64,000 nucleotides of DNA, from assembly GCA_030682575.1 (NCBI GenBank), contig JAUXNX010000012.1, positions 62,001 through 126,000 on the forward strand. Reading direction: 5' to 3'. How positions within the stretch are numbered: the stretch's first letter is position 1; every line of letters begins with the position of its first letter. Positions 1 through 64,000 of this stretch are shown in pieces. The DNA is from Gammaproteobacteria bacterium (lineage in GTDB: Bacteria; Pseudomonadota; Gammaproteobacteria; Pseudomonadales; Pseudohongiellaceae). Made by a program: the position numbers and the translations under genes. Under the pieces are notes generated by a model. It had not been told where the DNA came from. It saw only the letters and a program-made list of their open reading frames with translations, and ran no database searches.

Positions 1-387
1 GTCCATCGCGATGTCGCGGTGATTGCTGATGAACAGATAGGCCTTGTCGTGGGAGAGGTTCTCAAGGCCGGAATGGGTCAGTTTCGATGCTGTCTTCTCG
101 ATCATCTGGTCCATGTAGACTGCGATGATGTCCTGCATTGTCTTGACGTTGTTGACAGTGCTGACCTGTGCAGTGAGCTTGCGCTTTGTCAGCCAGCAAA
201 CCAGCCCGGGCAACATTCGATACAGTTTTGGAAAGCTGAATCCGGCAATACTGCGGATGAATTCGGGATTGGCGAGCAGAGCATCGACGACCGGGCGCAC
301 CTCGTGGTCATGATACGGGCGAATGTCCTTGAACTGGTCGATGGTCTGGGCTTCTGTCTGGATATCTGTGGGCGTTTCAGTCTGCAT
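1..387 (-). CDS. Acyltransferase (PlsC/glycerol-phosphate acyltransferase type), partial, N-terminal part only
   Basis: An open frame starts with ATG at 387 and runs off the left edge without a stop, giving 129 residues. The last visible residues read YLFISNHRDIAMD, which matches the NHRD-type catalytic block (histidine followed by aspartate) of membrane-associated acyltransferases that esterify glycerol-phosphate backbones. The segment before it is soluble and charged, as in the long-N-terminus members of this family. It lies 59 bp downstream of the ABC exporter on the same strand and may be co-transcribed with it, which would fit a shared role in envelope lipids (inference). The family is fairly sure from the motif; the exact substrate cannot be told because most of the protein lies outside the window. 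Confidence 0.72.
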   Translation of the reverse strand, partial: MQTETPTDIQTEAQTIDQFKDIRPYHDHEVRPVVDALLANPEFIRSIAGFSFPKLYRMLPGLVCWLTKRKLTAQVSTVNNVKTMQDIIAVYMDQMIEKTASKLTHSGLENLSHDKAYLFISNHRDIAMD

Positions 388-446
388 ATTATTGTGCTTG
401 TGTATGGTGCTGTTCTGGTAATCCAGATCGGACGCGGGCGGCGATT

Positions 447-2219
447 CTACTCATTTTGCCGGTTGGCGGCAAACTGCAGCGCAGCCAGATTGGCGTACAG
501 CGGACTGGTGGCCAGCAATTGCTGATGTGATCCCTGCGCCACGACCTTGCCTGCGTCCATCACCACAATCGAGTCGACATTCATGACTGTCGCCAGACGA
601 TGGGCAATGATGATCGTGGTGCGATTCTGCATCAGCGAATCGAGGGCCATCTGCACCTTGCGTTCACTCTCGGCGTCCAACGCGCTGGTAGCCTCATCGA
701 GCAGGAGGATTTCAGCATCCTTGAGAATGGCGCGAGCGATGGCGAGGCGCTGCTTCTGCCCACCTGAAAGACGAATACCGGATTCTCCCAGATAGCTGTC
801 GTACCCCTGGGGCAATTGTTCTATGAAATCGCTCGCAAAGGCGGCTTTCGCGGCCTCCATCACCTCTTCGTCAGTGGCGTCAGGTCGGCCATAGCGGATG
901 TTCTCGCGTACGTTACCCGTGAACATGGTGGGTTGCTGGGACACGATGGCGATGTGACTGCGCAAGGCAAGCAGATCGACATTGCGTATATCAAGACCAT
1001 CCACCAACACTTTGCCCTGCTGTGGATCGTAGAACCGCAGCAGCAGATCGAACAGCGTGGACTTGCCCGCACCGGAAGGTCCTACAAGCGCGACGCTGGT
1101 GCCTGGGCGCACGTGCAGGTCGAGCCCGTCGATCGCAGCCGTATTGGGGCGCGACGGATAATGAAAGCGCAGGTGCTCCAGCACGATCTCGCCCCGGAAT
1201 GGCTCCGGAAACGACAGAGGCTCGGCGGGCGAGACAATATTGCTGGGGGCATGGAGCAGTTCCATCAGCCGTTCCGTGGCACCGGCAGCGCGCTGCAGAT
1301 CACCAATCACCTGACTGATGGAGCCGACAGCCGAGGCCACAATCACCGCATAGACGACAAACGCTGTCAGCTCCCCGGCCGACATGCGGCCATTGATCAC
1401 GTCCTGACCACCCACCCAGATCATCGCCGCCACTGCTCCGAACACCAGCGTGATGACGATGGTGATCAGGAACGAGCGCGAACGTATGCGGGCCAGCGCC
1501 ACCTTGAAGGCCGACTCGACATGATTCGAAAAGACCTTTTCGTCCGTATGCTGATGGTTGTAGGCCTGCACGGTCTTGATGTGCTGGATGCTCTCGCCGA
1601 CATAGGCGCCAACATTGGCGATCTCATCCTGACTGCTGCGGGAAAGATGCCGTACCTTGCGCCCGAAGATCATGATCGGGCCGATCACCAGCGGAATGCA
1701 GATCATCACGATGCTGGTAAGCCGAGGATTGGTAATGAACAGGAACACCGTGCCGCCCAGCAGCATCAGCAGGTTGCGCAACGCCACGGAGACCGAGGAA
1801 CCGATGACGGTCTGCAGCAGTGTGGTATCCGTGGTGATGCGGGACTGGATCTCACCACTGAGGTTCTCTTCGAAATAACCGGGGTGCAAGGTCAGCAGAT
1901 GCCCATACACTGCCGTGCGAATATCTGCCGTGACTCGTTCCCCCAGCCACGAGACCCAGTAGAAGCGCGCGAACGTGCCCATGGCCTGAATGACGGCCAC
2001 CACCATGAAGCCGGCAATCGCCCAGCCCAGGGACTGGCTGGACCCGGCGACGAATCCTACATCCACGATTACCCGCACGAACTGCACCAGCGCGAGAGTC
2101 ACGGCGGCGGTGAAGACCAGTGCCAGCGTGGCGAGCGCAATCTGCATCTTGTAGGGGCGCATGAAGGCGAAGGCCTTGCGCAGGCTGGAAATGGCGGAGG
2201 CTGAAGGTTGTGGTGTCAT
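447..2219 (-). CDS. MsbA-like ABC exporter, fused permease and ATPase
   Basis: A 590-residue half-transporter with an N-terminal six-helix ABC membrane domain (about residues 20-310) and a C-terminal ATPase domain. Visible motifs are Walker A GPSGAGKST near residue 380, the signature LSGGQKQR near 483 and Walker B ILLLDEATSAL near 503, followed by the H-loop IIAHRLATV. Such proteins act as homodimers in the inner membrane and export lipids, lipid-linked molecules or drugs. Length and domain order are normal for the MsbA/LmrA type. The acyltransferase that follows on the same strand hints at a lipid substrate, but that is inference; a multidrug role is equally possible. Confidence 0.88.
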   Translation of the reverse strand: MTPQPSASAISSLRKAFAFMRPYKMQIALATLALVFTAAVTLALVQFVRVIVDVGFVAGSSQSLGWAIAGFMVVAVIQAMGTFARFYWVSWLGERVTADIRTAVYGHLLTLHPGYFEENLSGEIQSRITTDTTLLQTVIGSSVSVALRNLLMLLGGTVFLFITNPRLTSIVMICIPLVIGPIMIFGRKVRHLSRSSQDEIANVGAYVGESIQHIKTVQAYNHQHTDEKVFSNHVESAFKVALARIRSRSFLITIVITLVFGAVAAMIWVGGQDVINGRMSAGELTAFVVYAVIVASAVGSISQVIGDLQRAAGATERLMELLHAPSNIVSPAEPLSFPEPFRGEIVLEHLRFHYPSRPNTAAIDGLDLHVRPGTSVALVGPSGAGKSTLFDLLLRFYDPQQGKVLVDGLDIRNVDLLALRSHIAIVSQQPTMFTGNVRENIRYGRPDATDEEVMEAAKAAFASDFIEQLPQGYDSYLGESGIRLSGGQKQRLAIARAILKDAEILLLDEATSALDAESERKVQMALDSLMQNRTTIIIAHRLATVMNVDSIVVMDAGKVVAQGSHQQLLATSPLYANLAALQFAANRQNE

Positions 2220-2230
2220 GAATGATCTCT

Positions 2231-2253
2231 GTGGGAGCGGGCCTTGCCCGTGA
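2231..2253 (+). repeat. REP-like extragenic palindrome
   Basis: GTGGGAGCGGGCCTTGCCCG followed by TGA: a head GTGGGAGC plus a GGGC/GCCC stem. This is the form of the Pseudomonas REP family. Related copies lie at 3936-3950, 7134-7157, 21805-21827, 24551-24574 and 31716-31741, always between genes. Confidence 0.7.
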
Positions 2254-2270
2254 TTTTGTGCGTTGTCGTC

Positions 2271-2411
2271 GGCGTCAGGTGGCAGGGGTCGGTTCTGCGG
2301 CTGACCCGCGCCGCTCCGCGGTGCCCTTACTTCACAAAAAGCCCAAGGTCTTTTTGTTGCGTGCGGCGCTGGTCTTTGATGCCGCTGAACCGACCCCTGC
2401 CACCTGACGCC
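2271..2411. repeat. Long inverted repeat, possible miniature mobile element or large hairpin
   Basis: Two 30-base arms at 2271-2300 and 2382-2411 are reverse complements with one mismatch. The 81-base centre holds a smaller nested pair, ACAAAAAG and CTTTTTGT. The element fills the gap between the starts of the ABC exporter gene and the end of sbcB, next to a REP copy. The transcript could form a long hairpin and terminate sbcB transcription. No coding capacity is evident. Whether it is mobile needs genome-wide copies. Confidence 0.75.
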
Positions 2412-2458
2412 TCGTTCTGTGCCAACTGCGGCAAGCCCGTTTTTACAGATTCATGTAG

Positions 2459-3916
2459 TTACCGGATCTGCGACAATCCCAGAGCGTAGGCTTCCAATTC
2501 GTCAAGCAATCTGCGCTTGTCTTCGGTCGGATGCAACTCCCGCAGGCGTGATAACTCGTTTTGCAGTTCCTGCAGAGATACGCCGGCCCCACGTTCGTCC
2601 TGTGGTCGGTGCAGGCGCTGCTGGCAGAACGTGCTCCAGCGGGCACGTTCATCGGCGGTGAGGAACTCTGGAAAATTGCGTGCCCGGTAGCGGAACAGCA
2701 TTTCGTCCAGCCGTCGGTCAGTGAAAGATTGTCGCCATTCGGCCAGTTCGACGGGCGATGAGCCGCGAATCTGCTGCATGGCTTTCTTGTCTGCGGCGCC
2801 GAAGAAACCGCCGTCGTAGATCATGAAATCGGGATCAGGAGGCGTGACTTTACCCGCGGCAGGTTCGAAGTCACGATCGAAGGCGGAAGCGACGCTGGCA
2901 GTCGCCTGTGGATTGTCCACCAGCATCTGCCAGTACTGCCGCGCCTTCACCAGATCGATTTCGTAGCGCCGGGCCAGGCTGTCGTCCAGCAGATTACTGC
3001 CGACGACCACGGGGCAGCGATTGATGTGTAGAACCTTGAGCGGAATGCGGGTCTCTCCCTCCTCAAGGTCGTCCTGGCGGGTGAACAGACGGCGTTGAAT
3101 CTCCTCGACACTCAGGTTCATCCAGTCTGTCGGGTCCACGCGCAGGTCGTAGACGATGACACCGTTCTTGTCGGTGGGATGCCGGGTCAGAGGCGCCACC
3201 AGTGCCAGACTGCCACGACTGGCTGGGTACATGGACGAGACATGCAGGACTGGCTTCTTGCTGATGATGTCAAGTTGGGACTGCACCTTGTTCTTGTCGC
3301 GTAGTTGGTAGACAAACTCATAGAGTCTGGGCTGGCGGTCCTTGATGAGTTTTGCCAGGGCGATGGTGGCGAGCACGTCGGAAAGCGCATCGTGGGCATC
3401 GGCATGGCTTATGCCGTTGGCGGCAGTCAACTCCTCCAGCCGGAACGAAGGTGAGCCATCTTCCTTCTGCGGCCAATTGATTCCCTCCGGACGCAGCGCA
3501 CAGCACAGCCGCACCATGTCGATGATGTCCCAACGGGAGTTGCCATTCTTCCACTCCCGCTCGTAGGGATCGTAGAAGTTGCGATAGAGCAATTGGCGGG
3601 TCATCTCGTCGTCAAAGCGCAGGCTGTTGTAGCCCGCCACGCAGGTCAGGGGACGCGCGAATTCCTCGTGTATACGGCGGATGAATTCGACCTCATGAAC
3701 ACCCTCGGCGAGCGCCTTCTGCGGAGTGATGCCGGTGATCAGACACGCCTCGGGATGCGGCACCATGTCCGGTGCCGGTTTGCAGTACATGACCAGAGGA
3801 TCGCCGACGATGTTGAGCTGCTCATCCGTGCGCACGCCAGCGAACTGGGAGGCCCGGTCGCGGCGCGGGTCTGCCCCGAAAGTTTCGTAGTCGTGCCAGT
3901 AGATGGTGTTGGTCAA
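2459..3916 (-). CDS. sbcB: Exodeoxyribonuclease I
   Basis: A 485-residue protein matching exonuclease I (SbcB/XonA), which degrades single-stranded DNA 3' to 5' and acts in recombination and mismatch repair. The N-terminal DEDDh domain is complete: WHDYETFG carries the first Asp and Glu (D9, E11), AGYNSLRFDDE the second block, and HADAHDALSD the final His and Asp. The C-terminal part follows the exonuclease I extension typical of the family, and the length is close to the usual 475. The only suitable start is TTG at 3916, supported by GAGAGG a few bases upstream; no in-frame ATG lies near. It is divergent from pyrB. Confidence 0.93.
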   Translation of the reverse strand: MTNTIYWHDYETFGADPRRDRASQFAGVRTDEQLNIVGDPLVMYCKPAPDMVPHPEACLITGITPQKALAEGVHEVEFIRRIHEEFARPLTCVAGYNSLRFDDEMTRQLLYRNFYDPYEREWKNGNSRWDIIDMVRLCCALRPEGINWPQKEDGSPSFRLEELTAANGISHADAHDALSDVLATIALAKLIKDRQPRLYEFVYQLRDKNKVQSQLDIISKKPVLHVSSMYPASRGSLALVAPLTRHPTDKNGVIVYDLRVDPTDWMNLSVEEIQRRLFTRQDDLEEGETRIPLKVLHINRCPVVVGSNLLDDSLARRYEIDLVKARQYWQMLVDNPQATASVASAFDRDFEPAAGKVTPPDPDFMIYDGGFFGAADKKAMQQIRGSSPVELAEWRQSFTDRRLDEMLFRYRARNFPEFLTADERARWSTFCQQRLHRPQDERGAGVSLQELQNELSRLRELHPTEDKRRLLDELEAYALGLSQIR

Positions 3917-3935
3917 GGATGCCTCTCAATTCCAT

Positions 3936-3950
3936 TGTGGGAGCGGCGCT
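3936..3950 (+). repeat. Partial REP-like element
   Basis: TGTGGGAGCGGCGCT matches the head of the REP elements seen elsewhere in the window but lacks the full stem. It sits between the divergent sbcB and pyrB genes. Confidence 0.4.
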
Positions 3951-4076
3951 TTATAGCATATTTCACCCCGCCGATTCCTTCAGCCTGCCCATTAGTAGTA
4001 GTATTTGCCCCGACTTCATCTCACGACAGAACCAGACTCAGAACTCGATTCAGAACTACAGGCAGAACAGACACCC

Positions 4077-5090
4077 ATGCATTTCCCAGGCGCCCACATC
4101 CTCAGTGTCAATCAGTTCGAACGTGCCGATGTCGAGCGCATTTTTCAGGTCGCAGACAGCATGGAGCCCTACGCCCATCGCGAGCGCATGACCAAGGTGC
4201 TCGACGGCGCCATCCTCGGCAACATGTTCTTCGAGCCGAGCACCCGGACCCGCCTCAGCTTCGGCTGTGCCTTCAACCTGCTGGGCGGCGAAGTGCGTGA
4301 AACCACCGATGTGAAAACATCCTCCATCTCCAAGGGGGAATCGCTCTACGATACGGCTCGTGTGATCAGCGGCTACAGCGACATCATCGTCATGCGCCAC
4401 CCGCAGGCTGACTCTGTCAGTGAATTCGCGAAAGCGAGCCGCGTGCCTGTCATCAATGGCGGTGACGGCCCTAATGAACATCCAAGCCAGGCCTTGCTGG
4501 ATCTGTATACCATCCGCAAGGAACTGAACAGTCATGGGCAGAAGATCGAAGGCATGAAGATTGCCATGATCGGCGACCTCAAGCACGGCCGCACCGTGCA
4601 TTCGCTGTCGCAACTGATCCAGCTTTACCCAAAGATCACCTTCACACTGATCTCTCCGCCGGAACTGGCCATGCCGGAAGAAATCGTGGCAGACCTGCGT
4701 GGCAACGGTCATCAGGTGATCGAGACCGAGGACATGGAACAGGGCCTGGTGGGGAACGACACGGTGTACCTGACCCGCATTCAGGAAGAGCGCTTCACCA
4801 CCAAGATGGAGGCCGACATCTACCGTGGTCGCTTCCGCTTGAACGAAGCCATCTACACGCGCTACTGCCAACCCAAGACCGTGATCATGCATCCCCTGCC
4901 CCGCGACTCCCGCGAGGAGGCGAACGAACTGGACAACGATCTGAATCAGCACCCCAACCTCGCAATCTTTCGCCAGACCGACAATGGCGTGCTGGTGCGC
5001 ATGGCGCTGTTCGCACTGACCATGGACGTGTGTGACCAGATCGAAAAGTCCTCGCGGGAAGTCAACTGGTACACAGAGCGCCGTTTCTAG
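4077..5090 (+). CDS. pyrB: Aspartate carbamoyltransferase catalytic chain
   Basis: A 337-residue enzyme that joins carbamoyl phosphate and aspartate to give N-carbamoyl aspartate, the first committed step of pyrimidine synthesis. The carbamoyl-phosphate loop FFEPSTRTRLSF is present near residue 55, GDGPNEHPSQALLDL forms the central site, and the C-terminal HPLPR motif is intact. The frame is open further upstream to a TTG at 4005, but the ATG at 4077 gives the normal family N-terminus. No regulatory chain gene (pyrI) or dihydroorotase homologue follows; pilU is the next gene after 29 bp. Confidence 0.95.
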   Translation: MHFPGAHILSVNQFERADVERIFQVADSMEPYAHRERMTKVLDGAILGNMFFEPSTRTRLSFGCAFNLLGGEVRETTDVKTSSISKGESLYDTARVISGYSDIIVMRHPQADSVSEFAKASRVPVINGGDGPNEHPSQALLDLYTIRKELNSHGQKIEGMKIAMIGDLKHGRTVHSLSQLIQLYPKITFTLISPPELAMPEEIVADLRGNGHQVIETEDMEQGLVGNDTVYLTRIQEERFTTKMEADIYRGRFRLNEAIYTRYCQPKTVIMHPLPRDSREEANELDNDLNQHPNLAIFRQTDNGVLVRMALFALTMDVCDQIEKSSREVNWYTERRF

Positions 5091-5119
5091 TCTTTTACGT
5101 TTACAGAAAGGATTACACC

Positions 5120-6265
5120 ATGGGTTTCAAGGACCTGCTCAAGATCATGATTCAGAAAGAAGGATCAGACCTCTTCCTGACCACTGGCGCCCCTCCGAGC
5201 ATGAAGGCTTACGGCAAACTGACACCGATGTCGAGCCAGGTACTGCCACCTGGTGCGGTCAAGCAGATTGCCTATCAGATAATGAGTCCAGAGCAGATCA
5301 AGGAGTTCGAAAAAAGCCCGGAGATGAACCTGGCAATCTTCGATCCGGAGATCGGCCGTTTCCGCGTCAACATCTTTCAGCAGCGCGGTCAGATCGCCAT
5401 AGTCGCACGTAATATCAAGACCGAAATTCCAAGCTGGCAAACGCTCGGGCTGCCGGAAGTGCTGACCAAACTTATCATGCTCAAACGCGGCCTTATCCTT
5501 TTTGTAGGTGGCACGGGCTCTGGCAAGTCCACATCGCTGGCAGCGTTGATCGATTATCGCAATACCAACAGCGATGGCCACATCATCACCATAGAAGACC
5601 CGGTGGAGTTCGTGCATCAGCACAAGAAATCCATCATCAATCAGCGCGAAGTGGGCGTGGATACCAAGAGCTATGAAGAGGCGCTGAAGAATACGTTGCG
5701 CCAGGCGCCTGATGTGATTCTCATCGGCGAGATTCGCAGTCAGGAAACGATGGAGCATGCGCTGGCGTTTGCCGAAACCGGCCACTTGTGTCTTTCCACA
5801 CTGCACGCCAATAACGCCAACCAGGCACTTGATCGGATCATCAACTTCTTTCCCGAAGAGCGCCACAAGCAACTCTTCATGGATCTGTCGCTCAACCTGC
5901 AGGGCTTCGTTTCCCAGCGTCTGATTCCGACAGTAGATGGCAAGCGCGCCGCCGCCATCGAAATCCTGCTCGGCACGCCGCGAGTCTGTGACCTGATCAA
6001 GCAGGGCAAGGTGGACGAGATCAAGGAAGTGATGGAAAAATCCGAGAACCAGGGCATGAAAACCTTCGACTCGGCGCTTTTCGATCTCTACAAGGCAGGC
6101 AAGATCACGCTGGAAGAAGCGTTGAAGAACGCCGATTCGAAGAACAACTTGCGTCTGAAGATTCAACTCTCCGAAGGCAAGAAGCCCACGGGTGACGATG
6201 ACGACGACTCCGGTCTGGGCGGATTGTCGCTGCAACCCAAAGACGACAACGCGCGCGGGCATTGA
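5120..6265 (+). CDS. pilU: Type IV pilus retraction ATPase PilU
   Basis: A 381-residue PilT-family hexameric ATPase. It has Walker A GGTGSGKST near residue 135, the Asp box around EDPVEFVHQ, Walker B VILIGEIR and the His box CLSTLHANNANQALDRI. The N-terminus (KDLLKIMIQKEGSDLFLTTG) and the acidic C-terminal tail rich in Asp fit PilU better than PilT. PilU works with PilT at the inner-membrane base of type IV pili to power retraction in twitching. pilT is not in the window. A strong AAGGATT site precedes the ATG. The stop overlaps the next start by one base (TGATG), so mtfA is probably co-translated. Confidence 0.93.
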   Translation: MGFKDLLKIMIQKEGSDLFLTTGAPPSMKAYGKLTPMSSQVLPPGAVKQIAYQIMSPEQIKEFEKSPEMNLAIFDPEIGRFRVNIFQQRGQIAIVARNIKTEIPSWQTLGLPEVLTKLIMLKRGLILFVGGTGSGKSTSLAALIDYRNTNSDGHIITIEDPVEFVHQHKKSIINQREVGVDTKSYEEALKNTLRQAPDVILIGEIRSQETMEHALAFAETGHLCLSTLHANNANQALDRIINFFPEERHKQLFMDLSLNLQGFVSQRLIPTVDGKRAAAIEILLGTPRVCDLIKQGKVDEIKEVMEKSENQGMKTFDSALFDLYKAGKITLEEALKNADSKNNLRLKIQLSEGKKPTGDDDDDSGLGGLSLQPKDDNARGH

Positions 6266-7113
6266 TGACGCTCCAGCCCATCTTCATTCTCATTGCACTC
6301 TGGTCAATCGTTGTTGCGGTGACGCTGTTCCTGTTTGTCTATCCGCGCTATCGCCGCCGCAAACTTGACACCACACCGTTTCCGCCTGCGTGGCTCACGA
6401 TCCTGCGTCGAAATCTTTCTGTGTACAAAAGCATGTGGCCCGATCAGCAGGAGCAGTTGCGCAAACTGATCGTTCGTTTTTTACGCGGCAAGGATTTCGT
6501 TGGCTGTGCTGGACAGGAAATCAACGATGAAATCCGTGTCACCATTGCCGCCCAAGCCTGCCTGTTGCTTCTCAATCGTCCCAGCCATGAATATCAGGAC
6601 CTGCGCACGATTCTGGTTTACCCATCCGGATTCATGGTGAACCGCGATCATCACGACGAATTCGGACTCGTGACGGAACAGAAAAGATTTCTTTCCGGAG
6701 AATCCTGGAGCAACGGCAAGGTAATACTGGCATGGGTCAGTGTCGAACGTGGTATCCGCAATTTCCGCGATGGTGAAAATGTGGTGCTGCACGAATTTGC
6801 GCACCAACTGGATCATGAATCCGGCATTACCAACGGTGCACCGCTGCTCTACAGCAAGGGTTCCTACAGCAAGTGGGCACGCATATTCTCGGAAGAGTTT
6901 TCGGCACTACAGAAAGCCAGTGATGAAGAACGTGCTACCCTGATCGACCAATACGGGGCAACCGACCCCGCCGAGTTCTTTGCCGTAGTCACAGAGACCT
7001 TCTACGAACGGCCTCATGAGATGGCTCATGAACATGCGGAACTGTTCGAGGAACTCAAGGCTTATTATCGAGTGGATCCGAGAGAGTGGCAGCACAAGCC
7101 TCCGCTCTCTTGA
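6265..7113 (+). CDS. mtfA: Zinc peptidase of the MtfA (M90) family
   Basis: A 282-residue protein with one N-terminal membrane segment (about residues 4-26) followed by a soluble zinc peptidase domain. The motif VVLHEFAHQLDHESG supplies the HExxH zinc ligands and EFFAVVTETFYERP the downstream glutamate. In E. coli MtfA binds the glucose repressor Mlc and has aminopeptidase activity; the N-terminal membrane anchor here differs from the soluble E. coli form but is common in other gammaproteobacteria. The ATG overlaps the pilU stop by one base. Confidence 0.87.
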   Translation: MTLQPIFILIALWSIVVAVTLFLFVYPRYRRRKLDTTPFPPAWLTILRRNLSVYKSMWPDQQEQLRKLIVRFLRGKDFVGCAGQEINDEIRVTIAAQACLLLLNRPSHEYQDLRTILVYPSGFMVNRDHHDEFGLVTEQKRFLSGESWSNGKVILAWVSVERGIRNFRDGENVVLHEFAHQLDHESGITNGAPLLYSKGSYSKWARIFSEEFSALQKASDEERATLIDQYGATDPAEFFAVVTETFYERPHEMAHEHAELFEELKAYYRVDPREWQHKPPLS

Positions 7114-7133
7114 ATATCGAAATATTCGGCAAA

Positions 7134-7157
7134 CACGGGCACTGCCCGCTCCCACAG
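7134..7157 (-). repeat. REP-like extragenic palindrome
   Basis: Read on the minus strand it is CTGTGGGAGCGGGCAGTGCC followed by CGTG, the same GTGGGAGCGGGC head and GGGC/GCCC stem as the copy at 2231. It lies between mtfA and rsuA. Confidence 0.65.
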
Positions 7158-7185
7158 AATCAAACAAGGAACAAGCGACTCAACA

Positions 7186-7881
7186 ATGCGCCTCGATAAA
7201 TTTGTCAGTCATGCCACGGGCCTGCCCCGGGAAATTTCCAAGCGCGCGGTGCGCAAGAAGCAGGTACAGGTCAACGGCGCTGTCGTCACCAATGCTGCCT
7301 ATCAGGTAGCTGTGGACGATCAGATCGTATTCGATGGTGAACGGCTCGTGATTCCAGGCCCGCGATATTTGATGCTCAACAAGCCAGCAGGTTATGTCTG
7401 CGCCACTGAAGATGGAGACCATCCCATCGTGTTGGATCTGCTGCATGACATGAACCCGGAAGGCCTGTCGATTGCGGGCAGACTGGACATCGATACCACA
7501 GGTCTGGTGCTGCTCAGTGATGATGGACAATGGCTGCACCGCGTCACCTCTCCCCGTCATCTGTTCGCGAAAGTCTATCGTGTGCAATTGCACAGTCCTG
7601 TGGATCAGCAAACCATCGACAGCTTCGCGAGCGGTATGTTGCTGCGCGGCGAAGACAAGCCCACGGCCCCGGCCCAATGTGTCGCACTGGCCGACAACGG
7701 AGCAGAAGTCACTCTTAACGAAGGTCGCTACCATCAAGTCAAGCGGATGTTCGCAGCGTGCGGCAATCATGTCATATCACTGCACAGATCGCAGATCGGT
7801 GCAGTGATCCTCGATGCAGCGCTTGCGCCCGGTGAGTACCGTGAACTGAGTGCAGACGAGATTGCGAGTTTTCAACCATGA
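7186..7881 (+). CDS. rsuA: Ribosomal small subunit pseudouridine synthase A
   Basis: A 231-residue protein with an N-terminal S4 RNA-binding domain (about residues 1-55) and a pseudouridine synthase domain. The catalytic aspartate lies in AGRLDIDTTGLVLLSDDG and the C-terminal block EGRYHQVKRMFAACGNHV is typical of the RsuA/RluB group. RsuA converts U516 of 16S rRNA to pseudouridine. Length equals the E. coli protein. The stop overlaps the next start by four bases (ATGA), coupling two 16S rRNA modification genes. Confidence 0.93.
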   Translation: MRLDKFVSHATGLPREISKRAVRKKQVQVNGAVVTNAAYQVAVDDQIVFDGERLVIPGPRYLMLNKPAGYVCATEDGDHPIVLDLLHDMNPEGLSIAGRLDIDTTGLVLLSDDGQWLHRVTSPRHLFAKVYRVQLHSPVDQQTIDSFASGMLLRGEDKPTAPAQCVALADNGAEVTLNEGRYHQVKRMFAACGNHVISLHRSQIGAVILDAALAPGEYRELSADEIASFQP

Positions 7882-8936
7882 GCATGCATCTCGAACATAC
7901 ATTGATCGACCTGTTGAATCAACCGAACCAGAGTGCCGACACCACATTGTGGATTGTTGATGAAAATCTTGCCGCAGAACAACTGCTGGCGGTACATCCG
8001 CGTGCAAATCTGCTTGCACTTACCAATCGTTTCGAAGTGGGAGAAGCACTGCAGGCTCGCGGCTTGAAGTGCAGCGTCAGTGACTTTGCCTTTGCCGGAC
8101 TGCCGGTGCAGCAATTCACCCGCATTGTCTATCGCGTCTCGAAAGAGCGCGCGGTGGTGTATCACTGCATCAACGAGAGTTTCAAGTTGCTGGCACCAGG
8201 TGGCAGTCTGCATCTGCTTGGCCACAAGGACGATGGCATCAAGACCAACGGCAGGAATGCCGAACAGGTCTTTCGCAGCACTGCGCGACTGCAGAAGCAC
8301 GGCACTGCCTACAGCATGTCTATTGTGAAACCCACGGTGACCGCAGCACCCGAAAATCTGCAGTGGCTCGACAGCAAGGATTATTCACGATTGCGTGATT
8401 GCCGCGTCGGTGATTTTTCTTTTATCAGCAAGCCTGGCGTATTCGGGTGGAACAAGATCGATCATGGCAGTGAGCTGCTCGCACGGGAAGCCCTCGCACA
8501 TCTGAGTGAGCGCAGTGATGCCGGATCCGTGCTGGACCTCGGGTGTGGTTACGGTTATCTGCTGATGGCAACGGCAGCACTGCCGTTTGCAAGGCGCACG
8601 GCCACTGACAACAACGCGGCTGCCGTTCTGGCAGCTTCTGCCAATTTCGCGAAATTGCAGATAGCCGTCACTGTCACTCTGGATGATTGCGGAACCCATC
8701 TGTCGGAGCAATTCGATGTCATCCTCTGCAATCCGCCATTTCACCAGGGTTTTTCTACCAGCAGTGCACTGGCGGAGAAATTTCTGCTGCAGATCAGGAA
8801 ATTGCTCAATCCGAACGGAGAAGCCATGTTGGTGGTGAATCAGTTCATTCCGATTGAACGCGTTGCGGCACCGCACTTTGCCAATATCACAACGCTCAGC
8901 CACACTGATGGGTTCAAGATTACCCTGTTAAGCTGA
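7878..8936 (+). CDS. rsmC: RsmC-like 16S rRNA guanine-N2 methyltransferase
   Basis: A 352-residue two-domain methyltransferase. The C-terminal half has the SAM-binding loop VLDLGCGYGYLLMATA near residue 220 and the catalytic NPPFHQGF motif near 280, which marks N2-guanine rRNA methyltransferases (RsmC/RlmG). The N-terminal half is the degenerate methyltransferase-like domain that guides RNA in RsmC. RsmC modifies G1207 of 16S rRNA. Coupling with rsuA (four-base overlap) fits. RlmG is the alternative, but that protein is usually longer. Its 3' end overlaps the convergent YCII gene by 17 bases. Confidence 0.82.
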   Translation: MSMHLEHTLIDLLNQPNQSADTTLWIVDENLAAEQLLAVHPRANLLALTNRFEVGEALQARGLKCSVSDFAFAGLPVQQFTRIVYRVSKERAVVYHCINESFKLLAPGGSLHLLGHKDDGIKTNGRNAEQVFRSTARLQKHGTAYSMSIVKPTVTAAPENLQWLDSKDYSRLRDCRVGDFSFISKPGVFGWNKIDHGSELLAREALAHLSERSDAGSVLDLGCGYGYLLMATAALPFARRTATDNNAAAVLAASANFAKLQIAVTVTLDDCGTHLSEQFDVILCNPPFHQGFSTSSALAEKFLLQIRKLLNPNGEAMLVVNQFIPIERVAAPHFANITTLSHTDGFKITLLS

Positions 8937-9315
8937 CGCCTTCTGCGGCAGGAACCTCGTCGGGCACCGGCAGCTCCCGCACCGGACGAATCTCGATGCT
9001 GCCATAGCGGGCAGGAGGAATCTTGTTCGCCAACTGAATCGCCTCATTGAGATCCTTCGCCTCCAGCATGTAGAACCCTGCCAGTTGTTCCTTGGTTTCT
9101 GCGAACGGCCCATCAGTCACCAGTGACTTGCCATCGCGCACCCGCACTGTCGTGGCGGTGGCAACAGGATGCAGCGGCGCGCCGTCCAGATAGTGACCAC
9201 TCTTCTTCAAACTCTCGACGCAGTGGTAACACTCGGCATTCAGCGCCATCCACTCGGCCTCGGATCGCGAGACCGTATCATTTTCATCAAGATAAACCAG
9301 TGCCAGGTATTTCAT
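8920..9315 (-). CDS. YCII/DGPF-domain protein, ECF42 partner
   Basis: A 131-residue protein of the YCII (DGPF) family, with the signature DGPFAETKEQLAGFYMLEA in its centre. Function is unknown for the family, although members are the standard neighbours of ECF42 sigma factors. Two starts are possible; the AAGGAG motif abuts the first ATG (9321) but is six bases from the second (9315), which I chose. The gene is directly downstream of the sigma factor gene on the opposite side of the same strand arrangement: sigma at 9423-10691 is upstream, so transcription would read sigma then YCII across a gap of about 107 bp. Confidence 0.85.
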   Translation of the reverse strand: MKYLALVYLDENDTVSRSEAEWMALNAECYHCVESLKKSGHYLDGAPLHPVATATTVRVRDGKSLVTDGPFAETKEQLAGFYMLEAKDLNEAIQLANKIPPARYGSIEIRPVRELPVPDEVPAAEGVSLTG

Positions 9316-9422
9316 GTCCATCTCCTTGCTCGCCGCGATGTGATATTCGCGATTCGTTTCATGATGCCTTCATCACTATGGTCGTTCTGCCGTCGAGAGA
9401 ATCGACAGTCCCGCAAAATCTT

Positions 9423-10691
9423 TTAGCCACTGAGCTCCTCCAGACGTTTCTCCAGAAATCTCCGTTCAGGTTCCAGCCTTGCCAAACGCAGCGCTTCGCG
9501 ATAGTCGGCAATGGCGAGATCGCGCTGGTCAAGGCGGCGATGAAAGTCAGCGCGAGCCGACCAGGCCAGGTGATAGTCACCCAGTATCCCCTTGGTCAGT
9601 AACTCATCGACTATGGTGATCCCCGCCTGAGGACCATCACGCATGGCAACAGCAACAGCACGGTTGAGTTCGATCACCGGCGATGGATTCATCTGCAATA
9701 GCAGATCGTAGAGACCGACGATTTCCACCCAGTCGGTGGCCTCAGGCGTGGAGGCATCGGCATGTACGGCCACAATGGCAGCCTGCAATGTGTAGATGCC
9801 GAACTGCCTGGATCGCAGCGCTGTGCTGATAAGTGCCGAACCCTCGTCGATCAATTCCCGATCCCATAGAGTGCGATCCTGTTCGTCCAACAGAATCAGG
9901 TCACCCGCAGACGAAGTGCGTGCTGCGCGGCGAGACTCGTGCAGCAGCATCAGCGCCAGCAGTCCCTGCACTTCTGCATCGGGCAACAACGTCAGCACCA
10001 GGCGACACAGCCGAATGGCTTCCGCACTCAAATCATGGCGGGTCAGGTTGTCTCCAGCAGATGCAGAGTAGCCTTCATTGAAAACGAGATAGATCACCTG
10101 CAGTACAGACTCCAGTCGCTCCGGCAATTGCGCCTGGCCAGGCACTTCGTAGGGAATGCCCGCGTCGCGGATCTTGGCCTTGGCTCGCACGATGCGTTGT
10201 GCAACTGTTGTCGCGGAGGAGAGAAAGGCCCGCGCAATCTCTTCAGTAGTGAGATCGCACACCTCCCGCAATGTCAGGGCAATGCGCGCCTCAGGGGACA
10301 GACTCGGGTGGCAGCAGGTAAAGACCAGGCGCAGGCGGTCGTCCTCAATTTCCTCGCCCTCCTCGTCCGTCACCGCACCAAGTCCCGCATCCAATTGGTC
10401 TGCAATGTCATCAAGTGAGACATCAAAGCGAGCGCGACGGCGCAGCTGATCAATCGCTTTGAAGCGGCCGGTTGATACCAGCCAGGCACGCGGATTACCC
10501 GGCACCCCCTCTTCCGGCCATTGCGCGAGCGCGGCCATGAAAGCCTCGTGCAGAGCCTCCTCCGCCAGATCGAAGTCACCGAGCAGGCGAATCAAAGTTG
10601 CCAGTACACGGCGCGACTCATCCCGATACACGGCATTGATCTGCGCGGTAACATCGGCGCTGTTCGAGGTGTTGATTGTTGTGGTATCCAT
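9423..10691 (-). CDS. ECF42-type RNA polymerase sigma factor with C-terminal TPR-like extension
   Basis: A 422-residue sigma-70 family protein. Region 2 covers about residues 10-80 (RRVLATLIRLLGDFDLAEEALHEA split by the usual helix), region 4 about 125-185 (ALTLREVCDLTTEEIARAFL and TVAQRIVRAKAKI). After region 4 comes about 230 residues of helical, TPR-like sequence, a hallmark of the ECF42 group, which has no anti-sigma factor and is controlled through that extension. The DGPF/YCII gene downstream is the standard partner. The start at 10691 has AGGA eight bases upstream; an ATG at 10700 is the alternative. The target regulon cannot be read from this window. Confidence 0.88.
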   Translation of the reverse strand: MDTTTINTSNSADVTAQINAVYRDESRRVLATLIRLLGDFDLAEEALHEAFMAALAQWPEEGVPGNPRAWLVSTGRFKAIDQLRRRARFDVSLDDIADQLDAGLGAVTDEEGEEIEDDRLRLVFTCCHPSLSPEARIALTLREVCDLTTEEIARAFLSSATTVAQRIVRAKAKIRDAGIPYEVPGQAQLPERLESVLQVIYLVFNEGYSASAGDNLTRHDLSAEAIRLCRLVLTLLPDAEVQGLLALMLLHESRRAARTSSAGDLILLDEQDRTLWDRELIDEGSALISTALRSRQFGIYTLQAAIVAVHADASTPEATDWVEIVGLYDLLLQMNPSPVIELNRAVAVAMRDGPQAGITIVDELLTKGILGDYHLAWSARADFHRRLDQRDLAIADYREALRLARLEPERRFLEKRLEELSG

Positions 10692-10758
10692 GCCAGTCAT
10701 CCTGTTATTGTCGCCGCAGACACTTCCTGATGGCCAGTGCGTTTTCCGCCTGCCCTGC

Positions 10759-10764
10759 TATAAT
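10759..10764 (+). promoter_or_regulatory. Probable -10 element of the ppa promoter
   Basis: A perfect TATAAT lies 74 bases before the ppa ATG in an AT-poor context. No convincing TTGACA-like -35 is seen 17 bases upstream, so the call rests on the -10 alone. Confidence 0.4.
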
Positions 10765-10837
10765 GCGCGCCTTTTACCACTCCCGCCCGACTACAAGAAC
10801 AACATTGGGTAACGACAAACAGAAATGAGATACCCGA

Positions 10838-11458
10838 ATGAAGAAGTTTCCGCCCCCCTTTTACCGCTGGCGTCCACACCCCTGGCATGGCCTTGAAGTC
10901 GGTCCTGATGCGCCTCGCCTGGTGCACGCTTTTATCGAGATATGCCCGTTCGATCTCGTGAAATACGAAGTGGACAAGACTACTGGCTATCTGCGAGTGG
11001 ACCGTCCGCAGCGTTCCTCGTCACAACATCCAACCCTGTACGGTTTCATACCACGCACCTACTGCGGTAACCGTGTGCGTGATCTGATGGAAGGCGCAGC
11101 ACGCGGCGACGGCGACCCACTGGACATCTGTGTGATCAGCGAACGCCCCATCTCCAAGACCGAGATCATTCTCAATGCCAAGGTGATTGGTGGGCTGCCG
11201 ATGCTGGACGGCGGTGAGGCTGACGACAAGATCATTGCTGTACTGCAGAACGATCCGCTGTTCGCCGACATCGAAGACATCAGCGAGTTGCCTGCGGCGT
11301 TGATCGAGAGAATGCGTCACTACTTCCTGACCTACAAGCTCATTCCCGGCCAGGAGAACAAAGTGTCAATTGGCGCCGCCTACGGTTATGAACACGCCAA
11401 GATTGTCATTCAGGCAGCTATGGATGACTACGAAACGGAATACGGTTCGTCGAACTGA
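10838..11458 (+). CDS. ppa: Inorganic pyrophosphatase, family I
   Basis: A 206-residue soluble enzyme that hydrolyses pyrophosphate to two phosphates. The metal-binding signature [10 protein letters not shown] is present near residue 90, with YGFIPRTYC before it and [16 protein letters not shown] after it, all in the order of family I enzymes. It is about 30 residues longer than the E. coli enzyme because of an N-terminal segment ([19 protein letters not shown]), a layout seen in other proteobacterial and eukaryote-like members. Stand-alone gene, divergent from the sigma factor, followed by a hairpin repeat. Confidence 0.93.
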
Positions 11459-11462
11459 TTAA

Positions 11463-11532
11463 AAATTGGGGTCAGAGACACATTTTCAAGAAAATGTGTC
11501 TCTGACCCCAATTTCTTCCTGACCCCAATTTT
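11463..11532. repeat. Perfect 24-bp inverted repeat plus third half copy (REP/RAYT-like)
   Basis: Arms at 11463-11486 and 11491-11514 are exact reverse complements around a four-base loop; the core is TTGGGGTCAGAGACACATTT. A third, partial copy (TGACCCCAATTTTT) follows at 11519-11532, ending two bases before the xdhC stop. The core motif resembles repeats associated with REP-associated tyrosine transposases (from memory, not searched). The run of T or A on each side lets it act as a bidirectional terminator between ppa and xdhC. Confidence 0.8.
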
Positions 11533-11533
11533 T

Positions 11534-12559
11534 CTAGCCACAAACCTGGCCAGACGGCTCCGCAAGACAGGTTCCCCCGGTTTCACGTCTGTCGCCGCCG
11601 TGGCGCACGGCAGTCACTTCCGCCATCACTGAAATCGCAATTTCTGCAGGTGTCTTGCTGCCAATCTGGAAACCAATGGGGGCATGCAAACGATCAATCT
11701 CTTCCGGCGTCAAGCCCAGCTCAGGCAATCGCAGACGGCGATTGGCCGATGTTCGGTCCGAACCCATCGCTCCAACATAGAACGCAGGTGTCTTCAACGC
11801 TTCCATCAGCGCCATGTCATCCACACGAGGATCGTGAGCCAAAGCGATGATGCCGCTATAGGGATCACTGAAATGATCACGCACCACATCATCCGGCAGA
11901 TCGGAGGTCACGTGCACACCCTCGACATGCCAGTTGCCCAGATAGTCGGGGCGCGGATCGCACAGGGTCACTTCATATTCCAGAGCCAGTGCCATCTCTG
12001 CCACATAGCGGGCCACATCTCCGGCACCGAGCAGCAGCAGTTTGTATTTGGGACTCAGGCTGTGCAGCAAGGAGTCATCACTGAGGATCACCGCCTCGTC
12101 AGCAGCACTGTGGCGAACGCTGATCTGTCCACTATGCAAATCCACCTCACGGCTGATGCGCTGATGTTTTTCAAGCGCACTGGCCAGCTCACCGAACACC
12201 TGCTTGTTGGCAGCAGTCGGCGCAATGTATTCGAGCAGCACATGCAATTGCCCGCCACAGGGTAGACGCAACCGTGCAGCCTGTTCGGCGGTGATGCCAT
12301 ACTTGACGGTGAAGGGCTTGTTTTCGATGTCGTACTGAGATTTGAGACTGCCGTCGCGCAGTTGCTCCAGAAAGTCTTCTTCGATGCAGCCGCCGGAGAT
12401 GGAACCAGCGATTTCTCCGTCCAGTGTGCAGGCCATCATCGAACCAATTGGACGCGGCGACGACCCCCAGGTCTTGAGAATCGTGCACAGCCAGACCGGA
12501 CGGTCCTGGCCAAGCCACTCAAAGACGCTGGTGATGATGTGCTGCTGACCGCTCTGCAT
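11534..12559 (-). CDS. XdhC/CoxF-family molybdenum cofactor insertion protein
   Basis: A 341-residue protein with the N-terminal XdhC-CoxI domain (GSSPRPIGSMMAC and GSISGGCIEED near residues 35-65) and the C-terminal Rossmann domain (LLLLGAGDVARYVAEMALAL near 175, then MGSDRTSANRRLRL and GSKTPAEIAISVMAEV). XdhC proteins bind the molybdenum cofactor, help sulfurate it and load xanthine-dehydrogenase-family enzymes. No molybdoenzyme gene is nearby, so the client must be elsewhere. The frame is open to 12640, but ATG at 12559 gives the family N-terminus. The C-terminus ends right at a repeat. Confidence 0.87.
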   Translation of the reverse strand: MQSGQQHIITSVFEWLGQDRPVWLCTILKTWGSSPRPIGSMMACTLDGEIAGSISGGCIEEDFLEQLRDGSLKSQYDIENKPFTVKYGITAEQAARLRLPCGGQLHVLLEYIAPTAANKQVFGELASALEKHQRISREVDLHSGQISVRHSAADEAVILSDDSLLHSLSPKYKLLLLGAGDVARYVAEMALALEYEVTLCDPRPDYLGNWHVEGVHVTSDLPDDVVRDHFSDPYSGIIALAHDPRVDDMALMEALKTPAFYVGAMGSDRTSANRRLRLPELGLTPEEIDRLHAPIGFQIGSKTPAEIAISVMAEVTAVRHGGDRRETGGTCLAEPSGQVCG

Positions 12560-12721
12560 GATGGTGCCTCTGTTTTCTGTTCTGCCTTCTTTAGCGAAAA
12601 CGGAGCTTACAGCAACTGCTGTCGGGATTACAACGCGCATAAAAACAGGCCTTGCTCGCGATGGATTCAGTGTTGAAGTCCATCACGGGCCGGACCCAGT
12701 TCCAGAGTCAGTGGCAACCCA

Positions 12722-14125
12722 TTACACCCGCTTGAGCTTCCACGACCCGCGCATGAACCACGCCAGTCCCACAATTCCCATCAGCACTTCGGCCACGAAA
12801 ATCGACCAGAACACACCGTAGGGGCCCATGGTCAATGAGGTCGCCAGGAACCATGCCAGCGGCACCTGCACCACCCAGTAGCACAGCACATTGATCCACG
12901 TGGGCGTCATGGTGTCGCCTGCACCATTGAAGGCCTGCACAGTCACCATGCCGACAGCCATGAAGGCAAATGCAAAGCTCATGATGCGCAATGCATCCAC
13001 ACCATAGGCCACCGCCGCCGGCTCCTGAGTGAAGATATGCATGATGCTCTCGGGCATCAATATCATGAACAATGACACCGCGACCATGTAGGCAATGGTG
13101 TATTTCGCAACCTGCCAGACGGTACTCTCGGCGCGCTCGGGTTTGTCGGCACCGAGATTCTGACCGACCAATGTTGCGACAGCATTGCTCAACCCCCAGG
13201 CGGGAAGAATCGTGAACATCATGACGCGCAATGAAATTGTGTAGCCCGCGATCGCATCGCTGCCGTACTCCGACACAAGCCGCATCAGGAATACCCAACT
13301 CGCCGTCGCAATCAGGAACTGCGCAATACCGCCCACTGAAATGCGGAACAGTGCCAGAATCACCGCGAGCTTTATCACCATATCCTTGAGACCAACCTGA
13401 ATACGGCGATTGGTCGCACACAGATACCACAATTGATACGCGACACCGATGCCGCGCCCTATGTTGGTGGCCACGGCCGCACCGGTCACCCCCATGTCCG
13501 GGAAAGGACCGATTCCATATATCAACATCGGATCGAGCACGATGTTGATGCCGTTGGCCAGCAGAAGGGAGCGCATGGCGATACTTGCATCACCCGCACC
13601 ACGGAAGATGGCGTTGTTGAGAAACAAGAACACGATCGTGAAACAGCCACTGAGCATGATCTGAATGTAACTCGTGCCCCCTTCGATCACACCGGGTTCG
13701 GCTCCCATCAGCGCAAGGATTTTTCCCGCATGGAAAAATCCAACCACGCCGACAAATACCGAGACAAAGATGCCCATCCAGATAGCCTGCCCGGCAGCAA
13801 ATGCCGCGCCAATCGGATTGTCTTCGCCGATGCGTCTTGCCACCATCGCAGTAGTACCCATGGACAAACCGATGGCGACAGCATAGAGCAGAGTCATCAC
13901 GGCTTCGGTCAGACCGACGGTTGCCACCGCTTCCGCTCCCAGTCCTGCCACGAAGAAGATGTCGACGATGGCGAACACAGACTCCATCGCCATTTCCAGA
14001 ATCATGGGCACGGCCAACAGGAATGTCGCTTTCGCGATGGATCCTTCGGTGTAGTTGATAGTAGAGCTGCCCACCAGGGCTTGTTTGAACAGGCTCAGGC
14101 CTGCTCGGATTTTCTTGACAGTCAT
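12722..14125 (-). CDS. MATE-family efflux transporter
   Basis: A 467-residue protein of about 12 membrane helices with the MATE fold. The first repeat holds ATFLLAVPMILEMAMESVFA and VDIFFVAGLGAEAVA; the second repeat starts after about residue 240. Such pumps exchange Na+ or H+ for cationic drugs or metabolites across the inner membrane. The ATG at 14125 has CTGGA upstream and is preferred over a GTG at 14158. Substrate unknown. It is followed by xdhC on the same strand after 162 bp and is probably a separate unit. Confidence 0.9.
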   Translation of the reverse strand: MTVKKIRAGLSLFKQALVGSSTINYTEGSIAKATFLLAVPMILEMAMESVFAIVDIFFVAGLGAEAVATVGLTEAVMTLLYAVAIGLSMGTTAMVARRIGEDNPIGAAFAAGQAIWMGIFVSVFVGVVGFFHAGKILALMGAEPGVIEGGTSYIQIMLSGCFTIVFLFLNNAIFRGAGDASIAMRSLLLANGINIVLDPMLIYGIGPFPDMGVTGAAVATNIGRGIGVAYQLWYLCATNRRIQVGLKDMVIKLAVILALFRISVGGIAQFLIATASWVFLMRLVSEYGSDAIAGYTISLRVMMFTILPAWGLSNAVATLVGQNLGADKPERAESTVWQVAKYTIAYMVAVSLFMILMPESIMHIFTQEPAAVAYGVDALRIMSFAFAFMAVGMVTVQAFNGAGDTMTPTWINVLCYWVVQVPLAWFLATSLTMGPYGVFWSIFVAEVLMGIVGLAWFMRGSWKLKRV

Positions 14126-14607
14126 TGCATTATCCAGAATTTGAAAGTATCGGAACACGCTGAATCAAACAGCTGCGGGACGGCAACGGCATCGCACTGC
14201 AATGCAGTGAACGAGCCTGGCTGGTCGGGCAATTGATTAGCGAACGAACGGAAGGACTTCTGGATTTGGGGACAGATCGCCATGTGCTGCCGAATTGTTC
14301 GGCGCGTGCAGACGAAGGCGACGCTGGGCTCTGAACGGGAAGTTCGGGGCGGTAAATCCGGAGTCCTTATCGGGCTGATATATCCATTGGGCGTTGCTCC
14401 TTGCTGGCGGGCCTTATCGAAGTGGCGCGATTATATTGGATGTTTTTAGTGATGTCTCGCTCAATTATTGCCAGCCTCGTCATTGCTGGATTACGTTGTG
14501 TAGAACGATCTCACTGCTTGGCTGGCTGATTATCCTGGGTGCTGGCAAAATGATCGTGTACTGGTGACTCTACGCCAATTGTAATCTTCGCCTCAAGAAT
14601 TGCTGTT
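14126..14607. other. Intergenic region of 482 bp with no recognised feature
   Basis: The space between the divergent MATE gene and the membrane protein gene at 14608. I see no tRNA, long palindrome or convincing short gene. It must hold the promoters of both flanking genes. Confidence 0.5.
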
Positions 14608-15201
14608 ATGCCAATCAAGGAAATTCTCAGCACTGCAGCCATCGCACTCACGCTCATTGCGTTCTACCCGTATGTGCGCGGCATACTGCAAAACACCATC
14701 AAACCTCATGTCTTCTCCTGGGTGATATGGGGAGTGACCACGTTTGTGGTTTTCTTTGCGCAGCTGGCAGCTGATGGTGGTGTCGGTGCGTGGCCAATCG
14801 GGGTGTCGGGCAGTATCACCCTGTTTATCGCATTCATGGCATTCGTGAAACGTGCCGATACTGCCATCACTCGCACAGATTGGTGGTTCTTCATCGCAGC
14901 AATGTCGGCATTGCCGTTGTGGTACTTCACCTCCGATCCGACATGGGCGGTGATCGTCCTCACTGTCGTGGATTTGCTCGGATTCGGTCCCACACTCAGA
15001 AAAGCCCATGCCGATCCGCACTCCGAATCGCTGACGTTCTTCGGCATGTTTGCGGCACGCAATAGCCTGGTGGTGATGGCGCTGGAGAGTTATTCGCTGG
15101 CTACCGTGCTGTTTCCTGCAGCGGTAGCAGCGGCATGCGTGTTGTTGATGGGGATGATCGTGCTGCGCCGGAGAGTTGTTATCGCAGTTGGAACTGACTG
15201 A
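14608..15201 (+). CDS. Six- to seven-helix membrane protein, PQ-loop/SWEET-like, unknown function
   Basis: A 197-residue inner-membrane protein. Hydrophobic segments lie at about residues 7-25, 37-55, 65-80, 95-110, 115-135, 150-165 and 168-190. Two places resemble the proline-polar loops of PQ-loop transporters: YPYVRGILQNTIKPHVFSW early and FGPTLRKAHADPHSESLTFF late, one in each half, which suggests two triple-helix bundles as in SWEET-type sugar carriers. This link is my inference and is weak. The last 23 bases overlap the convergent ogt gene. Confidence 0.6.
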   Translation: MPIKEILSTAAIALTLIAFYPYVRGILQNTIKPHVFSWVIWGVTTFVVFFAQLAADGGVGAWPIGVSGSITLFIAFMAFVKRADTAITRTDWWFFIAAMSALPLWYFTSDPTWAVIVLTVVDLLGFGPTLRKAHADPHSESLTFFGMFAARNSLVVMALESYSLATVLFPAAVAAACVLLMGMIVLRRRVVIAVGTD

Positions 15202-15673
15202 AGCGTTGCTCCAATCCCAGCAATTTTTCTTTCGTCGGCAGACCACCGCCAAACCCGGTCAACTTGCCCGTGCTGCCAATCACCCGATGACAGGGAATGA
15301 TGATCGGAATCGGATTCTGACCGTTCGCTGCTCCCACCGCCCTGCTCGCCTTGGGTCTGCCTATCTGTTGTGCTATATGACCGTAACTGCAGGTCTGCCC
15401 ATAAGGAATCGTCAATAACGCATTCCATACCTGTTTCTGAAATTCTGTGCCCTGTGGTGCCAGACGCAATTTGAATTCGCTCAACTCGCCGTTGAAATAA
15501 GCGCTGAGCTGGCGCCTCTCCTCAGAGAACACTGCATCGTTGTGCAGCCATTCATCCTGATGCCGAGTGCGGTTCTTGCCGGTGGGAAAGCCCACGAGAT
15601 GAAGATATTCACCATCGCCTGCCAACAGCAGATCACCGATGGGGGACGCAAGATAACTGTAATGAATCGTCAT
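15179..15673 (-). CDS. ogt: Methylated-DNA--protein-cysteine methyltransferase
   Basis: A 164-residue suicide repair protein that moves the methyl group from O6-methylguanine to its own cysteine. The active site IIIPCHRVIGSTG and the helix-turn-helix region YGQTCSYGHIAQQIGRP are intact. Length fits the Ogt class. The start at 15673 has AAGGAG seven to eight bases upstream; the frame is open to 15718. It lies 47 bp after the Ada-AlkA fusion gene on the same strand, so the two repair genes form a likely alkylation-response operon. Confidence 0.93.
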   Translation of the reverse strand: MTIHYSYLASPIGDLLLAGDGEYLHLVGFPTGKNRTRHQDEWLHNDAVFSEERRQLSAYFNGELSEFKLRLAPQGTEFQKQVWNALLTIPYGQTCSYGHIAQQIGRPKASRAVGAANGQNPIPIIIPCHRVIGSTGKLTGFGGGLPTKEKLLGLEQRFSQFQLR

Positions 15674-15720
15674 GATTTTTCTCCTTGCTTGCTCGCTTCC
15701 ACATACAGGGTAATTCATGT

Positions 15721-17205
15721 TTATGCAGAGGGCGGTGAAATTTGTTGCGCGTAATGCCGCCAGAACAGCATCACGACATAGGCGCGCCAGGGCCGCCAGC
15801 GCTCTGCCTTGATCAGCAACTGTCCGGGCGTCAATGTTTCTCCATCGGCTGCGGCAGCACGCAGCAGAATCAAATCCGCATGCGGAAACGCATCCGGGTC
15901 GTTAAGGGCGCGCAGGGCAATGTACTGTGCAGTCCACGGACCAATACCGGGAATGCGGGTGATACGTTCGACGAATTCCTCTGTCGTCATGCCGCCATCG
16001 AAACGCAGCTCACCAGCACACACAACGGCAGCCAAATTCTGTATGGCTTCAATGCGGCGCGTGGTCAGTCCAAGTCCGGAAAGTGACGCATCCATCACGG
16101 CCTGTGGCGTCGGAAAAATCAGATTCAACTGCGGATCTGCACCGGAAGAATAAGGAACACCGCACGCTTTCGCGAAGCGGGACACCAGTGTCGTGGCACC
16201 TTTTACCGAGACCTGTTGCCCGACGATCGCACGCACCGCCACCTCGAAACCATCCCACGCCACCGGCACACGGATACCGGGATTCGCGGCAACGATCGGA
16301 CGCAGATGCGAGTCCTCCGCCAGAAAACTCTCGATCTCCGTACTGACTGCCTTCAGATCAAACATCATCCGCACCCGTTCCACAATGTGGTACAGAGAAC
16401 GAGTCTGCGTGCTACGGATTGTCAACAGCAAGGAATGACTCTCATCAATGAAGCGCACAGAGATATCACCTGGATCGCCATTGAGCACGATCGTTCTAGA
16501 ATAAGTATCGCTTGTTACATGCTCGACCCCGGGGATAGCACGCATCGCCAGATACGCCAACATGGCACGCCAATCAAATGGCGGTCGATAATTCAATCTT
16601 ATTTGCACACCCTGCCCGGCACCAGATTGCAGAGTCTCCCCCAACTCCTTGTGTCGCCGCAACGACAGCGGTGCGCGGCCATAGACTTGCTGAAACACGG
16701 CATTGAAACGCCGCACGCTGCTGAACCCGGCAGCAAAACAAATCTCTCCCATGGACAGCGTGGTTTCGTCGATGAGTTTCTTGGCGAAATGCAGGCGTTG
16801 TGTGCTCGCAACTGCTGCAGGTGACACGCCAAGATGCTGCTCGAAAAGACGTGTCAATTGTCTTGACCCTACCCCCAACTGCGCCGCCAGGGTCTCCACT
16901 GAACACTCATTCAAAACACCACGCGCAATCAATTGCAAAGCCCGGGAAACAGTATGGGACGACCCCATCCATGCGGGTGTACCGGGGGAAGACTCCGGGC
17001 GACAACGAAGACAGGGACGAAATCCTGCTTCTGCAGCAGCGGCTGCCGTGCTGTAGATCTGAATGTTCTCTTTTTTGGGAATGCGGACAGGGCAGATCGG
17101 ACGACAGTAGATGCCGGTGGTCAGCACACCAATGAAAAAACGCCCGTCGAAATGTGGATCGCGCGCCTGCCTGGCCTGTTCGAAATCGTCTGGATTGAGT
17201 AGCAC
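15721..17205 (-). CDS. Ada zinc domain - AraC HTH - AlkA DNA-3-methyladenine glycosylase fusion
   Basis: A 494-residue protein with three parts. Residues 1-75 are the Ada methyl-sensor domain with all four zinc cysteines (C34, C38, C65, C68) inside TTGIYCRPICPVR and FRPCLRCRPE. Residues 85-185 are an AraC helix-turn-helix (SMGEICFAAGFSSVRRFN). From about 200 on comes AlkA: an N-terminal domain and the helix-hairpin-helix glycosylase fold with ITRIPGIGPWTAQYIALRA near 430. It should sense methyl phosphotriesters, activate transcription and excise alkylated bases in one chain. This architecture is known in several proteobacteria and actinobacteria. The ogt gene follows on the same strand. Confidence 0.92.
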   Translation of the reverse strand: MLLNPDDFEQARQARDPHFDGRFFIGVLTTGIYCRPICPVRIPKKENIQIYSTAAAAAEAGFRPCLRCRPESSPGTPAWMGSSHTVSRALQLIARGVLNECSVETLAAQLGVGSRQLTRLFEQHLGVSPAAVASTQRLHFAKKLIDETTLSMGEICFAAGFSSVRRFNAVFQQVYGRAPLSLRRHKELGETLQSGAGQGVQIRLNYRPPFDWRAMLAYLAMRAIPGVEHVTSDTYSRTIVLNGDPGDISVRFIDESHSLLLTIRSTQTRSLYHIVERVRMMFDLKAVSTEIESFLAEDSHLRPIVAANPGIRVPVAWDGFEVAVRAIVGQQVSVKGATTLVSRFAKACGVPYSSGADPQLNLIFPTPQAVMDASLSGLGLTTRRIEAIQNLAAVVCAGELRFDGGMTTEEFVERITRIPGIGPWTAQYIALRALNDPDAFPHADLILLRAAAADGETLTPGQLLIKAERWRPWRAYVVMLFWRHYAQQISPPSA

Positions 17206-17316
17206 TGCATAGCCCCCACAAGTTCGTGAGTTTCCCGTGGTTTGTTGTCGGGTTGATCACTGTGAAGGCAAATTAGCACACGGCTGAAAATCAGTCTGGT
17301 CGTTTTCGGACATGGT

Positions 17317-17351
17317 CAAAAAAAATGGGCGGAGCCTTGCAGCTTCGCCCA
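17317..17351 (-). terminator. Rho-independent terminator of the PQQ dehydrogenase gene
   Basis: A stem of TGGGCGGAGC with GCTTCGCCCA (one mismatch), followed on the minus strand by eight or nine T residues. It lies about 50 bases past the stop of the gene ending at 17399. Confidence 0.85.
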
Positions 17352-17398
17352 CCGTTGTTTTCAGTTGCGCCTCACAACACTACTGCGAGGCGCGGCGT

Positions 17399-19606
17399 TT
17401 ATCTGATCCCGGCTTCCTTGTCCGCATTCGCACGGGCAATGATGTAGTGGCGCAATGCCTCCGGATCAGCGGCTTCAAGCGAGCTGGCGAAGGACACCAT
17501 GCCGCCACCAACCAGTTCACCGTCAATGACTACAGAGCTCCAGGCATCTGCAGTGGCGAGACGCTCGCTGTAGCGTAGGTCCGGGAACGTGCCCACGCTG
17601 GCGCTGATGCCCGCAGGACCATGGCACACGCTGCACAGACGGGCGTAGACCTGCTCGCCATGGGCTATCGTTTCATTGGGGACGTTGGCGTTGGGCGGTG
17701 GATTCAATTCACCTGCGGCACTCACCTCCGCAGGCAGTTCGTTTGGCAGCACAGCCGTGCCACCGATCCTGTACACCAGCATTCTGGAATTGTTGGACGA
17801 TACGCGTGTCGTAGCACCTATTGCGCCCGCACCTACGGTTGGCAGCGAACGGCCACCAGCCAGTACCGCAACGTGTTGCACACCATCGACTGTGAACGTG
17901 ATAGGCGCAGCCACAATCATGGCCTGAGACATGGCACTCCACAAACGCTCGCCGGTATCATCCTTGTAAGCCACAAACTCACCCACTGCATTGCCCTGGA
18001 ACACCAGGCCCCCCGCAGTACTGAGTGTGCCAGCGGCATCGTTGCTCACTTCATGTGGCACCCGCCAGGCTTCACGCTGATTCACGGGGTCCCACGCCAG
18101 CAGATAGGCTCTCACCGCCGGGGCGTTCGCGCCCGCACGCAGCATCAATGCGCCGCCAGCCGCGAAGTCGGTGCCGGTGTTCCAGCCACGCTCTGACGTA
18201 ATGAACTCCGTCTCACCTGAGTAACCCATGGGGTTCTCACGCGCTGCCAGATAGACCAGATTGGTGCGCTGACTGAATGACATCGGGTGCCAGTTGTGGC
18301 CACCCAGTGCGCCGGGCTGAATGATCAGAGGTACACCAGTCTCGTTGTAACGGGCTTCCGGATTTTCCACGGGACGGTCTGTTTCCAGATCGATGTGAGT
18401 CGCCCAGTTCGCAGGTACGAATTTCTCTGCAGAAATCAGTTGGCCCGTTGCAGCGTCGAGCACGTAGAAGAAACCGTTCTTCGGAGCCTGCAGCAGTACA
18501 CGGCGCATCTGGCCATCAATACGCAAGTCCGCAACGATGATGTGCTGAGTCGCTGTGTAATCCCAGGTCTCGCCGGGAGTTGTCTGGTAGTGCCAGCGAT
18601 ACGTGCCGTCATCCGGGTTCAGCGCCATGATGGAAGTCAGGAACAGGTTGTCACCGCCGCCGGGGCTGCGCAGACTCTGATTCCAGGGGGAACCGTTACC
18701 GACACCGATGTAGAGAAGGTTCAGGTCGGGATCATAGGCCATGGCGTCCCACACAGTGCCGCCACCGCCCAGTCGCCACCACTCGCCATTCCATGTCGCA
18801 GCGGCCATTTCCAGTTCGGGCTGTTCGAAACCATCTTCCGGGTTGCCGGGGACGGTATAGTAGCGCCAGTTCTGCTCGCCAGTCTGGGCATCGTAGGACG
18901 TGATGTAGCCACGCACACCGTACTCCGCACCACCGTTGCCGATGATCACCTGACCCTTGATGATGCGGGGAGCGCCGGTAATGGTATAGGGCTTGGTCTG
19001 ATCAACCGTGACCTGGCTCCACAGTTCGCGGCCGGTACGGGAATCCAGAGCTATCAGGCGGCCGTCGATGGTACCGACGAAAACCTTGCCTTCCCAGACA
19101 GCTACCCCACGATTGACCACATCGCAGCAGGCATCCACGCCTTTTGCAGGATCGACGCCCGGATCAAAGGCCCACAGCAGATTGCCGTTACGCACGTCAT
19201 ATGCCTTGACGTGGCTCCAGGCTGTGCTGACATACATCGCGCCATCCACAACAATCGGCGTTGCTTCCTGTCCGCGGCTGGTATCGATATCAGCGGACCA
19301 GGCAAGGCTCAGTTGGCTGACATTGTTGACATTGATTTGATCCAGAGGGCTGTAGCGTTGTTCACCGTAGTCGCGACCATTGGAGAGCCAACTGTCCAAC
19401 TCGGCGTCTGCCGCAATGATGCGATCAGCGTTCACCGCAGCCGCATAGGTAGCCGCTGCGGAGGAAGTGATTGCACTGGGGGCGGCAGCGACCGGAGTTG
19501 ATGCTGCCGGGGGTGTATCTTCATTTGCAGGACCGCACGACGCGACCAGCAGCGCGGCGGCGGCCAGCGCAGAAAAACTCACAAACTTTGACATTGTATT
19601 AATCAC
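17399..19606 (-). CDS. PQQ-dependent alcohol dehydrogenase with C-terminal cytochrome c (quinohaemoprotein), lipoprotein
   Basis: A 735-residue exported enzyme. The N-terminus is a lipoprotein signal (AALLVASCGPA) followed by an Ala/Pro-rich linker. The eight-bladed PQQ propeller follows, with the vicinal cysteine pair GVDACCDVVNRG near residue 158 and the active-site block TWDYTATQHI near 350. A single c-type haem motif CSVCHG lies near residue 656. The residue two after the catalytic aspartate is Thr, not Asp, which suggests a calcium rather than lanthanide enzyme. It oxidises an alcohol in the periplasm and passes electrons through its own haem. It lies 107 bp downstream of a second PQQ gene on the same strand. 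Confidence 0.9.
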   Translation of the reverse strand: MINTMSKFVSFSALAAAALLVASCGPANEDTPPAASTPVAAAPSAITSSAAATYAAAVNADRIIAADAELDSWLSNGRDYGEQRYSPLDQINVNNVSQLSLAWSADIDTSRGQEATPIVVDGAMYVSTAWSHVKAYDVRNGNLLWAFDPGVDPAKGVDACCDVVNRGVAVWEGKVFVGTIDGRLIALDSRTGRELWSQVTVDQTKPYTITGAPRIIKGQVIIGNGGAEYGVRGYITSYDAQTGEQNWRYYTVPGNPEDGFEQPELEMAAATWNGEWWRLGGGGTVWDAMAYDPDLNLLYIGVGNGSPWNQSLRSPGGGDNLFLTSIMALNPDDGTYRWHYQTTPGETWDYTATQHIIVADLRIDGQMRRVLLQAPKNGFFYVLDAATGQLISAEKFVPANWATHIDLETDRPVENPEARYNETGVPLIIQPGALGGHNWHPMSFSQRTNLVYLAARENPMGYSGETEFITSERGWNTGTDFAAGGALMLRAGANAPAVRAYLLAWDPVNQREAWRVPHEVSNDAAGTLSTAGGLVFQGNAVGEFVAYKDDTGERLWSAMSQAMIVAAPITFTVDGVQHVAVLAGGRSLPTVGAGAIGATTRVSSNNSRMLVYRIGGTAVLPNELPAEVSAAGELNPPPNANVPNETIAHGEQVYARLCSVCHGPAGISASVGTFPDLRYSERLATADAWSSVVIDGELVGGGMVSFASSLEAADPEALRHYIIARANADKEAGIR

Positions 19607-19713
19607 CCTATTATTGATTGCAGATTTCAGTCCCTGACCACCGCGTCTCCACCGCTCCTTCGCGCGGCGTCAGTATACACATCCAGAGCCCCCGCTGGCG
19701 ACACTGGACACAG

Positions 19714-21597
19714 TTAATCAGGCAGTTTGAAGACCAGCACCGTATTGCCGGGCATCTGGCCGAACGTGGCATAGCCACTGTTCACGATCATGTAATCACC
19801 CGAGAACACCGGCCCGGTCGAGTCAATGGCACCACCCTTGGCGGGTACGGCATTGACTGTCGAGTAGTCCTGCACCGTGTTGAATTCCCAGACCAGTTCG
19901 CCCGTGCGCTGATCGTGCGCAAAGAGATAGCCGTTCAAGGAACCGGTGATGATCAGATCATCAGTCGCACTGGCCGGTGCCGAGTAGGCATCCATGCAGA
20001 AATTCTGACCGCTGACACAGCGCAGTGGTGTCTCGGCAAACCAGAGCCGTTCGCCTGTCTTCATATCGATGGCGTGCAGGCCAGGCTGGCGTGGTTCGGT
20101 TTCCGCCCCACCCGCGCTGCGGTCAGATACGGGCACGTAGGCAACATCGCCGACAAAGGTCATACCCCAGTGCACACCACCGAGCGGTCCACCTCGGCCA
20201 ATGCGCGTTTGCCACAGCACCTTGCCGTTGTCATCCGGATCGAGCCCGAACACCACAGAACCCTTGGTACCCGCCACCAGTATGTCTTGCCCATTGGAGA
20301 GTGTCGTACTCAGGATCGGCGCACCGATGTCCAGATCGGGGCCGGGATCAGGGCAGTTCGGATGATTGCTGCCTGCAGTGCAGGCCATGGTGAAGGCATC
20401 GTTGCTGGTGGTCTGCAGAATCCAGTCCATGTTGCCGGTATCCATATTGAATGCGATCACCGCGTCACTGGTGTTGCTGGCGGGACGACTGTAATTCTGC
20501 CCGGTGCCGACATAGATCCGGTTGCGCTTGGCATCGATGGTGGGCGCATCCCAGATCGGCGCACCGGAGGGCGCCAGTACCGGGACGCCTGCGCTGCTGG
20601 TGCCAACCGGCTGCGCTTCTTCCATGATCCAGGTGTGCCACAGTTTTTCACCACTGTTGAGATCGAAGGCTGCCACATTGCCACGGAATGTACAGCACGG
20701 ATGGTCTGGCCGACCGGCTCCGACTACTTCTGCCGAAGAAACCGGCACGAATATCCTGTCGCCATAGACTACCGGTGAGCCGGTGCTGCGGGCCCAGGGA
20801 CTCGGGTCCACATCCGCATGCCAGAGCTTCTCACCGGTCAGGGCATCCAGCACGAACACACGATTGGACGCATCGGCGCCGACCACCAACGTTCTGTTCA
20901 GTGCATCAGAGGCCACGACGGAGACCGAACCACGCACCTCGGTAGTGGCAAGGAACGTCCAGTAGGCACAGCCGCTCTCCATATCCAGCGCGTATACATC
21001 CCCCCTGTTGCTGCCCATGAACATCACGCCATCAATGATCGTTGGCTGGGCACGGGCACTCGATGCTTCTTCCATGCCGAACGCCCAGGCCAGTTCGAGC
21101 GAGCCGATGTTGCCAGCATTGATCGTGGTACCACTGGCGGGTTGATGGCGTGGGCTGCCATTGCCATTGGCCCAGCCATTCCAGTTGGCAGGCCGGGTCA
21201 GATCAAGCGCAGTCAGCGGTGACGCACATTGGGTCAGTTGCTCAACGCGAGTGGCACTATAGGGCCGCCCAGTGAGGTACTGTGCCACTTGAATCCTCTG
21301 GTCTTCACTCAGTGCCGCGCCTTGCGCCTGCATCAGTCCCTGCGTCAACGCGTGATAAATGCTGTTAGTGGTAAAGGTGCCGAGGGCAGAACGTGGTGGA
21401 GTTCGCAGATCCGTGGGTGCTGCATGACAGGTGGCACAGAATTGGTTGTACAGTGCTTCACCATCTGATGCCGGAACTGCCCCAGACACTTGCCCGCTGG
21501 CCTGCGCCATCGCAACCGTGGACATCAACATACTGCTTGTCAGAAAGGTGCCCAGAAATGCGAGCATGGAGAGCAGGCTGGAACTTGATCTTTTCAT
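19714..21597 (-). CDS. Exported PQQ-propeller dehydrogenase with N-terminal cytochrome c (polyvinyl-alcohol-dehydrogenase-like)
   Basis: A 627-residue protein with a signal peptide (about residues 1-31), a c-type haem motif CATCH at residues 54-58, then a PQQ-like propeller. Blade-type repeats such as GVMFMGSNRGDVYALDMES, GEKLWHADVDP and GLHAIDMKTGERLWFAE are clear. The haem-first order matches cytochrome-linked polyvinyl alcohol dehydrogenase and relatives. There is no vicinal CC of the methanol dehydrogenase kind (a CC occurs in PDHPCCTFRGNV, in a different setting). The start at 21597 is preceded by GGGGAAT. Likely co-transcribed with the second PQQ enzyme; the natural substrate is unknown. 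Confidence 0.83.
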   Translation of the reverse strand: MKRSSSSLLSMLAFLGTFLTSSMLMSTVAMAQASGQVSGAVPASDGEALYNQFCATCHAAPTDLRTPPRSALGTFTTNSIYHALTQGLMQAQGAALSEDQRIQVAQYLTGRPYSATRVEQLTQCASPLTALDLTRPANWNGWANGNGSPRHQPASGTTINAGNIGSLELAWAFGMEEASSARAQPTIIDGVMFMGSNRGDVYALDMESGCAYWTFLATTEVRGSVSVVASDALNRTLVVGADASNRVFVLDALTGEKLWHADVDPSPWARSTGSPVVYGDRIFVPVSSAEVVGAGRPDHPCCTFRGNVAAFDLNSGEKLWHTWIMEEAQPVGTSSAGVPVLAPSGAPIWDAPTIDAKRNRIYVGTGQNYSRPASNTSDAVIAFNMDTGNMDWILQTTSNDAFTMACTAGSNHPNCPDPGPDLDIGAPILSTTLSNGQDILVAGTKGSVVFGLDPDDNGKVLWQTRIGRGGPLGGVHWGMTFVGDVAYVPVSDRSAGGAETEPRQPGLHAIDMKTGERLWFAETPLRCVSGQNFCMDAYSAPASATDDLIITGSLNGYLFAHDQRTGELVWEFNTVQDYSTVNAVPAKGGAIDSTGPVFSGDYMIVNSGYATFGQMPGNTVLVFKLPD

Positions 21598-21804
21598 TAT
21601 TATTCCCCGATCAGGTATGCAGAGGGCGACCCGGCACAATCATCCAATCATGGCCAGTTGCAACTGCGCCGATCTTAACTGAATCACTGCTCAGAGCGAA
21701 ACGCTGGACGACTGACAAAGCGCTGGAAAAGGCCTTTTTTATAGCCCAGCGGAGGCCCCTTGGTGTATAGTTCGCGGCCTGTTTCCCACCCGGTTCAGAC
21801 AATT

Positions 21805-21827
21805 GCGGGCGAGGCCCGTCCCCACAG
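21805..21827 (-). repeat. REP-like extragenic palindrome
   Basis: On the minus strand CTGTGGGGACGGGCCTCGCC then CGC, the same layout as the REP copies at 2231 and 7134. It lies 17 bases before ilvD and so is probably in its leader. Confidence 0.55.
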
Positions 21828-21843
21828 TGAGTGATGAGAGAAG

Positions 21844-23544
21844 ATGAGCAACAACGCCAGCGACAAGCCCGATACCAAATCCCGCAAATACTCCAGCCAG
21901 GTGGTTGATGGCGTTGAGCACGCGCCAAGCCGCGCCATGCTGCGGGCCGTCGGTTTCGGCGACGACGACTTCAAGAAGCCCCAGATCGGCATCGCGTCCA
22001 CCTGGAGCATGGTTACGCCCTGCAACATGCACATCAACAAGCTCGCTGAAGATGTGAATCGCGGCGTCGATGCGGCCAATGGCAAGGGCATCATCTACGG
22101 CACCATTACTGTCTCGGACGGCATCTCCATGGGTACCGAAGGCATGAAGTACTCGCTGGTGTCCCGCGAAGTCATCGCCGACTCTATCGAAGCGGTTTCC
22201 GGTTGCATGGGTCATGACGGCATCATCGCCATTGGCGGCTGCGACAAGAATATGCCTGGCTGTCTCATGGGCATGGCGCGTTTGAACCGTCCTTCAATCT
22301 TCATTTATGGCGGCACCATTCAACCGGGCAAGAACCACACCGATATCATCTCCGTATTCGAGGCAGTGGGCAGCCATGCCAAGGGCACGATGTCAGACAT
22401 TCAATTGAAGAACGTGGAAGAGACTGCGATTCCCGGACCCGGTTCCTGCGGCGGCATGTATACGGCGAACACCATGGCCTCCGCCATCGAGGCGCTCGGC
22501 ATGAGTCTGCCGAACAGCTCTGCACAGGATGCGATTTCGAGCGAAAAAGTGGACGACTGTCTGCGCGCTGGCGAAGCGATCATGCATCTGCTGCGTCATG
22601 ACATCAAACCGTCCGACATCATGACGCGCGCTGCGTTCGAGAATTCTATCAAGGTGGTCATCGCCCTGGGCGGTTCCACCAATGCTGTGCTGCACCTTCT
22701 GGCCATGGCCCATACAATAGGTGTTGAGCTTTCACTGGATGACTTCACACGAATCGGTGCCGAGACGCCGCTGCTCGCAGACCTGCGCCCGAGCGGCCGC
22801 TTCCTGATGTCTGACCTCATCAGGATCGGCGGTATCCAACCCCTGATGAAACTGATGCTCGACGCGGGCATGCTCGACGGCAGTTGCATGACCGTCACCG
22901 GCAAGACACTGGCCGAAAATCTGAAGGACGTGAAACCCTATCCAACCGGCCAGGAAATCATCCAGCCTCTCGACAAACCGATCAAGAAGGACAGCCATCT
23001 GGTGATTCTGCGTGGCAATCTTGCCCCCCAGGGTGCGGTCGCCAAGATCACCGGCAAGGAAGGCCTGTCCTTCACCGGCACGGCGCGCGTATTCAATTCC
23101 GAGGAGGAAACCCTCAAGGGTATTCTGGACGGAACGGTTGTCTCCGGCGATGTACTCGTGATTCGCTATGAGGGCCCGAAAGGCGCTCCCGGCATGCGCG
23201 AGATGTTGAGCCCGACGTCGGCCATCATGGGCAAGGGTCTGGGCAAGGACGTGGCACTGGTTACTGACGGACGTTTCTCCGGAGGCAGCCACGGATTCGT
23301 GGTTGGTCACATCACTCCGGAAGCGATTGAGGGAGGCCCCATTGCCATCGTACAGAGCGGCGACATGATCACCATCGATGCCGAGACGCATGAAGTCAAG
23401 CTGCACCTGAACGACGCCGAGATTGCGCAGCGTCTGCAAAACTGGAAGAAGCCAGCACCACGTTACACCCGTGGTGTGCTCGCGAAGTATGCGAAGACAG
23501 TATCATCGGCCTCGGAAGGTGCGGTCACCGACAAATATCTGTAA
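21844..23544 (+). CDS. ilvD: Dihydroxy-acid dehydratase
   Basis: A 566-residue enzyme that dehydrates dihydroxyisovalerate and dihydroxymethylvalerate in valine, leucine and isoleucine synthesis. The iron-sulfur ligands sit in [24 protein letters not shown] and [14 protein letters not shown], all intact, and the C-terminal block [21 protein letters not shown] is typical. The length matches the shorter class (about 560) rather than the 616-residue E. coli enzyme. It is not in an ilv operon here; corA follows. Confidence 0.96.
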
Positions 23545-23586
23545 TAGATGACGCCAGCCGTCATGATGCTGTGGTAGAAGTGGATC

Positions 23587-24540
23587 ATGCTGAATACTTA
23601 CGATCTCAATGCAGACAACTGCCTGATCGCGCGCCAGGAGGAGACCATCGAGTCGACTCTGGCCAGCGCGCTATGGCTCGATCTGGTCGATCCAACCGAC
23701 GAGGAACGCACTCTCGTCGAGATTCAGCACCGCCTGCCCCTGCCGGACACGGAAGACGTGGGCGAGATCGAGGCCAGCGCGCGCTCCTATCAGGACGAGG
23801 CCGGTGGACTGCATGTGCATTCAATGTTCCTGCATCACGTCGATGATCGACCACGCAACACCACGGTGGCCTTCACGTTTACCGGCGGTCAACTTATCAC
23901 CTTGCGTGAGCGGGAGATCCCTGCGTTCCGCCTGCTGCGCATGCGCGCAAAACGGCAGAAAGGACTTGCAGCCGACCCAATCGGCATCCTGTTGGCCTTG
24001 TTCGAAATCAAGATCAATGACCTGGCCGACACGCTGGAAGAGGTCTACACCGGACTGGAGCACACCAGCAATCTGGTGTTGGAAGAGATTGATGCCTCCA
24101 TTGAAGAGGCTATCGACGAGTTGGCCCGTCACGAGGACACCAATGGCAAGGTTCGCCTCTGCCTGATGGACACGCAGCGTGCCCTCACCTTTCTGTTGCG
24201 GCACGGCAAGCTCACCCCAGACCACGCCGATACAGCACGCGAACTGCTGCGCGACATCGAATCGCTGCTACCACACAACAGTTTCGTGTTCGACAAGATC
24301 AACTTCCTGATGGATGCCTCACTGGGCTTCATCAACATTCAGCAGAACCAGATCATCAAGATATTTTCCATAGCGGCAGTGGTCTTCCTGCCCCCCACCT
24401 TGGTTGCCAGCGCCTATGGCATGAACTTCGATTTCATGCCGGAACTGGGATGGACACTCGGTTATCCCTGGGCACTCGGCCTGATGGTGCTCTCGGGTAT
24501 CGCACCCTACTGGTACTTCAAGCGCAAGGGCTGGTTGTAG
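23587..24540 (+). CDS. corA: CorA-type magnesium/cobalt channel
   Basis: A 317-residue protein with a long soluble N-terminal part of acidic helices and two C-terminal membrane helices. The selectivity motif YGMNF lies near residue 280 at the end of the first helix, and the tail ends YWYFKRKGWL as in CorA proteins. It forms pentameric inner-membrane channels for Mg2+ and related ions. Length equals the E. coli CorA. Confidence 0.94.
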   Translation: MLNTYDLNADNCLIARQEETIESTLASALWLDLVDPTDEERTLVEIQHRLPLPDTEDVGEIEASARSYQDEAGGLHVHSMFLHHVDDRPRNTTVAFTFTGGQLITLREREIPAFRLLRMRAKRQKGLAADPIGILLALFEIKINDLADTLEEVYTGLEHTSNLVLEEIDASIEEAIDELARHEDTNGKVRLCLMDTQRALTFLLRHGKLTPDHADTARELLRDIESLLPHNSFVFDKINFLMDASLGFINIQQNQIIKIFSIAAVVFLPPTLVASAYGMNFDFMPELGWTLGYPWALGLMVLSGIAPYWYFKRKGWL

Positions 24541-24550
24541 CGGGTCTCCA

Positions 24551-24574
24551 GGTGGGAACGAGCTTGCTCGCTTC
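24551..24574 (+). repeat. REP-like palindrome of the GAGC type
   Basis: GGTGGGAACGAGCTTGCTCG then CTTC: a CGAGC/GCTCG stem with a two-base loop. It lies between the convergent corA and the gene ending at 24575 and may terminate both. Confidence 0.55.
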
Positions 24575-25369
24575 TTACAATCCCGCCGTGGCAAATTCGA
24601 TCCGGGCCGCCGCTCCATAAAGGACAGATGGGTCCGTCTCCAGTGTCTGCGGTGCTCTCAAGGACGGCCATATCGGCATGATCAGATCCAGTTGCTCGCG
24701 AATGGAGGCCACCGCGGCAGTGTTGTCAGTCATACCCTCCAGCCTTGCAAGCAGTTCACGGGCGATGCGCACGAATCCCAGTGCATCCTGATATTCGTGT
24801 TCATTCTCCAGCGCACCGTTATCTCCCACCGCGATGTCATATTCTGCGGCCGACGTACTCACCAGATCGAAGATCACCGCACCGATCATGGCGGCATCCT
24901 GATTCTCTACCGCATTTTCTGCCGCCGTAATGGCTTCAAGCAGTTGGCTGTAAGCAGACTCCACTGTCGGCAGGGGCCGCTTGTTCTCGACTGCTGTCGC
25001 TAATGCTTCCAATTGATCGGCGAATCCTGAAGCCTCACGGACCTCAATCGCGGGCAGCAGATCTGTGTAGAGTTCGTCACCGGGATGCTTCATGTGGGTG
25101 GCAGATGCCTCTTCCTCACCCTGCCGGTACAGATCTACACCAACATTCAAGTGACCACGAATGAATGCCAGTTGCGCCAGGTAGACCGCATCATTAGCGA
25201 TGGCATCTGCCGTGGTCGCACCTTCACCGCCTTCACCACCTTCGGCCGATGTCATCATGCTGTGATCCATGCCCACCATACCCGGCTGGCCAGTGGTTCC
25301 CACATAAAAGGCTGTACTCGCTGCGACGACTACCCCAAGACCTACCCAGATTCTGTTTCTGGTTTCCAT
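24575..25369 (-). CDS. Membrane-anchored periplasmic protein of unknown function, probably iron-regulated
   Basis: A 264-residue protein with one N-terminal hydrophobic segment (WVGLGVVVAASTAFYVG) acting as anchor or signal, then a His/Met-rich patch (MVGMDHSMM) and a Gly/Glu-rich linker. The rest is helical and acidic, with HMKHPGDELYTDLLPAI near residue 100. I do not recognise a named family; the helical, acidic build recalls iron-uptake periplasmic proteins such as EfeO or imelysin, but I see no diagnostic motif. ATG at 25369 has GGGAG upstream. It is divergent from the PiuC gene with a Fur-like box between them, so iron control is likely. Confidence 0.7.
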   Translation of the reverse strand: METRNRIWVGLGVVVAASTAFYVGTTGQPGMVGMDHSMMTSAEGGEGGEGATTADAIANDAVYLAQLAFIRGHLNVGVDLYRQGEEEASATHMKHPGDELYTDLLPAIEVREASGFADQLEALATAVENKRPLPTVESAYSQLLEAITAAENAVENQDAAMIGAVIFDLVSTSAAEYDIAVGDNGALENEHEYQDALGFVRIARELLARLEGMTDNTAAVASIREQLDLIMPIWPSLRAPQTLETDPSVLYGAAARIEFATAGL

Positions 25370-25459
25370 ATCGACTCCCGACACTTTTGCTTGTCATGGT
25401 TGAAAGAGATTTGTATTTGACCACCCCGGCCACTAAACTGCTCGCCATGCTACACCTAA

Positions 25460-25474
25460 CAAGAATCATTCTCA
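25460..25474. promoter_or_regulatory. Probable Fur box
   Basis: The 15-mer reads, on the minus strand, TGAGAATGATTCTTG, a 7-1-7 inverted repeat close to the Fur consensus TGATAATGATTATCA. It lies 15 bases before the start of the PiuC gene and 90 bases before the divergent gene, so it could repress both when iron is plentiful. Confidence 0.68.
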
Positions 25475-25489
25475 ATTAGGGATTGCCAT

Positions 25490-26155
25490 ATGCTGCTTCA
25501 GATTGCCAATGTCCTGTCCCCTGATCTTCTCAAGGAATGTCGAGTTGCAGGCTATGACGACTCCCTGTTCACGGACGGGCGCACCAGCGCGGGCTGGCAT
25601 GCCCGGGAACGCAAGTACAATCTGCAGGCGCGAGCGGGCAAGCACGTGCATGCGTTGCTGCAGAAGGTGGAAACCGCTCTGCTCGGCCATGAATTGGTGG
25701 CTGCGGCAGCCCGTCCCAAGACCATCGTGAGACTGCAATTCAGCCGTTATGACCAGGGCATGAACTACGGCACCCATGTTGACGATGCACTGATGGATGG
25801 TCAGCGCACCGATCTTTCCTTTACGGTGTTCCTGACCCCTCCGATGGACTACGAAGGCGGCAGCCTCGTCATTGACGAACCTGCTGGTGAACGTGCCTTT
25901 CGCCTCGACGCAGGCGCGATGCTGCTCTACCCCTCGACAACACTGCACCGCGTGGAGCCTGTCACACACGGACAGCGCCTGGTGATCGTCGGCTGGATTC
26001 GCAGTTACCTGCGCAGCGCCGAGGCGCGTGAAATTCTATTTGATCTGGAGCGTACCATTGCTCTGTTGCGACAAAAAAACGATCAGAACACCGGTGAGCT
26101 GGAACTGCTGCTGAAGACACGCAGCAATCTGCTGCGCCTGTGGGCGGACGCCTGA
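25490..26155 (+). CDS. piuC: PiuC-type Fe(II)/2-oxoglutarate dioxygenase (PKHD-type hydroxylase)
   Basis: A 221-residue soluble protein matching the PKHD-type hydroxylases found beside TonB iron receptors (PiuC, YbiX). The iron ligands are visible as H96 and D98 in GTHVDDAL and H153 in TLHRVEPV, with the 2-oxoglutarate arginine in HGQRLVIVGW. The hydroxylated substrate is not known. Members are iron-regulated, which the Fur-like box just upstream supports. No TonB receptor gene is next to it here; the neighbour is an unknown anchored protein. Confidence 0.88.
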   Translation: MLLQIANVLSPDLLKECRVAGYDDSLFTDGRTSAGWHARERKYNLQARAGKHVHALLQKVETALLGHELVAAAARPKTIVRLQFSRYDQGMNYGTHVDDALMDGQRTDLSFTVFLTPPMDYEGGSLVIDEPAGERAFRLDAGAMLLYPSTTLHRVEPVTHGQRLVIVGWIRSYLRSAEAREILFDLERTIALLRQKNDQNTGELELLLKTRSNLLRLWADA

Positions 26156-26311
26156 ATCTCGTGTGGCAGCGAGAATAAATATTGTCTTTGACTGGTCATG
26201 CTAGGCATGCCCGTCTACCGGACGATTGTGCGTCCGTTGCGCAACACTGCGTAGAATTGCTACCGTCTTCGCCACTTTCTTCACCAAATAACAGTAACAT
26301 GGAGAACCAGA

Positions 26312-27259
26312 ATGTCCCGCGGCAACAGATTCCTTACCCGGCGCGATGCGCTCAAACTCGGTCTGGCTGCAGGTGCCGGTATGGCTCTTGGTCCACGTAC
26401 CTTGTTCGCTCAAGGCACCAGCACCGAGCTGCTGAGCAAGCCCATCCCGTCCACTGGTGAACGCATCCCCTTGATTGGCATCGGCACTGCACGCCGCTAC
26501 GACGTCGCGACAACAGAGGAAGAACTGGCACCCCTGCGCGAAGTGCTGCGCAACTTCCCCGGCATCGGCGGAAAACTGGTTGACACGGCGCCTTCCTATG
26601 GCAATGCCGAAACCGTGGTTGGCAACCTGCTGGCAGAACTCGGCAATCGCGACCAGATATTCCTTGCCACCAAAGTCGGCGCAGGACGTCAGGGCAGAGC
26701 GGCGGGCCTTGCAGAGATGGAAGGTTCGCTGGCCCGTCTGCATACAAACCATTTCGATCTTCTGGAAATCCACAACCTCGCCGGCACTGCAGACATGTTG
26801 CCAGTACTGCGCGAATGGAAACAGGAAGGCAAGATCCGCTACTACGGCATTACCACCACATCGAAGAACCAGTACGAAGAACTCGCCGGTTTCATGCGCA
26901 GCGAACCGCTGGACTTTATCCAGGTAGACTACGCCATCGACAACCGTTCCGCCGAGGAACTGTTACTGCCACTGGCGCTGGAGCGTGGTATCGCCGTTCT
27001 CACGGCACTGCCCTTTGGCCGTGGCCGTGTCTTCGAAGCTTTCGGTGAGACTGCGCTGCCTGGATGGGCTACCGAACTGGGTATAGAGACATGGGCGCAA
27101 TTCGCTCTCAAATTCAATGTCTCGCACCCTGCCATCACGGCGGCGATTCCCGGCACGGCACGACCGGAATATCTCTATGACAACTTCAACGCCTCCAGAG
27201 GAGTGCTGCCCGACGCAGCGACGCGCCAGCGCATGGCCGACCTCGTCGCCAACGCCTGA
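26312..27259 (+). CDS. Tat-exported aldo/keto reductase
   Basis: A 315-residue protein. The N-terminus is a twin-arginine signal (FLTRRDALKLGLAAGAGMAL, cleaved around LFAQG). The remainder is an aldo/keto reductase barrel with LVDTAPSYGNAETVVGNLL, a catalytic-tyrosine context (SYG), FLATKVGAG and HFDLLEIHN. Such enzymes normally need NADPH; an exported member must bind its cofactor before export. Substrate unknown. GGAG precedes the ATG by a suitable distance. It lies 15 bp before the next plus-strand gene. Confidence 0.85.
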   Translation: MSRGNRFLTRRDALKLGLAAGAGMALGPRTLFAQGTSTELLSKPIPSTGERIPLIGIGTARRYDVATTEEELAPLREVLRNFPGIGGKLVDTAPSYGNAETVVGNLLAELGNRDQIFLATKVGAGRQGRAAGLAEMEGSLARLHTNHFDLLEIHNLAGTADMLPVLREWKQEGKIRYYGITTTSKNQYEELAGFMRSEPLDFIQVDYAIDNRSAEELLLPLALERGIAVLTALPFGRGRVFEAFGETALPGWATELGIETWAQFALKFNVSHPAITAAIPGTARPEYLYDNFNASRGVLPDAATRQRMADLVANA

Positions 27260-27274
27260 CTCTGAGATGCCAAT

Positions 27275-28762
27275 ATGAATGGAACTGTTGCTAGACTGGT
27301 AAACCGCGCAGTCGATCTCCGTGAAGGAGAAGGCGCCGCGCTCGGTTGGTCCTTCGCTTACTATTTCTGCCTGCTTTGTGCCTATTACATTCTGCGACCC
27401 ATCCGCGACGAAATGGGTGTTGCGGGCGGAGTGAACAATCTGGCCTGGCTGTTTACCGGTACGCTGGTGGGCATGATGCTGATTCATCCGGTGTTCACGT
27501 CGCTGGTCAAGACGCTGCCGAGGAACCGTTTTGTTCCACTCACCTATCGCTTCTTTATCGCCAACCTCGTGATCTTCTTCGCGGTGTTCCAGATGATTCC
27601 GGAAGAGAACAGCGTGTGGATCGGGCGCATCTTCTTTATCTGGGTCAGCGTGTTCAATCTGTTCGTGATCTCGGTGTTCTGGTCCTTCATGACCGACATC
27701 TATCGATCCGCACAAAGCAAACGTCTGTTCGGAATTCTCGCTGTTGGGGGCACGGCGGGAGCCATCATGGGCTCCTCGATAACATCGGCGCTCGTCTCTG
27801 TGCTCGGACCCGTGAACCTACTGTTGGTCTCCGCACTGTTGCTGGAGGCTGCCGCACGAGTGTCGAACGCGCTCGAAAAATCGGAAGAAAAACTTGCGGT
27901 GGCCGCGTTGCGGGATGAGATAAAGGATGCTGCAAAATTGGCGTCCGCACCCAGCGCTGGCGAAGAGATCTCCCACATGAACGCTGCCCCCACACAGAGT
28001 CCGGAACCGACAGATGTACAAAAGGCCAGCGCGATCAAGGCAGTGGCGGACAAGCAATCCGAAATCATCGGCGGCGGCGTCTTTGAGGGCATCACCGATG
28101 TGCTCAAATCACCCTACTTGATCGGGATTGCCGTATTGATGCTGCTGTTCACGATCACCTCCACTTATCTGTATTTCATGCAGGCTGAAATTGTGGAGGG
28201 AGCATCCCAGGACTCGCGCGTGCGCACTCAGTTGTTCGCCAACATCGATCTCATCGTCAATATCATCACACTCATTACCCAGTTGTTCCTGACCGGACGC
28301 ATACTGAAGTGGTTTGGGATCGGGTTGAGTCTGGCTTTCCTGCCGCTCGTCAGTCTTGTGGGTTTTGGCATCCTGGGTGCAGCGCCCGCTCTCGCCGTGC
28401 TGGTGATATTCCAGATACTGCGCCGCGCTGGAAACTTTGCGATTCAGCGTCCTGCGCGTGAGGTGTTGTACACCGTGTTACCAAGGACGGAGAAGTACAA
28501 GGCAAAGAATTTCAACGACACCTTTGTCTATCGTGTTGGCGATCAGGTCGGAGCCTGGTCATACACCGCGATGGGGTGGCTGGGGCTGGGAGTGTCCAGT
28601 CTGGCGATCAGCATGGTGCCGGTATCCGTTGTATGGCTGGTGCTGGCATTGTGGTTGGGAAGGCGCTATCGGGATTACAACACTATTCAGAATGCGACAG
28701 CGTTGCAGGAGCCTGCTGCCGATTCTGTGAATGTTGCCACATCACCTGCTGCTCCGGGTTGA
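27275..28762 (+). CDS. MFS-type transporter of the NTP/NDP exchanger-like (Tlc) group
   Basis: A 495-residue protein of about 12 membrane helices with a soluble central segment (about residues 190-265, Ala/Glu/Lys-rich). The N-terminus carries AYYFCLLCAYYILRPIRDEM, the YxLRPIRDE signature of proteins related to ATP/ADP translocases. Free-living bacteria often have such Tlc-like proteins with unknown substrate, so nucleotide transport must not be assumed. It lies 15 bp after the aldo/keto reductase gene and is probably in its operon. Confidence 0.75.
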   Translation: MNGTVARLVNRAVDLREGEGAALGWSFAYYFCLLCAYYILRPIRDEMGVAGGVNNLAWLFTGTLVGMMLIHPVFTSLVKTLPRNRFVPLTYRFFIANLVIFFAVFQMIPEENSVWIGRIFFIWVSVFNLFVISVFWSFMTDIYRSAQSKRLFGILAVGGTAGAIMGSSITSALVSVLGPVNLLLVSALLLEAAARVSNALEKSEEKLAVAALRDEIKDAAKLASAPSAGEEISHMNAAPTQSPEPTDVQKASAIKAVADKQSEIIGGGVFEGITDVLKSPYLIGIAVLMLLFTITSTYLYFMQAEIVEGASQDSRVRTQLFANIDLIVNIITLITQLFLTGRILKWFGIGLSLAFLPLVSLVGFGILGAAPALAVLVIFQILRRAGNFAIQRPAREVLYTVLPRTEKYKAKNFNDTFVYRVGDQVGAWSYTAMGWLGLGVSSLAISMVPVSVVWLVLALWLGRRYRDYNTIQNATALQEPAADSVNVATSPAAPG

Positions 28763-28769
28763 CTGCGTG

Positions 28770-28801
28770 GCTGCGGGAATGATGTACTGAACTCCCGCAG
28801 C
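28770..28801 (+). terminator. Hairpin, probable terminator
   Basis: GCTGCGGGA and TCCCGCAGC form a perfect nine-base stem with a 14-base loop just after the stop at 28762, followed by only a few T residues. Weak as an intrinsic terminator, but position and stem fit. Confidence 0.45.
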
Positions 28802-28818
28802 TTTACAGGTTCGTCACA

Positions 28819-29652
28819 ATGCCGGCCACACTGCCAAAGCCCCTCATCAATTTATTCGTAGTAGTCGGCCTGGCGTGCATTGCTGCAATCGACTATGTAA
28901 CAGGAATAGAAATCCGTGTATTCCCCCTCTACTTCCTGCCGCTCATATTGGCCGCATGGTTCCTAAACAGGATTACGACCATCGCCTATGCAGTGTCCGC
29001 AAGTCTCATATGGGCGCTGGTGATGTATTACAGCGGCAGAGAGTATTCGACCGGGTACGTCTGGTTCATCAATATCATCACTCAGTCCGTAGCCTTTCTT
29101 CTGGTCTCCCTGCTCGTCAGCACGCTGCATGGGATGATAGAAAATGAACGCCGACTCAGCCGCATCGACCTGCTGACCGGACTGTCGAATCGTCGTGACT
29201 TCTTCGAGAAATCCGCACACCTGGTAGAAATCTGTCGACGCAATAATCGCCCCGTTACTCTTGGGTACATCGATCTGGACAATTTCAAGAAGGCCAATGA
29301 CACTCTCGGCCACGAACATGGCGACGAACTCCTGCAAGCTGTGGCGCAAACATTTCGTGACCAGTTGCGAACGAGTGATTTGTGCGCCCGCATGGGCGGA
29401 GATGAGTTCGTGGTGCTGTTGCCGGAAACGGATGTCGAAAATGCACTGCCGATACTGGAGCGCATCCGGGAAGTGCTGGCCAGTAATGACGAATTCTCCA
29501 GAAGCGGGGTCACCGCCAGCATAGGAGCAATCACTTATCTCATGGTCCCCAGTATTGTGGACGACATGATCGCCAAGGCCGACGAAATGATGTACAGGGC
29601 CAAGGGGCATAACAAGAACAGTGTCCACATCGAGATCGCAAGAACCGCTTGA
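28819..29652 (+). CDS. Membrane diguanylate cyclase (GGDEF)
   Basis: A 277-residue protein with about four N-terminal membrane helices (residues 8-100) and a GGDEF domain (about 115-275). The active site reads MGGDEFVVL near residue 193 and is intact, so it should make cyclic di-GMP from two GTP. The inhibitory I-site RTSD lies exactly five residues before GGDEF, so product feedback is expected. No EAL domain. The membrane part is of the MASE-like small type; its signal is unknown. Confidence 0.92.
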   Translation: MPATLPKPLINLFVVVGLACIAAIDYVTGIEIRVFPLYFLPLILAAWFLNRITTIAYAVSASLIWALVMYYSGREYSTGYVWFINIITQSVAFLLVSLLVSTLHGMIENERRLSRIDLLTGLSNRRDFFEKSAHLVEICRRNNRPVTLGYIDLDNFKKANDTLGHEHGDELLQAVAQTFRDQLRTSDLCARMGGDEFVVLLPETDVENALPILERIREVLASNDEFSRSGVTASIGAITYLMVPSIVDDMIAKADEMMYRAKGHNKNSVHIEIARTA

Positions 29653-29678
29653 ACGCCATTCAATAGAGGAACCGCATC

Positions 29679-30296
29679 GTGTTGAAATTCTATTACGCAC
29701 CGAAAACCTGCGCGCTTGCTGCGCACATCGCGCTTGAACATATTGGCGCACCCTACGAAGCCATCGCACTGGATTTCGCCAACCAGGCGCAACGCTCTGC
29801 CGACTATCTGGCAATCAATCCAAAAGGCAGAGTCCCGGCACTTGCTACTGAACGCGGAATATTGACCGAGACACCTGCGCTGCTCATGTATCTTGCACAG
29901 CGCTATCCCGAGGCAAAACTCGCACCGCTGGACGACATCTTCACCACAGCGCAGATGCAGGCCTTCAACAGCTACCTGTGTTCCACTGTCCACGTGGCGC
30001 ATGCACACCGCGTGCGCGGAGCGCGCTGGGTTGATGATCCTGATGCGATCGAAGCGATGAAGAAGAAGGTGCCGCAAACAATGGGCGATTGCATGGCGCT
30101 GATAGAATACGGGATGCTGAAGGGACCCTGGGTAATGGGTGAGCAGTACACCGTCGCGGATATGTACCTCTACACGATTTCCGGCTGGCTGGAAGGAGAT
30201 GGTGTCGACCTGACCAAGCTGCCAAGGGTAATCGAACACCGGACTCGTATGGCTGCAGACCCCGTCGTAAAGCGGATTACTGCAATCTACCAGTAA
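29679..30296 (+). CDS. Glutathione S-transferase family protein
   Basis: A 205-residue protein with an N-terminal thioredoxin-fold half (LKFYYAPKTCALAAHIALEH, then NPKGRVPAL and LTETPALLMYLAQRYP) and a C-terminal helical half. The proline before the glutathione-binding ETPALL motif is in place. Close in style to bacterial beta-class enzymes. It starts with GTG at 29679, preceded by AGAGGAA. Substrate unknown. Confidence 0.87.
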   Translation: MLKFYYAPKTCALAAHIALEHIGAPYEAIALDFANQAQRSADYLAINPKGRVPALATERGILTETPALLMYLAQRYPEAKLAPLDDIFTTAQMQAFNSYLCSTVHVAHAHRVRGARWVDDPDAIEAMKKKVPQTMGDCMALIEYGMLKGPWVMGEQYTVADMYLYTISGWLEGDGVDLTKLPRVIEHRTRMAADPVVKRITAIYQ

Positions 30297-30624
30297 GACA
30301 AAGAATACTGGCACCGCCCAAGCCCCTACCGAAAAGTATTGGGCGGCACCAGTCAAGGGCACTTCTGCAAGTACATCAAGTGCGGGTCGGTCAGGAGGAA
30401 AACACTTCGCTGCTATTCGACAGGGATACAGAGATACAACCAATCCCTACTATCAATCCTGGTGCAAACTATAGAGGCCAATTGTGGCAGCGCCCTGCAG
30501 GGAATCAGGCAGATTCTGAATTATTGCGGCTGCCGTCTGCAGAACCCCGCTGGCAATTGCCTGGACCCTCAAGTAGGATTCGTCTGGCTTGCAACCTCTG
30601 ACCAACCTGATCAGGACATTCAAA
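30297..30624. other. Intergenic region of 328 bp with one small hairpin
   Basis: Near 30315-30350 CCGCCCAA and TTGGGCGG form a perfect eight-base stem with a 17-base loop, just after the GST stop; it may end that transcript. The rest must carry the promoter of the hydrolase gene at 30625. No short gene with a plausible start and ribosome site is seen. Confidence 0.45.
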
Positions 30625-31707
30625 ATGAACAAGAAGAAAAACAGCTTGAATCTGGCAGTACTGGGCATCATGGGCACGGGCATGCTCACTGCCCTGTTTG
30701 GCTTCGTCAATGCTCAGGGCGGCAATCCAACGGTGATCGAGACCGCCTCCCACCGATTTACTCAGATGGCAGAAGGCGTCTACCAGATCACAGGCACAGG
30801 CAGTGTCAACGTAATGAGCAACGCCTTGCTTGTTGTCGGTGAGAATGACGTACTATTAGTGGATTCCCACGTGACACCGAATGCCGCCAATGCCCTGCTC
30901 AATTCCATTCCCGCCGTGACCAACAAACCGGTTCGCTATCTGGTCAACAGCCACTATCACTTCGACCACGCCCACGGCAATCAGGTTTTCTCGTCCGACG
31001 TGGAAATCATCGGCCATGAATATACCCGCATCAAATTGAACGGTGAACTGGGCAATGTACTGGAAGAGTCTACCCACATCAGTTTCACAGAAGGTGTACC
31101 AGGGCAAATCGCCAATCTGGAACGACAAATTGCCGAAACCTCGGATGCAGCGCAGCGTATCACTTTGCAGACCCAGCTCGGGGTTGCTCAGGCCCATCTG
31201 ACTTCGCTGCGTGAAGTCGTGCCGACACCACCGAACATCACTCTGGAAACCAAGATGACATTATTCCAGACTGTCATGCAGGGCAGTCGGGAGATTCAGT
31301 TGCTGCACATGGGTCGTGGTCATACCGCTGGCGATGTGGTGGTGTTTCTGCCGCAAGAGAGGATGGTATTCACAGGAGACCTGATGTTGCCGTCGCTATC
31401 CTACATGGGCGACAGCTTTCCCCAGGAATGGCCAGAGACTCTTGAGCAGCTGAAGACTCTGGACTTCGACATCATTCTGCCAGGGCACGGAGCCCCGCTG
31501 CAGGGCAAGGAAAAGATCGATCAGTTCCAGGCTTATCTGGAAGATCTGTGGCAGAAAACCGGGACGATGAAAGCGCGAGGACTGACGGCAGACGAGACAG
31601 CTGCCCAGATCGACATGACCAACCACGCCACCAACTATGCTCAGATTCGCGGGCCGGGTGCCGATGTGCGGGCAATCCGCAGGATCTACGCATTGCTGGA
31701 CGAGTAA
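30625..31707 (+). CDS. Secreted metallo-beta-lactamase-fold hydrolase
   Basis: A 360-residue protein with a signal peptide (cut after about GFVNA) and an MBL domain. The zinc motif NSHYHFDHAHGN (H110, H112, D114, H115) is intact, with HMGRGHTAGDVVVFLP and VFTGDLMLP supplying later ligands, and ILPGHGAPL the last His. An insert of about 50 helical residues (GQIANLERQIAETSDAAQR) separates the first and second zinc motifs. Likely periplasmic. True beta-lactamase activity cannot be claimed; related secreted hydrolases act on varied esters or lactones. ATG at 30625 has AGGA upstream, better than the TTG at 30589. Confidence 0.85.
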   Translation: MNKKKNSLNLAVLGIMGTGMLTALFGFVNAQGGNPTVIETASHRFTQMAEGVYQITGTGSVNVMSNALLVVGENDVLLVDSHVTPNAANALLNSIPAVTNKPVRYLVNSHYHFDHAHGNQVFSSDVEIIGHEYTRIKLNGELGNVLEESTHISFTEGVPGQIANLERQIAETSDAAQRITLQTQLGVAQAHLTSLREVVPTPPNITLETKMTLFQTVMQGSREIQLLHMGRGHTAGDVVVFLPQERMVFTGDLMLPSLSYMGDSFPQEWPETLEQLKTLDFDIILPGHGAPLQGKEKIDQFQAYLEDLWQKTGTMKARGLTADETAAQIDMTNHATNYAQIRGPGADVRAIRRIYALLDE

Positions 31708-31715
31708 CCGTTAAC

Positions 31716-31741
31716 GCAGGAGCGAGCAAGCTCGCTCCTGC
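31716..31741. terminator. Perfect 12-bp palindrome between convergent genes (REP-like, bidirectional terminator)
   Basis: GCAGGAGCGAGC and GCTCGCTCCTGC form a perfect 12-base stem with a two-base loop, between the hydrolase stop (31707) and the convergent dipeptidase stop (31766). It belongs to the same GAGC-stem REP style as 24551-24574. Confidence 0.65.
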
Positions 31742-31765
31742 ACAAAGGTGTTTTGCAGTTCGCAA

Positions 31766-33130
31766 TTACGCTTCCGCCTGAATCTCTGCAGCAATACGTT
31801 GCACGTCGTCCAGCACGCGTAACAAGTTGCCGCTCCACAACAGGGCAATCTGTTCCTCGCTGTAGCCTCGGCGCACCAACTCCAGCGTGACGTTGAACGT
31901 TTCTGATGCATCGTTCCATCCCTCGATACCGCCACCGCCATCAAAGTCAGAACTGATACCGACATGCTCAATGCCGATCAGGCCCACCATGTAGTCGATG
32001 TGATTCACGAAATCGGCCACATCCACTGGCGGGGCAATGGCATTCACTTCAGAGGCAACGCGCGGCGCGGCGAGAGCATTCACCCGTGCCAGTCCTTCGT
32101 TATAGACAGTACGTTCTGCATCATTGAGCGTTCTGACTGCGGCGGCATCCAGGAGAGTGAACCCCGCTTCCTGTGCAATGCTTGCCCGCAGAGCATTCAT
32201 GGCCGCCACATTGGCGCTGTGCTTGGCAGAATTCAGATAGCTGCGAAAAGCCGTGGCCTGTACCACACCACCATTGTCACGAATGGCCAACAACTCCTCG
32301 TCGTCCAGATTGCGGCTCACATTATTGAGTGCGCGTGCTGAAGAGTGGGAGGCTATCACCGGCGCCCGCGTCAACTCCAACGTCTGCATGTTGGCAGCCT
32401 TGGAAGGATGTGACAGATCGATCATCACGCCCCAACGATTCAACTCGACAATCGCCTGCCGCCCCAGTTCGCTCAGACCATTATGCAACCATACGCCATC
32501 GCTCTCACCAGTATTGGAGTCAGCAAACTGGCTGTGGCCATTGTGGGCCAGCGACACATAGCGCGCGCCCCTCTCCTGATAGCGCCGCACATTCTCTATG
32601 TCGAGAGCCATCGGATAGGCGTTCTCCACGCCTATCATCGCCACTTTCTTGCCAGCCGCATCGATGCGACGCACATCCTCGGAGGTATAAGCCATCTCGA
32701 TGGTATCGGGAGCGAATTGTTCGGCCAGTCGATGGATCGCGTCGAACTTGTCGATGGCATTGGCTTCCGCCGCAGCATAGCCCTCTGCAGTGAGCGGGCC
32801 CTGTCCGGTGTAGACGATGAACCACGCAACATCCAGCCCCCCCTCGATCATTTTCGGAAGATTGACCTGGGTATCAAGATCGGAGGTGTAATTGTTGTCC
32901 TCCATGAAATTGACTGTATTGATGTCAGCATGAGTGTCGAGGGTAATGACGCGCTGATGGATTCCGTGTGCGCGCGCAACCAATGCTTCCTCGGATTCGG
33001 CTGCAGGCGTCACCGCTGTTGCGGCAGGGGCAGTTGGCATTGATTCTGGCGCGGGTGGTGCCTGTTCAGCAGGACTACAGGAGATCAAAAAAAACAGAGA
33101 GGCATAAAACGGGATTTGCAGGCGTGACAT
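31766..33130 (-). CDS. Membrane dipeptidase (peptidase family M19), lipoprotein
   Basis: A 454-residue protein with a lipoprotein signal (SLFFLISCSPAEQ) and a Pro/Ala/Glu-rich linker, then an M19 barrel. Zinc ligands are visible in TLDTHADINTVNF near residue 65, the Glu in GVENAYP, and His in DLSHPSKA and SHSSARAL, with SSDFDGGGG at the C-terminal part. The family cleaves dipeptides, including D-amino-acid or dehydro-peptides. Likely anchored to the outer membrane facing the periplasm. It ends against a palindrome shared with the convergent hydrolase. Confidence 0.92.
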   Translation of the reverse strand: MSRLQIPFYASLFFLISCSPAEQAPPAPESMPTAPAATAVTPAAESEEALVARAHGIHQRVITLDTHADINTVNFMEDNNYTSDLDTQVNLPKMIEGGLDVAWFIVYTGQGPLTAEGYAAAEANAIDKFDAIHRLAEQFAPDTIEMAYTSEDVRRIDAAGKKVAMIGVENAYPMALDIENVRRYQERGARYVSLAHNGHSQFADSNTGESDGVWLHNGLSELGRQAIVELNRWGVMIDLSHPSKAANMQTLELTRAPVIASHSSARALNNVSRNLDDEELLAIRDNGGVVQATAFRSYLNSAKHSANVAAMNALRASIAQEAGFTLLDAAAVRTLNDAERTVYNEGLARVNALAAPRVASEVNAIAPPVDVADFVNHIDYMVGLIGIEHVGISSDFDGGGGIEGWNDASETFNVTLELVRRGYSEEQIALLWSGNLLRVLDDVQRIAAEIQAEA

Positions 33131-33209
33131 AGGAAATACCCCGATAAAATGGAAGATGGTCGAAGGTCATGCTAGCAGCGCAGGTCACCATTGGAAAGCA
33201 GGATTCCCG

Positions 33210-35549
33210 TCAGTCCAGAATGCAAAAGCCGTTGCGCCCCCCGCGTTTGACAGCATACAGTGCTTCGTCAGCCTTTCTTAGCAAAGACTCATCGCTGTCA
33301 GCGCTATCAGGGTCGAACACCGCCACTCCAATACTCAACGTCACCTGCACTTCGACACGGCGTAAAAGCAATGGTGCATGCAAGGTGCTGATCATGACAT
33401 CAGCAACTCTCTCGATATCCATGGCAGACTGAATTTCTGTGAGCAGTACAACAAATTCGTCACCGCCCTGTCGTGCGAAGGTGTCCGACAATCTGATGCA
33501 GCGACGTAAACGTGCTACCACTTCACAAAGCACCTCGTCACCCACATCATGCCCGTAGTTGTCATTGATACTCTTGAAGTGGTCGATGTCTACAAACATC
33601 ACCGCCATGTGGCGATGGTAGCGTCGGCACTGAGCCATCGCCTGTACCAGGCGGTCATGCAGAAGACGGCGGTTGGGCAGGCCAGTCAACTCGTCGTGGG
33701 TGGCCTGGTGTTCCACCAACTGCTGCAGTTCGCGCCGCTCGGTGATGTTCTCGATCTGGGAGACATAGTGCACGGGCTCCCCATTCAGATCACGCACCAG
33801 CGACACACTCAGCAGCACATAAATGATCTCGCCATCCTTGCGCCGATAGCGTTTTTCCATGTGATAGTGGTCGATACTGTTTGCATTGAGTTTTTGCAAC
33901 TGTTCAAGATCCAGATTCAAGTCATCAGGATGCGTTATATCTTGAAAATTCGACTGCAGCAGTTCATCTTCGGAATATCCCAGCATCTGCACCAAAGCCC
34001 GATTGACCTGGAGCCAGCGTCCTTCGAGACTGACCAGTGCCATACCGATGGCCGCAGTCTCGAAAGCTCCCCGGAAGCGTCTGTCACTCTCCAGCAGCGC
34101 CAGTTCTACTGCTTTCTGCGCCGATATATCAGTATGGGTGCCAATGGTGCGCAATGCCTTGCCGTTCTCGTCACGACTTACCACAGCGCCGCGCGTCAGT
34201 ATCCAACGCCATTGCCCACTGGCATCACGCAAACGGATCTCGTGACTGAGACTGTCCGTAGTACCATCCAGGCAGTCCTGAATAGCACGCATGACCCTCA
34301 GGTGGTCCTCCGGGTGCAACAGTCGCTCCCACTCGGAAAGATGGTTGTGAATTTCATCGTCCCGATACTGGAGCATCGATTTCCAGCGTCCGGAGAACAC
34401 GACCTCATCGGTCAGATTATTCCAATCCCAAACACCATCACCGGCGCCTGCCAGCGCAGATTTCCACCGGAATTCGGTGCCACGCAACTCTGCTGTGATA
34501 CGTTCCGCTGCCGCCAGAGCACGATGACGTCCAGAGCTCAATGACCATACCAACAGCGTGAGCAAGCCACTGATGGCAATGCCAATACCGGCGATCAGAG
34601 CAGGCAATAGCGTGCTGACATTGGCTTCAAACACAGCAGTCGATTGCAGTACAACCGTCCACGGCTGACCAGCAATTGTGAGTCGTGCGACCAACTCATG
34701 ACGCGCAACCTTCGCCGGGGCTGTGATCGTCGTATAGAGCAGTGCCTCTTCGTCGATGCGTTCTCCATCGTATATGGACAGCTCCAGCGCTTCCAGTGCG
34801 TCCACCTGCACTCCCTGCATAAGGACATCCATGCTGAAAGGTGCATATACCCAACCATAGAGAGTTTTCTGATCCGTCATCACTTCCGTAAATTCCTCCA
34901 CATAGATCGGCAGATAGAGAAGCACACCGGCGACCCCCTCCCGCGCAACGTCCTGAACCAGAGCAACCTTGCCGGACAATGCTGCTTGCCCCGACACCAT
35001 TGCCCGATCCATCGCAATACGGCGCACCGGTTCGGCGTACATATCAAAGCCGAACGCATTCAGGTTCACGCCCGCAAAGGGTTCGATATAGATGATGGAG
35101 GTGTAGACATCGCGCTCGCCCGACGGACGAATGACATAATCAGGAAATCCCTCGGCCCGCATTGATGCGATGTGGGCGTCAAGATCGACAGCGGGGAAGC
35201 AGAGCGAAAATGCCAGCCCCAGCATGCCTGGGTAATTCTCATCCAGATTGAGAGTTTGGAAATAGTCGAGGAACTCTTCCCGGGTGACGCTTTCGGATGC
35301 CACAAAGAGACCCTTCAATCCACGCAGCACCTGTTCATAGGTAGCCATGCGAGTCTCGATAAGATCAATGGCCTCGGCACTTTGGGAGATAAATCGATCA
35401 GACTGCAGATTGTTCACAGTGCGCAGGCTGCCTAACCAAAGCAACAATGTGAGCAACAGAGAGCCAAAGAAAAAAGATCCGGTCCATAACCAGACGCTGG
35501 TACGAACGTGTCTTCCAACGGCCGTTATACTAAGGTCTAACCTGTGCAA
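33210..35549 (-). CDS. CHASE-PAS-PAS-GGDEF sensor diguanylate cyclase
   Basis: About 779 residues from the TTG at 35549, which has GGAG 13 bases upstream; the frame is open to an ATG at 35687, but the extra 46 residues look unlike an N-terminus. Order: a membrane helix (VWLWTGSFFFGSLLLTLLLW), a periplasmic CHASE domain (DVYTSIIYIEPF and GWVYAPFSMDVLM), a second helix near residue 300 (LLPALIAGIGIAISGLLTLL), two PAS domains (YRDDEIHNHLSEWERLLHPED and GYSEDELLQSNFQDITHPDD), then GGDEF. The active site QGGDEFVVL is intact near residue 695 and the I-site RLSD lies five residues before it. It should turn an external small-molecule signal into cyclic di-GMP synthesis. Confidence 0.9.
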   Translation of the reverse strand: MHRLDLSITAVGRHVRTSVWLWTGSFFFGSLLLTLLLWLGSLRTVNNLQSDRFISQSAEAIDLIETRMATYEQVLRGLKGLFVASESVTREEFLDYFQTLNLDENYPGMLGLAFSLCFPAVDLDAHIASMRAEGFPDYVIRPSGERDVYTSIIYIEPFAGVNLNAFGFDMYAEPVRRIAMDRAMVSGQAALSGKVALVQDVAREGVAGVLLYLPIYVEEFTEVMTDQKTLYGWVYAPFSMDVLMQGVQVDALEALELSIYDGERIDEEALLYTTITAPAKVARHELVARLTIAGQPWTVVLQSTAVFEANVSTLLPALIAGIGIAISGLLTLLVWSLSSGRHRALAAAERITAELRGTEFRWKSALAGAGDGVWDWNNLTDEVVFSGRWKSMLQYRDDEIHNHLSEWERLLHPEDHLRVMRAIQDCLDGTTDSLSHEIRLRDASGQWRWILTRGAVVSRDENGKALRTIGTHTDISAQKAVELALLESDRRFRGAFETAAIGMALVSLEGRWLQVNRALVQMLGYSEDELLQSNFQDITHPDDLNLDLEQLQKLNANSIDHYHMEKRYRRKDGEIIYVLLSVSLVRDLNGEPVHYVSQIENITERRELQQLVEHQATHDELTGLPNRRLLHDRLVQAMAQCRRYHRHMAVMFVDIDHFKSINDNYGHDVGDEVLCEVVARLRRCIRLSDTFARQGGDEFVVLLTEIQSAMDIERVADVMISTLHAPLLLRRVEVQVTLSIGVAVFDPDSADSDESLLRKADEALYAVKRGGRNGFCILD

Positions 35550-35902
35550 CGTTTTACAGTCTCCGGGTGGAATTGATTCAGCCCTGTTTTTGGCAACGTA
35601 AGCAGATCGGCCAACCTTAGCCGACCCCATTTGGGGCTGAACCCACCAACCAGTGCATTGCTCGGCGCATATTGTAAGCGTTTCCAATTGAGGCGAGCCA
35701 GCGCAAAATTACAATCAACGTAAATCCGCGAACAACCTGGATCGTTTTCTAACCACTGGCACCTGCATCGTCGAGGGCAGAATTTCGGTGACATAAGGAA
35801 CGATGCTGCGATTGCGGTCAGACGGCCTCTCCAACTCACCACAGTTGATGGACATTACACACTGTTCATTCTGTTTCTTCCGGTCATCCCACTGGTTCAG
35901 CG
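35550..35902. other. Divergent intergenic region of 353 bp, no recognised feature
   Basis: Between the sensor cyclase (minus) and the APC permease (plus). It must contain both promoters. I see no strong palindrome or RNA gene. If the cyclase started at 35687 the region would be shorter. Confidence 0.4.
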
Positions 35903-37396
35903 ATGTACGAAGCCAGAACAGCCGATCGCAATCAACTCAAGTCCATGCGGATGTCTCCAACAAACCCTGCTAGACTGATCCGGTCAGTGGTGAACTCCCT
36001 GATCGCACCCTTGAAAATCAATCAATCGGAATCAAACCCATTGGACAGACCTGAATCTACAGCGAGTCGCGTCGCCAACAAATACACGCCAACCACTGCC
36101 ATTGCAGTGGTGATCGCCAACATGATTGGTACCGGCGTGTTCACCAGCATCGGTTACCAGATCATCGATATCAAATCCTCTTTCGCTATTTTGATGCTAT
36201 GGCTGGTCGGCGGGCTGGCCGCACTGTGCGGCGCCCTCACCTATGCAGAGTTGGCCAGTCGCCTTCCCAGATCAGGAGGCGAGTACAACTTTCTCAGTCA
36301 GCTTTATCATCCATCAGTTGGTTTTGTATCGGGATGGGTGTCATTTACTGTTGGATTCGCAGCACCGACTGCATTGGCAGCCATGACATTCGCGGCCTAC
36401 CTGAACTCTGCCATGAGTCACATCATCGAGATCAATCGCACGGCGGCGGCTTTGATCCTGGTGGTCGCCATCACACTCATTCATGGCCGTAATCACAGCG
36501 CCAGCGGTGGACTGCAGAACTGGTTCACTGTTATCAAGGTGCTGCTGATCGCCGTCTTTGTTGTGACAGTGACCGCAGCAGTGTCCAACCCTCAGCCTGT
36601 CAGCCTGCTACCTGTCACCGGGGATGGCGCCGTAATTGCCAGCAGCGCGTTCGCCGTCTCGCTGATCTACGTGAACTATGCCTACACAGGCTGGAATGCT
36701 GCCACCTATATCACCGGCGAAATCGAAAATCCGGACCGCTCGATGCCCTTCGTTCTCATCGCAGGCACATCGGTTGTGATCCTGTTGTACCTGGCACTCA
36801 ATGCCACCTTTCTCTATGCAGTTCCCATGGAGATGCTGGAAGGCAAGTTGGAGATCGGCGTGATCGTGGCACAACACACTTTCGGCGAAACCGGTGCGTT
36901 GATCATGGGGGGCGTCTTGTCACTGCTGCTGATCTCCACTGTCAGCGCCATGTTGATGGCTGGGCCACGGGTATTGCAGGTTATGGGGGAGGACTTTCGA
37001 CTCTTCAAAATGCTGGCTGTAAGCAACGCGGGCGGCGTACCGCGCACAGCCATTTATACACAGGGCGGATTGACCGTGCTCTTCATCGTGACGTCTACCT
37101 TCGAATCGGTGCTGGTCTTCTCCGGATTCATTCTCGGGCTGAGCTCACTCGCCACCGTACTTGGCGTATTCGTCCTGAGATTCAGGAAAGGGGCAGACAA
37201 CGGCCCGGACAATACCGGCTATCGCACCTGGCTTTACCCGCTGCCCCCACTTATCTATAGCGCGATCATGCTGTGGACCCTGACGTTCATCACAATCAAC
37301 AGACCGCAAGAGGCGATCGTGGCGGCAATTGTCATCACGCTGGGTTTTGTAAGTTACGGACTGACTGAACGCGCATCAACGCGGTCTCTGTCCTGA
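35903..37396 (+). CDS. APC-superfamily amino acid permease
   Basis: A 497-residue frame with 12 predicted membrane helices. The first helix carries the substrate-site motif IANMIGTGVFTSIG, followed by LASRLPRSGGEYNFLSQLY, both hallmarks of the APC amino acid transporters. The first 55 or so residues are polar and unlike the family N-terminus, so the true start may be internal (ATG at 35945 or 35951, or TTG at 36041). Substrate not predictable. It is convergent with the phosphodiesterase operon. Confidence 0.88.
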   Translation: MYEARTADRNQLKSMRMSPTNPARLIRSVVNSLIAPLKINQSESNPLDRPESTASRVANKYTPTTAIAVVIANMIGTGVFTSIGYQIIDIKSSFAILMLWLVGGLAALCGALTYAELASRLPRSGGEYNFLSQLYHPSVGFVSGWVSFTVGFAAPTALAAMTFAAYLNSAMSHIIEINRTAAALILVVAITLIHGRNHSASGGLQNWFTVIKVLLIAVFVVTVTAAVSNPQPVSLLPVTGDGAVIASSAFAVSLIYVNYAYTGWNAATYITGEIENPDRSMPFVLIAGTSVVILLYLALNATFLYAVPMEMLEGKLEIGVIVAQHTFGETGALIMGGVLSLLLISTVSAMLMAGPRVLQVMGEDFRLFKMLAVSNAGGVPRTAIYTQGGLTVLFIVTSTFESVLVFSGFILGLSSLATVLGVFVLRFRKGADNGPDNTGYRTWLYPLPPLIYSAIMLWTLTFITINRPQEAIVAAIVITLGFVSYGLTERASTRSLS

Positions 37397-37412
37397 TTTC
37401 TGCAACGTTCCT

Positions 37413-39812
37413 TCATTCCCCCGGTATGTGCAACACGGCCATCAAAGGCAAGTGATCGGATGCCACTCGCGCCAATCGAGAGTTCGGCACCTGAATGGCA
37501 GTGACGCTGATGCCCGGACTGACGAATATATGATCGATACGCGCAGCAGGCAGTCGACTGTAGTATGTCCCCTTCGGCCGGTGCCCCTTCAGCGTGGCTT
37601 GCACATCGTTGAATCGCCCTTCCAACAGTCGGCACGCAGGAGAGCTGACCTGAGCGTTGAAATCTCCACACAGGACTACCGGTCCGTGGCATTCCGGATG
37701 ACCCAGCCAGCCTTCACCAACCAAGGCTTCCATCTGCAGTTGACGCTCCTTCGCGGAAAGCCCCAGATGAGTATTGAGGATATTCAACCTGGCCCCATGC
37801 CACTCTACTTCTACCCATAACGCGCCACGCGGTTCAGTGCCATTTCCTGGCAACGCTGCGGCTTTGATTTTCCTCATCGGCAAATGCGTCAGGATTGCTT
37901 CACCGTACTTCTCTTCCTCAATGTTCAATGCCGGGTGGAAGTGAAAATTCATTTCCAGATAGCGGGCAATGTCTGCAGCCTGATCTTCGCCTTCGCTGCG
38001 GGCCCTGCCAACATCCAATTCCTGCAGCGCCACTACATCGGGATTCAGTTGCGCAATCACACGGGCAATTCGTTCTGTAACAAGTTTGCCATCGAGCCCC
38101 ACACAACCGTGCACGTTATAAGTCAGGATCCGCAGAGTTTCCTTCACAGGATCACTCCCGCGCTTGTACCGACTCTCATTCGGTTCGCTGAGACGCCCCA
38201 GGTGGCGCAACGCGGCATTACGCAGATCAACAGGCCGACAATAGCCTTTCCGGGCGCTCTTGATGGGAGCATCAATGGGCAAAAGATTGAACGCGCGGGT
38301 TTCCTCATGCGTCAGTCCCGCATGAGAGCCATTCTCCGTCGCGAACGTAATGTTCTTTGAGCCCTTGCGCCATCCCAACAGGGTCAGTTCACCCGCACCG
38401 GGATGGCGACACAACCTCTCCAGATCTTCGCCTATCTCAGACAGGAACGGATGGTCGTGGCCAAACAACTCCGCTGTCTGCTGTGGCAAAAGGTATTCGC
38501 CATCCGCTGCCCATGCCCGCAACTGATCTCCTTCGCGTCCGGTGACCACTGCGGGCACATGGTGGGTCGTGGCCAGTTCAACAGCAATGTGAGTCAGTAT
38601 CCCGGGGGCAACGGCCTGTGGAAAATACACGAAGCCGACCGGGCCCAGCCCAACAACCTGAATCTCCAATTCAGCGTCATTTACCGTAGCAGAACCTACC
38701 ACCGGAAACAGACGCTGTGACTTCTGGCCTCCAAGCATTCGCACGCGGTGCGTCTCTACGCCTCCACCGCCGCTGGCGTGTACGGGAATACCGCCTGATT
38801 CGAGTTTCCCGACAACCGCCGCGACAGCTTCCTCAATCGAATAGCCCTGCAACTTGAAGTAGGACGTGGAGACACATTGACCATGATCCGAGTAGATCCA
38901 GACTTCATAATTACGCCACCGGGCCAATTGAGCTTCTGCATACAACCGATGGATGGCGTCGTCGATACCCTTCAGAGTCCAGTGTGCAAACTTCGACGAC
39001 GGTCCACGTCGGTGCGACTGCTCGTCATAGCCCAGAAAATTGATATGCACTATGGGTAAGCCGCGACTGATGTCAATCTTGCCGCCAATCACGCAAAGCT
39101 CTCGCAGGAGAATACAGATAGCGACACGAGTAGGAATGAATTTCAGTTCCTTGAAAAAATTGCGGCCACTGACCAGACCCCGGAAAAAATCCACAATCGA
39201 AATCACCAACTCGATCACCAGAAGCACAATGATCCGTATCACGCTGTTGATGTTGGTGATAATCAGCAACATCAGCGCGAAGGGATTCACTGCGCGCAGC
39301 GCCTCGCCCCACCCCATCGAAGAAGCACAGAAGTGTGCCTCTTTCACATCTGCGCCGCCGGTAAAACTGTTGGAATACGAACTGCCGCCGCTCATGAGAC
39401 CCACCCGACTTTCGTCGCTGCATTGCTGCTCGATCCTGGAGGCGGCACTGGGCACATACATCCTCACCATCTCTCCGCTTTCGCGATCCAGATAGGAGAA
39501 CGCCGGCACGGCGGTCTTGACACCATAGAATATCTCCGCCTGCACTGCCGGGGTGGACGATGGCAGGCCGGAGTACTGCGTTTGAATCCTGTAATGCTCG
39601 TGCTTGATCAGCTTTTTCAGAAAAGGCATTTCTCCCGAGGCCAATGCATGCTCGAGTTGCGAGCGTGAGAGACCATCCACCTGGATCATGACCAGTCCAG
39701 GGCGCGATGCCTTGCCCTTGCGCACAGGCAACCCTAGCAGGCGGGTCAACCAGTGGCTGCGGCTGAAAAATCGCCTGACATGGCGCCAACGGGTCTCGAA
39801 TCTACTCAGCAT
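37413..39812 (-). CDS. Fusion: alkaline-phosphatase-superfamily phosphodiesterase plus EEP (endonuclease/exonuclease/phosphatase) domain
   Basis: A 799-residue protein. Residues 30-540 form a type I phosphodiesterase-like domain: VMIQVDGLSRSQLE (first metal Asp), SSTPAVQAE (nucleophile), NFLGYDEQSHRRGPS, IYSDHGQ and GSHAGLTHEE complete the metal site. A hydrophobic segment near residues 185-215 (LLIITNINSVIRIIVLLVIE) suggests a membrane hairpin. Residues 555-799 form an EEP domain with RILTYNVHG, VVALQELD, GDFNAQVSS, ARIDHIFVS and SDHLPL. Two phosphodiesterase-type active sites in one chain is unusual. It is the last gene of a four-gene overlapping operon. ATG at 39812 has AGGA upstream; a GTG at 39848 overlaps the previous stop. 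Confidence 0.88.
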   Translation of the reverse strand: MLSRFETRWRHVRRFFSRSHWLTRLLGLPVRKGKASRPGLVMIQVDGLSRSQLEHALASGEMPFLKKLIKHEHYRIQTQYSGLPSSTPAVQAEIFYGVKTAVPAFSYLDRESGEMVRMYVPSAASRIEQQCSDESRVGLMSGGSSYSNSFTGGADVKEAHFCASSMGWGEALRAVNPFALMLLIITNINSVIRIIVLLVIELVISIVDFFRGLVSGRNFFKELKFIPTRVAICILLRELCVIGGKIDISRGLPIVHINFLGYDEQSHRRGPSSKFAHWTLKGIDDAIHRLYAEAQLARWRNYEVWIYSDHGQCVSTSYFKLQGYSIEEAVAAVVGKLESGGIPVHASGGGGVETHRVRMLGGQKSQRLFPVVGSATVNDAELEIQVVGLGPVGFVYFPQAVAPGILTHIAVELATTHHVPAVVTGREGDQLRAWAADGEYLLPQQTAELFGHDHPFLSEIGEDLERLCRHPGAGELTLLGWRKGSKNITFATENGSHAGLTHEETRAFNLLPIDAPIKSARKGYCRPVDLRNAALRHLGRLSEPNESRYKRGSDPVKETLRILTYNVHGCVGLDGKLVTERIARVIAQLNPDVVALQELDVGRARSEGEDQAADIARYLEMNFHFHPALNIEEEKYGEAILTHLPMRKIKAAALPGNGTEPRGALWVEVEWHGARLNILNTHLGLSAKERQLQMEALVGEGWLGHPECHGPVVLCGDFNAQVSSPACRLLEGRFNDVQATLKGHRPKGTYYSRLPAARIDHIFVSPGISVTAIQVPNSRLARVASDHLPLMAVLHIPGE

Positions 39813-39844
39813 GATGATTTTTCCTGGCTGAACAACAGCACGAT

Positions 39845-41134
39845 TCACTCATTGCCGTTCGCCTCATTCTGACCACCTGTCAGCGCCTGATCCCCGGCCT
39901 GGGTAAGCGTCCGCAGCACCTCCCACTCTGCAGCAATAAACCGCATCACCTGCTCCCAGCCCTGTTCTGTGGAACTCCAGCGATCGGGTGATTCGGATTG
40001 CAGTCTCTCGTAGCAAGCCAGTGCCTTCTCTGCACTTTTTTCAAGCGAAAACTGTTCGGCCGTAGCCTGTGCCCCTGCCACCAATTGTTGTTTCCGTTCA
40101 GGTGAACACTGATATATCCACGCCAGCGCGGCAGCGAATTCTTCTTCTGTGGCGTCGTACAGCAGGCGACCGTTATGTTTGTCCTTTACCACCTCCCTTA
40201 CGCCGGAGGCGTCCAGTGCCACTACTGGCGCTCCGGCCGCCATTGCCTCAGTCAGCACCATGCCCTGGGTTTCACTCATGGAGGCAAATGCAAAGACGTC
40301 CATTGCACTGAGGGCATCCGCGAGATATTCGCCCTGCAATATTCCCGCGACAATCAACCGGTCTGCTACACCAAGCCTGATGCACAATGAGCGAATATCA
40401 GCCTCGAATGGCCCTACGCCAACAAGAAGGAACACCGATCCTGGATGCGTCTGCAGAAAACCGGACACGGCAGTGGCGAGAAACTCCAGATTCTTTTCCT
40501 GAGCCAGACGTCCCATGTGCCCCACAACAAAGACATCACGAGGAATCTGCAAACGTCGACGCGCCGCTGCGCCATCACCGCGCGCGAATTTCTCCACGCG
40601 GACACCTGTTGGCACTACCAGGACAGGAGCTGTCACTCCGCGGGCGAGTATCAGATCTCTAACACTTTCACTGGGCGCGAAAACCTGATCACACAGATTT
40701 GCATAGCGAGTCCCCAGTTCAATGATAAAGCGCCGCATCAGATCCGAGTTGCCAGGCACGTAGTGAGTGTACTGTTCGTACAATGTGTGGTGGGTAAATA
40801 CCAACGGCACCTGAAAGGCGCGCGCCATGCGCACTGCCGTCATGCCTAGCAGGAAGGGATGCTGGGAGTGAATGATATCAACCTCAAACTCCTGCAGCCT
40901 GTCACTCAGCCCGGTAGGGACTGGAAGCGCAACAGAGAAGTCGCTCGCGTTGAAATTCTGGATTGCCGGCACTCTGAGTACATCGACTTCGTCAGCAGGA
41001 ATATCTGGAAATTCCGGTGCCACCACCAGCACACGATGCCCTCGCCTGCGGTACTCTTCCGTGAAAGCCTCGACGGAACGTGCCACGCCACCCACATGAC
41101 TGGTGAAGGTATTGGTTGCCAGAACAATGTTCAT
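39845..41134 (-). CDS. GT4-family glycosyltransferase
   Basis: A 429-residue GT-B-fold enzyme. The N-terminal acceptor half starts MNIVLATNTFTSHVGGVARS and includes VDIIHSQHPFLLG; the C-terminal donor half has VVGHMGRLAQEKNLEFL and the nucleotide-sugar motif SETQGMVLTEAMAAGAPVVA (EX7E). The N-terminus resembles enzymes that add sugars to diacylglycerol or phosphatidyl lipids (GT4, MgtA/SQD2-like). The start ATG at 41134 overlaps the stop of the preceding glycosidase-like gene as ATGA and is preceded by GAGAGGGGG. The frame is open 74 codons further but that is inside the previous gene. Confidence 0.9.
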   Translation of the reverse strand: MNIVLATNTFTSHVGGVARSVEAFTEEYRRRGHRVLVVAPEFPDIPADEVDVLRVPAIQNFNASDFSVALPVPTGLSDRLQEFEVDIIHSQHPFLLGMTAVRMARAFQVPLVFTHHTLYEQYTHYVPGNSDLMRRFIIELGTRYANLCDQVFAPSESVRDLILARGVTAPVLVVPTGVRVEKFARGDGAAARRRLQIPRDVFVVGHMGRLAQEKNLEFLATAVSGFLQTHPGSVFLLVGVGPFEADIRSLCIRLGVADRLIVAGILQGEYLADALSAMDVFAFASMSETQGMVLTEAMAAGAPVVALDASGVREVVKDKHNGRLLYDATEEEFAAALAWIYQCSPERKQQLVAGAQATAEQFSLEKSAEKALACYERLQSESPDRWSSTEQGWEQVMRFIAAEWEVLRTLTQAGDQALTGGQNEANGNE

Positions 41135-43473
41135 GACAAAGCCCCCTCTCGCACTAATGTGACAGAGCTTGAATAGGCGGGCACGCTGACACGTTTGAAT
41201 CCGGCCATACGCACTTCCATACGTGGGGTCTTGCGCCACTCTGCCTCCCAGAACACCTGCACTTCTCCAGAAGGATGCGAGGTGATCCGGATCGACACAC
41301 AACCAAATTCTGTAGGCGCAGGTCCGAAGGAGGTCTGACACGTACCATCCAGCCATCGCTCAGGAACACCAGCACACAGGATCAGGAGATCATCTTCTTC
41401 GCGGACAAAGCAGTTGCGAATCATCAACACCCATTCCGCAGAGGCCCACACGTGATGGCCATCCCCCATACAACCGCCGCCAGAGCGAGGATTGATTGCC
41501 TCCGGCCACTGCCCTGTGGATGTCGCCAGTGCAGCAACGGTATCCATCAGAGCAAGATAACGAGGGTCACCTGCTCGCAACAGCACTTGTGCAATCTGCA
41601 GTGTGAGATAGGCGTTAAGTCCGGAATGAATCATGTCCTGAAAGAATGCCCCATTCACGAAGCAACTCTTCATGAGGAAATCGACGCAATCGAGCAGACG
41701 TGGATCGTTGGGGCTACAGGCCTGCAACGGATAGCCGATGGCAAGGGAACCGATGGCACCAGCGTCCAATCGGCGATACGGCGACGCTGGCATTGCCGGA
41801 CGTCCGAGACGTTCTGCGCATCCGCGCAGGCTTTTGTCGATGGCGTCCGCAAATTGTCCTGCCTCTTTGTGACACATCCTGACTCCATCGGGATCACGTT
41901 CCTGCAGCAAGGCTGCTGCAGATTTCAATCCAGCCACGCCCCAGAAGTCATCCCAATAGTAGTAGTCATTCAGGCCAAGATGTTCTGCACTGAATCCTGG
42001 CGGAAGCAGTCCAGCATGGGGAGAATCAACATTTTCAGGCAATCGCTTGCGCGATATCCAGCGAGCCCCGCGCAGGATGGGCCCATCCCATTCTGGCGAC
42101 AACTTCCGGCCTGTCAGCAACTGGTAGCGATGGAGAATCCACAGCACCTCACCATTGGCATCCCACTCTCCTTCCTGGGAGCGAAAGTACCCCAGCGAGG
42201 TCTGGCGCGATGGGAACTTGAGCAGTGCCCGTGCCGCCCGCTCATTCATGCCCACACACAGCAGTGCGTGAATTATGAAAGCCGCGTCACGGAACCAGAA
42301 ACGTTTGTAGGTATAAGGGCCAGGAAACACATCATGAGGCGAATGCAGAATCAGTGAGGTAACGGCGGCATCGTAAAGCATCTGGAACCGTTCATCCGGG
42401 CACAGGAGTTCACAGACCTGACTGCGTTCCGTTTCCCAGGCACTTTCCTTGAATGGTTCCGCTTTTTCACTGAGCAACGGCAGACGTATGGTCAGTTGCC
42501 TCTTCCCGCTGGAATCCAGTGGAAAAACTGTTGCAGCAGTCAGCAGACCGACGTTGCAACTGCCCTCGTTTGCCTGTCTACCCGGCTGCGAGCTCGTGGA
42601 AGGCGTCAGACTCTGGTGCTGCACGTCTCTCTGGCTCTCCTGCGAAGACGGGTTTTGAGAAAACTGCTTCTGCCACTTCATCAGATGTGCAAAGACATCT
42701 CCGCCAGCGTAATCGGAAACATGGTGACTGGCAGCGGGAGAGGAAAATTCTATAGTGCGCTTGTCGTCCACCGTCCAGGTGCGGCGGTCATCCGAGAGCG
42801 ATACCTTGTTGATGAAACTGATTCCCTCCGGATTCAATGGACGCAAGGCAACAACCAGCGATGCCGGAGCATCGCTGGTTCCCGTCACCTGCAGCCTGCA
42901 TACAGGCACGCCGTTCTCCAGAATCACCGATGCCAGACTGCTCAATAGCAATCCTTTGTCTTGCGTGCAGGTATGTACCGAAAGACCGTCGGCCATGAGT
43001 TGTTTCTGACTGCTATCAGAGACATGGGAAGGCAGCAAACATTGTCCATCATCGGTCACCAGCCAGCAGTCCACAGACCAACCATCGAAGAAAGGCGTGA
43101 GCATGCCGCGCGGGTCAACGAGGGGCAGCTCTTCACAATCCGGATAGCCGATCGCGGTCCAGTTGCGATGCGTCAGGTTGATGTGGGAAATGGAAAACGC
43201 CCTGGGCAGGAACGATACGTCGTTGGGGTTGTACTGCCGCACGATCCAGTACGGCCAGACCCAATCCAGATTGTGCTGAATCACTTTGCTGTTGATGAGC
43301 CCACGCGCATGGAAGATGGCGCCAGCGCGCAGCAACTCCACCGGCTCTCCTACTTCTGATGGTTGCGCGAAACTGCGCAGTCGGGCCATCAATTCTATCG
43401 GGTCCAGGAAACCCTGGCTCTGCGCAGTGCGACGAATGATGAAACGCAGTGGCAGCCATCGTGTCCAGTTCAT
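41131..43473 (-). CDS. Glycoside-hydrolase-like (alpha/alpha)6 toroid protein, GH15/amylo-glucosidase type
   Basis: A 780-residue protein. The first 400 residues are beta-rich with no clear family; the C-terminal 400 form a toroid domain with YKRFWFRDAAFIIHALL, EWDANGEVLWILHRY, GLNDYYYWDDFWGVAGLK and RSGGGCMGDGHHVWASAEW. These resemble glucoamylase and glycogen-debranching glucosidases. Asp and Glu in these motifs are plausible acid/base residues but I cannot assign them. No signal peptide, so cytoplasmic. ATG at 43473 overlaps the upstream stop (ATGA). It could trim, or have lost catalysis and bind, the sugar handled by the glycosyltransferase. Confidence 0.8.
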   Translation of the reverse strand: MNWTRWLPLRFIIRRTAQSQGFLDPIELMARLRSFAQPSEVGEPVELLRAGAIFHARGLINSKVIQHNLDWVWPYWIVRQYNPNDVSFLPRAFSISHINLTHRNWTAIGYPDCEELPLVDPRGMLTPFFDGWSVDCWLVTDDGQCLLPSHVSDSSQKQLMADGLSVHTCTQDKGLLLSSLASVILENGVPVCRLQVTGTSDAPASLVVALRPLNPEGISFINKVSLSDDRRTWTVDDKRTIEFSSPAASHHVSDYAGGDVFAHLMKWQKQFSQNPSSQESQRDVQHQSLTPSTSSQPGRQANEGSCNVGLLTAATVFPLDSSGKRQLTIRLPLLSEKAEPFKESAWETERSQVCELLCPDERFQMLYDAAVTSLILHSPHDVFPGPYTYKRFWFRDAAFIIHALLCVGMNERAARALLKFPSRQTSLGYFRSQEGEWDANGEVLWILHRYQLLTGRKLSPEWDGPILRGARWISRKRLPENVDSPHAGLLPPGFSAEHLGLNDYYYWDDFWGVAGLKSAAALLQERDPDGVRMCHKEAGQFADAIDKSLRGCAERLGRPAMPASPYRRLDAGAIGSLAIGYPLQACSPNDPRLLDCVDFLMKSCFVNGAFFQDMIHSGLNAYLTLQIAQVLLRAGDPRYLALMDTVAALATSTGQWPEAINPRSGGGCMGDGHHVWASAEWVLMIRNCFVREEDDLLILCAGVPERWLDGTCQTSFGPAPTEFGCVSIRITSHPSGEVQVFWEAEWRKTPRMEVRMAGFKRVSVPAYSSSVTLVREGALS

Positions 43474-44228
43474 AGCGCTGCTTCCTTGTCTGAACTCATG
43501 TTCTCGTCTGCGTAGCGCGCAAGCGCATTTTGTGCCAGAAGATTGAAGTAGACGATGGTCGCAATGGTGAAGAGAAACCCAACACCATACATCGCCCATT
43601 CCAGATTGGAACGGTCGATCTCGCCACGCATGAGAGAGGCCAGATCACCTGCGATTGAACCCAGGTAAACGTTGTGTAGTGAAAAAGGAATGAATCCCAG
43701 GAGTGAACCGAGGACGAAGCGCAGGAATGAGAAGCTGGTGAGGCCAAAAATGTAATTGAAAACCTTGCTCGGAAAAAACGGAATCAATCGCGTGAGCAGC
43801 ACGACAGTAAAAGAGTGTGCTGCCATCTCGTCATTCACGACACTGAGTTTGTTGTGTGACATGATGAATCGCCGCGCCCGCTCACCCAGCAGATAGCGCG
43901 CAGCCAGAAATGCAATGCCAGCACCCAGTGTGGTGCCAAGCACCACATAGACGGTGCCCTCGAAGACGCCAAATACGAGTCCGGCACCGGTGGTCAGGAA
44001 TATACCGGGCAACAGCAACACCACTACCGCCGCCATCATCAGGATGAACAGCAAGGCTGCCCATGGACCTTGAGCTTCTACCCACTCAAGCAGTGCCACC
44101 AACTGCTCGTGAACATCGAAGAACACCAGCATGCCGATAAGGATGGAGACAAAGACGATACTCGAGAGGATGCCCAGAAGGGGGGCCCAGCGACGCCCGG
44201 TGTTTGGAGTTTTCGATGATTGGGCCAT
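43470..44228 (-). CDS. VTT-domain (TVP38/DedA-like) membrane protein
   Basis: A 252-residue protein with an N-terminal helix (LLGILSSIVFVSILIGMLVF), the VTT core (LLLPGIFLTTGAGLVFG, AARYLLGERARRF and RLIPFFPSKVFNYIFGLTSF) and a C-terminal helix (YGVGFLFTIATIVYFNLLA). VTT proteins of the DedA/TMEM41 class move or scramble phospholipids or lipid carriers. It is the first gene of the overlapping operon; its TGA shares bases with the next ATG. The combination with EEP recalls the YbhP and cardiolipin-synthase neighbourhoods. Confidence 0.88.
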   Translation of the reverse strand: MAQSSKTPNTGRRWAPLLGILSSIVFVSILIGMLVFFDVHEQLVALLEWVEAQGPWAALLFILMMAAVVVLLLPGIFLTTGAGLVFGVFEGTVYVVLGTTLGAGIAFLAARYLLGERARRFIMSHNKLSVVNDEMAAHSFTVVLLTRLIPFFPSKVFNYIFGLTSFSFLRFVLGSLLGFIPFSLHNVYLGSIAGDLASLMRGEIDRSNLEWAMYGVGFLFTIATIVYFNLLAQNALARYADENMSSDKEAAL

Positions 44229-44489
44229 GATTGCTTGCTCGTTTCAGCATTGGTTTTGTGAAAAGATTTTCACAGAGACCCCAGCCTAACAAGATGCAGT
44301 CCTTAACAGCTCGAATGTCCTTGCTTGGTACGGCACCTTTTTCACGTTATGCAAACTACTTCACCGTCTCCGCACTCGAGGAGGACTTCACGAAGGCACG
44401 CCAATCCCGATGGACCACGATTTCAGCAGCGTGTCATACAACCGGGTGTCAAACAACCGGGTTCGGAGTATCGCGCGAGGAAAAATGAT

Positions 44490-45086
44490 CTACATCAATA
44501 TAGGATACAGCGATGCCAGCAGCAGAACCGCCATCGACCAGTTGAAGCAAACCAGCCGCCTCCCCTGCTGCAGCCAGAACTTGAGTGCGGAACCGCCATA
44601 GGCCCACGCGCTGATCAGCGGGGCACCGAGAACCAGAAACAGCAGCGCGATCACTGCAGCGCTGACGGTAAACTGCGCGGGATTGCTGTAAGTGGCCACC
44701 GCTGTAATCCCCATCACCCAGGCCTTGGGGTTGACCCATTGGAAAAGGGTGGCCTGCCAGAAGGACAAGGGTTGGGCGTCCCTGCCCACTTGCAGACTCT
44801 TGCGCGCCGGCCGTACAAGCAGCCAGGCCAGATAAAACAGAAATGTGGCACCTAGTACTCTCAGGACAATCAAGGCCTGCGGGTAGAGCGTGAACAACTG
44901 GCCAATGCCGAGCGCGATCGCCAGTAGCAGCAGCTGGCAGCCGATGCTGATACCGAGAATATGAGGCACGGTGCGGCGAAACCCGAAGTTTGCACCTGAG
45001 GCCATGAGCATCAGATTATTGGGGCCGGGTGTCGCCACCATGGCAATGATGAATAAAGTCAGCGGCAGTAACTGTTCGGGCAACAT
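44490..45086 (-). CDS. LysE/RhtB-family amino acid exporter
   Basis: A 198-residue inner-membrane protein with six hydrophobic helices. The N-terminus holds ATPGPNNLMLMASGANFGFR, the signature of the LysE/RhtB family, which exports amino acids such as homoserine, threonine or lysine. ATG at 45086 has AAGGA eight bases upstream; an ATG at 45110 is less likely. No LysR-type regulator is adjacent. Confidence 0.92.
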   Translation of the reverse strand: MLPEQLLPLTLFIIAMVATPGPNNLMLMASGANFGFRRTVPHILGISIGCQLLLLAIALGIGQLFTLYPQALIVLRVLGATFLFYLAWLLVRPARKSLQVGRDAQPLSFWQATLFQWVNPKAWVMGITAVATYSNPAQFTVSAAVIALLFLVLGAPLISAWAYGGSALKFWLQQGRRLVCFNWSMAVLLLASLYPILM

Positions 45087-45314
45087 GATGCAGTCCTTGA
45101 AGGTGGCCAATCGTAAGTCAGTTTCTGTGCGCTATACAGATTCAGAAACAACGAATATGAGCAGTACAGATATTTTGGCACTCCCACTGTACCGCTGTAT
45201 TTCTCGTCGACTGTATTGTGGTTAATACCTCGGCCGGGTTTATCATACGACCACTGCAGGAACAAAGCTGACCGCGAATATCTTTTCACTCATGCCCACC
45301 CAGAGAGATCAAGA

Positions 45315-45827
45315 ATGTACACCGGCACCTACTCCGAACTGATGGCCCAATACAACCAATGGATGAACCAGAAACTCTACGCAATCTGCGCAGGGCTTAC
45401 CGATGCCGAGCGCCGTGCAGATCGCGGCGCCTTCTTCAAGTCGATTCACGGCACGCTCAATCATATTCTCTATGGTGACAAGATGTGGATCGGCCGCTTC
45501 GATGGCAATCCGTTCACAGGCGCAAAGATCGGGCAGGATCTGCACGCAACCTTCGAAGAGATGCATGCGGATCGTGTGAGAACCGATCAGAGAATTCTCA
45601 CCTGGGCTGCGAATGTCGACCCGGAATGGTTGAAGAAACCCTACACATGGATCAGCGGCATCGATGGCAAGTCGCGCACGTCTCCCACGCATGTGCTCGT
45701 CACGCAGATGTTCAACCATCAGACGCATCACCGTGGTCAAATCACCACGTTGCTGATGCAGATGGGTATCAACCCGGGCCCTACGGACATTCCGTTGTTG
45801 CCGCAGCTGGGAGGGGACACTCTGTGA
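45315..45827 (+). CDS. DinB-family (DUF664-like) metal-binding protein
   Basis: A 170-residue four-helix-bundle protein. The likely metal histidines are seen in SIHGTLNHILYGDKMW near residue 47, and FNHQTHHRGQITTLLMQMG near 135 (two His). DinB proteins bind a divalent metal and act as thiol-dependent transferases or hydrolases; this one cannot be assigned further. ATG at 45315. The stop overlaps the start of the next gene (GTGA). Confidence 0.9.
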   Translation: MYTGTYSELMAQYNQWMNQKLYAICAGLTDAERRADRGAFFKSIHGTLNHILYGDKMWIGRFDGNPFTGAKIGQDLHATFEEMHADRVRTDQRILTWAANVDPEWLKKPYTWISGIDGKSRTSPTHVLVTQMFNHQTHHRGQITTLLMQMGINPGPTDIPLLPQLGGDTL

Positions 45828-46294
45828 AACAGATCATTACTGCGCTGACATTAATATTCTGCTGCAACGCCTGGGCAGCGAAGACATCGATCGGGGAGCG
45901 TTTCGAGATGACCAATGACTTTGCACAGACGTTTGCACAAGAGTGGATTGATGCGTGGAACGCGCATGACCTTGCTCTGATCCTTTCCCATTACGAAGAT
46001 GATTTCGAAATGTCGTCGCCAATAATCAGAACCCTGATGAATGAGCCGTCCGGCACCTTGCAGGGAAAGTCGGCGGTAGGTGGCTACTGGAAGCTGGCGC
46101 TGGAGCGTACACCGGATCTGCATTTTGAGCTGCAGAGTATTCTGGTCGGCGCCAACAGCATCACGCTGACATATCAGGGCCCGCGCGGTTTATCGGCGGA
46201 GGTGTTTCATTTTGCACCGTCGGGGAAAGTGGCGAAGGCATTTGCACACTACGTCATCAGTATGAAAACGAGTCAAGGTATTCGAGATACGTGA
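45824..46294 (+). CDS. Exported SnoaL-like (NTF2-fold) protein
   Basis: A 156-residue protein starting with GTG at 45824, which overlaps the DinB stop by four bases and is preceded by GGGAGGGG. The first 20 residues are a signal peptide (IITALTLIFCCNAWAA). The mature part matches the NTF2/SnoaL fold: EWIDAWNAHDLALILSHYED, then TLQGKSAVGGYWKLALE. Family members are enzymes or ligand-binding domains; function unknown. If translation began at the ATG at 45908 there would be no signal peptide. Confidence 0.8.
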   Translation: MKQIITALTLIFCCNAWAAKTSIGERFEMTNDFAQTFAQEWIDAWNAHDLALILSHYEDDFEMSSPIIRTLMNEPSGTLQGKSAVGGYWKLALERTPDLHFELQSILVGANSITLTYQGPRGLSAEVFHFAPSGKVAKAFAHYVISMKTSQGIRDT

Positions 46295-46442
46295 AGTGCA
46301 GATCATGGTGAGTTTTACGGTCAATCTCAGAATGGTGAGTGACGGTGATTGCCATCGCCACACTTGCACAATCAAACCTTGTCTTGCTTGATCGATGAGG
46401 GTGGAGCTTCAAGATCAATTCCCCACCCATGGCCCATCACCG

Positions 46443-46985
46443 TTACTCCGTCTTCTCCTGCATCACCTTGTTCGGATCCGCCCTGAAGATGAGATAGCCG
46501 ATGCTGTCGGTAGTGATCTCATGCCAGCCGTGAGGCATACCCTTGGGAATGATGGCAACGTCGCCGGGCTTGACCTTCTGCAGTACTCCCCCTGTGATTG
46601 TGCCTCTGTGGCCATTGCCGAGCAGTGTGCTCTGGGTGGCTTCGGCATCGACCATGGTACCACCGGTGATCATGGTGCCTTCGCCGGTGACGATGTAGTA
46701 GATCTCGTCGAGGTCAACATGGGAGATAGAGGCGCTATCTGTGCCGATTTCCTTCTTGCTGCGCTGGACTACGGAGACGCCCATGTATTCCTCACCGACG
46801 TTGATATGTCTGGCGACAATGTCACTGACGGTGCGTCCTTCGGCAAGTCTGGCGAGGCCTTGCTGGAAGACCTGGTCGACCTCTTCCTTGGGGAGGAGGT
46901 TTGCGCCATTGGCTTGGGCGAGGGCCAGGGTTGGAAGGAATGCGACCAGAGGGAGAAAGCGGAGGGCCTGTGGACATTGGCGCAT
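46443..46985 (-). CDS. Exported cupin-domain protein
   Basis: A 180-residue protein with a signal peptide (FLPLVAFLPTLALAQA) and one cupin domain. Motif 1 is HVDLDEIYYIVTGEGTMITG and motif 2 is GDVAIIPKGMPHGWHEI, with a Gly-rich insert between. Metal ligands (His, Glu, His) are plausible. Function unknown. ATG at 46985 is preferred over 46994. Pieces of this gene recur as debris at 48408-48514. Confidence 0.85.
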   Translation of the reverse strand: MRQCPQALRFLPLVAFLPTLALAQANGANLLPKEEVDQVFQQGLARLAEGRTVSDIVARHINVGEEYMGVSVVQRSKKEIGTDSASISHVDLDEIYYIVTGEGTMITGGTMVDAEATQSTLLGNGHRGTITGGVLQKVKPGDVAIIPKGMPHGWHEITTDSIGYLIFRADPNKVMQEKTE

Positions 46986-47143
46986 GGGATTCACCTTTTG
47001 TTGTTATTGGGCTGGTGGTGAGGACGGTATATCGGGCAGCACAGAGAGTCAATCGAGCCCCCACAAAGGGGTGGGAAATTGCTTTAGCTGTAGTACCCTG
47101 CTAACGGTTTTCGTACTCGCGGTCATTTCAGGTCAAGGTCAAG

Positions 47144-48247
47144 ATGAAAAGCTCCAATATCGGTTATATCCCTTCTGTCGATCATCTGCGCGGATTCGCC
47201 GCGATTCTGGTGGTCATTTTTCACGGGCTGCATTACATCTCCCACGGCATTCTGTACGACACACCATTTGATGGGGAAAATTGGCCTGTTGCACCAGACA
47301 TTTTCACGTCACTGCTGATAGAAGGGCACACCGCCGTTTCGTTGTTCTTCGTGATCAGCGGGTTCATTTTCACTTATGGGGCACTGGGGAAGAAGATCAT
47401 CTATGTGGAGTTTTTGCGTAATCGCTTTCTGAGAACGTATCCATTGTTTCTTGTTTTGCTGACCTGCGGGCTGCTGTTGAATCTGGAGAACTTCAATGTG
47501 ATCGGGCTTTTGAAGACGGTGTTCTTCATGGCCAATTATCCAGGCGCGTTCAATGGAGATCCGTTCACGTTTGTGTATTGGTCGATTGCGGTGGAATGGC
47601 AGTTCTATCTGGTATTTCCTGTTCTGATGTTTCTGGTGAATCGATTCGGCGTGCTTGTGCTGCCCGCTATCATTCTTGCTTTCCTGCTGACGCGCTTCTA
47701 TCAATTCGATCCTGCAGTGGATATGCGGGCGACCAGCTACTGGACCATGATGGGCCGGGCGGATCAGTTCCTGGTGGGGATGATCGCGGGGTATGTATAT
47801 GCGAATTCGAAATCCACGGCAAAGGTGAATCCGCTGTGGTTGCCTGCAGCGACATTGCTTGTTCTGACAAGCATCTTTGTTTTCAACAGGCTGGGGGGTG
47901 GAGGCAGTACAGGATATCTGTGGATATTCTGGCCTACCATTGAGGCGGCAGTCTGGGCGATATTCCTGCTGATTTATGTTGCGGTTGCGCGGCGGTTTGA
48001 TTTGCGGGTGTCTTCAGTGTTGGTGTTGTTGGGGACAATCAGCTACTCCATCTACTTGACCCATTACGTGGTTCTGCATGTGCTCATGACCAATGGGTGG
48101 GATACGTTGATTCAGGTTGGGGGGCCATTGGAGATTGCGCTGTTGAATACTCTGCTGGTTGCCATACCGATTGTGCTGGGGTTGTCGGTGATTACTTTTT
48201 CGTTGTTCGAGAAGCCGTTTTTTCGGTTTCGGGGGAAGTATATTTGA
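47144..48247 (+). CDS. Membrane acyltransferase of the OafA/YrhL (acyltransferase 3) family
   Basis: A 367-residue protein with about ten membrane helices. It starts IPSVDHLRGFAAILVVIFHG, where the Arg of LRGFAA and the His that follows are the catalytic signature of acyltransferase 3 enzymes, followed by FFVISGFIFTYG. These O-acetylate or acylate surface sugars. Codon use differs from the upstream genes, with many GGG and T-ending codons, as in the rest of the accessory stretch to 53.6 kb. Confidence 0.9.
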   Translation: MKSSNIGYIPSVDHLRGFAAILVVIFHGLHYISHGILYDTPFDGENWPVAPDIFTSLLIEGHTAVSLFFVISGFIFTYGALGKKIIYVEFLRNRFLRTYPLFLVLLTCGLLLNLENFNVIGLLKTVFFMANYPGAFNGDPFTFVYWSIAVEWQFYLVFPVLMFLVNRFGVLVLPAIILAFLLTRFYQFDPAVDMRATSYWTMMGRADQFLVGMIAGYVYANSKSTAKVNPLWLPAATLLVLTSIFVFNRLGGGGSTGYLWIFWPTIEAAVWAIFLLIYVAVARRFDLRVSSVLVLLGTISYSIYLTHYVVLHVLMTNGWDTLIQVGGPLEIALLNTLLVAIPIVLGLSVITFSLFEKPFFRFRGKYI

Positions 48248-48261
48248 ATTGGATGCAGGCG

Positions 48262-48410
48262 GCGGCATTACTGCTTCAATGTAGAGGGCGGCGATTTCAG
48301 CTTCGAGCTGTACTTACGCCAAGAGTAGTTTGCTATGACTCCGCCGAATTCAACCTGAACCACTCCGCCAGTTGAAACTCATCAATCTGTCTCGCAGCAA
48401 CTGATTCGAG
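48262..48410. repeat. Direct repeat copy 1, flanking a toxin-antitoxin pair
   Basis: This 149-bp segment matches 49262-49410 with no net length change (offset exactly 1000). The best-conserved core reads CCGAATTCAACCTGAACCAC in both. The second copy is the 3' end and downstream part of the intact doc gene. The two copies bracket the toxin-antitoxin genes at 48615-49251. Confidence 0.85.
48333..48410 (-). pseudogene. Fragment of the doc toxin gene, C-terminal end
   Basis: Read on the minus strand it encodes IDEFQLAEWFRLNSAES then a stop, against IDEFRLAEWFRLNSAEL in the intact Doc protein at 49333-49722. The rest of the gene is missing; upstream (rightward) the sequence switches to cupin-derived debris. 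Confidence 0.85.
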
Positions 48411-48514
48411 ACGCCTATGTATTCTTCGCCGACGTTAATGTGAATCAACCCGGCTTTGGAGGAGGAAGTTTGCGCCGTTGGTTTGGGCAAGGGTCAGGGT
48501 TGGGAGGCAGGCGA
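48408..48514 (-). pseudogene. Rearranged fragments of the cupin gene
   Basis: Bases 48408-48442 match 46774-46808 and 48458-48514 match 46890-46944 of the cupin gene, in the same order and orientation but with about 80 bases lost between. The second piece is the start of the mature protein (ANGANLLPKEE region). The fragment joins directly to the doc fragment at GATTCGAGACGCC. Confidence 0.8.
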
Positions 48515-48614
48515 GATAGGACTTCTTGGTCTACTTTTAGGAGCTGAAACTCCTATCTTCAACCCACGATTCTGCAATTGCGATTCGCACCATTTTTGAT
48601 ACACTGGCGCTCAA

Positions 48615-48992
48615 ATGGATCTGACACAAGGGAATGTGTTTTCAGTCTTTTACTTTCGCCAACCTTCAGGCAATGAGCCTGTGAAGGATTGGATTCGGTC
48701 ATTCGATAAGGATGATCGTAAGTTGATTGGAGAGGACATTGAGACAGCTCAACTCAGGTGGCCCTGCGCGATGCCCATTGTTAAAAAAATCGATACTGAC
48801 CTATGGGAAATCCGCAGCACAATTTCGCACAACCAGCGAGCAAGGATTTTTGTGACGGTGTTTGATCGAAATATTGTTCTGCTGCATGGCTTTATTAAAA
48901 AGACGTCAAAAATTCCTCTTTCCGACTTGAATCTGGCAAAACGGAGACGGGATCTAGTTCAACGGGATAATCATGAACAAGTATATCGGTAG
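48615..48992 (+). CDS. RelE/HigB-like toxin (Gp49-type)
   Basis: A 125-residue protein of the phage-derived Gp49-like branch of RelE/HigB toxins, which cleave mRNA on the ribosome. Typical segments are KDWIRSFDKDDRKLIGEDI, KIDTDLWEIRSTI, RARIFVTVFDRNIVLLHGF and KKTSKIP. The antitoxin gene starts inside its 3' end (20-bp overlap), toxin-first as in higBA. The C-terminal tail after KIPLSDLNLAKRR is normal. Confidence 0.88.
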   Translation: MDLTQGNVFSVFYFRQPSGNEPVKDWIRSFDKDDRKLIGEDIETAQLRWPCAMPIVKKIDTDLWEIRSTISHNQRARIFVTVFDRNIVLLHGFIKKTSKIPLSDLNLAKRRRDLVQRDNHEQVYR

Positions 48993-49251
48993 TAGTTTCG
49001 ACGATTTTCTCGCCGAAGAGGGAATTCTGGCCGAAGTGCAGGCTGAAGCGGTCAAACGGGTAATTGTCTGGCAGTTGCAGGATTTCATGAACGAGAAGCA
49101 GATTACGAAAACGGAGCTTGCTCGAAAGTTGAACACCAGTCGGGCGGGGTTGGATCGCCTGCTGGATGAGAAAAATCTTGGGGTTACCTTGGGGACGTTG
49201 GCGAATGTGGCGCAGGTCACGGGGAAAAGGCTGCGGGTTAATCTCGTTTGA
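48973..49251 (+). CDS. Xre-family antitoxin
   Basis: A 92-residue helix-turn-helix protein. The DNA-binding part is ITKTELARKLNTSRAGLDRL followed by LGTLANVAQVTGKRLRVNL. It should neutralise the RelE-type toxin encoded just before it and repress the shared promoter. The ATG overlaps the toxin gene by 20 bases. Confidence 0.88.
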   Translation: MNKYIGSSFDDFLAEEGILAEVQAEAVKRVIVWQLQDFMNEKQITKTELARKLNTSRAGLDRLLDEKNLGVTLGTLANVAQVTGKRLRVNLV

Positions 49252-49261
49252 TCAGGGGTTC

Positions 49262-49410
49262 CGGTATCACGCCTTCAAGATAGAGAGCGGTGACTTCAGC
49301 TTCGATCTGTACGGATGCCAGAACCAGTTTTGCTATAACTCAGCCGAATTCAACCTGAACCACTCCGCCAGCCGAAACTCATCAATCAGTCCTGCAGCAA
49401 CCGATTCGAT
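49262..49410. repeat. Direct repeat copy 2, overlapping the 3' end of doc
   Basis: Partner of the copy at 48262-48410. Bases 49333-49410 are the last 26 codons of doc and 49262-49332 lie downstream of it. Confidence 0.85.
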
Positions 49411-49722
49411 CACGACAACGGTATCAGCCTCAGAAGCCGTGACAAGGAATCCGTTCAATTCCAGGAACAGTGCTCCGCACATGAACGCTGTGCGCTTGTT
49501 TCCATCTACGAATGGATGATTCCTGCCAATCCCGAATGTGTATGCAGCGGCCAGATCATGGGGAGTTCGATCTGTTTCATAGGCGAACTTGTTTTGGGGA
49601 CGATCCAGTGCAGACTGTAGTAACGATTTATCGCGGATACCATCCGGGCCGCCATGTTCAGCCAATAACAGGCTATGTATGTGGCTGACCACAGTGTGTA
49701 TCAGCCACTTGGGTTCCTTCAT
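49333..49722 (-). CDS. doc: Doc-type Fic-domain toxin
   Basis: A 129-residue Fic-fold protein with the motif HPFVDGNKRTAF near residue 69. Doc toxins phosphorylate EF-Tu; the short form and HxFxxGNKR motif fit Doc rather than AMP-transferring Fic. The start overlaps the stop of the AbrB-type antitoxin gene by four bases. Fragments of related doc genes lie on both sides (48333-48410, 51065-51130). Confidence 0.9.
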   Translation of the reverse strand: MKEPKWLIHTVVSHIHSLLLAEHGGPDGIRDKSLLQSALDRPQNKFAYETDRTPHDLAAAYTFGIGRNHPFVDGNKRTAFMCGALFLELNGFLVTASEADTVVVIESVAAGLIDEFRLAEWFRLNSAEL

Positions 49723-49907
49723 TTGGCCAGTTCTTTGAGAGCGTTCTTGTAGCGCTTCATTACGCCACGTGCGACGGTAACCTGCTCTTCGAACTCGGGA
49801 TCGTAAGCCGTCAGGGTGTAGCCCTCTGCACCTTCCAACAAGTAAAGCGTATCTCCGCGTTCAGCTTTGAGCTTTCCCAGCGCTTCTTTGGGCAGAAGAA
49901 TGCCCAT
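49719..49907 (-). CDS. AbrB/MazE-type antitoxin, start codon unclear
   Basis: A 62-residue frame from the ATG at 49907: MGILLPKEALGKLKAERGD is the core of AbrB/SpoVT DNA-binding antitoxins. The family's first strand is encoded just upstream in the same frame (PVKVTAVGNS), but between the in-frame stop at 49974-49976 and 49907 there is no ATG, GTG or TTG. Either the protein is translated from a rare start, or the gene has lost its start. It is the partner of the Doc toxin and is divergent from rsgA, whose first ATG lies in the same bases. Confidence 0.75.
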   Translation of the reverse strand: MGILLPKEALGKLKAERGDTLYLLEGAEGYTLTAYDPEFEEQVTVARGVMKRYKNALKELAK

Positions 49908-49945
49908 GGAGTTGCCGACGGCGGTGACTTTGACTGGTAATAATA

Positions 49946-51037
49946 ATGTCCGACTATCGCAGCACGCGGCAGATCACAGCCATGAGTGAAAGATTACGAA
50001 CCCTGGGCCTCGTTCCGTTTTTTATTCAGCAACTGACGGACACGTGCATGCTTGAAGAACGTCTCGGACGCGTCACGTCGGTGCAGCGTTCCAGAAGTAC
50101 TGTTGTGTGCGAGAGCGGTGAGCGCGTGGTGGAGCTGTCACCTGCCCTGCGACAATCATCCGCGATTGACAGGCCAGTTGTCGGCGATTGGGTTGTTCTG
50201 GATGAGTCGCTTTCCAGGATCGAAAAAGTCCTGGAGCGCAAGAGTCTTTTCAAGCGGCTGGGTGCAGGCACGCACAATGAAATACAGCCGATAGCGGCCA
50301 ATATCGATGTCCTCTTCATAGTCACATCCTGTAATGAGGAGTTCAAGGAGTCGCGCCTGGAGCGTTATCTCGCCTTGTGCGCGGAAGCCGGCGCAACTCC
50401 TGTGATTGTTCTTACGAAGGCGGATCTCGTTGCCGATGCGAGTACGTTCATCCGTCGTGCTCGCAGTGTTCAGGCCGGGGTGCCGATCGAGATTGCGAAT
50501 GCGCTTGATCCCGCGACGCTGGATGGGGTCCGGGCCTGGATTGATAGGACTTCTACGGTTGCATTGGTGGGTTCCTCTGGTGTTGGCAAGTCGACGCTTC
50601 TCAATACGTTGGCGGGGCGCGCTTTGGCTGCTACCGGTGATATTCGCGAGGACGACAAGAAGGGGCGGCACACGACGACGCATCGTGAGTTGCACGTCTT
50701 GCCTTCGGGTGGGCTTTTGATCGACGTTCCGGGGATGCGGGAGTTGAGGGTGGCGGAGCTGGGTCAGTCCATTGGTGCGGTTTTTGAGGACATTCAGTTA
50801 TTGGCAACGCAGTGCCGGTTTGTTGATTGCAAACACGAGACGGAGCCGGGGTGCGCTGTGCTTCGAGCGATAGAAGAGAACAGGATTGATGCTCGTCGAT
50901 TGGCCAACTACAAGAAATTATTGCGCGAGAATGCACTGGCAACGGCTACTCTGGCGGAGAAACGCTCGCAAGGGCGAGAGTTCGCGAGAATGGTCAAAGA
51001 GGTGAAGCTTATCAAGCAGAGGAAGAGTGATGGGTGA
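49946..51037 (+). CDS. rsgA: Ribosome small-subunit-dependent GTPase A
   Basis: A 363-residue circularly permuted GTPase that helps mature the 30S subunit. An N-terminal OB fold (about residues 30-100) is followed by TKADLV (G4), GSSGVGKSTLLN (G1) and DVPGMRELR (G3), and a C-terminal zinc motif CRFVDCKHETEPGCAV. All parts are in place. Start at 49946 or at the ATG at 49982, which would free the antitoxin leader. It sits inside a toxin-antitoxin region, so it may be a second, acquired copy; I cannot tell whether another rsgA exists. Confidence 0.9.
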   Translation: MSDYRSTRQITAMSERLRTLGLVPFFIQQLTDTCMLEERLGRVTSVQRSRSTVVCESGERVVELSPALRQSSAIDRPVVGDWVVLDESLSRIEKVLERKSLFKRLGAGTHNEIQPIAANIDVLFIVTSCNEEFKESRLERYLALCAEAGATPVIVLTKADLVADASTFIRRARSVQAGVPIEIANALDPATLDGVRAWIDRTSTVALVGSSGVGKSTLLNTLAGRALAATGDIREDDKKGRHTTTHRELHVLPSGGLLIDVPGMRELRVAELGQSIGAVFEDIQLLATQCRFVDCKHETEPGCAVLRAIEENRIDARRLANYKKLLRENALATATLAEKRSQGREFARMVKEVKLIKQRKSDG

Positions 51038-51064
51038 GTTGGCTTGTTGTGCAGGCTGTGTTGC

Positions 51065-51130
51065 GGGAATCGAATCCAGTACAACGACGGTATCAGCTTC
51101 GGAGACGATGACCAGGAATCCGTTCAGTTA
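51065..51130 (-). pseudogene. Second fragment of a doc gene
   Basis: On the minus strand it encodes LNGFLVIVSEADTVVVLDS against LNGFLVTASEADTVVVIES in the intact Doc. A stop codon (TAA) lies directly before it and the frame is lost afterwards. It lies between rsgA and higB. Confidence 0.78.
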
Positions 51131-51250
51131 GCTGGCGGAAACCTTGATGAGAATAACGGCCTTCAGCAGGCTGCACGCGTGCAAACTAATCGAAATTCTG
51201 CTCTCCCCCCAACATTGATACCTGATACGCTATAGGTTACACTGCCCGTC

Positions 51251-51529
51251 ATGATACGGAGCTTCAAACACAAGGGCTTGGCAAAATTTTTCAAGACCGG
51301 CAGTACTGCTGGAATTCAAGCCTCTCATTCAAACCGGCTCCGACTGATCCTCGGCCGTCTTCATGCGGCTACTGCACCCAAGGATATGGACTTGCCAGGC
51401 CTTCGTTTGCACGAGCTGGTCGGCAACCGTTCCGGTACCTGGTCTGTGAGTGTCAGCGGAAACTGGAGGGTCACCTTCATTTTCGTGGGTGAGGATGCCG
51501 AGGTCGTCAATTATGAAGACTATCATTGA
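51251..51529 (+). CDS. higB: HigB-type toxin
   Basis: A 92-residue RelE-superfamily mRNA interferase of the HigB (plasmid killer) branch. It starts IRSFKHKGLAKFFKTGS and ends NWRVTFIFVGEDAEVVNYEDYH, both standard for the family. The HigA gene follows after nine bases. Confidence 0.93.
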   Translation: MIRSFKHKGLAKFFKTGSTAGIQASHSNRLRLILGRLHAATAPKDMDLPGLRLHELVGNRSGTWSVSVSGNWRVTFIFVGEDAEVVNYEDYH

Positions 51530-51538
51530 GGTAAAACC

Positions 51539-51826
51539 ATGCTGATGCACAATCCTCCTCATCCAGGAGAAATTATTAAAGAGCTCTGTCTAGATCCGTT
51601 GGGAGTCTCTGTCACTGACGCCGCTGCTGCACTTGGGATCAGCCGGAAAACATTGAGTGCCATTCTCAACGGTCGTGCTGGGATTAGCCCCGAGATGGCA
51701 ATTCGACTGTCCATTGCGTTCGATACTTCCGCTGAGAGTTGGGTCAATCAGCAATCTCAGTACGAGCTGTGGCATGCGGAGCAACATAGAAGTGAGCTTC
51801 AGGTTAAGAAGCTGGTTGCGGCGTGA
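51539..51826 (+). CDS. higA: HigA-type antitoxin
   Basis: A 95-residue helix-turn-helix antitoxin. It begins with the HigA signature [19 protein letters not shown] and contains [20 protein letters not shown] second ATG two codons in (51545) is equally possible. Pairs with HigB just upstream. Confidence 0.93.
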
Positions 51827-51854
51827 GAAAAGCTCGATTGGTGGAAGGTGCGGG

Positions 51855-52640
51855 ATGCTGGAAATGCTTAATGAAAATACATTGTGCGAACAGTTTTGCG
51901 CACAGGTGAAATTGCATCGCCGCTCCAGTGGGATGGTGATGCTGGAAACACCTTTTGCTTACCCGGATGGCGACCAATATCCTTTGTACCTGAGTGAGAC
52001 TGCAACAGGTGGCCTGCGTGTCAGCGATGGTGGTCATACCCTCATGCACTTGAGCTATGAGAACGACGTAGACAAGTTCTTTGAAGGCAGCCGCAGTGTT
52101 CTGTTGAATCAGATTCTGACGGAGCAAGGCATTGCTTACGAGGAAAAAACCGGCCAGTTTTCGGTTGAGTGCGCGCCTTCGCAACTTTCGGTTGCTGCCT
52201 TTCAGTTGGGACAGGCGCTGACACGTATTTACGATCTCACTTTTCTTAATCGCTCGCGGGTTGCTTCCACCTTCTATGAAGATCTGCAGGAGCAGATTGC
52301 TTCACTGGTTTCGGAGGAGAAAATTCACCGGAATTTCATTGTGCCTGGTATGGCCAATGCTGATCACTATCCTGTCGATTTCTGTATTGATGGGAAAAAC
52401 AATGAGCGGTTGTTTTTGTTTGGCGTTCCGAGCCGTGACAAGGCGAGGCTTACGACAATTTTTCTGCAGTATTTCATTCAGCAGAATGTGGAGTTTGATT
52501 CCATGCTGGTGTTTGAAAATCAGGAGACTATCCCTCGGCCTGATCTGGCGCGTTTGTCTAATGTGGGGGGTGAGATGATTTCTTCGCTGAATGCCGAAGG
52601 GGATTTCAGGCGGAAATTGTTGAAGCGGGTTGTGGGGTGA
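51855..52640 (+). CDS. DUF1828/DUF1829-domain protein of unknown function
   Basis: A 261-residue soluble protein. The N-terminal half has FAYPDGDQYPLYLSETATGG and VSDGGHTLMHLSYENDVDKF, the pattern of DUF1828; the C-terminal half fits the DUF1829 partner domain. Function unknown; such genes are often found in accessory and defence regions. ATG at 51855 has GGAAGG upstream. It follows higA by 28 bp. Confidence 0.82.
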   Translation: MLEMLNENTLCEQFCAQVKLHRRSSGMVMLETPFAYPDGDQYPLYLSETATGGLRVSDGGHTLMHLSYENDVDKFFEGSRSVLLNQILTEQGIAYEEKTGQFSVECAPSQLSVAAFQLGQALTRIYDLTFLNRSRVASTFYEDLQEQIASLVSEEKIHRNFIVPGMANADHYPVDFCIDGKNNERLFLFGVPSRDKARLTTIFLQYFIQQNVEFDSMLVFENQETIPRPDLARLSNVGGEMISSLNAEGDFRRKLLKRVVG

Positions 52641-52871
52641 TGAGTGTTTCCTAAAGGGCGTGTCGATGATCGCTTACCGTTGTAGCCATCGCACTCTTCT
52701 CCGTTGAGCAAATCCCGTGGCTTCGAAGATCGCGCATGTAAAGTTTGGTGTTATTGGAATTCCCCGAATTCGATGGGATACTGCATTTCAACATCGAAAT
52801 GCGGGGCGCACGGACTTCAGCAGGTAGCGTGCGAGTACACGAATAAAATGTTAGAAGCTATCAGGAACAAC

Positions 52872-53603
52872 ATGGCAACTGAGAGTAAAAGTTTAGATGT
52901 ATTAGGGATAAAGCCCATCGCGGATTCCATAAACACTGTTACGGAAGGGACAGTGAATGGTGCAGCTGCATTCTTGAGTCGCATCTGTTTGCCTGCTGCA
53001 GAGGAGTTTGGCTTATTGCTTAGAGACAAAGTGAGTGCCTGGAGGGCCAAGAATGCAGTAGAGATCGCAATCAAAGCTCGTGAAATACTCAAGGATCAAT
53101 TGAATCATGTAGTTCTACACGCACATCCTCGAATAATTTATGAATCCATCGAGAAGGGCTCATGGGCAGAGGACTCCGCTGTTCAGAATATGTGGGCCGG
53201 CCTTCTTGCCTCTTCTTGCACAAAGGATGGGAAGGACGAGAGCAATTTAATATTTATAAACTTGCTTTCGATATTGACGTCGACTCAAGCTAAAATCATC
53301 AATTACGCATGTGAAAACTCAAAGGTTTCCAAAAGCCCAGGAGGATGGATTCAGGCGGGTGATGTCGAAGTTGATCTTGAGTTGCTCAAAACGTTAACTG
53401 GCATAAGCGATGAGCACCAATTGGATCATGAGTTGGATCACTTACGTAGTTTGGAACTCATCCGAGCAGGATTCGATCCGAACTCTCCAAGAGCAAACAT
53501 AGGGCCGTTAGCCTTATGTCTTCAATTCTACGTACGCGCCCAAGGATTCGTTGGTTCTCCATTCGATTTCTATAAGGTTGAAGAAGATGAGGCAAGCCCC
53601 TAA
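52872..53603 (+). CDS. Abi-alpha (DUF4393) family protein, candidate abortive-infection gene
   Basis: A 243-residue protein. The segment SINTVTEGTVNGAAAFLSRI followed by PAAEEFGLLLRDKVSAWRA, and AVQNMWAGLLASSC, match the Abi-alpha/DUF4393 family, whose members are linked to phage abortive infection. The effector mechanism is unknown. ATG at 52872 has AGGA at normal spacing; the frame is open to 52704 but that part is probably not coding. It stands alone in the accessory stretch. Confidence 0.82.
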   Translation: MATESKSLDVLGIKPIADSINTVTEGTVNGAAAFLSRICLPAAEEFGLLLRDKVSAWRAKNAVEIAIKAREILKDQLNHVVLHAHPRIIYESIEKGSWAEDSAVQNMWAGLLASSCTKDGKDESNLIFINLLSILTSTQAKIINYACENSKVSKSPGGWIQAGDVEVDLELLKTLTGISDEHQLDHELDHLRSLELIRAGFDPNSPRANIGPLALCLQFYVRAQGFVGSPFDFYKVEEDEASP

Positions 53604-53850
53604 CAATTTGAACAACTGCGTGTAAACCTACCCCAAAATTGATTAACACCTCAATTTTTCTGAGGCAGGCATATGCTTGTTCGCGATGTTCTTCAAGAGA
53701 TTCTTTGTAGCAAGTAAATGTCACGATTTGCAGGCGCTGGAAGTCCGGCATGATTGATTCACATTCTGGCTGAGCCAGAATGCTCACCCTTCGGGCAGCT
53801 TCGCTGTCTTGATTGCTTACGCAATCAATCGAACACATGTTCTTTCTAGA
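53604..53850. other. Intergenic region with two perfect hairpins
   Basis: CATTCTGGC/GCCAGAATG (53762-53782, three-base loop) and TTGATTGC/GCAATCAA (53809-53828, four-base loop) are perfect stems. No gene is supported here. The region lies between the Abi-alpha gene and the tRNA downstream repeat. Confidence 0.6.
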
Positions 53851-53926
53851 CGGGCGCACCAAATCCCACCAAAAAAAAAGCCTGCTTTCGCAGGCTTTCA
53901 TTTTTTGGTGGGATTTGGTGCGCCCG
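53851..53926. repeat. 26-bp inverted repeat made from the tRNA-Arg 3' end
   Basis: Bases 53851-53876 are the exact reverse complement of 53901-53926. The right arm is the last 11 bases of the tRNA gene plus 15 bases after it; the left arm is an inverted copy. The tRNA terminator hairpin lies in the centre. Confidence 0.9.
53871..53898 (-). terminator. Rho-independent terminator of tRNA-Arg
   Basis: On the minus strand AAAGCCTGC, loop, GCAGGCTTT form a nine-base stem followed by nine T residues. Confidence 0.9.
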
Positions 53927-53992
53927 GCATGATTCGAACATGCGACCCCTTAGTTCGTAGCCAAGTACTCTATCCAGCTGAGCTACGGGCGC
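53916..53992 (-). tRNA. tRNA-Arg (anticodon ACG)
   Basis: A 77-base gene with encoded CCA. The acceptor stem pairs GCGCCCG with CGGGCGC, the D arm reads GCTCAGCTGGATAGAGT, the anticodon stem CTTGG/CTAAG encloses the loop CTACGAA with anticodon ACG, and the T arm carries GTTCGAATC. All cloverleaf stems pair. An intrinsic terminator lies 17 bases past the CCA. Confidence 0.96.
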
Positions 53993-54172
53993 TTGAAGAG
54001 GTGCGAATTATATAGAAATCGGCGCCGATGCCAAGCCCTTTTTTTGCCCTTTTTTAATGGGTTAGGGAGCATTTCTGCTATTTCAGGCTTGCATGTTAAG
54101 ATCGGGCCATTTCCCGGGTCACTGGTCCGGGACATTCTTTCAAGTGATCAGGATCAGGCAGGTCAGGTAACC

Positions 54173-55192
54173 ATGAACAGGCTTTTGTATACTTTCCCAC
54201 TGATTTTTCTTGCGCTGGGCCTCGCTACTGCAGCCCACGCGGATCTGGAGGACGGCCTCGCCGCCTTCGAGTCTCAGGACTATGAAACCGCTTTGACGGA
54301 GTTCACCGAGGATGCCGAGAAAGGTGTCGCGCTCGCTCAGTACAACCTGGGGTTGATGTATCACTCTGCCCTCGGGACCGAGCAGGACTTCGAGCGGGCC
54401 ATGCAGTTGTTGGCGCTCTCCGCACAGCAGGGCGTGGCGAAGGCGCAGTATCTGTTGGGCAGCATGTACGACAAGGGTCAGGGCACTGCCCAGGACTATG
54501 TGGAGGCCTATCGATGGTACGAGATGGCGGCCAATCAGGGTGACGCCGATGCACAGTATGCGGTCGGAACCATGAATTTCTACGGGCAGGGCAAGGCAGA
54601 GAATTATCCGCTGGCGGTGGAGTGGTACGAGAAAGCAGCCAATCAGGGACACCGGGACTCGCAGTACAACCTTGGCGTGATGCATGGCAACGGCTTCGGC
54701 ACGCCGAACGATATGGACGAGGCGCACCGCTGGTTTCTGGCAGCAGGAGAAGCAGGCAGCGCGGATGCGCAGTTCAATCTTGGCATCATGTATCAGGATG
54801 GCGTGGGCACCATGGCCGATCCGGTCCAGTCTGTACGCTGGTTCATGCGCGCAGCGGAACAGGGGATGGCTCAGGCCCAGGCCCGCACGGGGATAGCCTA
54901 TGCGTCCGGTCAGGGCGTGGCGCAGGACTATGTAAGGGCTCGTGAGTGGTTCATGCGGGCTGCTGAGCAGGGGGATGTGCCTGCACAATCCTTTCTCGGC
55001 CGCCTCTATATGAGTGGTTTGGGTATGGACGAGCAGGATCTGGTGTCTGCGTACATGTGGTACAAGATCGCCAACAGCAACGGCGACCGCGATGCCGCCA
55101 ATGTGATTGCCACCCTGCGCGGCTACATGGACGCAGAACAGATCGCCACTGCTGAAAGGCAGGCGGTGACCTGGGTTGGCCGGCATCGATGA
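54173..55192 (+). CDS. Exported Sel1-repeat protein, first of three
   Basis: A 339-residue protein with a signal peptide (FPLIFLALGLATAAHA) and about eight tandem Sel1-like repeats of 36 residues, e.g. AQYNLGLMYHSALGTEQDFE, ADAQYAVGTMNFYGQG and AQARTGIAYASGQGVAQDY. Sel1 repeats form alpha-solenoids that bind other proteins. Likely periplasmic scaffold. The stop overlaps the next start (ATGA). ATG at 54173; the frame is open to 53993 but that part overlaps the tRNA region. Confidence 0.92.
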   Translation: MNRLLYTFPLIFLALGLATAAHADLEDGLAAFESQDYETALTEFTEDAEKGVALAQYNLGLMYHSALGTEQDFERAMQLLALSAQQGVAKAQYLLGSMYDKGQGTAQDYVEAYRWYEMAANQGDADAQYAVGTMNFYGQGKAENYPLAVEWYEKAANQGHRDSQYNLGVMHGNGFGTPNDMDEAHRWFLAAGEAGSADAQFNLGIMYQDGVGTMADPVQSVRWFMRAAEQGMAQAQARTGIAYASGQGVAQDYVRAREWFMRAAEQGDVPAQSFLGRLYMSGLGMDEQDLVSAYMWYKIANSNGDRDAANVIATLRGYMDAEQIATAERQAVTWVGRHR

Positions 55193-55788
55193 AGTCTTTT
55201 CTCCTGCCAGGAATGGTTCTTTCCCTTCTGATCAGTACTTCTGCGGCCTTGGCACAGGTTCCTGTATTGGATCTTGGCGCCCAGCGCGCTGCCGCCGAGG
55301 CAGGTGACAGTGCCGCTCAGTTCGATCTCGGTAACCGCTATCTGGCCGGTGATGGCGTGATCGCGGACAACTTCGAGGCGGCACGCTGGTTCCAGAAAGC
55401 CGCAGAGCAGGACAATAACAACGCGCAGTACAACCTGGCCATCATGTATATGCAGGGCACCGGGGTGATCGCCGATTTCAGCCAGGCGCTGTACTGGTTC
55501 CGGCGCGCCGCTGACCTGGGTGACCTGCCCTCGCAGTTCACTCTCGCCACCTTCTATATGAGCGGGCGCGGCGTGCCGCAGGATCCGGTGCAGGCGCATA
55601 TGTGGTTCACGCTGGCGGCCGCTGGCGGAAATCGCGCAGCGGCAGCGAATCTGGTGCTGTATCAGGAGATGATGAGCGACGAGCAGATCGTTGCTGCCCA
55701 GCAGGCCGCCAGCACATGGATCGACAATTTCAATCGCAATCGGGCAACGGACGACGCTGTGGCCAATCCGGCCGCGAGGGCACCATGA
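55189..55788 (+). CDS. Exported Sel1-repeat protein, second of three
   Basis: A 199-residue protein with a signal peptide (VLSLLISTSAALAQ) and about four Sel1 repeats, such as AQFDLGNRYLAGDGVIADNF and AQYNLAIMYMQGTGVIADF. Overlaps both neighbours by four bases (ATGA). Function as partner-binding solenoid is inferred from the family. Confidence 0.92.
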   Translation: MKSFLLPGMVLSLLISTSAALAQVPVLDLGAQRAAAEAGDSAAQFDLGNRYLAGDGVIADNFEAARWFQKAAEQDNNNAQYNLAIMYMQGTGVIADFSQALYWFRRAADLGDLPSQFTLATFYMSGRGVPQDPVQAHMWFTLAAAGGNRAAAANLVLYQEMMSDEQIVAAQQAASTWIDNFNRNRATDDAVANPAARAP

Positions 55789-56387
55789 GCAATATCTTCA
55801 CGAAGAGAATTCTGGGCACAGTCGTCATGACCACTCTGGTGGTCAGTCTGACGACGGGCCATGTCGCTCACGCCGACTACGAGGCCGGTATCACGGCAGC
55901 GCAGAATGGCGACTTTGCTACCGCCCTGCGCGAATTTACGGAGGCAGCTGAAGCCGGACTCGATCTGGCGCAGTTCAATCTGGCGATTCTGTATTACACA
56001 GGCCAGGGCGTGGAGCAGAGTTACGAGGAAGCATACCGATGGACGCTCGCTGCTGCCGAGCAGGGACATCTGAATGCTCAGGCCAATCTCGCCTCACTGC
56101 ATTACTATGGTACGGGCACGACACAGAATTACAAGGAAGCCCTGCGCTGGAACACCACCGCTGCAGAGTATCAGCATGCCGGTGCCCAGCTCTCACTGGC
56201 AAAGATGTATCAACTTGGGGAAGGCACGGAGGTGGATCTGTTACAGGCACATTTCTGGGCCAGCGCGGCACTGCACAACGAGCACCCCGAGGCCGGAGTG
56301 CTGTTGCGTCAGATCAGCGCGCTGATGGACCCCGAACAACTGAGCCAAGCGCGCCGGATGTTTGCGGAGTGGGTGCTGGCTTTGTAG
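55785..56387 (+). CDS. Exported Sel1-repeat protein, third of three
   Basis: A 200-residue protein with a signal peptide (TTLVVSLTTGHVAHA) and about four Sel1 repeats, for example AQFNLAILYYTGQGVEQSY. The C-terminal block resembles the ends of the first two proteins (MDPEQLSQARRMFAEWV), so the three look like products of duplication. The ATG at 55785 lies in an ATGA overlap; the frame is open earlier inside the second gene. Confidence 0.9.
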   Translation: MSNIFTKRILGTVVMTTLVVSLTTGHVAHADYEAGITAAQNGDFATALREFTEAAEAGLDLAQFNLAILYYTGQGVEQSYEEAYRWTLAAAEQGHLNAQANLASLHYYGTGTTQNYKEALRWNTTAAEYQHAGAQLSLAKMYQLGEGTEVDLLQAHFWASAALHNEHPEAGVLLRQISALMDPEQLSQARRMFAEWVLAL

Positions 56388-56404
56388 AACATTCCCACAG
56401 GTGG

Positions 56405-59400
56405 TCAGCTCAGAACCGCAGTGGAAGCGCCCGCCCTCTCCTTCCCCATCACAAACGTGGTGAAGTCATCCAGAATCAGATACAGCGACGGGATCATCAC
56501 CAGTGTCAGCACCGTGCCGAAGAGAATTCCCCAGCCCAGCGACAGCGTCATCGGAATGACCAGCTGCGCCTGCATGCTGGTTTCGAACATGATCGGTAAC
56601 AGACCAAGGAACGTGGTGAGCGTCGTCAGCAGAATGGCACGGAAGCGACTGGTACCTGCAGCCACCACAGCCTCATGCAATGCCATCCCCTCACGACGAC
56701 CACGATTGACGAAGTCCACCATGATCAGACTGTCGTTCACAATCACACCGGAGAGCGCGACCAGACCGAACAGCGACATCATGCTGATGGTCGTGCCGAA
56801 AATCATGTGGCCGATGAGTGCGCCGATCATCCCGAAGGGGATCACTGCCATGACGATCGCAGGCTGGATGTAAGACTTCAGCGGCACGGCAAGCAATGCG
56901 TAAATGAGAAACATGGCGGCCCCAAAGAAGATGGCAATTCTCTGGAGCAGTTCTGCCTGCTCCTGACTGGCACCACCAAGACCGAATGTGACACTCGGAT
57001 ACTTTGCCAGCAGCTCTGGAATGTAATTGCTGCGGATGTCCTGAATGATGGTGTTGGACTGTGCCACCAGCGCATTCACGTCGGAGGTGATCGTGACCGT
57101 TCTCTGCCTGTCGATACGATTGATCCGGGCGAAGCCTTCGCCGATCTCTGCGTCAGCGACCTGACCGAATGGCACCTCCAATCCATCATTGGTGCGAATG
57201 CGCATCTCCTCGAGATTGGCGATCGACACCCGTTCCTCTTTCGGATAGCGCACCATTACCTTCAATTGATCGCGACCCCGCAGAATGCGTTGAGCTTCTT
57301 CGCCATAGAATGCCTGCCGTACCTGACTGCCCAGTGAACTTGCCGTCAGGCCAAGATTCTGTGCGTCCGGCTTGATCCTCAGTACGATCTCTTCACTGCC
57401 ACGGCTGTAGGAATTGGTGACATCAAACACGCCTGCGTAATCGCGCAGCTTCTGCTCCAGCTCCAGCGAGGCCTGTTCCAGTTCATCGTAGCGCGCACCC
57501 ATCAGGCGCAGGTTGATCTTGGCACCGCCCCCGGAGTTGGTGCTGGAGAAGAAGCGCAGCTCCTCGGTATTGGCAATGAAACCCGTCTTTTCACGCCACG
57601 CCTGCTCGATCTCCACAGCAGTGATGTTGCGTGCGTCTCCGGCCTTTGTCAGCTCCACCACGATGGAACCGCCGCTGTCACCCGACGTGGATACCATGAC
57701 GTGATCGATCGGCATCTCCGCAGGGAAATCGTCGTTCAGTGACAGCACTGCACGCTCGATCTGCGCCAGTGCCGCGTTGCGTTCCTCGTACGACACGCCA
57801 TCGTTCATGACCAACTGTGCCTGAATGAAATCACTGGGGACATTGGGGAAAAATTCGAACCGCACGATATTGCCCGCCACCAGACCCACGCTCACGATCA
57901 TCATTCCAGCGAACACTGATACGGTCGTGTAGCGGTTTCGCAACGATTTGATGAGGAAGGGTTTGTAGACGAAATGAATGAAGTGCGACAGTCGCTTCGC
58001 CACCGCGTCCTGAAATCTGGTGAGCCTGTTCGGCGCCTTGTTCTCTTCGGTAAGCCTGGCGTGCGCCAGGTGGGCGGGCAGAATCAGCTTCGATTCGATC
58101 AGCGAAAATATCAGACACAGAATCACTACCATGCCGATAGCTTCGAAGAAAGGGGCCACCTGCCCTCCGACCAACAACATGGGAGCGAAAGCGGCGATGG
58201 TCGTCAGAACGCCGAATGTCGCCGGGACTGCGACGCGGTGGGTTCCCTTGATCACGTTATCGAGACTGTGGCCATGCTGCGTGACCTCGGAGTGCACACT
58301 CTCAGCCGTGATGATGGCATCGTCCACCACGATCCCCAGCACCAGGATCAGGCCAAACAGACTGATCATGTTGATATCCACCGGATACGGGCCCACCGGC
58401 ATCAGCCAGAGTGCACCAAAGAAGCTGATCGGAATGCCCACCATCACCCATAGCGCCATGTTCAGCCGCAGAAACGTTGTGAGTACCAGAAAGACCAGCA
58501 GTGCCCCCATCGCCAGATTGCCCAGCATCATGTTGAGCTGACTCTCCAGATAGAACGCTGTACTGCCCCAACTGTCCACGCTCACGCCACTGGGCAGGGT
58601 CGGTTGCCGCTCCGCAATGTAGGCACTGACGGCGCGTTCGATGTCGAGCACGTTCTGATCGCGGGTGGCCACTACCTGAATGCTCAGCGACCGATTGCCA
58701 TCGAAGCGCGAGAAATTCTCGGTTTCCACAAAACCGTCGACCACCGTGGCAATGTCCCTGACCAGCAGACGTGTGCCATCGCGATTGGTACGCAGCACGA
58801 TGTTGCCATAGTCTGCGCCGGTGTACGCCTGCTCCATCGTACGCAACTGGATGCGGCCGGTTTCAGTGCGAATGGAACCGCCTGGCATGTCCACGGAGGA
58901 GGCGCGAATTGCTGCTGCTACCTGGTCCAGCGTCAGACCGTATTCGCGCAACGTGTTTTCCGACACCTCGATGGCAATCTCGTAATCACGGTCTCCCAGA
59001 ATTGTTGCCTGACTGACTTGCGGCAGTGCCAGGATCTCGTCACGAATATTGTGCGCCAAGGTCTTGAGAGCCATGTCATCCAGATTGCCGAAGATCGACA
59101 CGTTCAGCACTGGTTGCGTCATTTCTATTTCGCGGACAGTCGGTCGTTCCACATCTGCCGGAAAGGTGGAGATGCTGTCGATACGACTCTGGATTTCATC
59201 CAGCATGTCCCTGACTTCATAATCAGCCGCGATTTCCAACGAGATGGTTCCCACTCCCTCCCGTGCCACAGCATTCATGCGATTGATACCCGCAAGGCCC
59301 TGCAGGGATTCCTCGATGCGGATCACGATGGCATCTTCGACCTCTTCCGGCGCAGCGCCGGGATACGCCATGGTCACCTGTACCATGCGCGTTTCAAAGT

Positions 59401-59542
59401 CCGGAAATATCTGAATCTTGATTGTGAGCGCCGATGCGACGCCCGCGAACAGGATGAAGAACATCAGCAGGTTCGCGGCCACGCTGTTGCTGCTGAACCA
59501 GGCGATGATGCCTTTCTGGGATGTCTGTTCCACAGGCCTCAT
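56405..59542 (-). CDS. RND-family efflux pump, inner-membrane subunit
   Basis: A 1045-residue resistance-nodulation-division transporter with 12 helices and two large periplasmic loops. The proton-relay aspartates lie in VLGIVVDDAIITAESVH near residue 405. Start IIAWFSSNSVAANLLMFFIL is typical of the AcrB-like branch found with short operons. Substrate unknown. The adaptor gene precedes it with a four-base overlap (ATGA). No outer-membrane channel gene is seen. Confidence 0.93.
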   Translation of the reverse strand: MRPVEQTSQKGIIAWFSSNSVAANLLMFFILFAGVASALTIKIQIFPDFETRMVQVTMAYPGAAPEEVEDAIVIRIEESLQGLAGINRMNAVAREGVGTISLEIAADYEVRDMLDEIQSRIDSISTFPADVERPTVREIEMTQPVLNVSIFGNLDDMALKTLAHNIRDEILALPQVSQATILGDRDYEIAIEVSENTLREYGLTLDQVAAAIRASSVDMPGGSIRTETGRIQLRTMEQAYTGADYGNIVLRTNRDGTRLLVRDIATVVDGFVETENFSRFDGNRSLSIQVVATRDQNVLDIERAVSAYIAERQPTLPSGVSVDSWGSTAFYLESQLNMMLGNLAMGALLVFLVLTTFLRLNMALWVMVGIPISFFGALWLMPVGPYPVDINMISLFGLILVLGIVVDDAIITAESVHSEVTQHGHSLDNVIKGTHRVAVPATFGVLTTIAAFAPMLLVGGQVAPFFEAIGMVVILCLIFSLIESKLILPAHLAHARLTEENKAPNRLTRFQDAVAKRLSHFIHFVYKPFLIKSLRNRYTTVSVFAGMMIVSVGLVAGNIVRFEFFPNVPSDFIQAQLVMNDGVSYEERNAALAQIERAVLSLNDDFPAEMPIDHVMVSTSGDSGGSIVVELTKAGDARNITAVEIEQAWREKTGFIANTEELRFFSSTNSGGGAKINLRLMGARYDELEQASLELEQKLRDYAGVFDVTNSYSRGSEEIVLRIKPDAQNLGLTASSLGSQVRQAFYGEEAQRILRGRDQLKVMVRYPKEERVSIANLEEMRIRTNDGLEVPFGQVADAEIGEGFARINRIDRQRTVTITSDVNALVAQSNTIIQDIRSNYIPELLAKYPSVTFGLGGASQEQAELLQRIAIFFGAAMFLIYALLAVPLKSYIQPAIVMAVIPFGMIGALIGHMIFGTTISMMSLFGLVALSGVIVNDSLIMVDFVNRGRREGMALHEAVVAAGTSRFRAILLTTLTTFLGLLPIMFETSMQAQLVIPMTLSLGWGILFGTVLTLVMIPSLYLILDDFTTFVMGKERAGASTAVLS

Positions 59543-60813
59543 TGTGATGCCCCTGTGATTGCCGCCGGGGCAACTGGTGATCCAGTCGCGGGCGTGACGC
59601 GCATGCCGTCGATGGGCACGGGTACTGGCGAGACGATGATCTGTTCGCCGTCGCTGAGCCCGCCATCAATGTAGATGTTATCGGCATCGCTGCGCAGGAT
59701 GCTGACCTTGCGCTGACGCAGGCGCTGTTCGCTGTCCATCACCATGATCTCATCGCCATTGCGCACCGCAGTGTGCGGCACCGTGAACACGTTGCGGGCA
59801 GTGATGCCCTGCAGAGTAGCGTTCACGAAACTGCCTATGGAGAGCACGGAATGGTTGTCGGCCTGATTCAGACCATAGGGGTCTTCCACCTGAGCGATGG
59901 CGTAGTAGACACGGGTGTTGCTGTCAATCACCCCTTCGGTGCGAACGATAGCACCCTGCCATTCGTGAGGTCGTCCGCCCACAGTCGCTTTGAGTGTCAC
60001 AGGAGTACCGCGCGAAGCGCCGACATTCCCCCAGGTGTTTGTCGAGCGATGCAAGGCATTCACGTCACTGCCTGCTACACCAGCGCTATTCCCGGCGCGT
60101 ACGACAACACCGGGGCGTGGCAATTCCAGATACGCGATGTCACGATCAGTCAAAGGCAGGCGAATCTCTGCAAAATCCACCGCAAATGTCCGGGCCACCT
60201 GCGTTCCAGTGCCGATGAACTGACCAACATCGACCATCTTCTCCCTGATCAGACCATCATAGGGTGCGCGGATGCGGGTGCGCTCCAGTTGCCGTTCAGC
60301 ACGGGCCAGATCAGCTTCGGCAAACAACACCCTGGCACGCGCTTCTTCCAGGTAGGGTGTACGCAGAGCCAGAGGAGGTGCATCCGCGCGATTGCGGCCC
60401 GCACTCTCCCACTGCCTTGTGGCCTGTTCTGCCTGTGCACTCTCCTGCACGAGTTGAGACTGGGCCGTAAGCAGATTGGCGCGCGACTGCTGCACACTCA
60501 CCCGATAGTCGGCATCATCCAGTGTCAGCAGGACTTCCCCTTCCTCAAAGAAGCCCCCTACCACGAATTTTTCAGACACAGAAAGCACCAGCCCCGAAAC
60601 CTCGGTAACCAGTGTGGTCTGGGTACGCGGTGCGACTGTGCCCTGCGAACTGACAGTGAAGACCATGTCCTGCGAGCGCGCGGGCACAGTGAGGACCTGG
60701 ACCACTCTTTCTTCGGGTGGCCGAACCTCAGGACCGGGACGTGCAAGAACCAGCAATGCAGTAATCAGCGCCGCCCCTGCGATGACCATGAAGGGTACAA
60801 TTATTTTTCTCAT
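59539..60813 (-). CDS. RND periplasmic adaptor (membrane fusion protein)
   Basis: A 424-residue adaptor with an N-terminal anchor helix (VIAGAALITALLVLA), a barrel-sandwich motif, a hairpin of coiled coil (about residues 110-175, QVVQ-type: LLTAQSQLVQESAQAEQATR) and beta-barrel parts. It joins the RND pump to an outer-membrane channel. The stop overlaps the pump's start by four bases. The regulator gene lies 152 bp upstream on the same strand. Confidence 0.91.
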   Translation of the reverse strand: MRKIIVPFMVIAGAALITALLVLARPGPEVRPPEERVVQVLTVPARSQDMVFTVSSQGTVAPRTQTTLVTEVSGLVLSVSEKFVVGGFFEEGEVLLTLDDADYRVSVQQSRANLLTAQSQLVQESAQAEQATRQWESAGRNRADAPPLALRTPYLEEARARVLFAEADLARAERQLERTRIRAPYDGLIREKMVDVGQFIGTGTQVARTFAVDFAEIRLPLTDRDIAYLELPRPGVVVRAGNSAGVAGSDVNALHRSTNTWGNVGASRGTPVTLKATVGGRPHEWQGAIVRTEGVIDSNTRVYYAIAQVEDPYGLNQADNHSVLSIGSFVNATLQGITARNVFTVPHTAVRNGDEIMVMDSEQRLRQRKVSILRSDADNIYIDGGLSDGEQIIVSPVPVPIDGMRVTPATGSPVAPAAITGASQ

Positions 60814-60965
60814 GACTTTTCCAAATCCAACCGTATCTAGTTGATTTAAGTATCGTTATTGGTTTCAACACTGCCCGATTAGTCGGGTCTGATCTTGTGT
60901 TTGAAGCGCGGTTAGCTGATTGCTGACCCTTACGGGTCATTTGGTAGAAGTGGTCTGCATTCGGT

Positions 60966-61508
60966 CTACATGGAAGACTCGCTCTGCCCCAAATCCCTGA
61001 GTAATTGTTCGTTGCTGCGCACGGCAACCTCATAGAAATGGCTCATCTGCGCCAACCTTCTCCTGGTCGCCACCATTTCCTCGGGAATACTGCCATTGGC
61101 CTGGACAAGGATGGTCTGCATACGGCGCATACGCTCCATGTAGCCTTCGATCATGCGCAGAAAGGGTGACTCCGCGAGCTGGTAGTAATCCTGACGGTCT
61201 CCAGGGCGCGAAACCCGCTCGATGAAACCAATCGAAGACAGCACTCGGGCGTTGGTGCTGACGCTGGCGCGACTGACCTGCAACTCCTTCGCCAGTTGTG
61301 CGAAGCTGACCGGCCCGCCATGCACAATGAAATATCCAAAAATACGCCCGGCAATACGCGGTACACCGTCGGCCTGGGCGGAAAGCCCCATCTGCTCTAT
61401 GAAGCGTTCGACCCCGTCAACGGCCCCATCAGGCTGCCAGTGCGTATCGCTGGCGTGATCGGCAGCAGACGCGGCGGTGTTCAAAATGTCATTGTCGTCT
61501 ATCTTCAT
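60966..61508 (-). CDS. GbsR/MarR-type transcriptional regulator
   Basis: A 180-residue winged-helix protein. GRIFGYFIVHGGPVSFAQLA starts the wing domain and ELQVSRASVSTNARVLSSIG the recognition helix, the layout of GbsR-type repressors. A helical C-terminal dimer region follows. ATG at 61508 has GAAGG upstream; the frame is open to 61571 but that would overlap the palindrome. Probably controls itself and the RND pump downstream. Confidence 0.88.
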   Translation of the reverse strand: MKIDDNDILNTAASAADHASDTHWQPDGAVDGVERFIEQMGLSAQADGVPRIAGRIFGYFIVHGGPVSFAQLAKELQVSRASVSTNARVLSSIGFIERVSRPGDRQDYYQLAESPFLRMIEGYMERMRRMQTILVQANGSIPEEMVATRRRLAQMSHFYEVAVRSNEQLLRDLGQSESSM

Positions 61509-61564
61509 ACCTTCTTCTGACCTTGGCTGTGGTGCGTGCTTGTTCGTAAAGAACCGGAGTCCCA

Positions 61565-61602
61565 CGTTCATTACGTTCAGTAATGACTGAACGTAATGAA
61601 CG
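61565..61602. promoter_or_regulatory. Perfect palindrome, probable operator of the GbsR-type regulator
   Basis: Two 17-base arms (61565-61581 and 61586-61602) are exact reverse complements with a four-base centre; the core is CATTACGTTCAGT. It lies about 57 bases before the regulator ATG on the minus strand, a normal operator position. No T tract follows on either strand, so a terminator is unlikely. Confidence 0.75.
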
Positions 61603-61651
61603 GCGCGAGTGTAAGTGAGTCAGAAAGCAAGAGCAACAGAAATAACAGGTA

Positions 61652-62074
61652 TCAGGTCGAAGCGAGAGCCTGAATCCGCCGAACCATGGCCTGGAGGCCA
61701 CTGCCACGGGTGGGGCTGAGGTGTTTGATCAGGTTGAGCTGATCGAAGTAGGCGTTGATGTCGAAGTCGCGGATTTGCTCGCGGGTCTTGCCGTTGTAGG
61801 CGGCCAACACAACGCCAAGCAAGCCACGGACAATGAAGGCGTCACTATCAACTTCGAAGAAGAGCTTGTCGCCCTCATCGCGATGAATGAGCCAGACTTG
61901 ACTCTGGCAGCCACGCACCAGGTTGTCGTCGGTGCGACAGGTTGGATCGAGAGGGGGAAGCTCCTTGCCCAAATCAATGATGTACTTGTACCGGTCTTCC
62001 CAACTATCGAAGAACGAAAGTGCCTCGATGATGTCTTCCGGAGTGATGTGTATGCCAAATCGATTTTCAGCCAT
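61652..62074 (-). CDS. sufE: Cysteine desulfuration protein SufE
   Basis: A 140-residue sulfur-transfer protein that takes persulfide from SufS. The catalytic cysteine is C56 in NLVRGCQSQVWL. Length fits. It is the last gene of the suf run and is separated from sufT by a long hairpin repeat. Confidence 0.93.
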   Translation of the reverse strand: MAENRFGIHITPEDIIEALSFFDSWEDRYKYIIDLGKELPPLDPTCRTDDNLVRGCQSQVWLIHRDEGDKLFFEVDSDAFIVRGLLGVVLAAYNGKTREQIRDFDINAYFDQLNLIKHLSPTRGSGLQAMVRRIQALAST

Positions 62075-62094
62075 GGAATTCTACAGTTCTTGAG

Positions 62095-62210
62095 AGGCCG
62101 GGTGGTCGGTGCCTGCTGGCATGACCGTCGGCCGCCAGGGACGGCGGACGACGAGCCCCCATGGATGGGTTCACGGCGTGTCATGCCAGCAGGCACCGGC
62201 CACTCGGCCT
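62095..62210. repeat. Large hairpin repeat between sufT and sufE
   Basis: Arms at 62095-62125 and 62180-62210 (31 bases each, two mismatches) are reverse complements, core GGTGCCTGCTGGCATGAC. The centre holds a smaller palindrome (CCGCCAGGGACGGCGG) and then GCCCCCATGGATGGGTTCAC. Such mixed REP-like units occur between genes in several marine gammaproteobacteria (from memory). It lies inside the suf unit and could modulate sufE expression. Confidence 0.8.
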
Positions 62211-62230
62211 GGCACCAAGCTAATGAATAG

Positions 62231-62764
62231 TCAGAAAAACATTCCGGTTTCGAGCTGGGCTTCTTCGCTCATCATGTCGCGGCTCCAGGCTGGGTCGAAG
62301 ACCAACTGCACATTTACAACTTTGACATTCGGAACCTTTCGCACTCGGTACTCAACATCACCGACCAGCACAGGGCCCATGCCACAACTTGGCGCGGTCA
62401 ATGTCATGTTGATGTCGACACGTTTGGCATCCTGATCAACTTCTACTTTGTAGATCAGCCCCAGATTGACGAGATCAACTGGAATCTCTGGATCAAAGAC
62501 AGTCCCCAGGGCTTCCCAGACCTGTTCTTCGTCAATCTGATCGTTCGTCGGTTCGGGGAAGGTCAGAGTCTCTGGCTGCAGACCCAGGTTGGCGGCGTCG
62601 GTGCCGTCCACGCGGACCATCTGGCCATTGTAGACAACCGTGTAATTGCCGCCCAGCGCCTGGGTGATGGCGACGAAGGTGTTTTTGGGGATTGTCAGAG
62701 CTGTGCCATCCGGCACTCTGCGCGCAGGACAGTCCGCCTGCGCCAGCACCATACGTCTTTCCAT
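62231..62764 (-). CDS. sufT: Fe-S cluster assembly protein SufT
   Basis: A 177-residue protein of the DUF59/MIP18 family. The core reads EEQVWEALGTVFDPEIPVDL and LTAPSCGMGPVLVGDVEYRV, typical of SufT, which aids Fe-S maturation. The N-terminal extension of about 75 residues is seen in other bacterial SufT proteins. It begins one base after the preceding gene ends. Confidence 0.9.
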   Translation of the reverse strand: MERRMVLAQADCPARRVPDGTALTIPKNTFVAITQALGGNYTVVYNGQMVRVDGTDAANLGLQPETLTFPEPTNDQIDEEQVWEALGTVFDPEIPVDLVNLGLIYKVEVDQDAKRVDINMTLTAPSCGMGPVLVGDVEYRVRKVPNVKVVNVQLVFDPAWSRDMMSEEAQLETGMFF

Positions 62765-62765
62765 G

Positions 62766-63137
62766 TCAGTTCACGCTGAAGCTTTCGCCGCAACCACAGT
62801 GGTCCTTGGCGTTCGGATTGAGGAAGCGCAGTTGCAGGTTGACGCCTTCGCGCACCAGATCAATCTGCGTGCCGTTGACGATGGCGAGGCTATCCTTCGC
62901 TACCAGCAGCTCCACGTTGTTTGCGAGTTGCACATGCAGATCATCGGGTTTGGCCTCGGGGACCAGATCCACCACGTACATGAAACCGGTGCAGCCGCTC
63001 TGCTTGACGCTCAGGCGCACGGCCCTGGCTGTGGCGTCCTTGTCGAGCTGCTTGCGGAAATGTTCCACCGCCGCCGCCGTGACTTCGACGCTGTGATTCT
63101 TGCTGATCTGAACGGGGTCGAAAGACTCAACGCTCAT
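62766..63137 (-). CDS. sufA: HesB/IscA-type Fe-S carrier, SufA-like
   Basis: A 123-residue A-type carrier. The three metal-binding cysteines are C49 (KQSGCTGFMYVVD), C114 and C116 (HCGCGESFSVN). It receives clusters and passes them to apoproteins. It lies 28 bp after sufS and one base before sufT. Confidence 0.9.
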   Translation of the reverse strand: MSVESFDPVQISKNHSVEVTAAAVEHFRKQLDKDATARAVRLSVKQSGCTGFMYVVDLVPEAKPDDLHVQLANNVELLVAKDSLAIVNGTQIDLVREGVNLQLRFLNPNAKDHCGCGESFSVN

Positions 63138-63165
63138 CGGGGTATCCTCAACCTTTTACAGTCTG

Positions 63166-64000
63166 TTAAACGAGAAATTGTCTGGCCTTGACGAGGGCCG
63201 CAAACAGGCGGTCCACATCGTCGAAAGTGTTATAGAAACTGAAACTGGCCCGCACAGTGCCGGGAATCCCGTATTGGTCCATGATCGGCTGCGCACAGTG
63301 ATTGCCGGTGCGCACTGCTACGCCCTGCTGATCCAGCAACGTACCAAGATCGGCCGGATGCACACCCTCCAGATTGAAACTCAACACGCTGGCCTTGTGC
63401 GCAGCAGTACCGACAAGACGCAAACCTGGCACTGCGGCCGCCTTCTTCTGCGCGTATTCGAGGAGCGCTTGTTCATGTTTCGCTGCGCCGACGCGATCCA
63501 AAGTGCCGAGGTAATCAATCGCGGCAGCCAGGCCTATCGCACCGGCGATATCCGGTGTTCCTGCTTCGAACTTGTACGGTAACTGGTTGTAGGTCGTGCC
63601 TGCAAAACTAACGGACTCGATCATCTCGCCTCCACCCTGATATGGGGGCATGGCCTCCAGTAATTCAAGCTTGCCGTACAACACGCCGAGACCTGTCGGG
63701 CCAAACAGCTTGTGAGCAGAGAATGCGTAGAAATCGCAATCCAGTGCCTGTACATCCACAGGCCAGTGTCCTACAGCCTGAGCTCCGTCCACGAGTGCGA
63801 GTGCGCCGACGGCGTGCGCCATCTGCACAATTTGCGCCACTGGATTGATGGTGCCCAGAGCATTGGACACGTGACCAACGGCCACCATGCACACATTGGA
63901 ATCGAGCATGTTGTTCAGTGCGGCAAGATTGATGGTGCCGGTACTGTCCACGGGAATCGCTTCGACTGTGGCACCCTTCTCCGCCGCGATCATCTGCCAG
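63166..64000 (-). CDS. sufS: Cysteine desulfurase SufS, N-terminal part missing at window edge
   Basis: The visible 278 residues are the C-terminal two thirds of a type II cysteine desulfurase. The PLP lysine is in FSAHKLFGPTGLGVLYG and the active cysteine in RTGNHCAQPIM. The frame continues past the right edge (last codons before the ATG at 63993 read W-Q). It supplies sulfur to SufE and the scaffold. sufB, sufC and sufD should lie further right. Confidence 0.93.
   Translation of the reverse strand, partial: WQMIAAEKGATVEAIPVDSTGTINLAALNNMLDSNVCMVAVGHVSNALGTINPVAQIVQMAHAVGALALVDGAQAVGHWPVDVQALDCDFYAFSAHKLFGPTGLGVLYGKLELLEAMPPYQGGGEMIESVSFAGTTYNQLPYKFEAGTPDIAGAIGLAAAIDYLGTLDRVGAAKHEQALLEYAQKKAAAVPGLRLVGTAAHKASVLSFNLEGVHPADLGTLLDQQGVAVRTGNHCAQPIMDQYGIPGTVRASFSFYNTFDDVDRLFAALVKARQFLV

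Follow-up and report, generated by a model that had tools for sequence, protein, structure and literature searches.

PlcP-Agt, a pairing of a phospholipase C-type enzyme with a lipid glycosyltransferase, is known in SAR11, Phaeobacter and Pseudomonas aeruginosa, according to excerpts of the published accounts (PMC4796936, PMC8528852). HexSDF, in an excerpt of its description, is required for a glycolipid in Clostridioides difficile (PMC10128005).

The window, that is, the whole stretch of 64,000 nucleotides analysed here, carries four minus-strand genes between positions 37413 and 44228, which encode a VTT protein, a GH15-like toroid, a GT4 glycosyltransferase and a double phosphodiesterase with an NPP and an EEP domain. 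The original prediction knew of no described system with this set, and we found no description of it in open-access PMC full text.

Gene organization and conservation of the set

An ORF check recovered the four reading frames that had been predicted at these positions, and the predicted families were confirmed by Pfam for VTT, GT4, EEP and Phosphodiest, and by fold for the toroid:

43470..44228, minus strand: gene 1, VTT-domain (TVP38/DedA-like) membrane protein, 252 aa (PF09335; Kyte-Doolittle hydrophobic segments)
41131..43473, minus strand: gene 2, GH15-like toroid protein, 780 aa (AlphaFold model; Foldseek and VIA fold matches)
39845..41134, minus strand: gene 3, GT4 glycosyltransferase, 429 aa, retaining by family (PF13439, PF00534)
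37413..39812, minus strand: gene 4, double phosphodiesterase (PDE), 799 aa (PF01663, PF03372; start from homologue alignment)

The VTT stop and toroid start overlap by ATGA at 43473-43470, and so do the toroid stop and GT4 start at 41134-41131, both as originally claimed. The GT4-PDE junction had been described as abutting, with a possible GTG start at 39848; however, gene 4 starts at ATG 39812 and not at the GTG, which turns this junction into a 32-bp gap. Counted from the GTG, four long homologue matches have residue 13 as their first, and the M1 given by the ATG start hardly varies in the homologue alignment. At homologous loci, four-base overlaps occur at 43 of 61 VTT-toroid, 33 of 52 toroid-GT4 and 8 of 44 GT4-PDE junctions. 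None of the four proteins matched a PADLOC model of anti-phage defence at E 0.01.

Co-occurrence of the four families was then scored in 82 loci, picked as the top matches to the toroid gene rather than at random. The complete set, with order and strand kept, is present in 36 of these loci (window included), 10 further ones being cut by contig ends, and ranges from gamma-proteobacteria to Desulfuromonadales. The one-operon reading is supported, the order is conserved across phyla, and the four-gene arrangement is beyond chance. Of 274 genomes sampled across the class, 12 carry the toroid gene, 8 a full-length PDE and 6 both (hypergeometric P 7.7e-7 with the own genome left out, uncorrected for relatedness). 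Beside the toroid gene in these 12 genomes we scored GT4 in 12, VTT in 8 and PDE in 6; 4 of the 12 had no detectable VTT adjoining the toroid. Mirror-tree correlations among the four proteins were 0.874-0.935 over 36 loci, including one (L012) with its VTT gene 9 kb upstream, a range that proves little without a housekeeping control.

Variant loci reshuffle the same parts. The order is GH-VTT-GT4-PDE in L034 and PDE-VTT-GH-GT4 in L070; L008 and L108 are a GH-GT4 pair and a distant VTT-PDE pair of one genome; and L098 and L099 (contig end) hold GT4-PDE alone, in genomes devoid of the toroid gene. In L006, L007 (both from one species) and L026, a stand-alone EEP lies upstream of an EEP-less PDE of 539-561 residues. 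We rejected fission of gene 4 as their origin: these EEPs are 45-47% identical to two EEPs linked to PLD-VTT genes and 34-38% to the window EEP, and replacement by the PLD-VTT-linked family is, from this closer likeness, the more likely explanation.

Another 25 of the 82 loci, mostly from Marinobacter, keep only VTT and toroid. Ten such genomes were searched; none yielded an NPP-domain match at E 0.001, and their best GT4s are 31-37% identical, which indicates that GT4 and PDE are not indispensable. A membrane metallophosphoesterase-GT4 fusion (L094-L097), encoded elsewhere in Marinobacter-type genomes, was considered as a substitute for both and dropped, since its phosphoesterase part occurs in 3 of the 274 class-sample genomes, none with a toroid, and a same-genus genome without toroid (G077) carries the fusion as well. 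In two genomes, G507 and G542, the fusion is located ~12 kb from the toroid gene.

Probable acquisition by the host genome

The original prediction held that the four genes would be kept together in relatives. This is so in distant bacteria but not in congeners: the genus is represented by 13 other genomes, and the toroid gene is absent from each. Alignment of the window with the nearest relative delimits the missing stretch:

37357..44502, no strand assigned: stretch missing from the nearest relative (alignment with L157; flanks 48 bp apart there)

The genes flanking this empty site (genome G010) lie 7.1 kb apart in the window. Together, the toroid-less congeners and the empty site make the set look like one mobile cargo; the four genes appear to have been acquired as a block by this bacterium, presumably by transfer rather than left over from repeated loss. 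Plasmid cargo was examined and rejected, only two plasmid-collection records carrying a distant toroid relative (23-25% identity). These two lie on methanotroph plasmids and are named discoidin-domain proteins.

Two phosphodiesterase sites in one chain

Gene 4 matches Phosphodiest PF01663 at 35.7 bits (cut-off 23), as do 36 of 36 homologues, and EEP PF03372 at 76.3 bits (cut-off 24.5). Three regions were distinguished:

38178..39701, minus strand: NPP/alkaline-phosphatase-superfamily domain, residues ~38-545 (ENPP3 match, VIA Z 22.2)
39063..39284, minus strand: hydrophobic hairpin of two long helices in the structure model, inserted within the NPP domain (residues 177-250) and a candidate for anchoring the protein in the membrane
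37413..38144, minus strand: EEP domain, residues 557-799 (VIA Z 30.2 to 4ruw)

The NPP domain neighbours ENPP1 and ENPP3 in fold, the latter superposing with an rmsd of 3.5 over 342 residues. Its residues D46, T87, D263, H267, D309, H310 and H497, which by motif we take to be metal ligands and nucleophile, are invariant in 36/36 homologues, and so are N566, E598, H682, D717, N719, D760, D786 and H787 of the EEP domain. All 15 motif-assigned catalytic residues being invariant, the two active sites foreseen in one chain are both intact by motif in the 36 members. The best 19-residue mean hydropathy of the hairpin is 1.82-2.63 throughout these 36, and the gene 4 protein is probably bound to the membrane, the cytoplasmic side being the one we favour.

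Nearest in fold to the EEP domain come uncharacterised EEP proteins, a mannosyl-6-phosphatase and Tdp2. Human neutral sphingomyelinase (8j2f, VIA Z 25.1, level with Tdp2) ranks after them, so the EEP fold alone does not favour lipid. Of the 19 EEP-only places in the class sample, 12 have the stand-alone EEP relative directly behind PLD-VTT genes, which ties EEP and VTT to phospholipid chemistry and bears out the predicted link of this pair to cardiolipin-synthase and YbhP neighbourhoods. Searched with the EEP profile of the operon, E. coli YbhP is recovered at 2.4e-21 for a search space fixed at 100000. No PLD domain was detected by Pfam in the four window proteins.

The membrane protein and the glycosyltransferase

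With 82.1 bits to PF09335 (E 5.7e-23, cut-off 33.9), gene 1 falls within the VTT/DedA superfamily, and we treat it as a scramblase candidate. It also resembles the undecaprenyl phosphate transporter UptA, at 25.5 bits against an NCBIfam cut-off of 250. This weak match would suit an operon that builds a glycan on a lipid carrier, in which VTT would recycle a polyprenyl phosphate, GT4 would extend a lipid-linked sugar for the toroid to trim, and the carrier would be released or recycled by PDE; glycosidases are, besides, common in polysaccharide clusters. Nevertheless, the 40 largest neighbourhood clusters, judged from first residues, contained no additional gene that we could recognise as one for a glycosyltransferase or for sugar nucleotides, and clusters other than the four are largely limited to Rheinheimera/Arsukibacterium or Marinobacter. 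As EEP and VTT indicate PLD-type phospholipid enzymes, carrier-linked glycan synthesis seems unlikely.

Gene 3 scores 121.8 bits to PF13439 and 99.2 bits to PF00534, and the EX7E spacing is found in 52 of 53 homologues. Its best NCBIfam match is the alpha-monoglucosyldiacylglycerol (MGlcDAG) synthase (NF049988) at 132.7 bits, below the equivalog cut-off of 400, and it reaches no lipid-GT equivalog cut-off in NCBIfam. The lipid-glycosylating type originally assigned to this GT4 therefore stands as a resemblance and not as membership. The same match would fit lipid remodelling under phosphate starvation, with PDE turning phospholipid into diacylglycerol and GT4 making a replacement monoglycosyl-diacylglycerol, a logic shared with PlcP-Agt (PMC4796936, PMC8528852). 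Pho-box-like sites, scored against a 14-position consensus, occur at ≥10, ≥11 and ≥12 positions in 16, 3 and 0 of 69 operon upstream regions and in 157, 22 and 1 of 994 upstream regions of other genes; the window region reaches 10/14. Weak sites are slightly in excess over these other genes of the same loci, as they were over shuffles, but the comparison gives no clear signal, strong boxes are missing from all 69 regions, and Pho regulation has no clear support. None of the four window proteins has a Metallophos (calcineurin-type, PlcP) domain by Pfam, and starvation remodelling leaves the toroid unexplained; we consider this explanation unlikely.

A toroid protein with a glycosidase-type fold

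The gene 2 product comprises a conserved N-terminal region (residues 1-110), a beta-rich region (~130-350) and a toroid domain (357-690). Its AlphaFold model (pLDDT 78.4, pTM 0.83) matches glucodextranase, glucoamylase, GH65 and GH94 by Foldseek and VIA, with VIA Z of 26.2 (9ju0), 23.9 (1lf6) and 23.4 (1ug9) over 515-527 aligned residues. This supports the predicted toroid glycosidase at the level of fold: gene 2 has the beta domain and (alpha/alpha)6 toroid of GH15, other toroid families scoring nearly equally.

Gene 2 has no significant Pfam or NCBIfam match, nor do its 49 aligned relatives in Pfam (NCBIfam was run on the window protein only). GH15 PF00723 does not match the window toroid and matches 5 of 50 homologues (best E 0.019), hhalign to one GH15 protein aligned the RDA region alone (probability 1.6%), and GH15 assignment by sequence was discarded after PDB sequence searches gave no credible match. 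At least 497 of at least 588 candidate stretches encode a toroid relative in a collection where each species is represented by a single genome. Two putative catalytic motifs are conserved:

41947..41952, minus strand: D508-D509 of gene 2, candidate general acid (YWDDFW), invariant in 50/50, present in the distant homologue L003
41500..41502, minus strand: E658 of gene 2, candidate general base (QWPEA), invariant in 50/50, present in L003

Set against the GH15 Glu/Glu pair, the candidate base E658 is invariant and the presumed acid position reads Asp-Asp, assigned by motif alone; both roles are our assumption, that of the acid from the GH15 W-E-E motif. The toroid may be an active hydrolase. 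It is very unlikely, in our judgement, that it is instead a phosphorylase, with the operon recycling sugar-1-phosphate and phosphate from a glycolipid in salvage rather than synthesis. GH94 and GH65 phosphorylases do rank high among the fold matches, but phosphorylases are not known to have the hydrolase base, and the would-be base Glu in the WPE motif never varies in the 50 sequences.

A proposed glycolipid pathway

We give about even chances to a self-contained, horizontally moving operon that makes and turns over an alpha-glycosylated membrane lipid, for which we infer substrates, membrane side and flow direction. The gene 4 protein, tethered by its hairpin to the cytoplasmic membrane on its inner side, would cut the head-group phosphodiester of a phospholipid at its NPP-type site, and the EEP site would act on a second phosphodiester or on the freed phosphate to yield diradylglycerol or a remodelled head group. 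The retaining GT4 would attach a sugar to that lipid in alpha linkage, and the cytoplasmic GH15-like toroid, suited to alpha linkages, might trim or remove it, thereby setting chain length or reversing the reaction. The VTT protein could then scramble the glycolipid to the opposite leaflet. A synthase and a glycosidase directed together would be futile unless regulated, which counts against the scheme.

Eukaryotic GPI ethanolamine-phosphate transferases share the NPP-type fold. Alternatively, and with a low probability, the product would be a so far undescribed phosphoglycolipid: the NPP threonine would move a phospho-head-group from a phospholipid onto the sugar attached by GT4, EEP would remove it, the toroid would set sugar number and VTT would export the product. 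The cross-phylum cassette would then be, in parts, a bacterial counterpart of GPI-type lipid building.

Toroid and GT4, with the two phosphodiesterase sites and the candidate scramblase VTT, make up a defined, portable set. We know of no clear role for VTT proteins or YbhP-type EEP proteins in bacteria, and the set could allow both to be tested against one lipid product.

Comparison with known systems

With the GH15 inverting alpha-glucosidases (glucoamylase 1lf6, glucodextranase 1ug9, dextran dextrinase 9ju0), gene 2 has in common the beta-rich and toroid fold and, by motif, a putative acid pair. It departs from them in its 11-16% identity in structural alignments, its lack of Pfam membership, Asp in place of Glu at the presumed acid, its own conserved N-terminal region and a presumably cytoplasmic location.

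In the E. coli ClsB-YbhP-YbhN operon, the EEP protein adjoins, by annotation, a phospholipid enzyme and a membrane protein, as in the window; however, the enzyme is a PLD-type cardiolipin synthase and not an NPP domain, GT4 and toroid are missing, and YbhP is only 24.8% identical to the window EEP. The 12 class-sample loci with PLD-VTT and EEP genes likewise bring together VTT, EEP and a phospholipid-type enzyme, with PLD in place of the NPP domain and no sugar enzymes.

Compared with PlcP-Agt, the operon uses other phosphodiesterase folds, adds toroid and VTT and has no strong Pho box; both systems belong to Gram-negatives and pair a lipid glycosyltransferase with an enzyme that cleaves phospholipid, as the excerpts describe for PlcP-Agt (PMC4796936, PMC8528852) and as we propose for the operon. 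HexSDF belongs to a Gram-positive, its HexD is a deacetylase and its HexF MprF-like, and it has no NPP, EEP or GH toroid; as excerpted, its compact operon joins a lipid glycosyltransferase to a sugar-processing enzyme and a lipid flippase-type protein (PMC10128005), in which it resembles the four-gene set.

Organization of the four-gene operon

The window carries four minus-strand reading frames at the places assigned to them by the original prediction:

43470-44228, minus strand: gene 1, VTT-domain protein, 252 residues
41131-43473, minus strand: gene 2, toroid protein (GH), 780 residues
39845-41134, minus strand: gene 3, GT4 glycosyltransferase, 429 residues
37413-39812, minus strand: gene 4, double phosphodiesterase (PDE) combining a type I phosphodiesterase (NPP) domain with an EEP domain

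Both proposed ATGA overlaps were confirmed. At the third junction the GTG overlap considered possible was not borne out: in the longer frame, homologues of gene 4 begin only at residue 13, which sets its start at ATG 39812 and leaves a 32 bp gap to gene 3. Four-base overlaps recur across loci, at 43 of 61 VTT-toroid, 33 of 52 toroid-GT4 and 8 of 44 GT4-PDE junctions. Two 15-base direct repeats (window 44429-44458; GGTTGTTTGACACCC and GGTTGTATGACACGC, minus strand) lie upstream of the operon, ~200 bp from its start, and are possibly an operator. Pho-box scoring of the regions upstream of 69 operons gave 16 regions matching at least 10 of 14 positions versus 11 expected, and none at 12, a signal not clearly above background.

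Conservation of the gene set

A one-genome-per-species scan returned at least 588 stretches with the pattern, at least 497 of which encode a gene 2 relative. We scored 82 loci, namely the best 80 of these at least 497, the window and one further locus.

Gene content of the 82 scored loci
Complete set, same order, single strand (window counted): 36
VTT-GH alone (Marinobacter predominant): 25
VTT-GH-GT4 plus NPP domain without downstream EEP: 3
VTT-GH-GT4: 3
GH-GT4-PDE: 3
GH-GT4: 2
Interrupted by contig ends: 10

The four families thus co-occur in order in other genomes of several bacterial groups, a check that the original prediction had proposed. According to record titles, carriers of the complete set are gamma-proteobacteria (including Rheinheimera, Arsukibacterium, Haliea and Methylobacter), Hydrogenophilales, Desulfuromonadales and Desulfobacterales; L077, from a MAG titled Halobacteria, probably lies on a misplaced contig. 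In an independent sample of 274 genomes spread evenly over the class, gene 2 occurred in 12, full-length gene 4 in eight and both in six; excluding the window's own genome, the probability of at least five genomes being common to the 11 and 7 carriers among 273 is 7.7e-7, with relatedness ignored. Beside gene 2 in its 12 class genomes we found GT4 (12/12), VTT (8/12) and PDE (6/12). Of 299 genomes drawn phylum-wide, five carry gene 2, the window's own among them.

The strongest sign that the four partners belong together comes from rearranged loci. MAGs titled Riflebacteria (L034) and Nitrospinaceae (L070) carry the orders GH-VTT-GT4-PDE, with the second gene confirmed as a VTT protein, and PDE-VTT-GH-GT4, respectively. 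Another genome is split, with GH-GT4 at one site (L008) and VTT-PDE at another (L108), where the gene 4 homologue adjoining VTT (10293-12704) is broken by one TGA inside the EEP domain. Two loci of one genus hold GT4-PDE, either without VTT and gene 2 (L098) or at a contig end (L099), and the gene 2 search of class-sample genomes found no gene 2 in either genome. At three loci (L006, L007, L026) a PDE of 539-561 residues lacks the EEP domain and a stand-alone EEP lies upstream of VTT; by identity it is more likely a different EEP than the detached gene 4 domain.

Probable insertion site

Gene 2 was detected in 3 of 95 relatives searched, namely the window's own genome, G073 (a good match, in the same order) and G086 (a distant match); the genus's 13 other genomes all lack it. 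The block is flanked by two genes:

35903-37396: permease
44490-45110: LysE-type gene

With the own genome counted, the permease was matched in 14/14 and the LysE-type gene in 12/14 genomes of the genus. We inspected the empty site in one congener, G010, the closest by flanking genes (85% and 88% protein identity). There the flanks lie side by side, the alignment ending at window 37356 and restarting at 44503 with 48 bp in between, so that a 7.1 kb block was either gained in the window genome or lost elsewhere. Gain is simpler than loss in the others. A repeat scan revealed no convincing terminal repeats.

The toroid protein

Gene 2 has no significant match in Pfam or NCBIfam. Its AlphaFold model (pLDDT 78.4, pTM 0.83) best matched glucodextranase 1ug9 (E 5.6e-16) and bacterial glucoamylase 1lf6, and in-house realignment placed dextran dextrinase 9ju0 first (Z 26.2, rmsd 4.6 over 527 residues), closely followed by GH65, GH15, GH125 and GH78 enzymes. 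As many structural rows tie, the fold does not assign a family, and by sequence the protein did not come out as a GH15 member. The RDA, GEWD, YWDD and WPE motifs and the GDGHxVW region are invariant or almost invariant across 50 homologues; on these motifs, D508 or D509 is the candidate acid and E658 the candidate base. Residues 1-110 are among the most conserved, yet are poorly modelled. A hydropathy scan found no strongly hydrophobic N-terminal segment, which leads us to place the protein, putatively, in the cytoplasm.

The motifs are partly retained in a distant 949-residue homologue. Three distant relatives of ~950 residues were located:

L003, 19-2868
L117, 8191-11064
L118, 6930-9803

Two of them are on methanotroph plasmids and named discoidin-domain proteins; a GH15-named gene lies near that of L117. 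The other three operon genes do not appear in the (incomplete) annotation beside these relatives.

The double phosphodiesterase and the VTT-EEP association

In the gene 4 model (pLDDT 76.1), the EEP domain compared best with 4ruw (Z 30.2). Other uncharacterised EEPs, a mannosyl-6-phosphatase and Tdp2 rank next, and human neutral sphingomyelinase reaches 25.1. The NPP domain matched ENPP3 (Z 22.2), ENPP1 (22.1) and alkaline phosphatase SPAP (21.9). All 36 proteins compared keep seven NPP and eight EEP motif residues unchanged, and all 36 also have a hydrophobic hairpin within the NPP domain (best 19-residue mean hydropathy 1.82-2.63). By the positive-inside rule, this hairpin and the basic N-terminus suggest that the protein sits on the membrane's inner face.

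We examined all 19 places in class genomes that match just the EEP part of gene 4. At 12 of them (L111, L112, L113, L120, L122, L126-L132) a stand-alone EEP gene directly follows, on the same strand, a contiguous PLD and VTT stretch, in keeping with the likeness to cardiolipin-synthase and YbhP neighbourhoods that the original prediction saw in VTT plus EEP. PLD-VTT is a single fused protein in the three tested by Pfam; the other nine were identified by tblastn. The EEP gene adjoins a PLD-type gene in L115, lies near a cardiolipin-synthase-like gene on the opposite strand in L110, and has neither neighbour type at five places, one of which (L124) has <1 kb upstream before the contig end. We know of no function assigned to the PLD-VTT and EEP pair, a lipid-type pairing that recurs in the class. 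E. coli YbhP, encoded by a gene that overlaps clsB in the annotation, was also found with the operon's EEP profile. From these neighbourhoods, both VTT and EEP would act in the chemistry of phospholipid head groups, and the operon would be a parallel in which an NPP domain takes the position that PLD has elsewhere.

Proposed activity

The GT4 is retaining by family and would form alpha products from the usual donors. With a toroid fold rich in alpha-glycosidases, a probably membrane-bound PDE and a VTT protein, the simplest account predicts that an alpha-glycosylated membrane lipid would be synthesized at the inner leaflet, then edited by the toroid protein and scrambled by the VTT protein. 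Against this account stand the 25 loci holding VTT-GH alone: an NPP match was found in none of the 10 such genomes searched, and their GT4s are just 31-37% identical.

A further GT4 arrangement was observed in Marinobacter-type genomes:

L094, 1462-3744, minus strand: metallophosphoesterase-GT4 fusion, 760 residues (also in L095-L097)

It joins a transmembrane metallophosphoesterase-like domain to GT4, reaches 228.7 bits against the MGlcDAG-synthase model, whose cut-off is 400, and lies ~12 kb from a toroid gene in G507 and G542.

Comparison with known systems

Open-access PMC text yielded no published description of the four-gene set, which agrees with the original claim that no such system is described, and for PlcP-Agt and ClsB-YbhP one defining domain each was looked for and has no match in the four proteins. 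The operon would count among the glycolipid-handling operons; at its centre is a sizeable, as yet unnamed family, that of the gene 2 protein. Nearest to it by logic are PlcP-Agt and HexSDF of Clostridioides difficile, which, as described there, lack the four-gene combination (PMC4796936, PMC8528852, PMC10128005), HexSDF being distinguished by its published description (PMC10128005), and ClsB-YbhP-YbhN, which in the E. coli annotation shares this logic without the four-gene combination.
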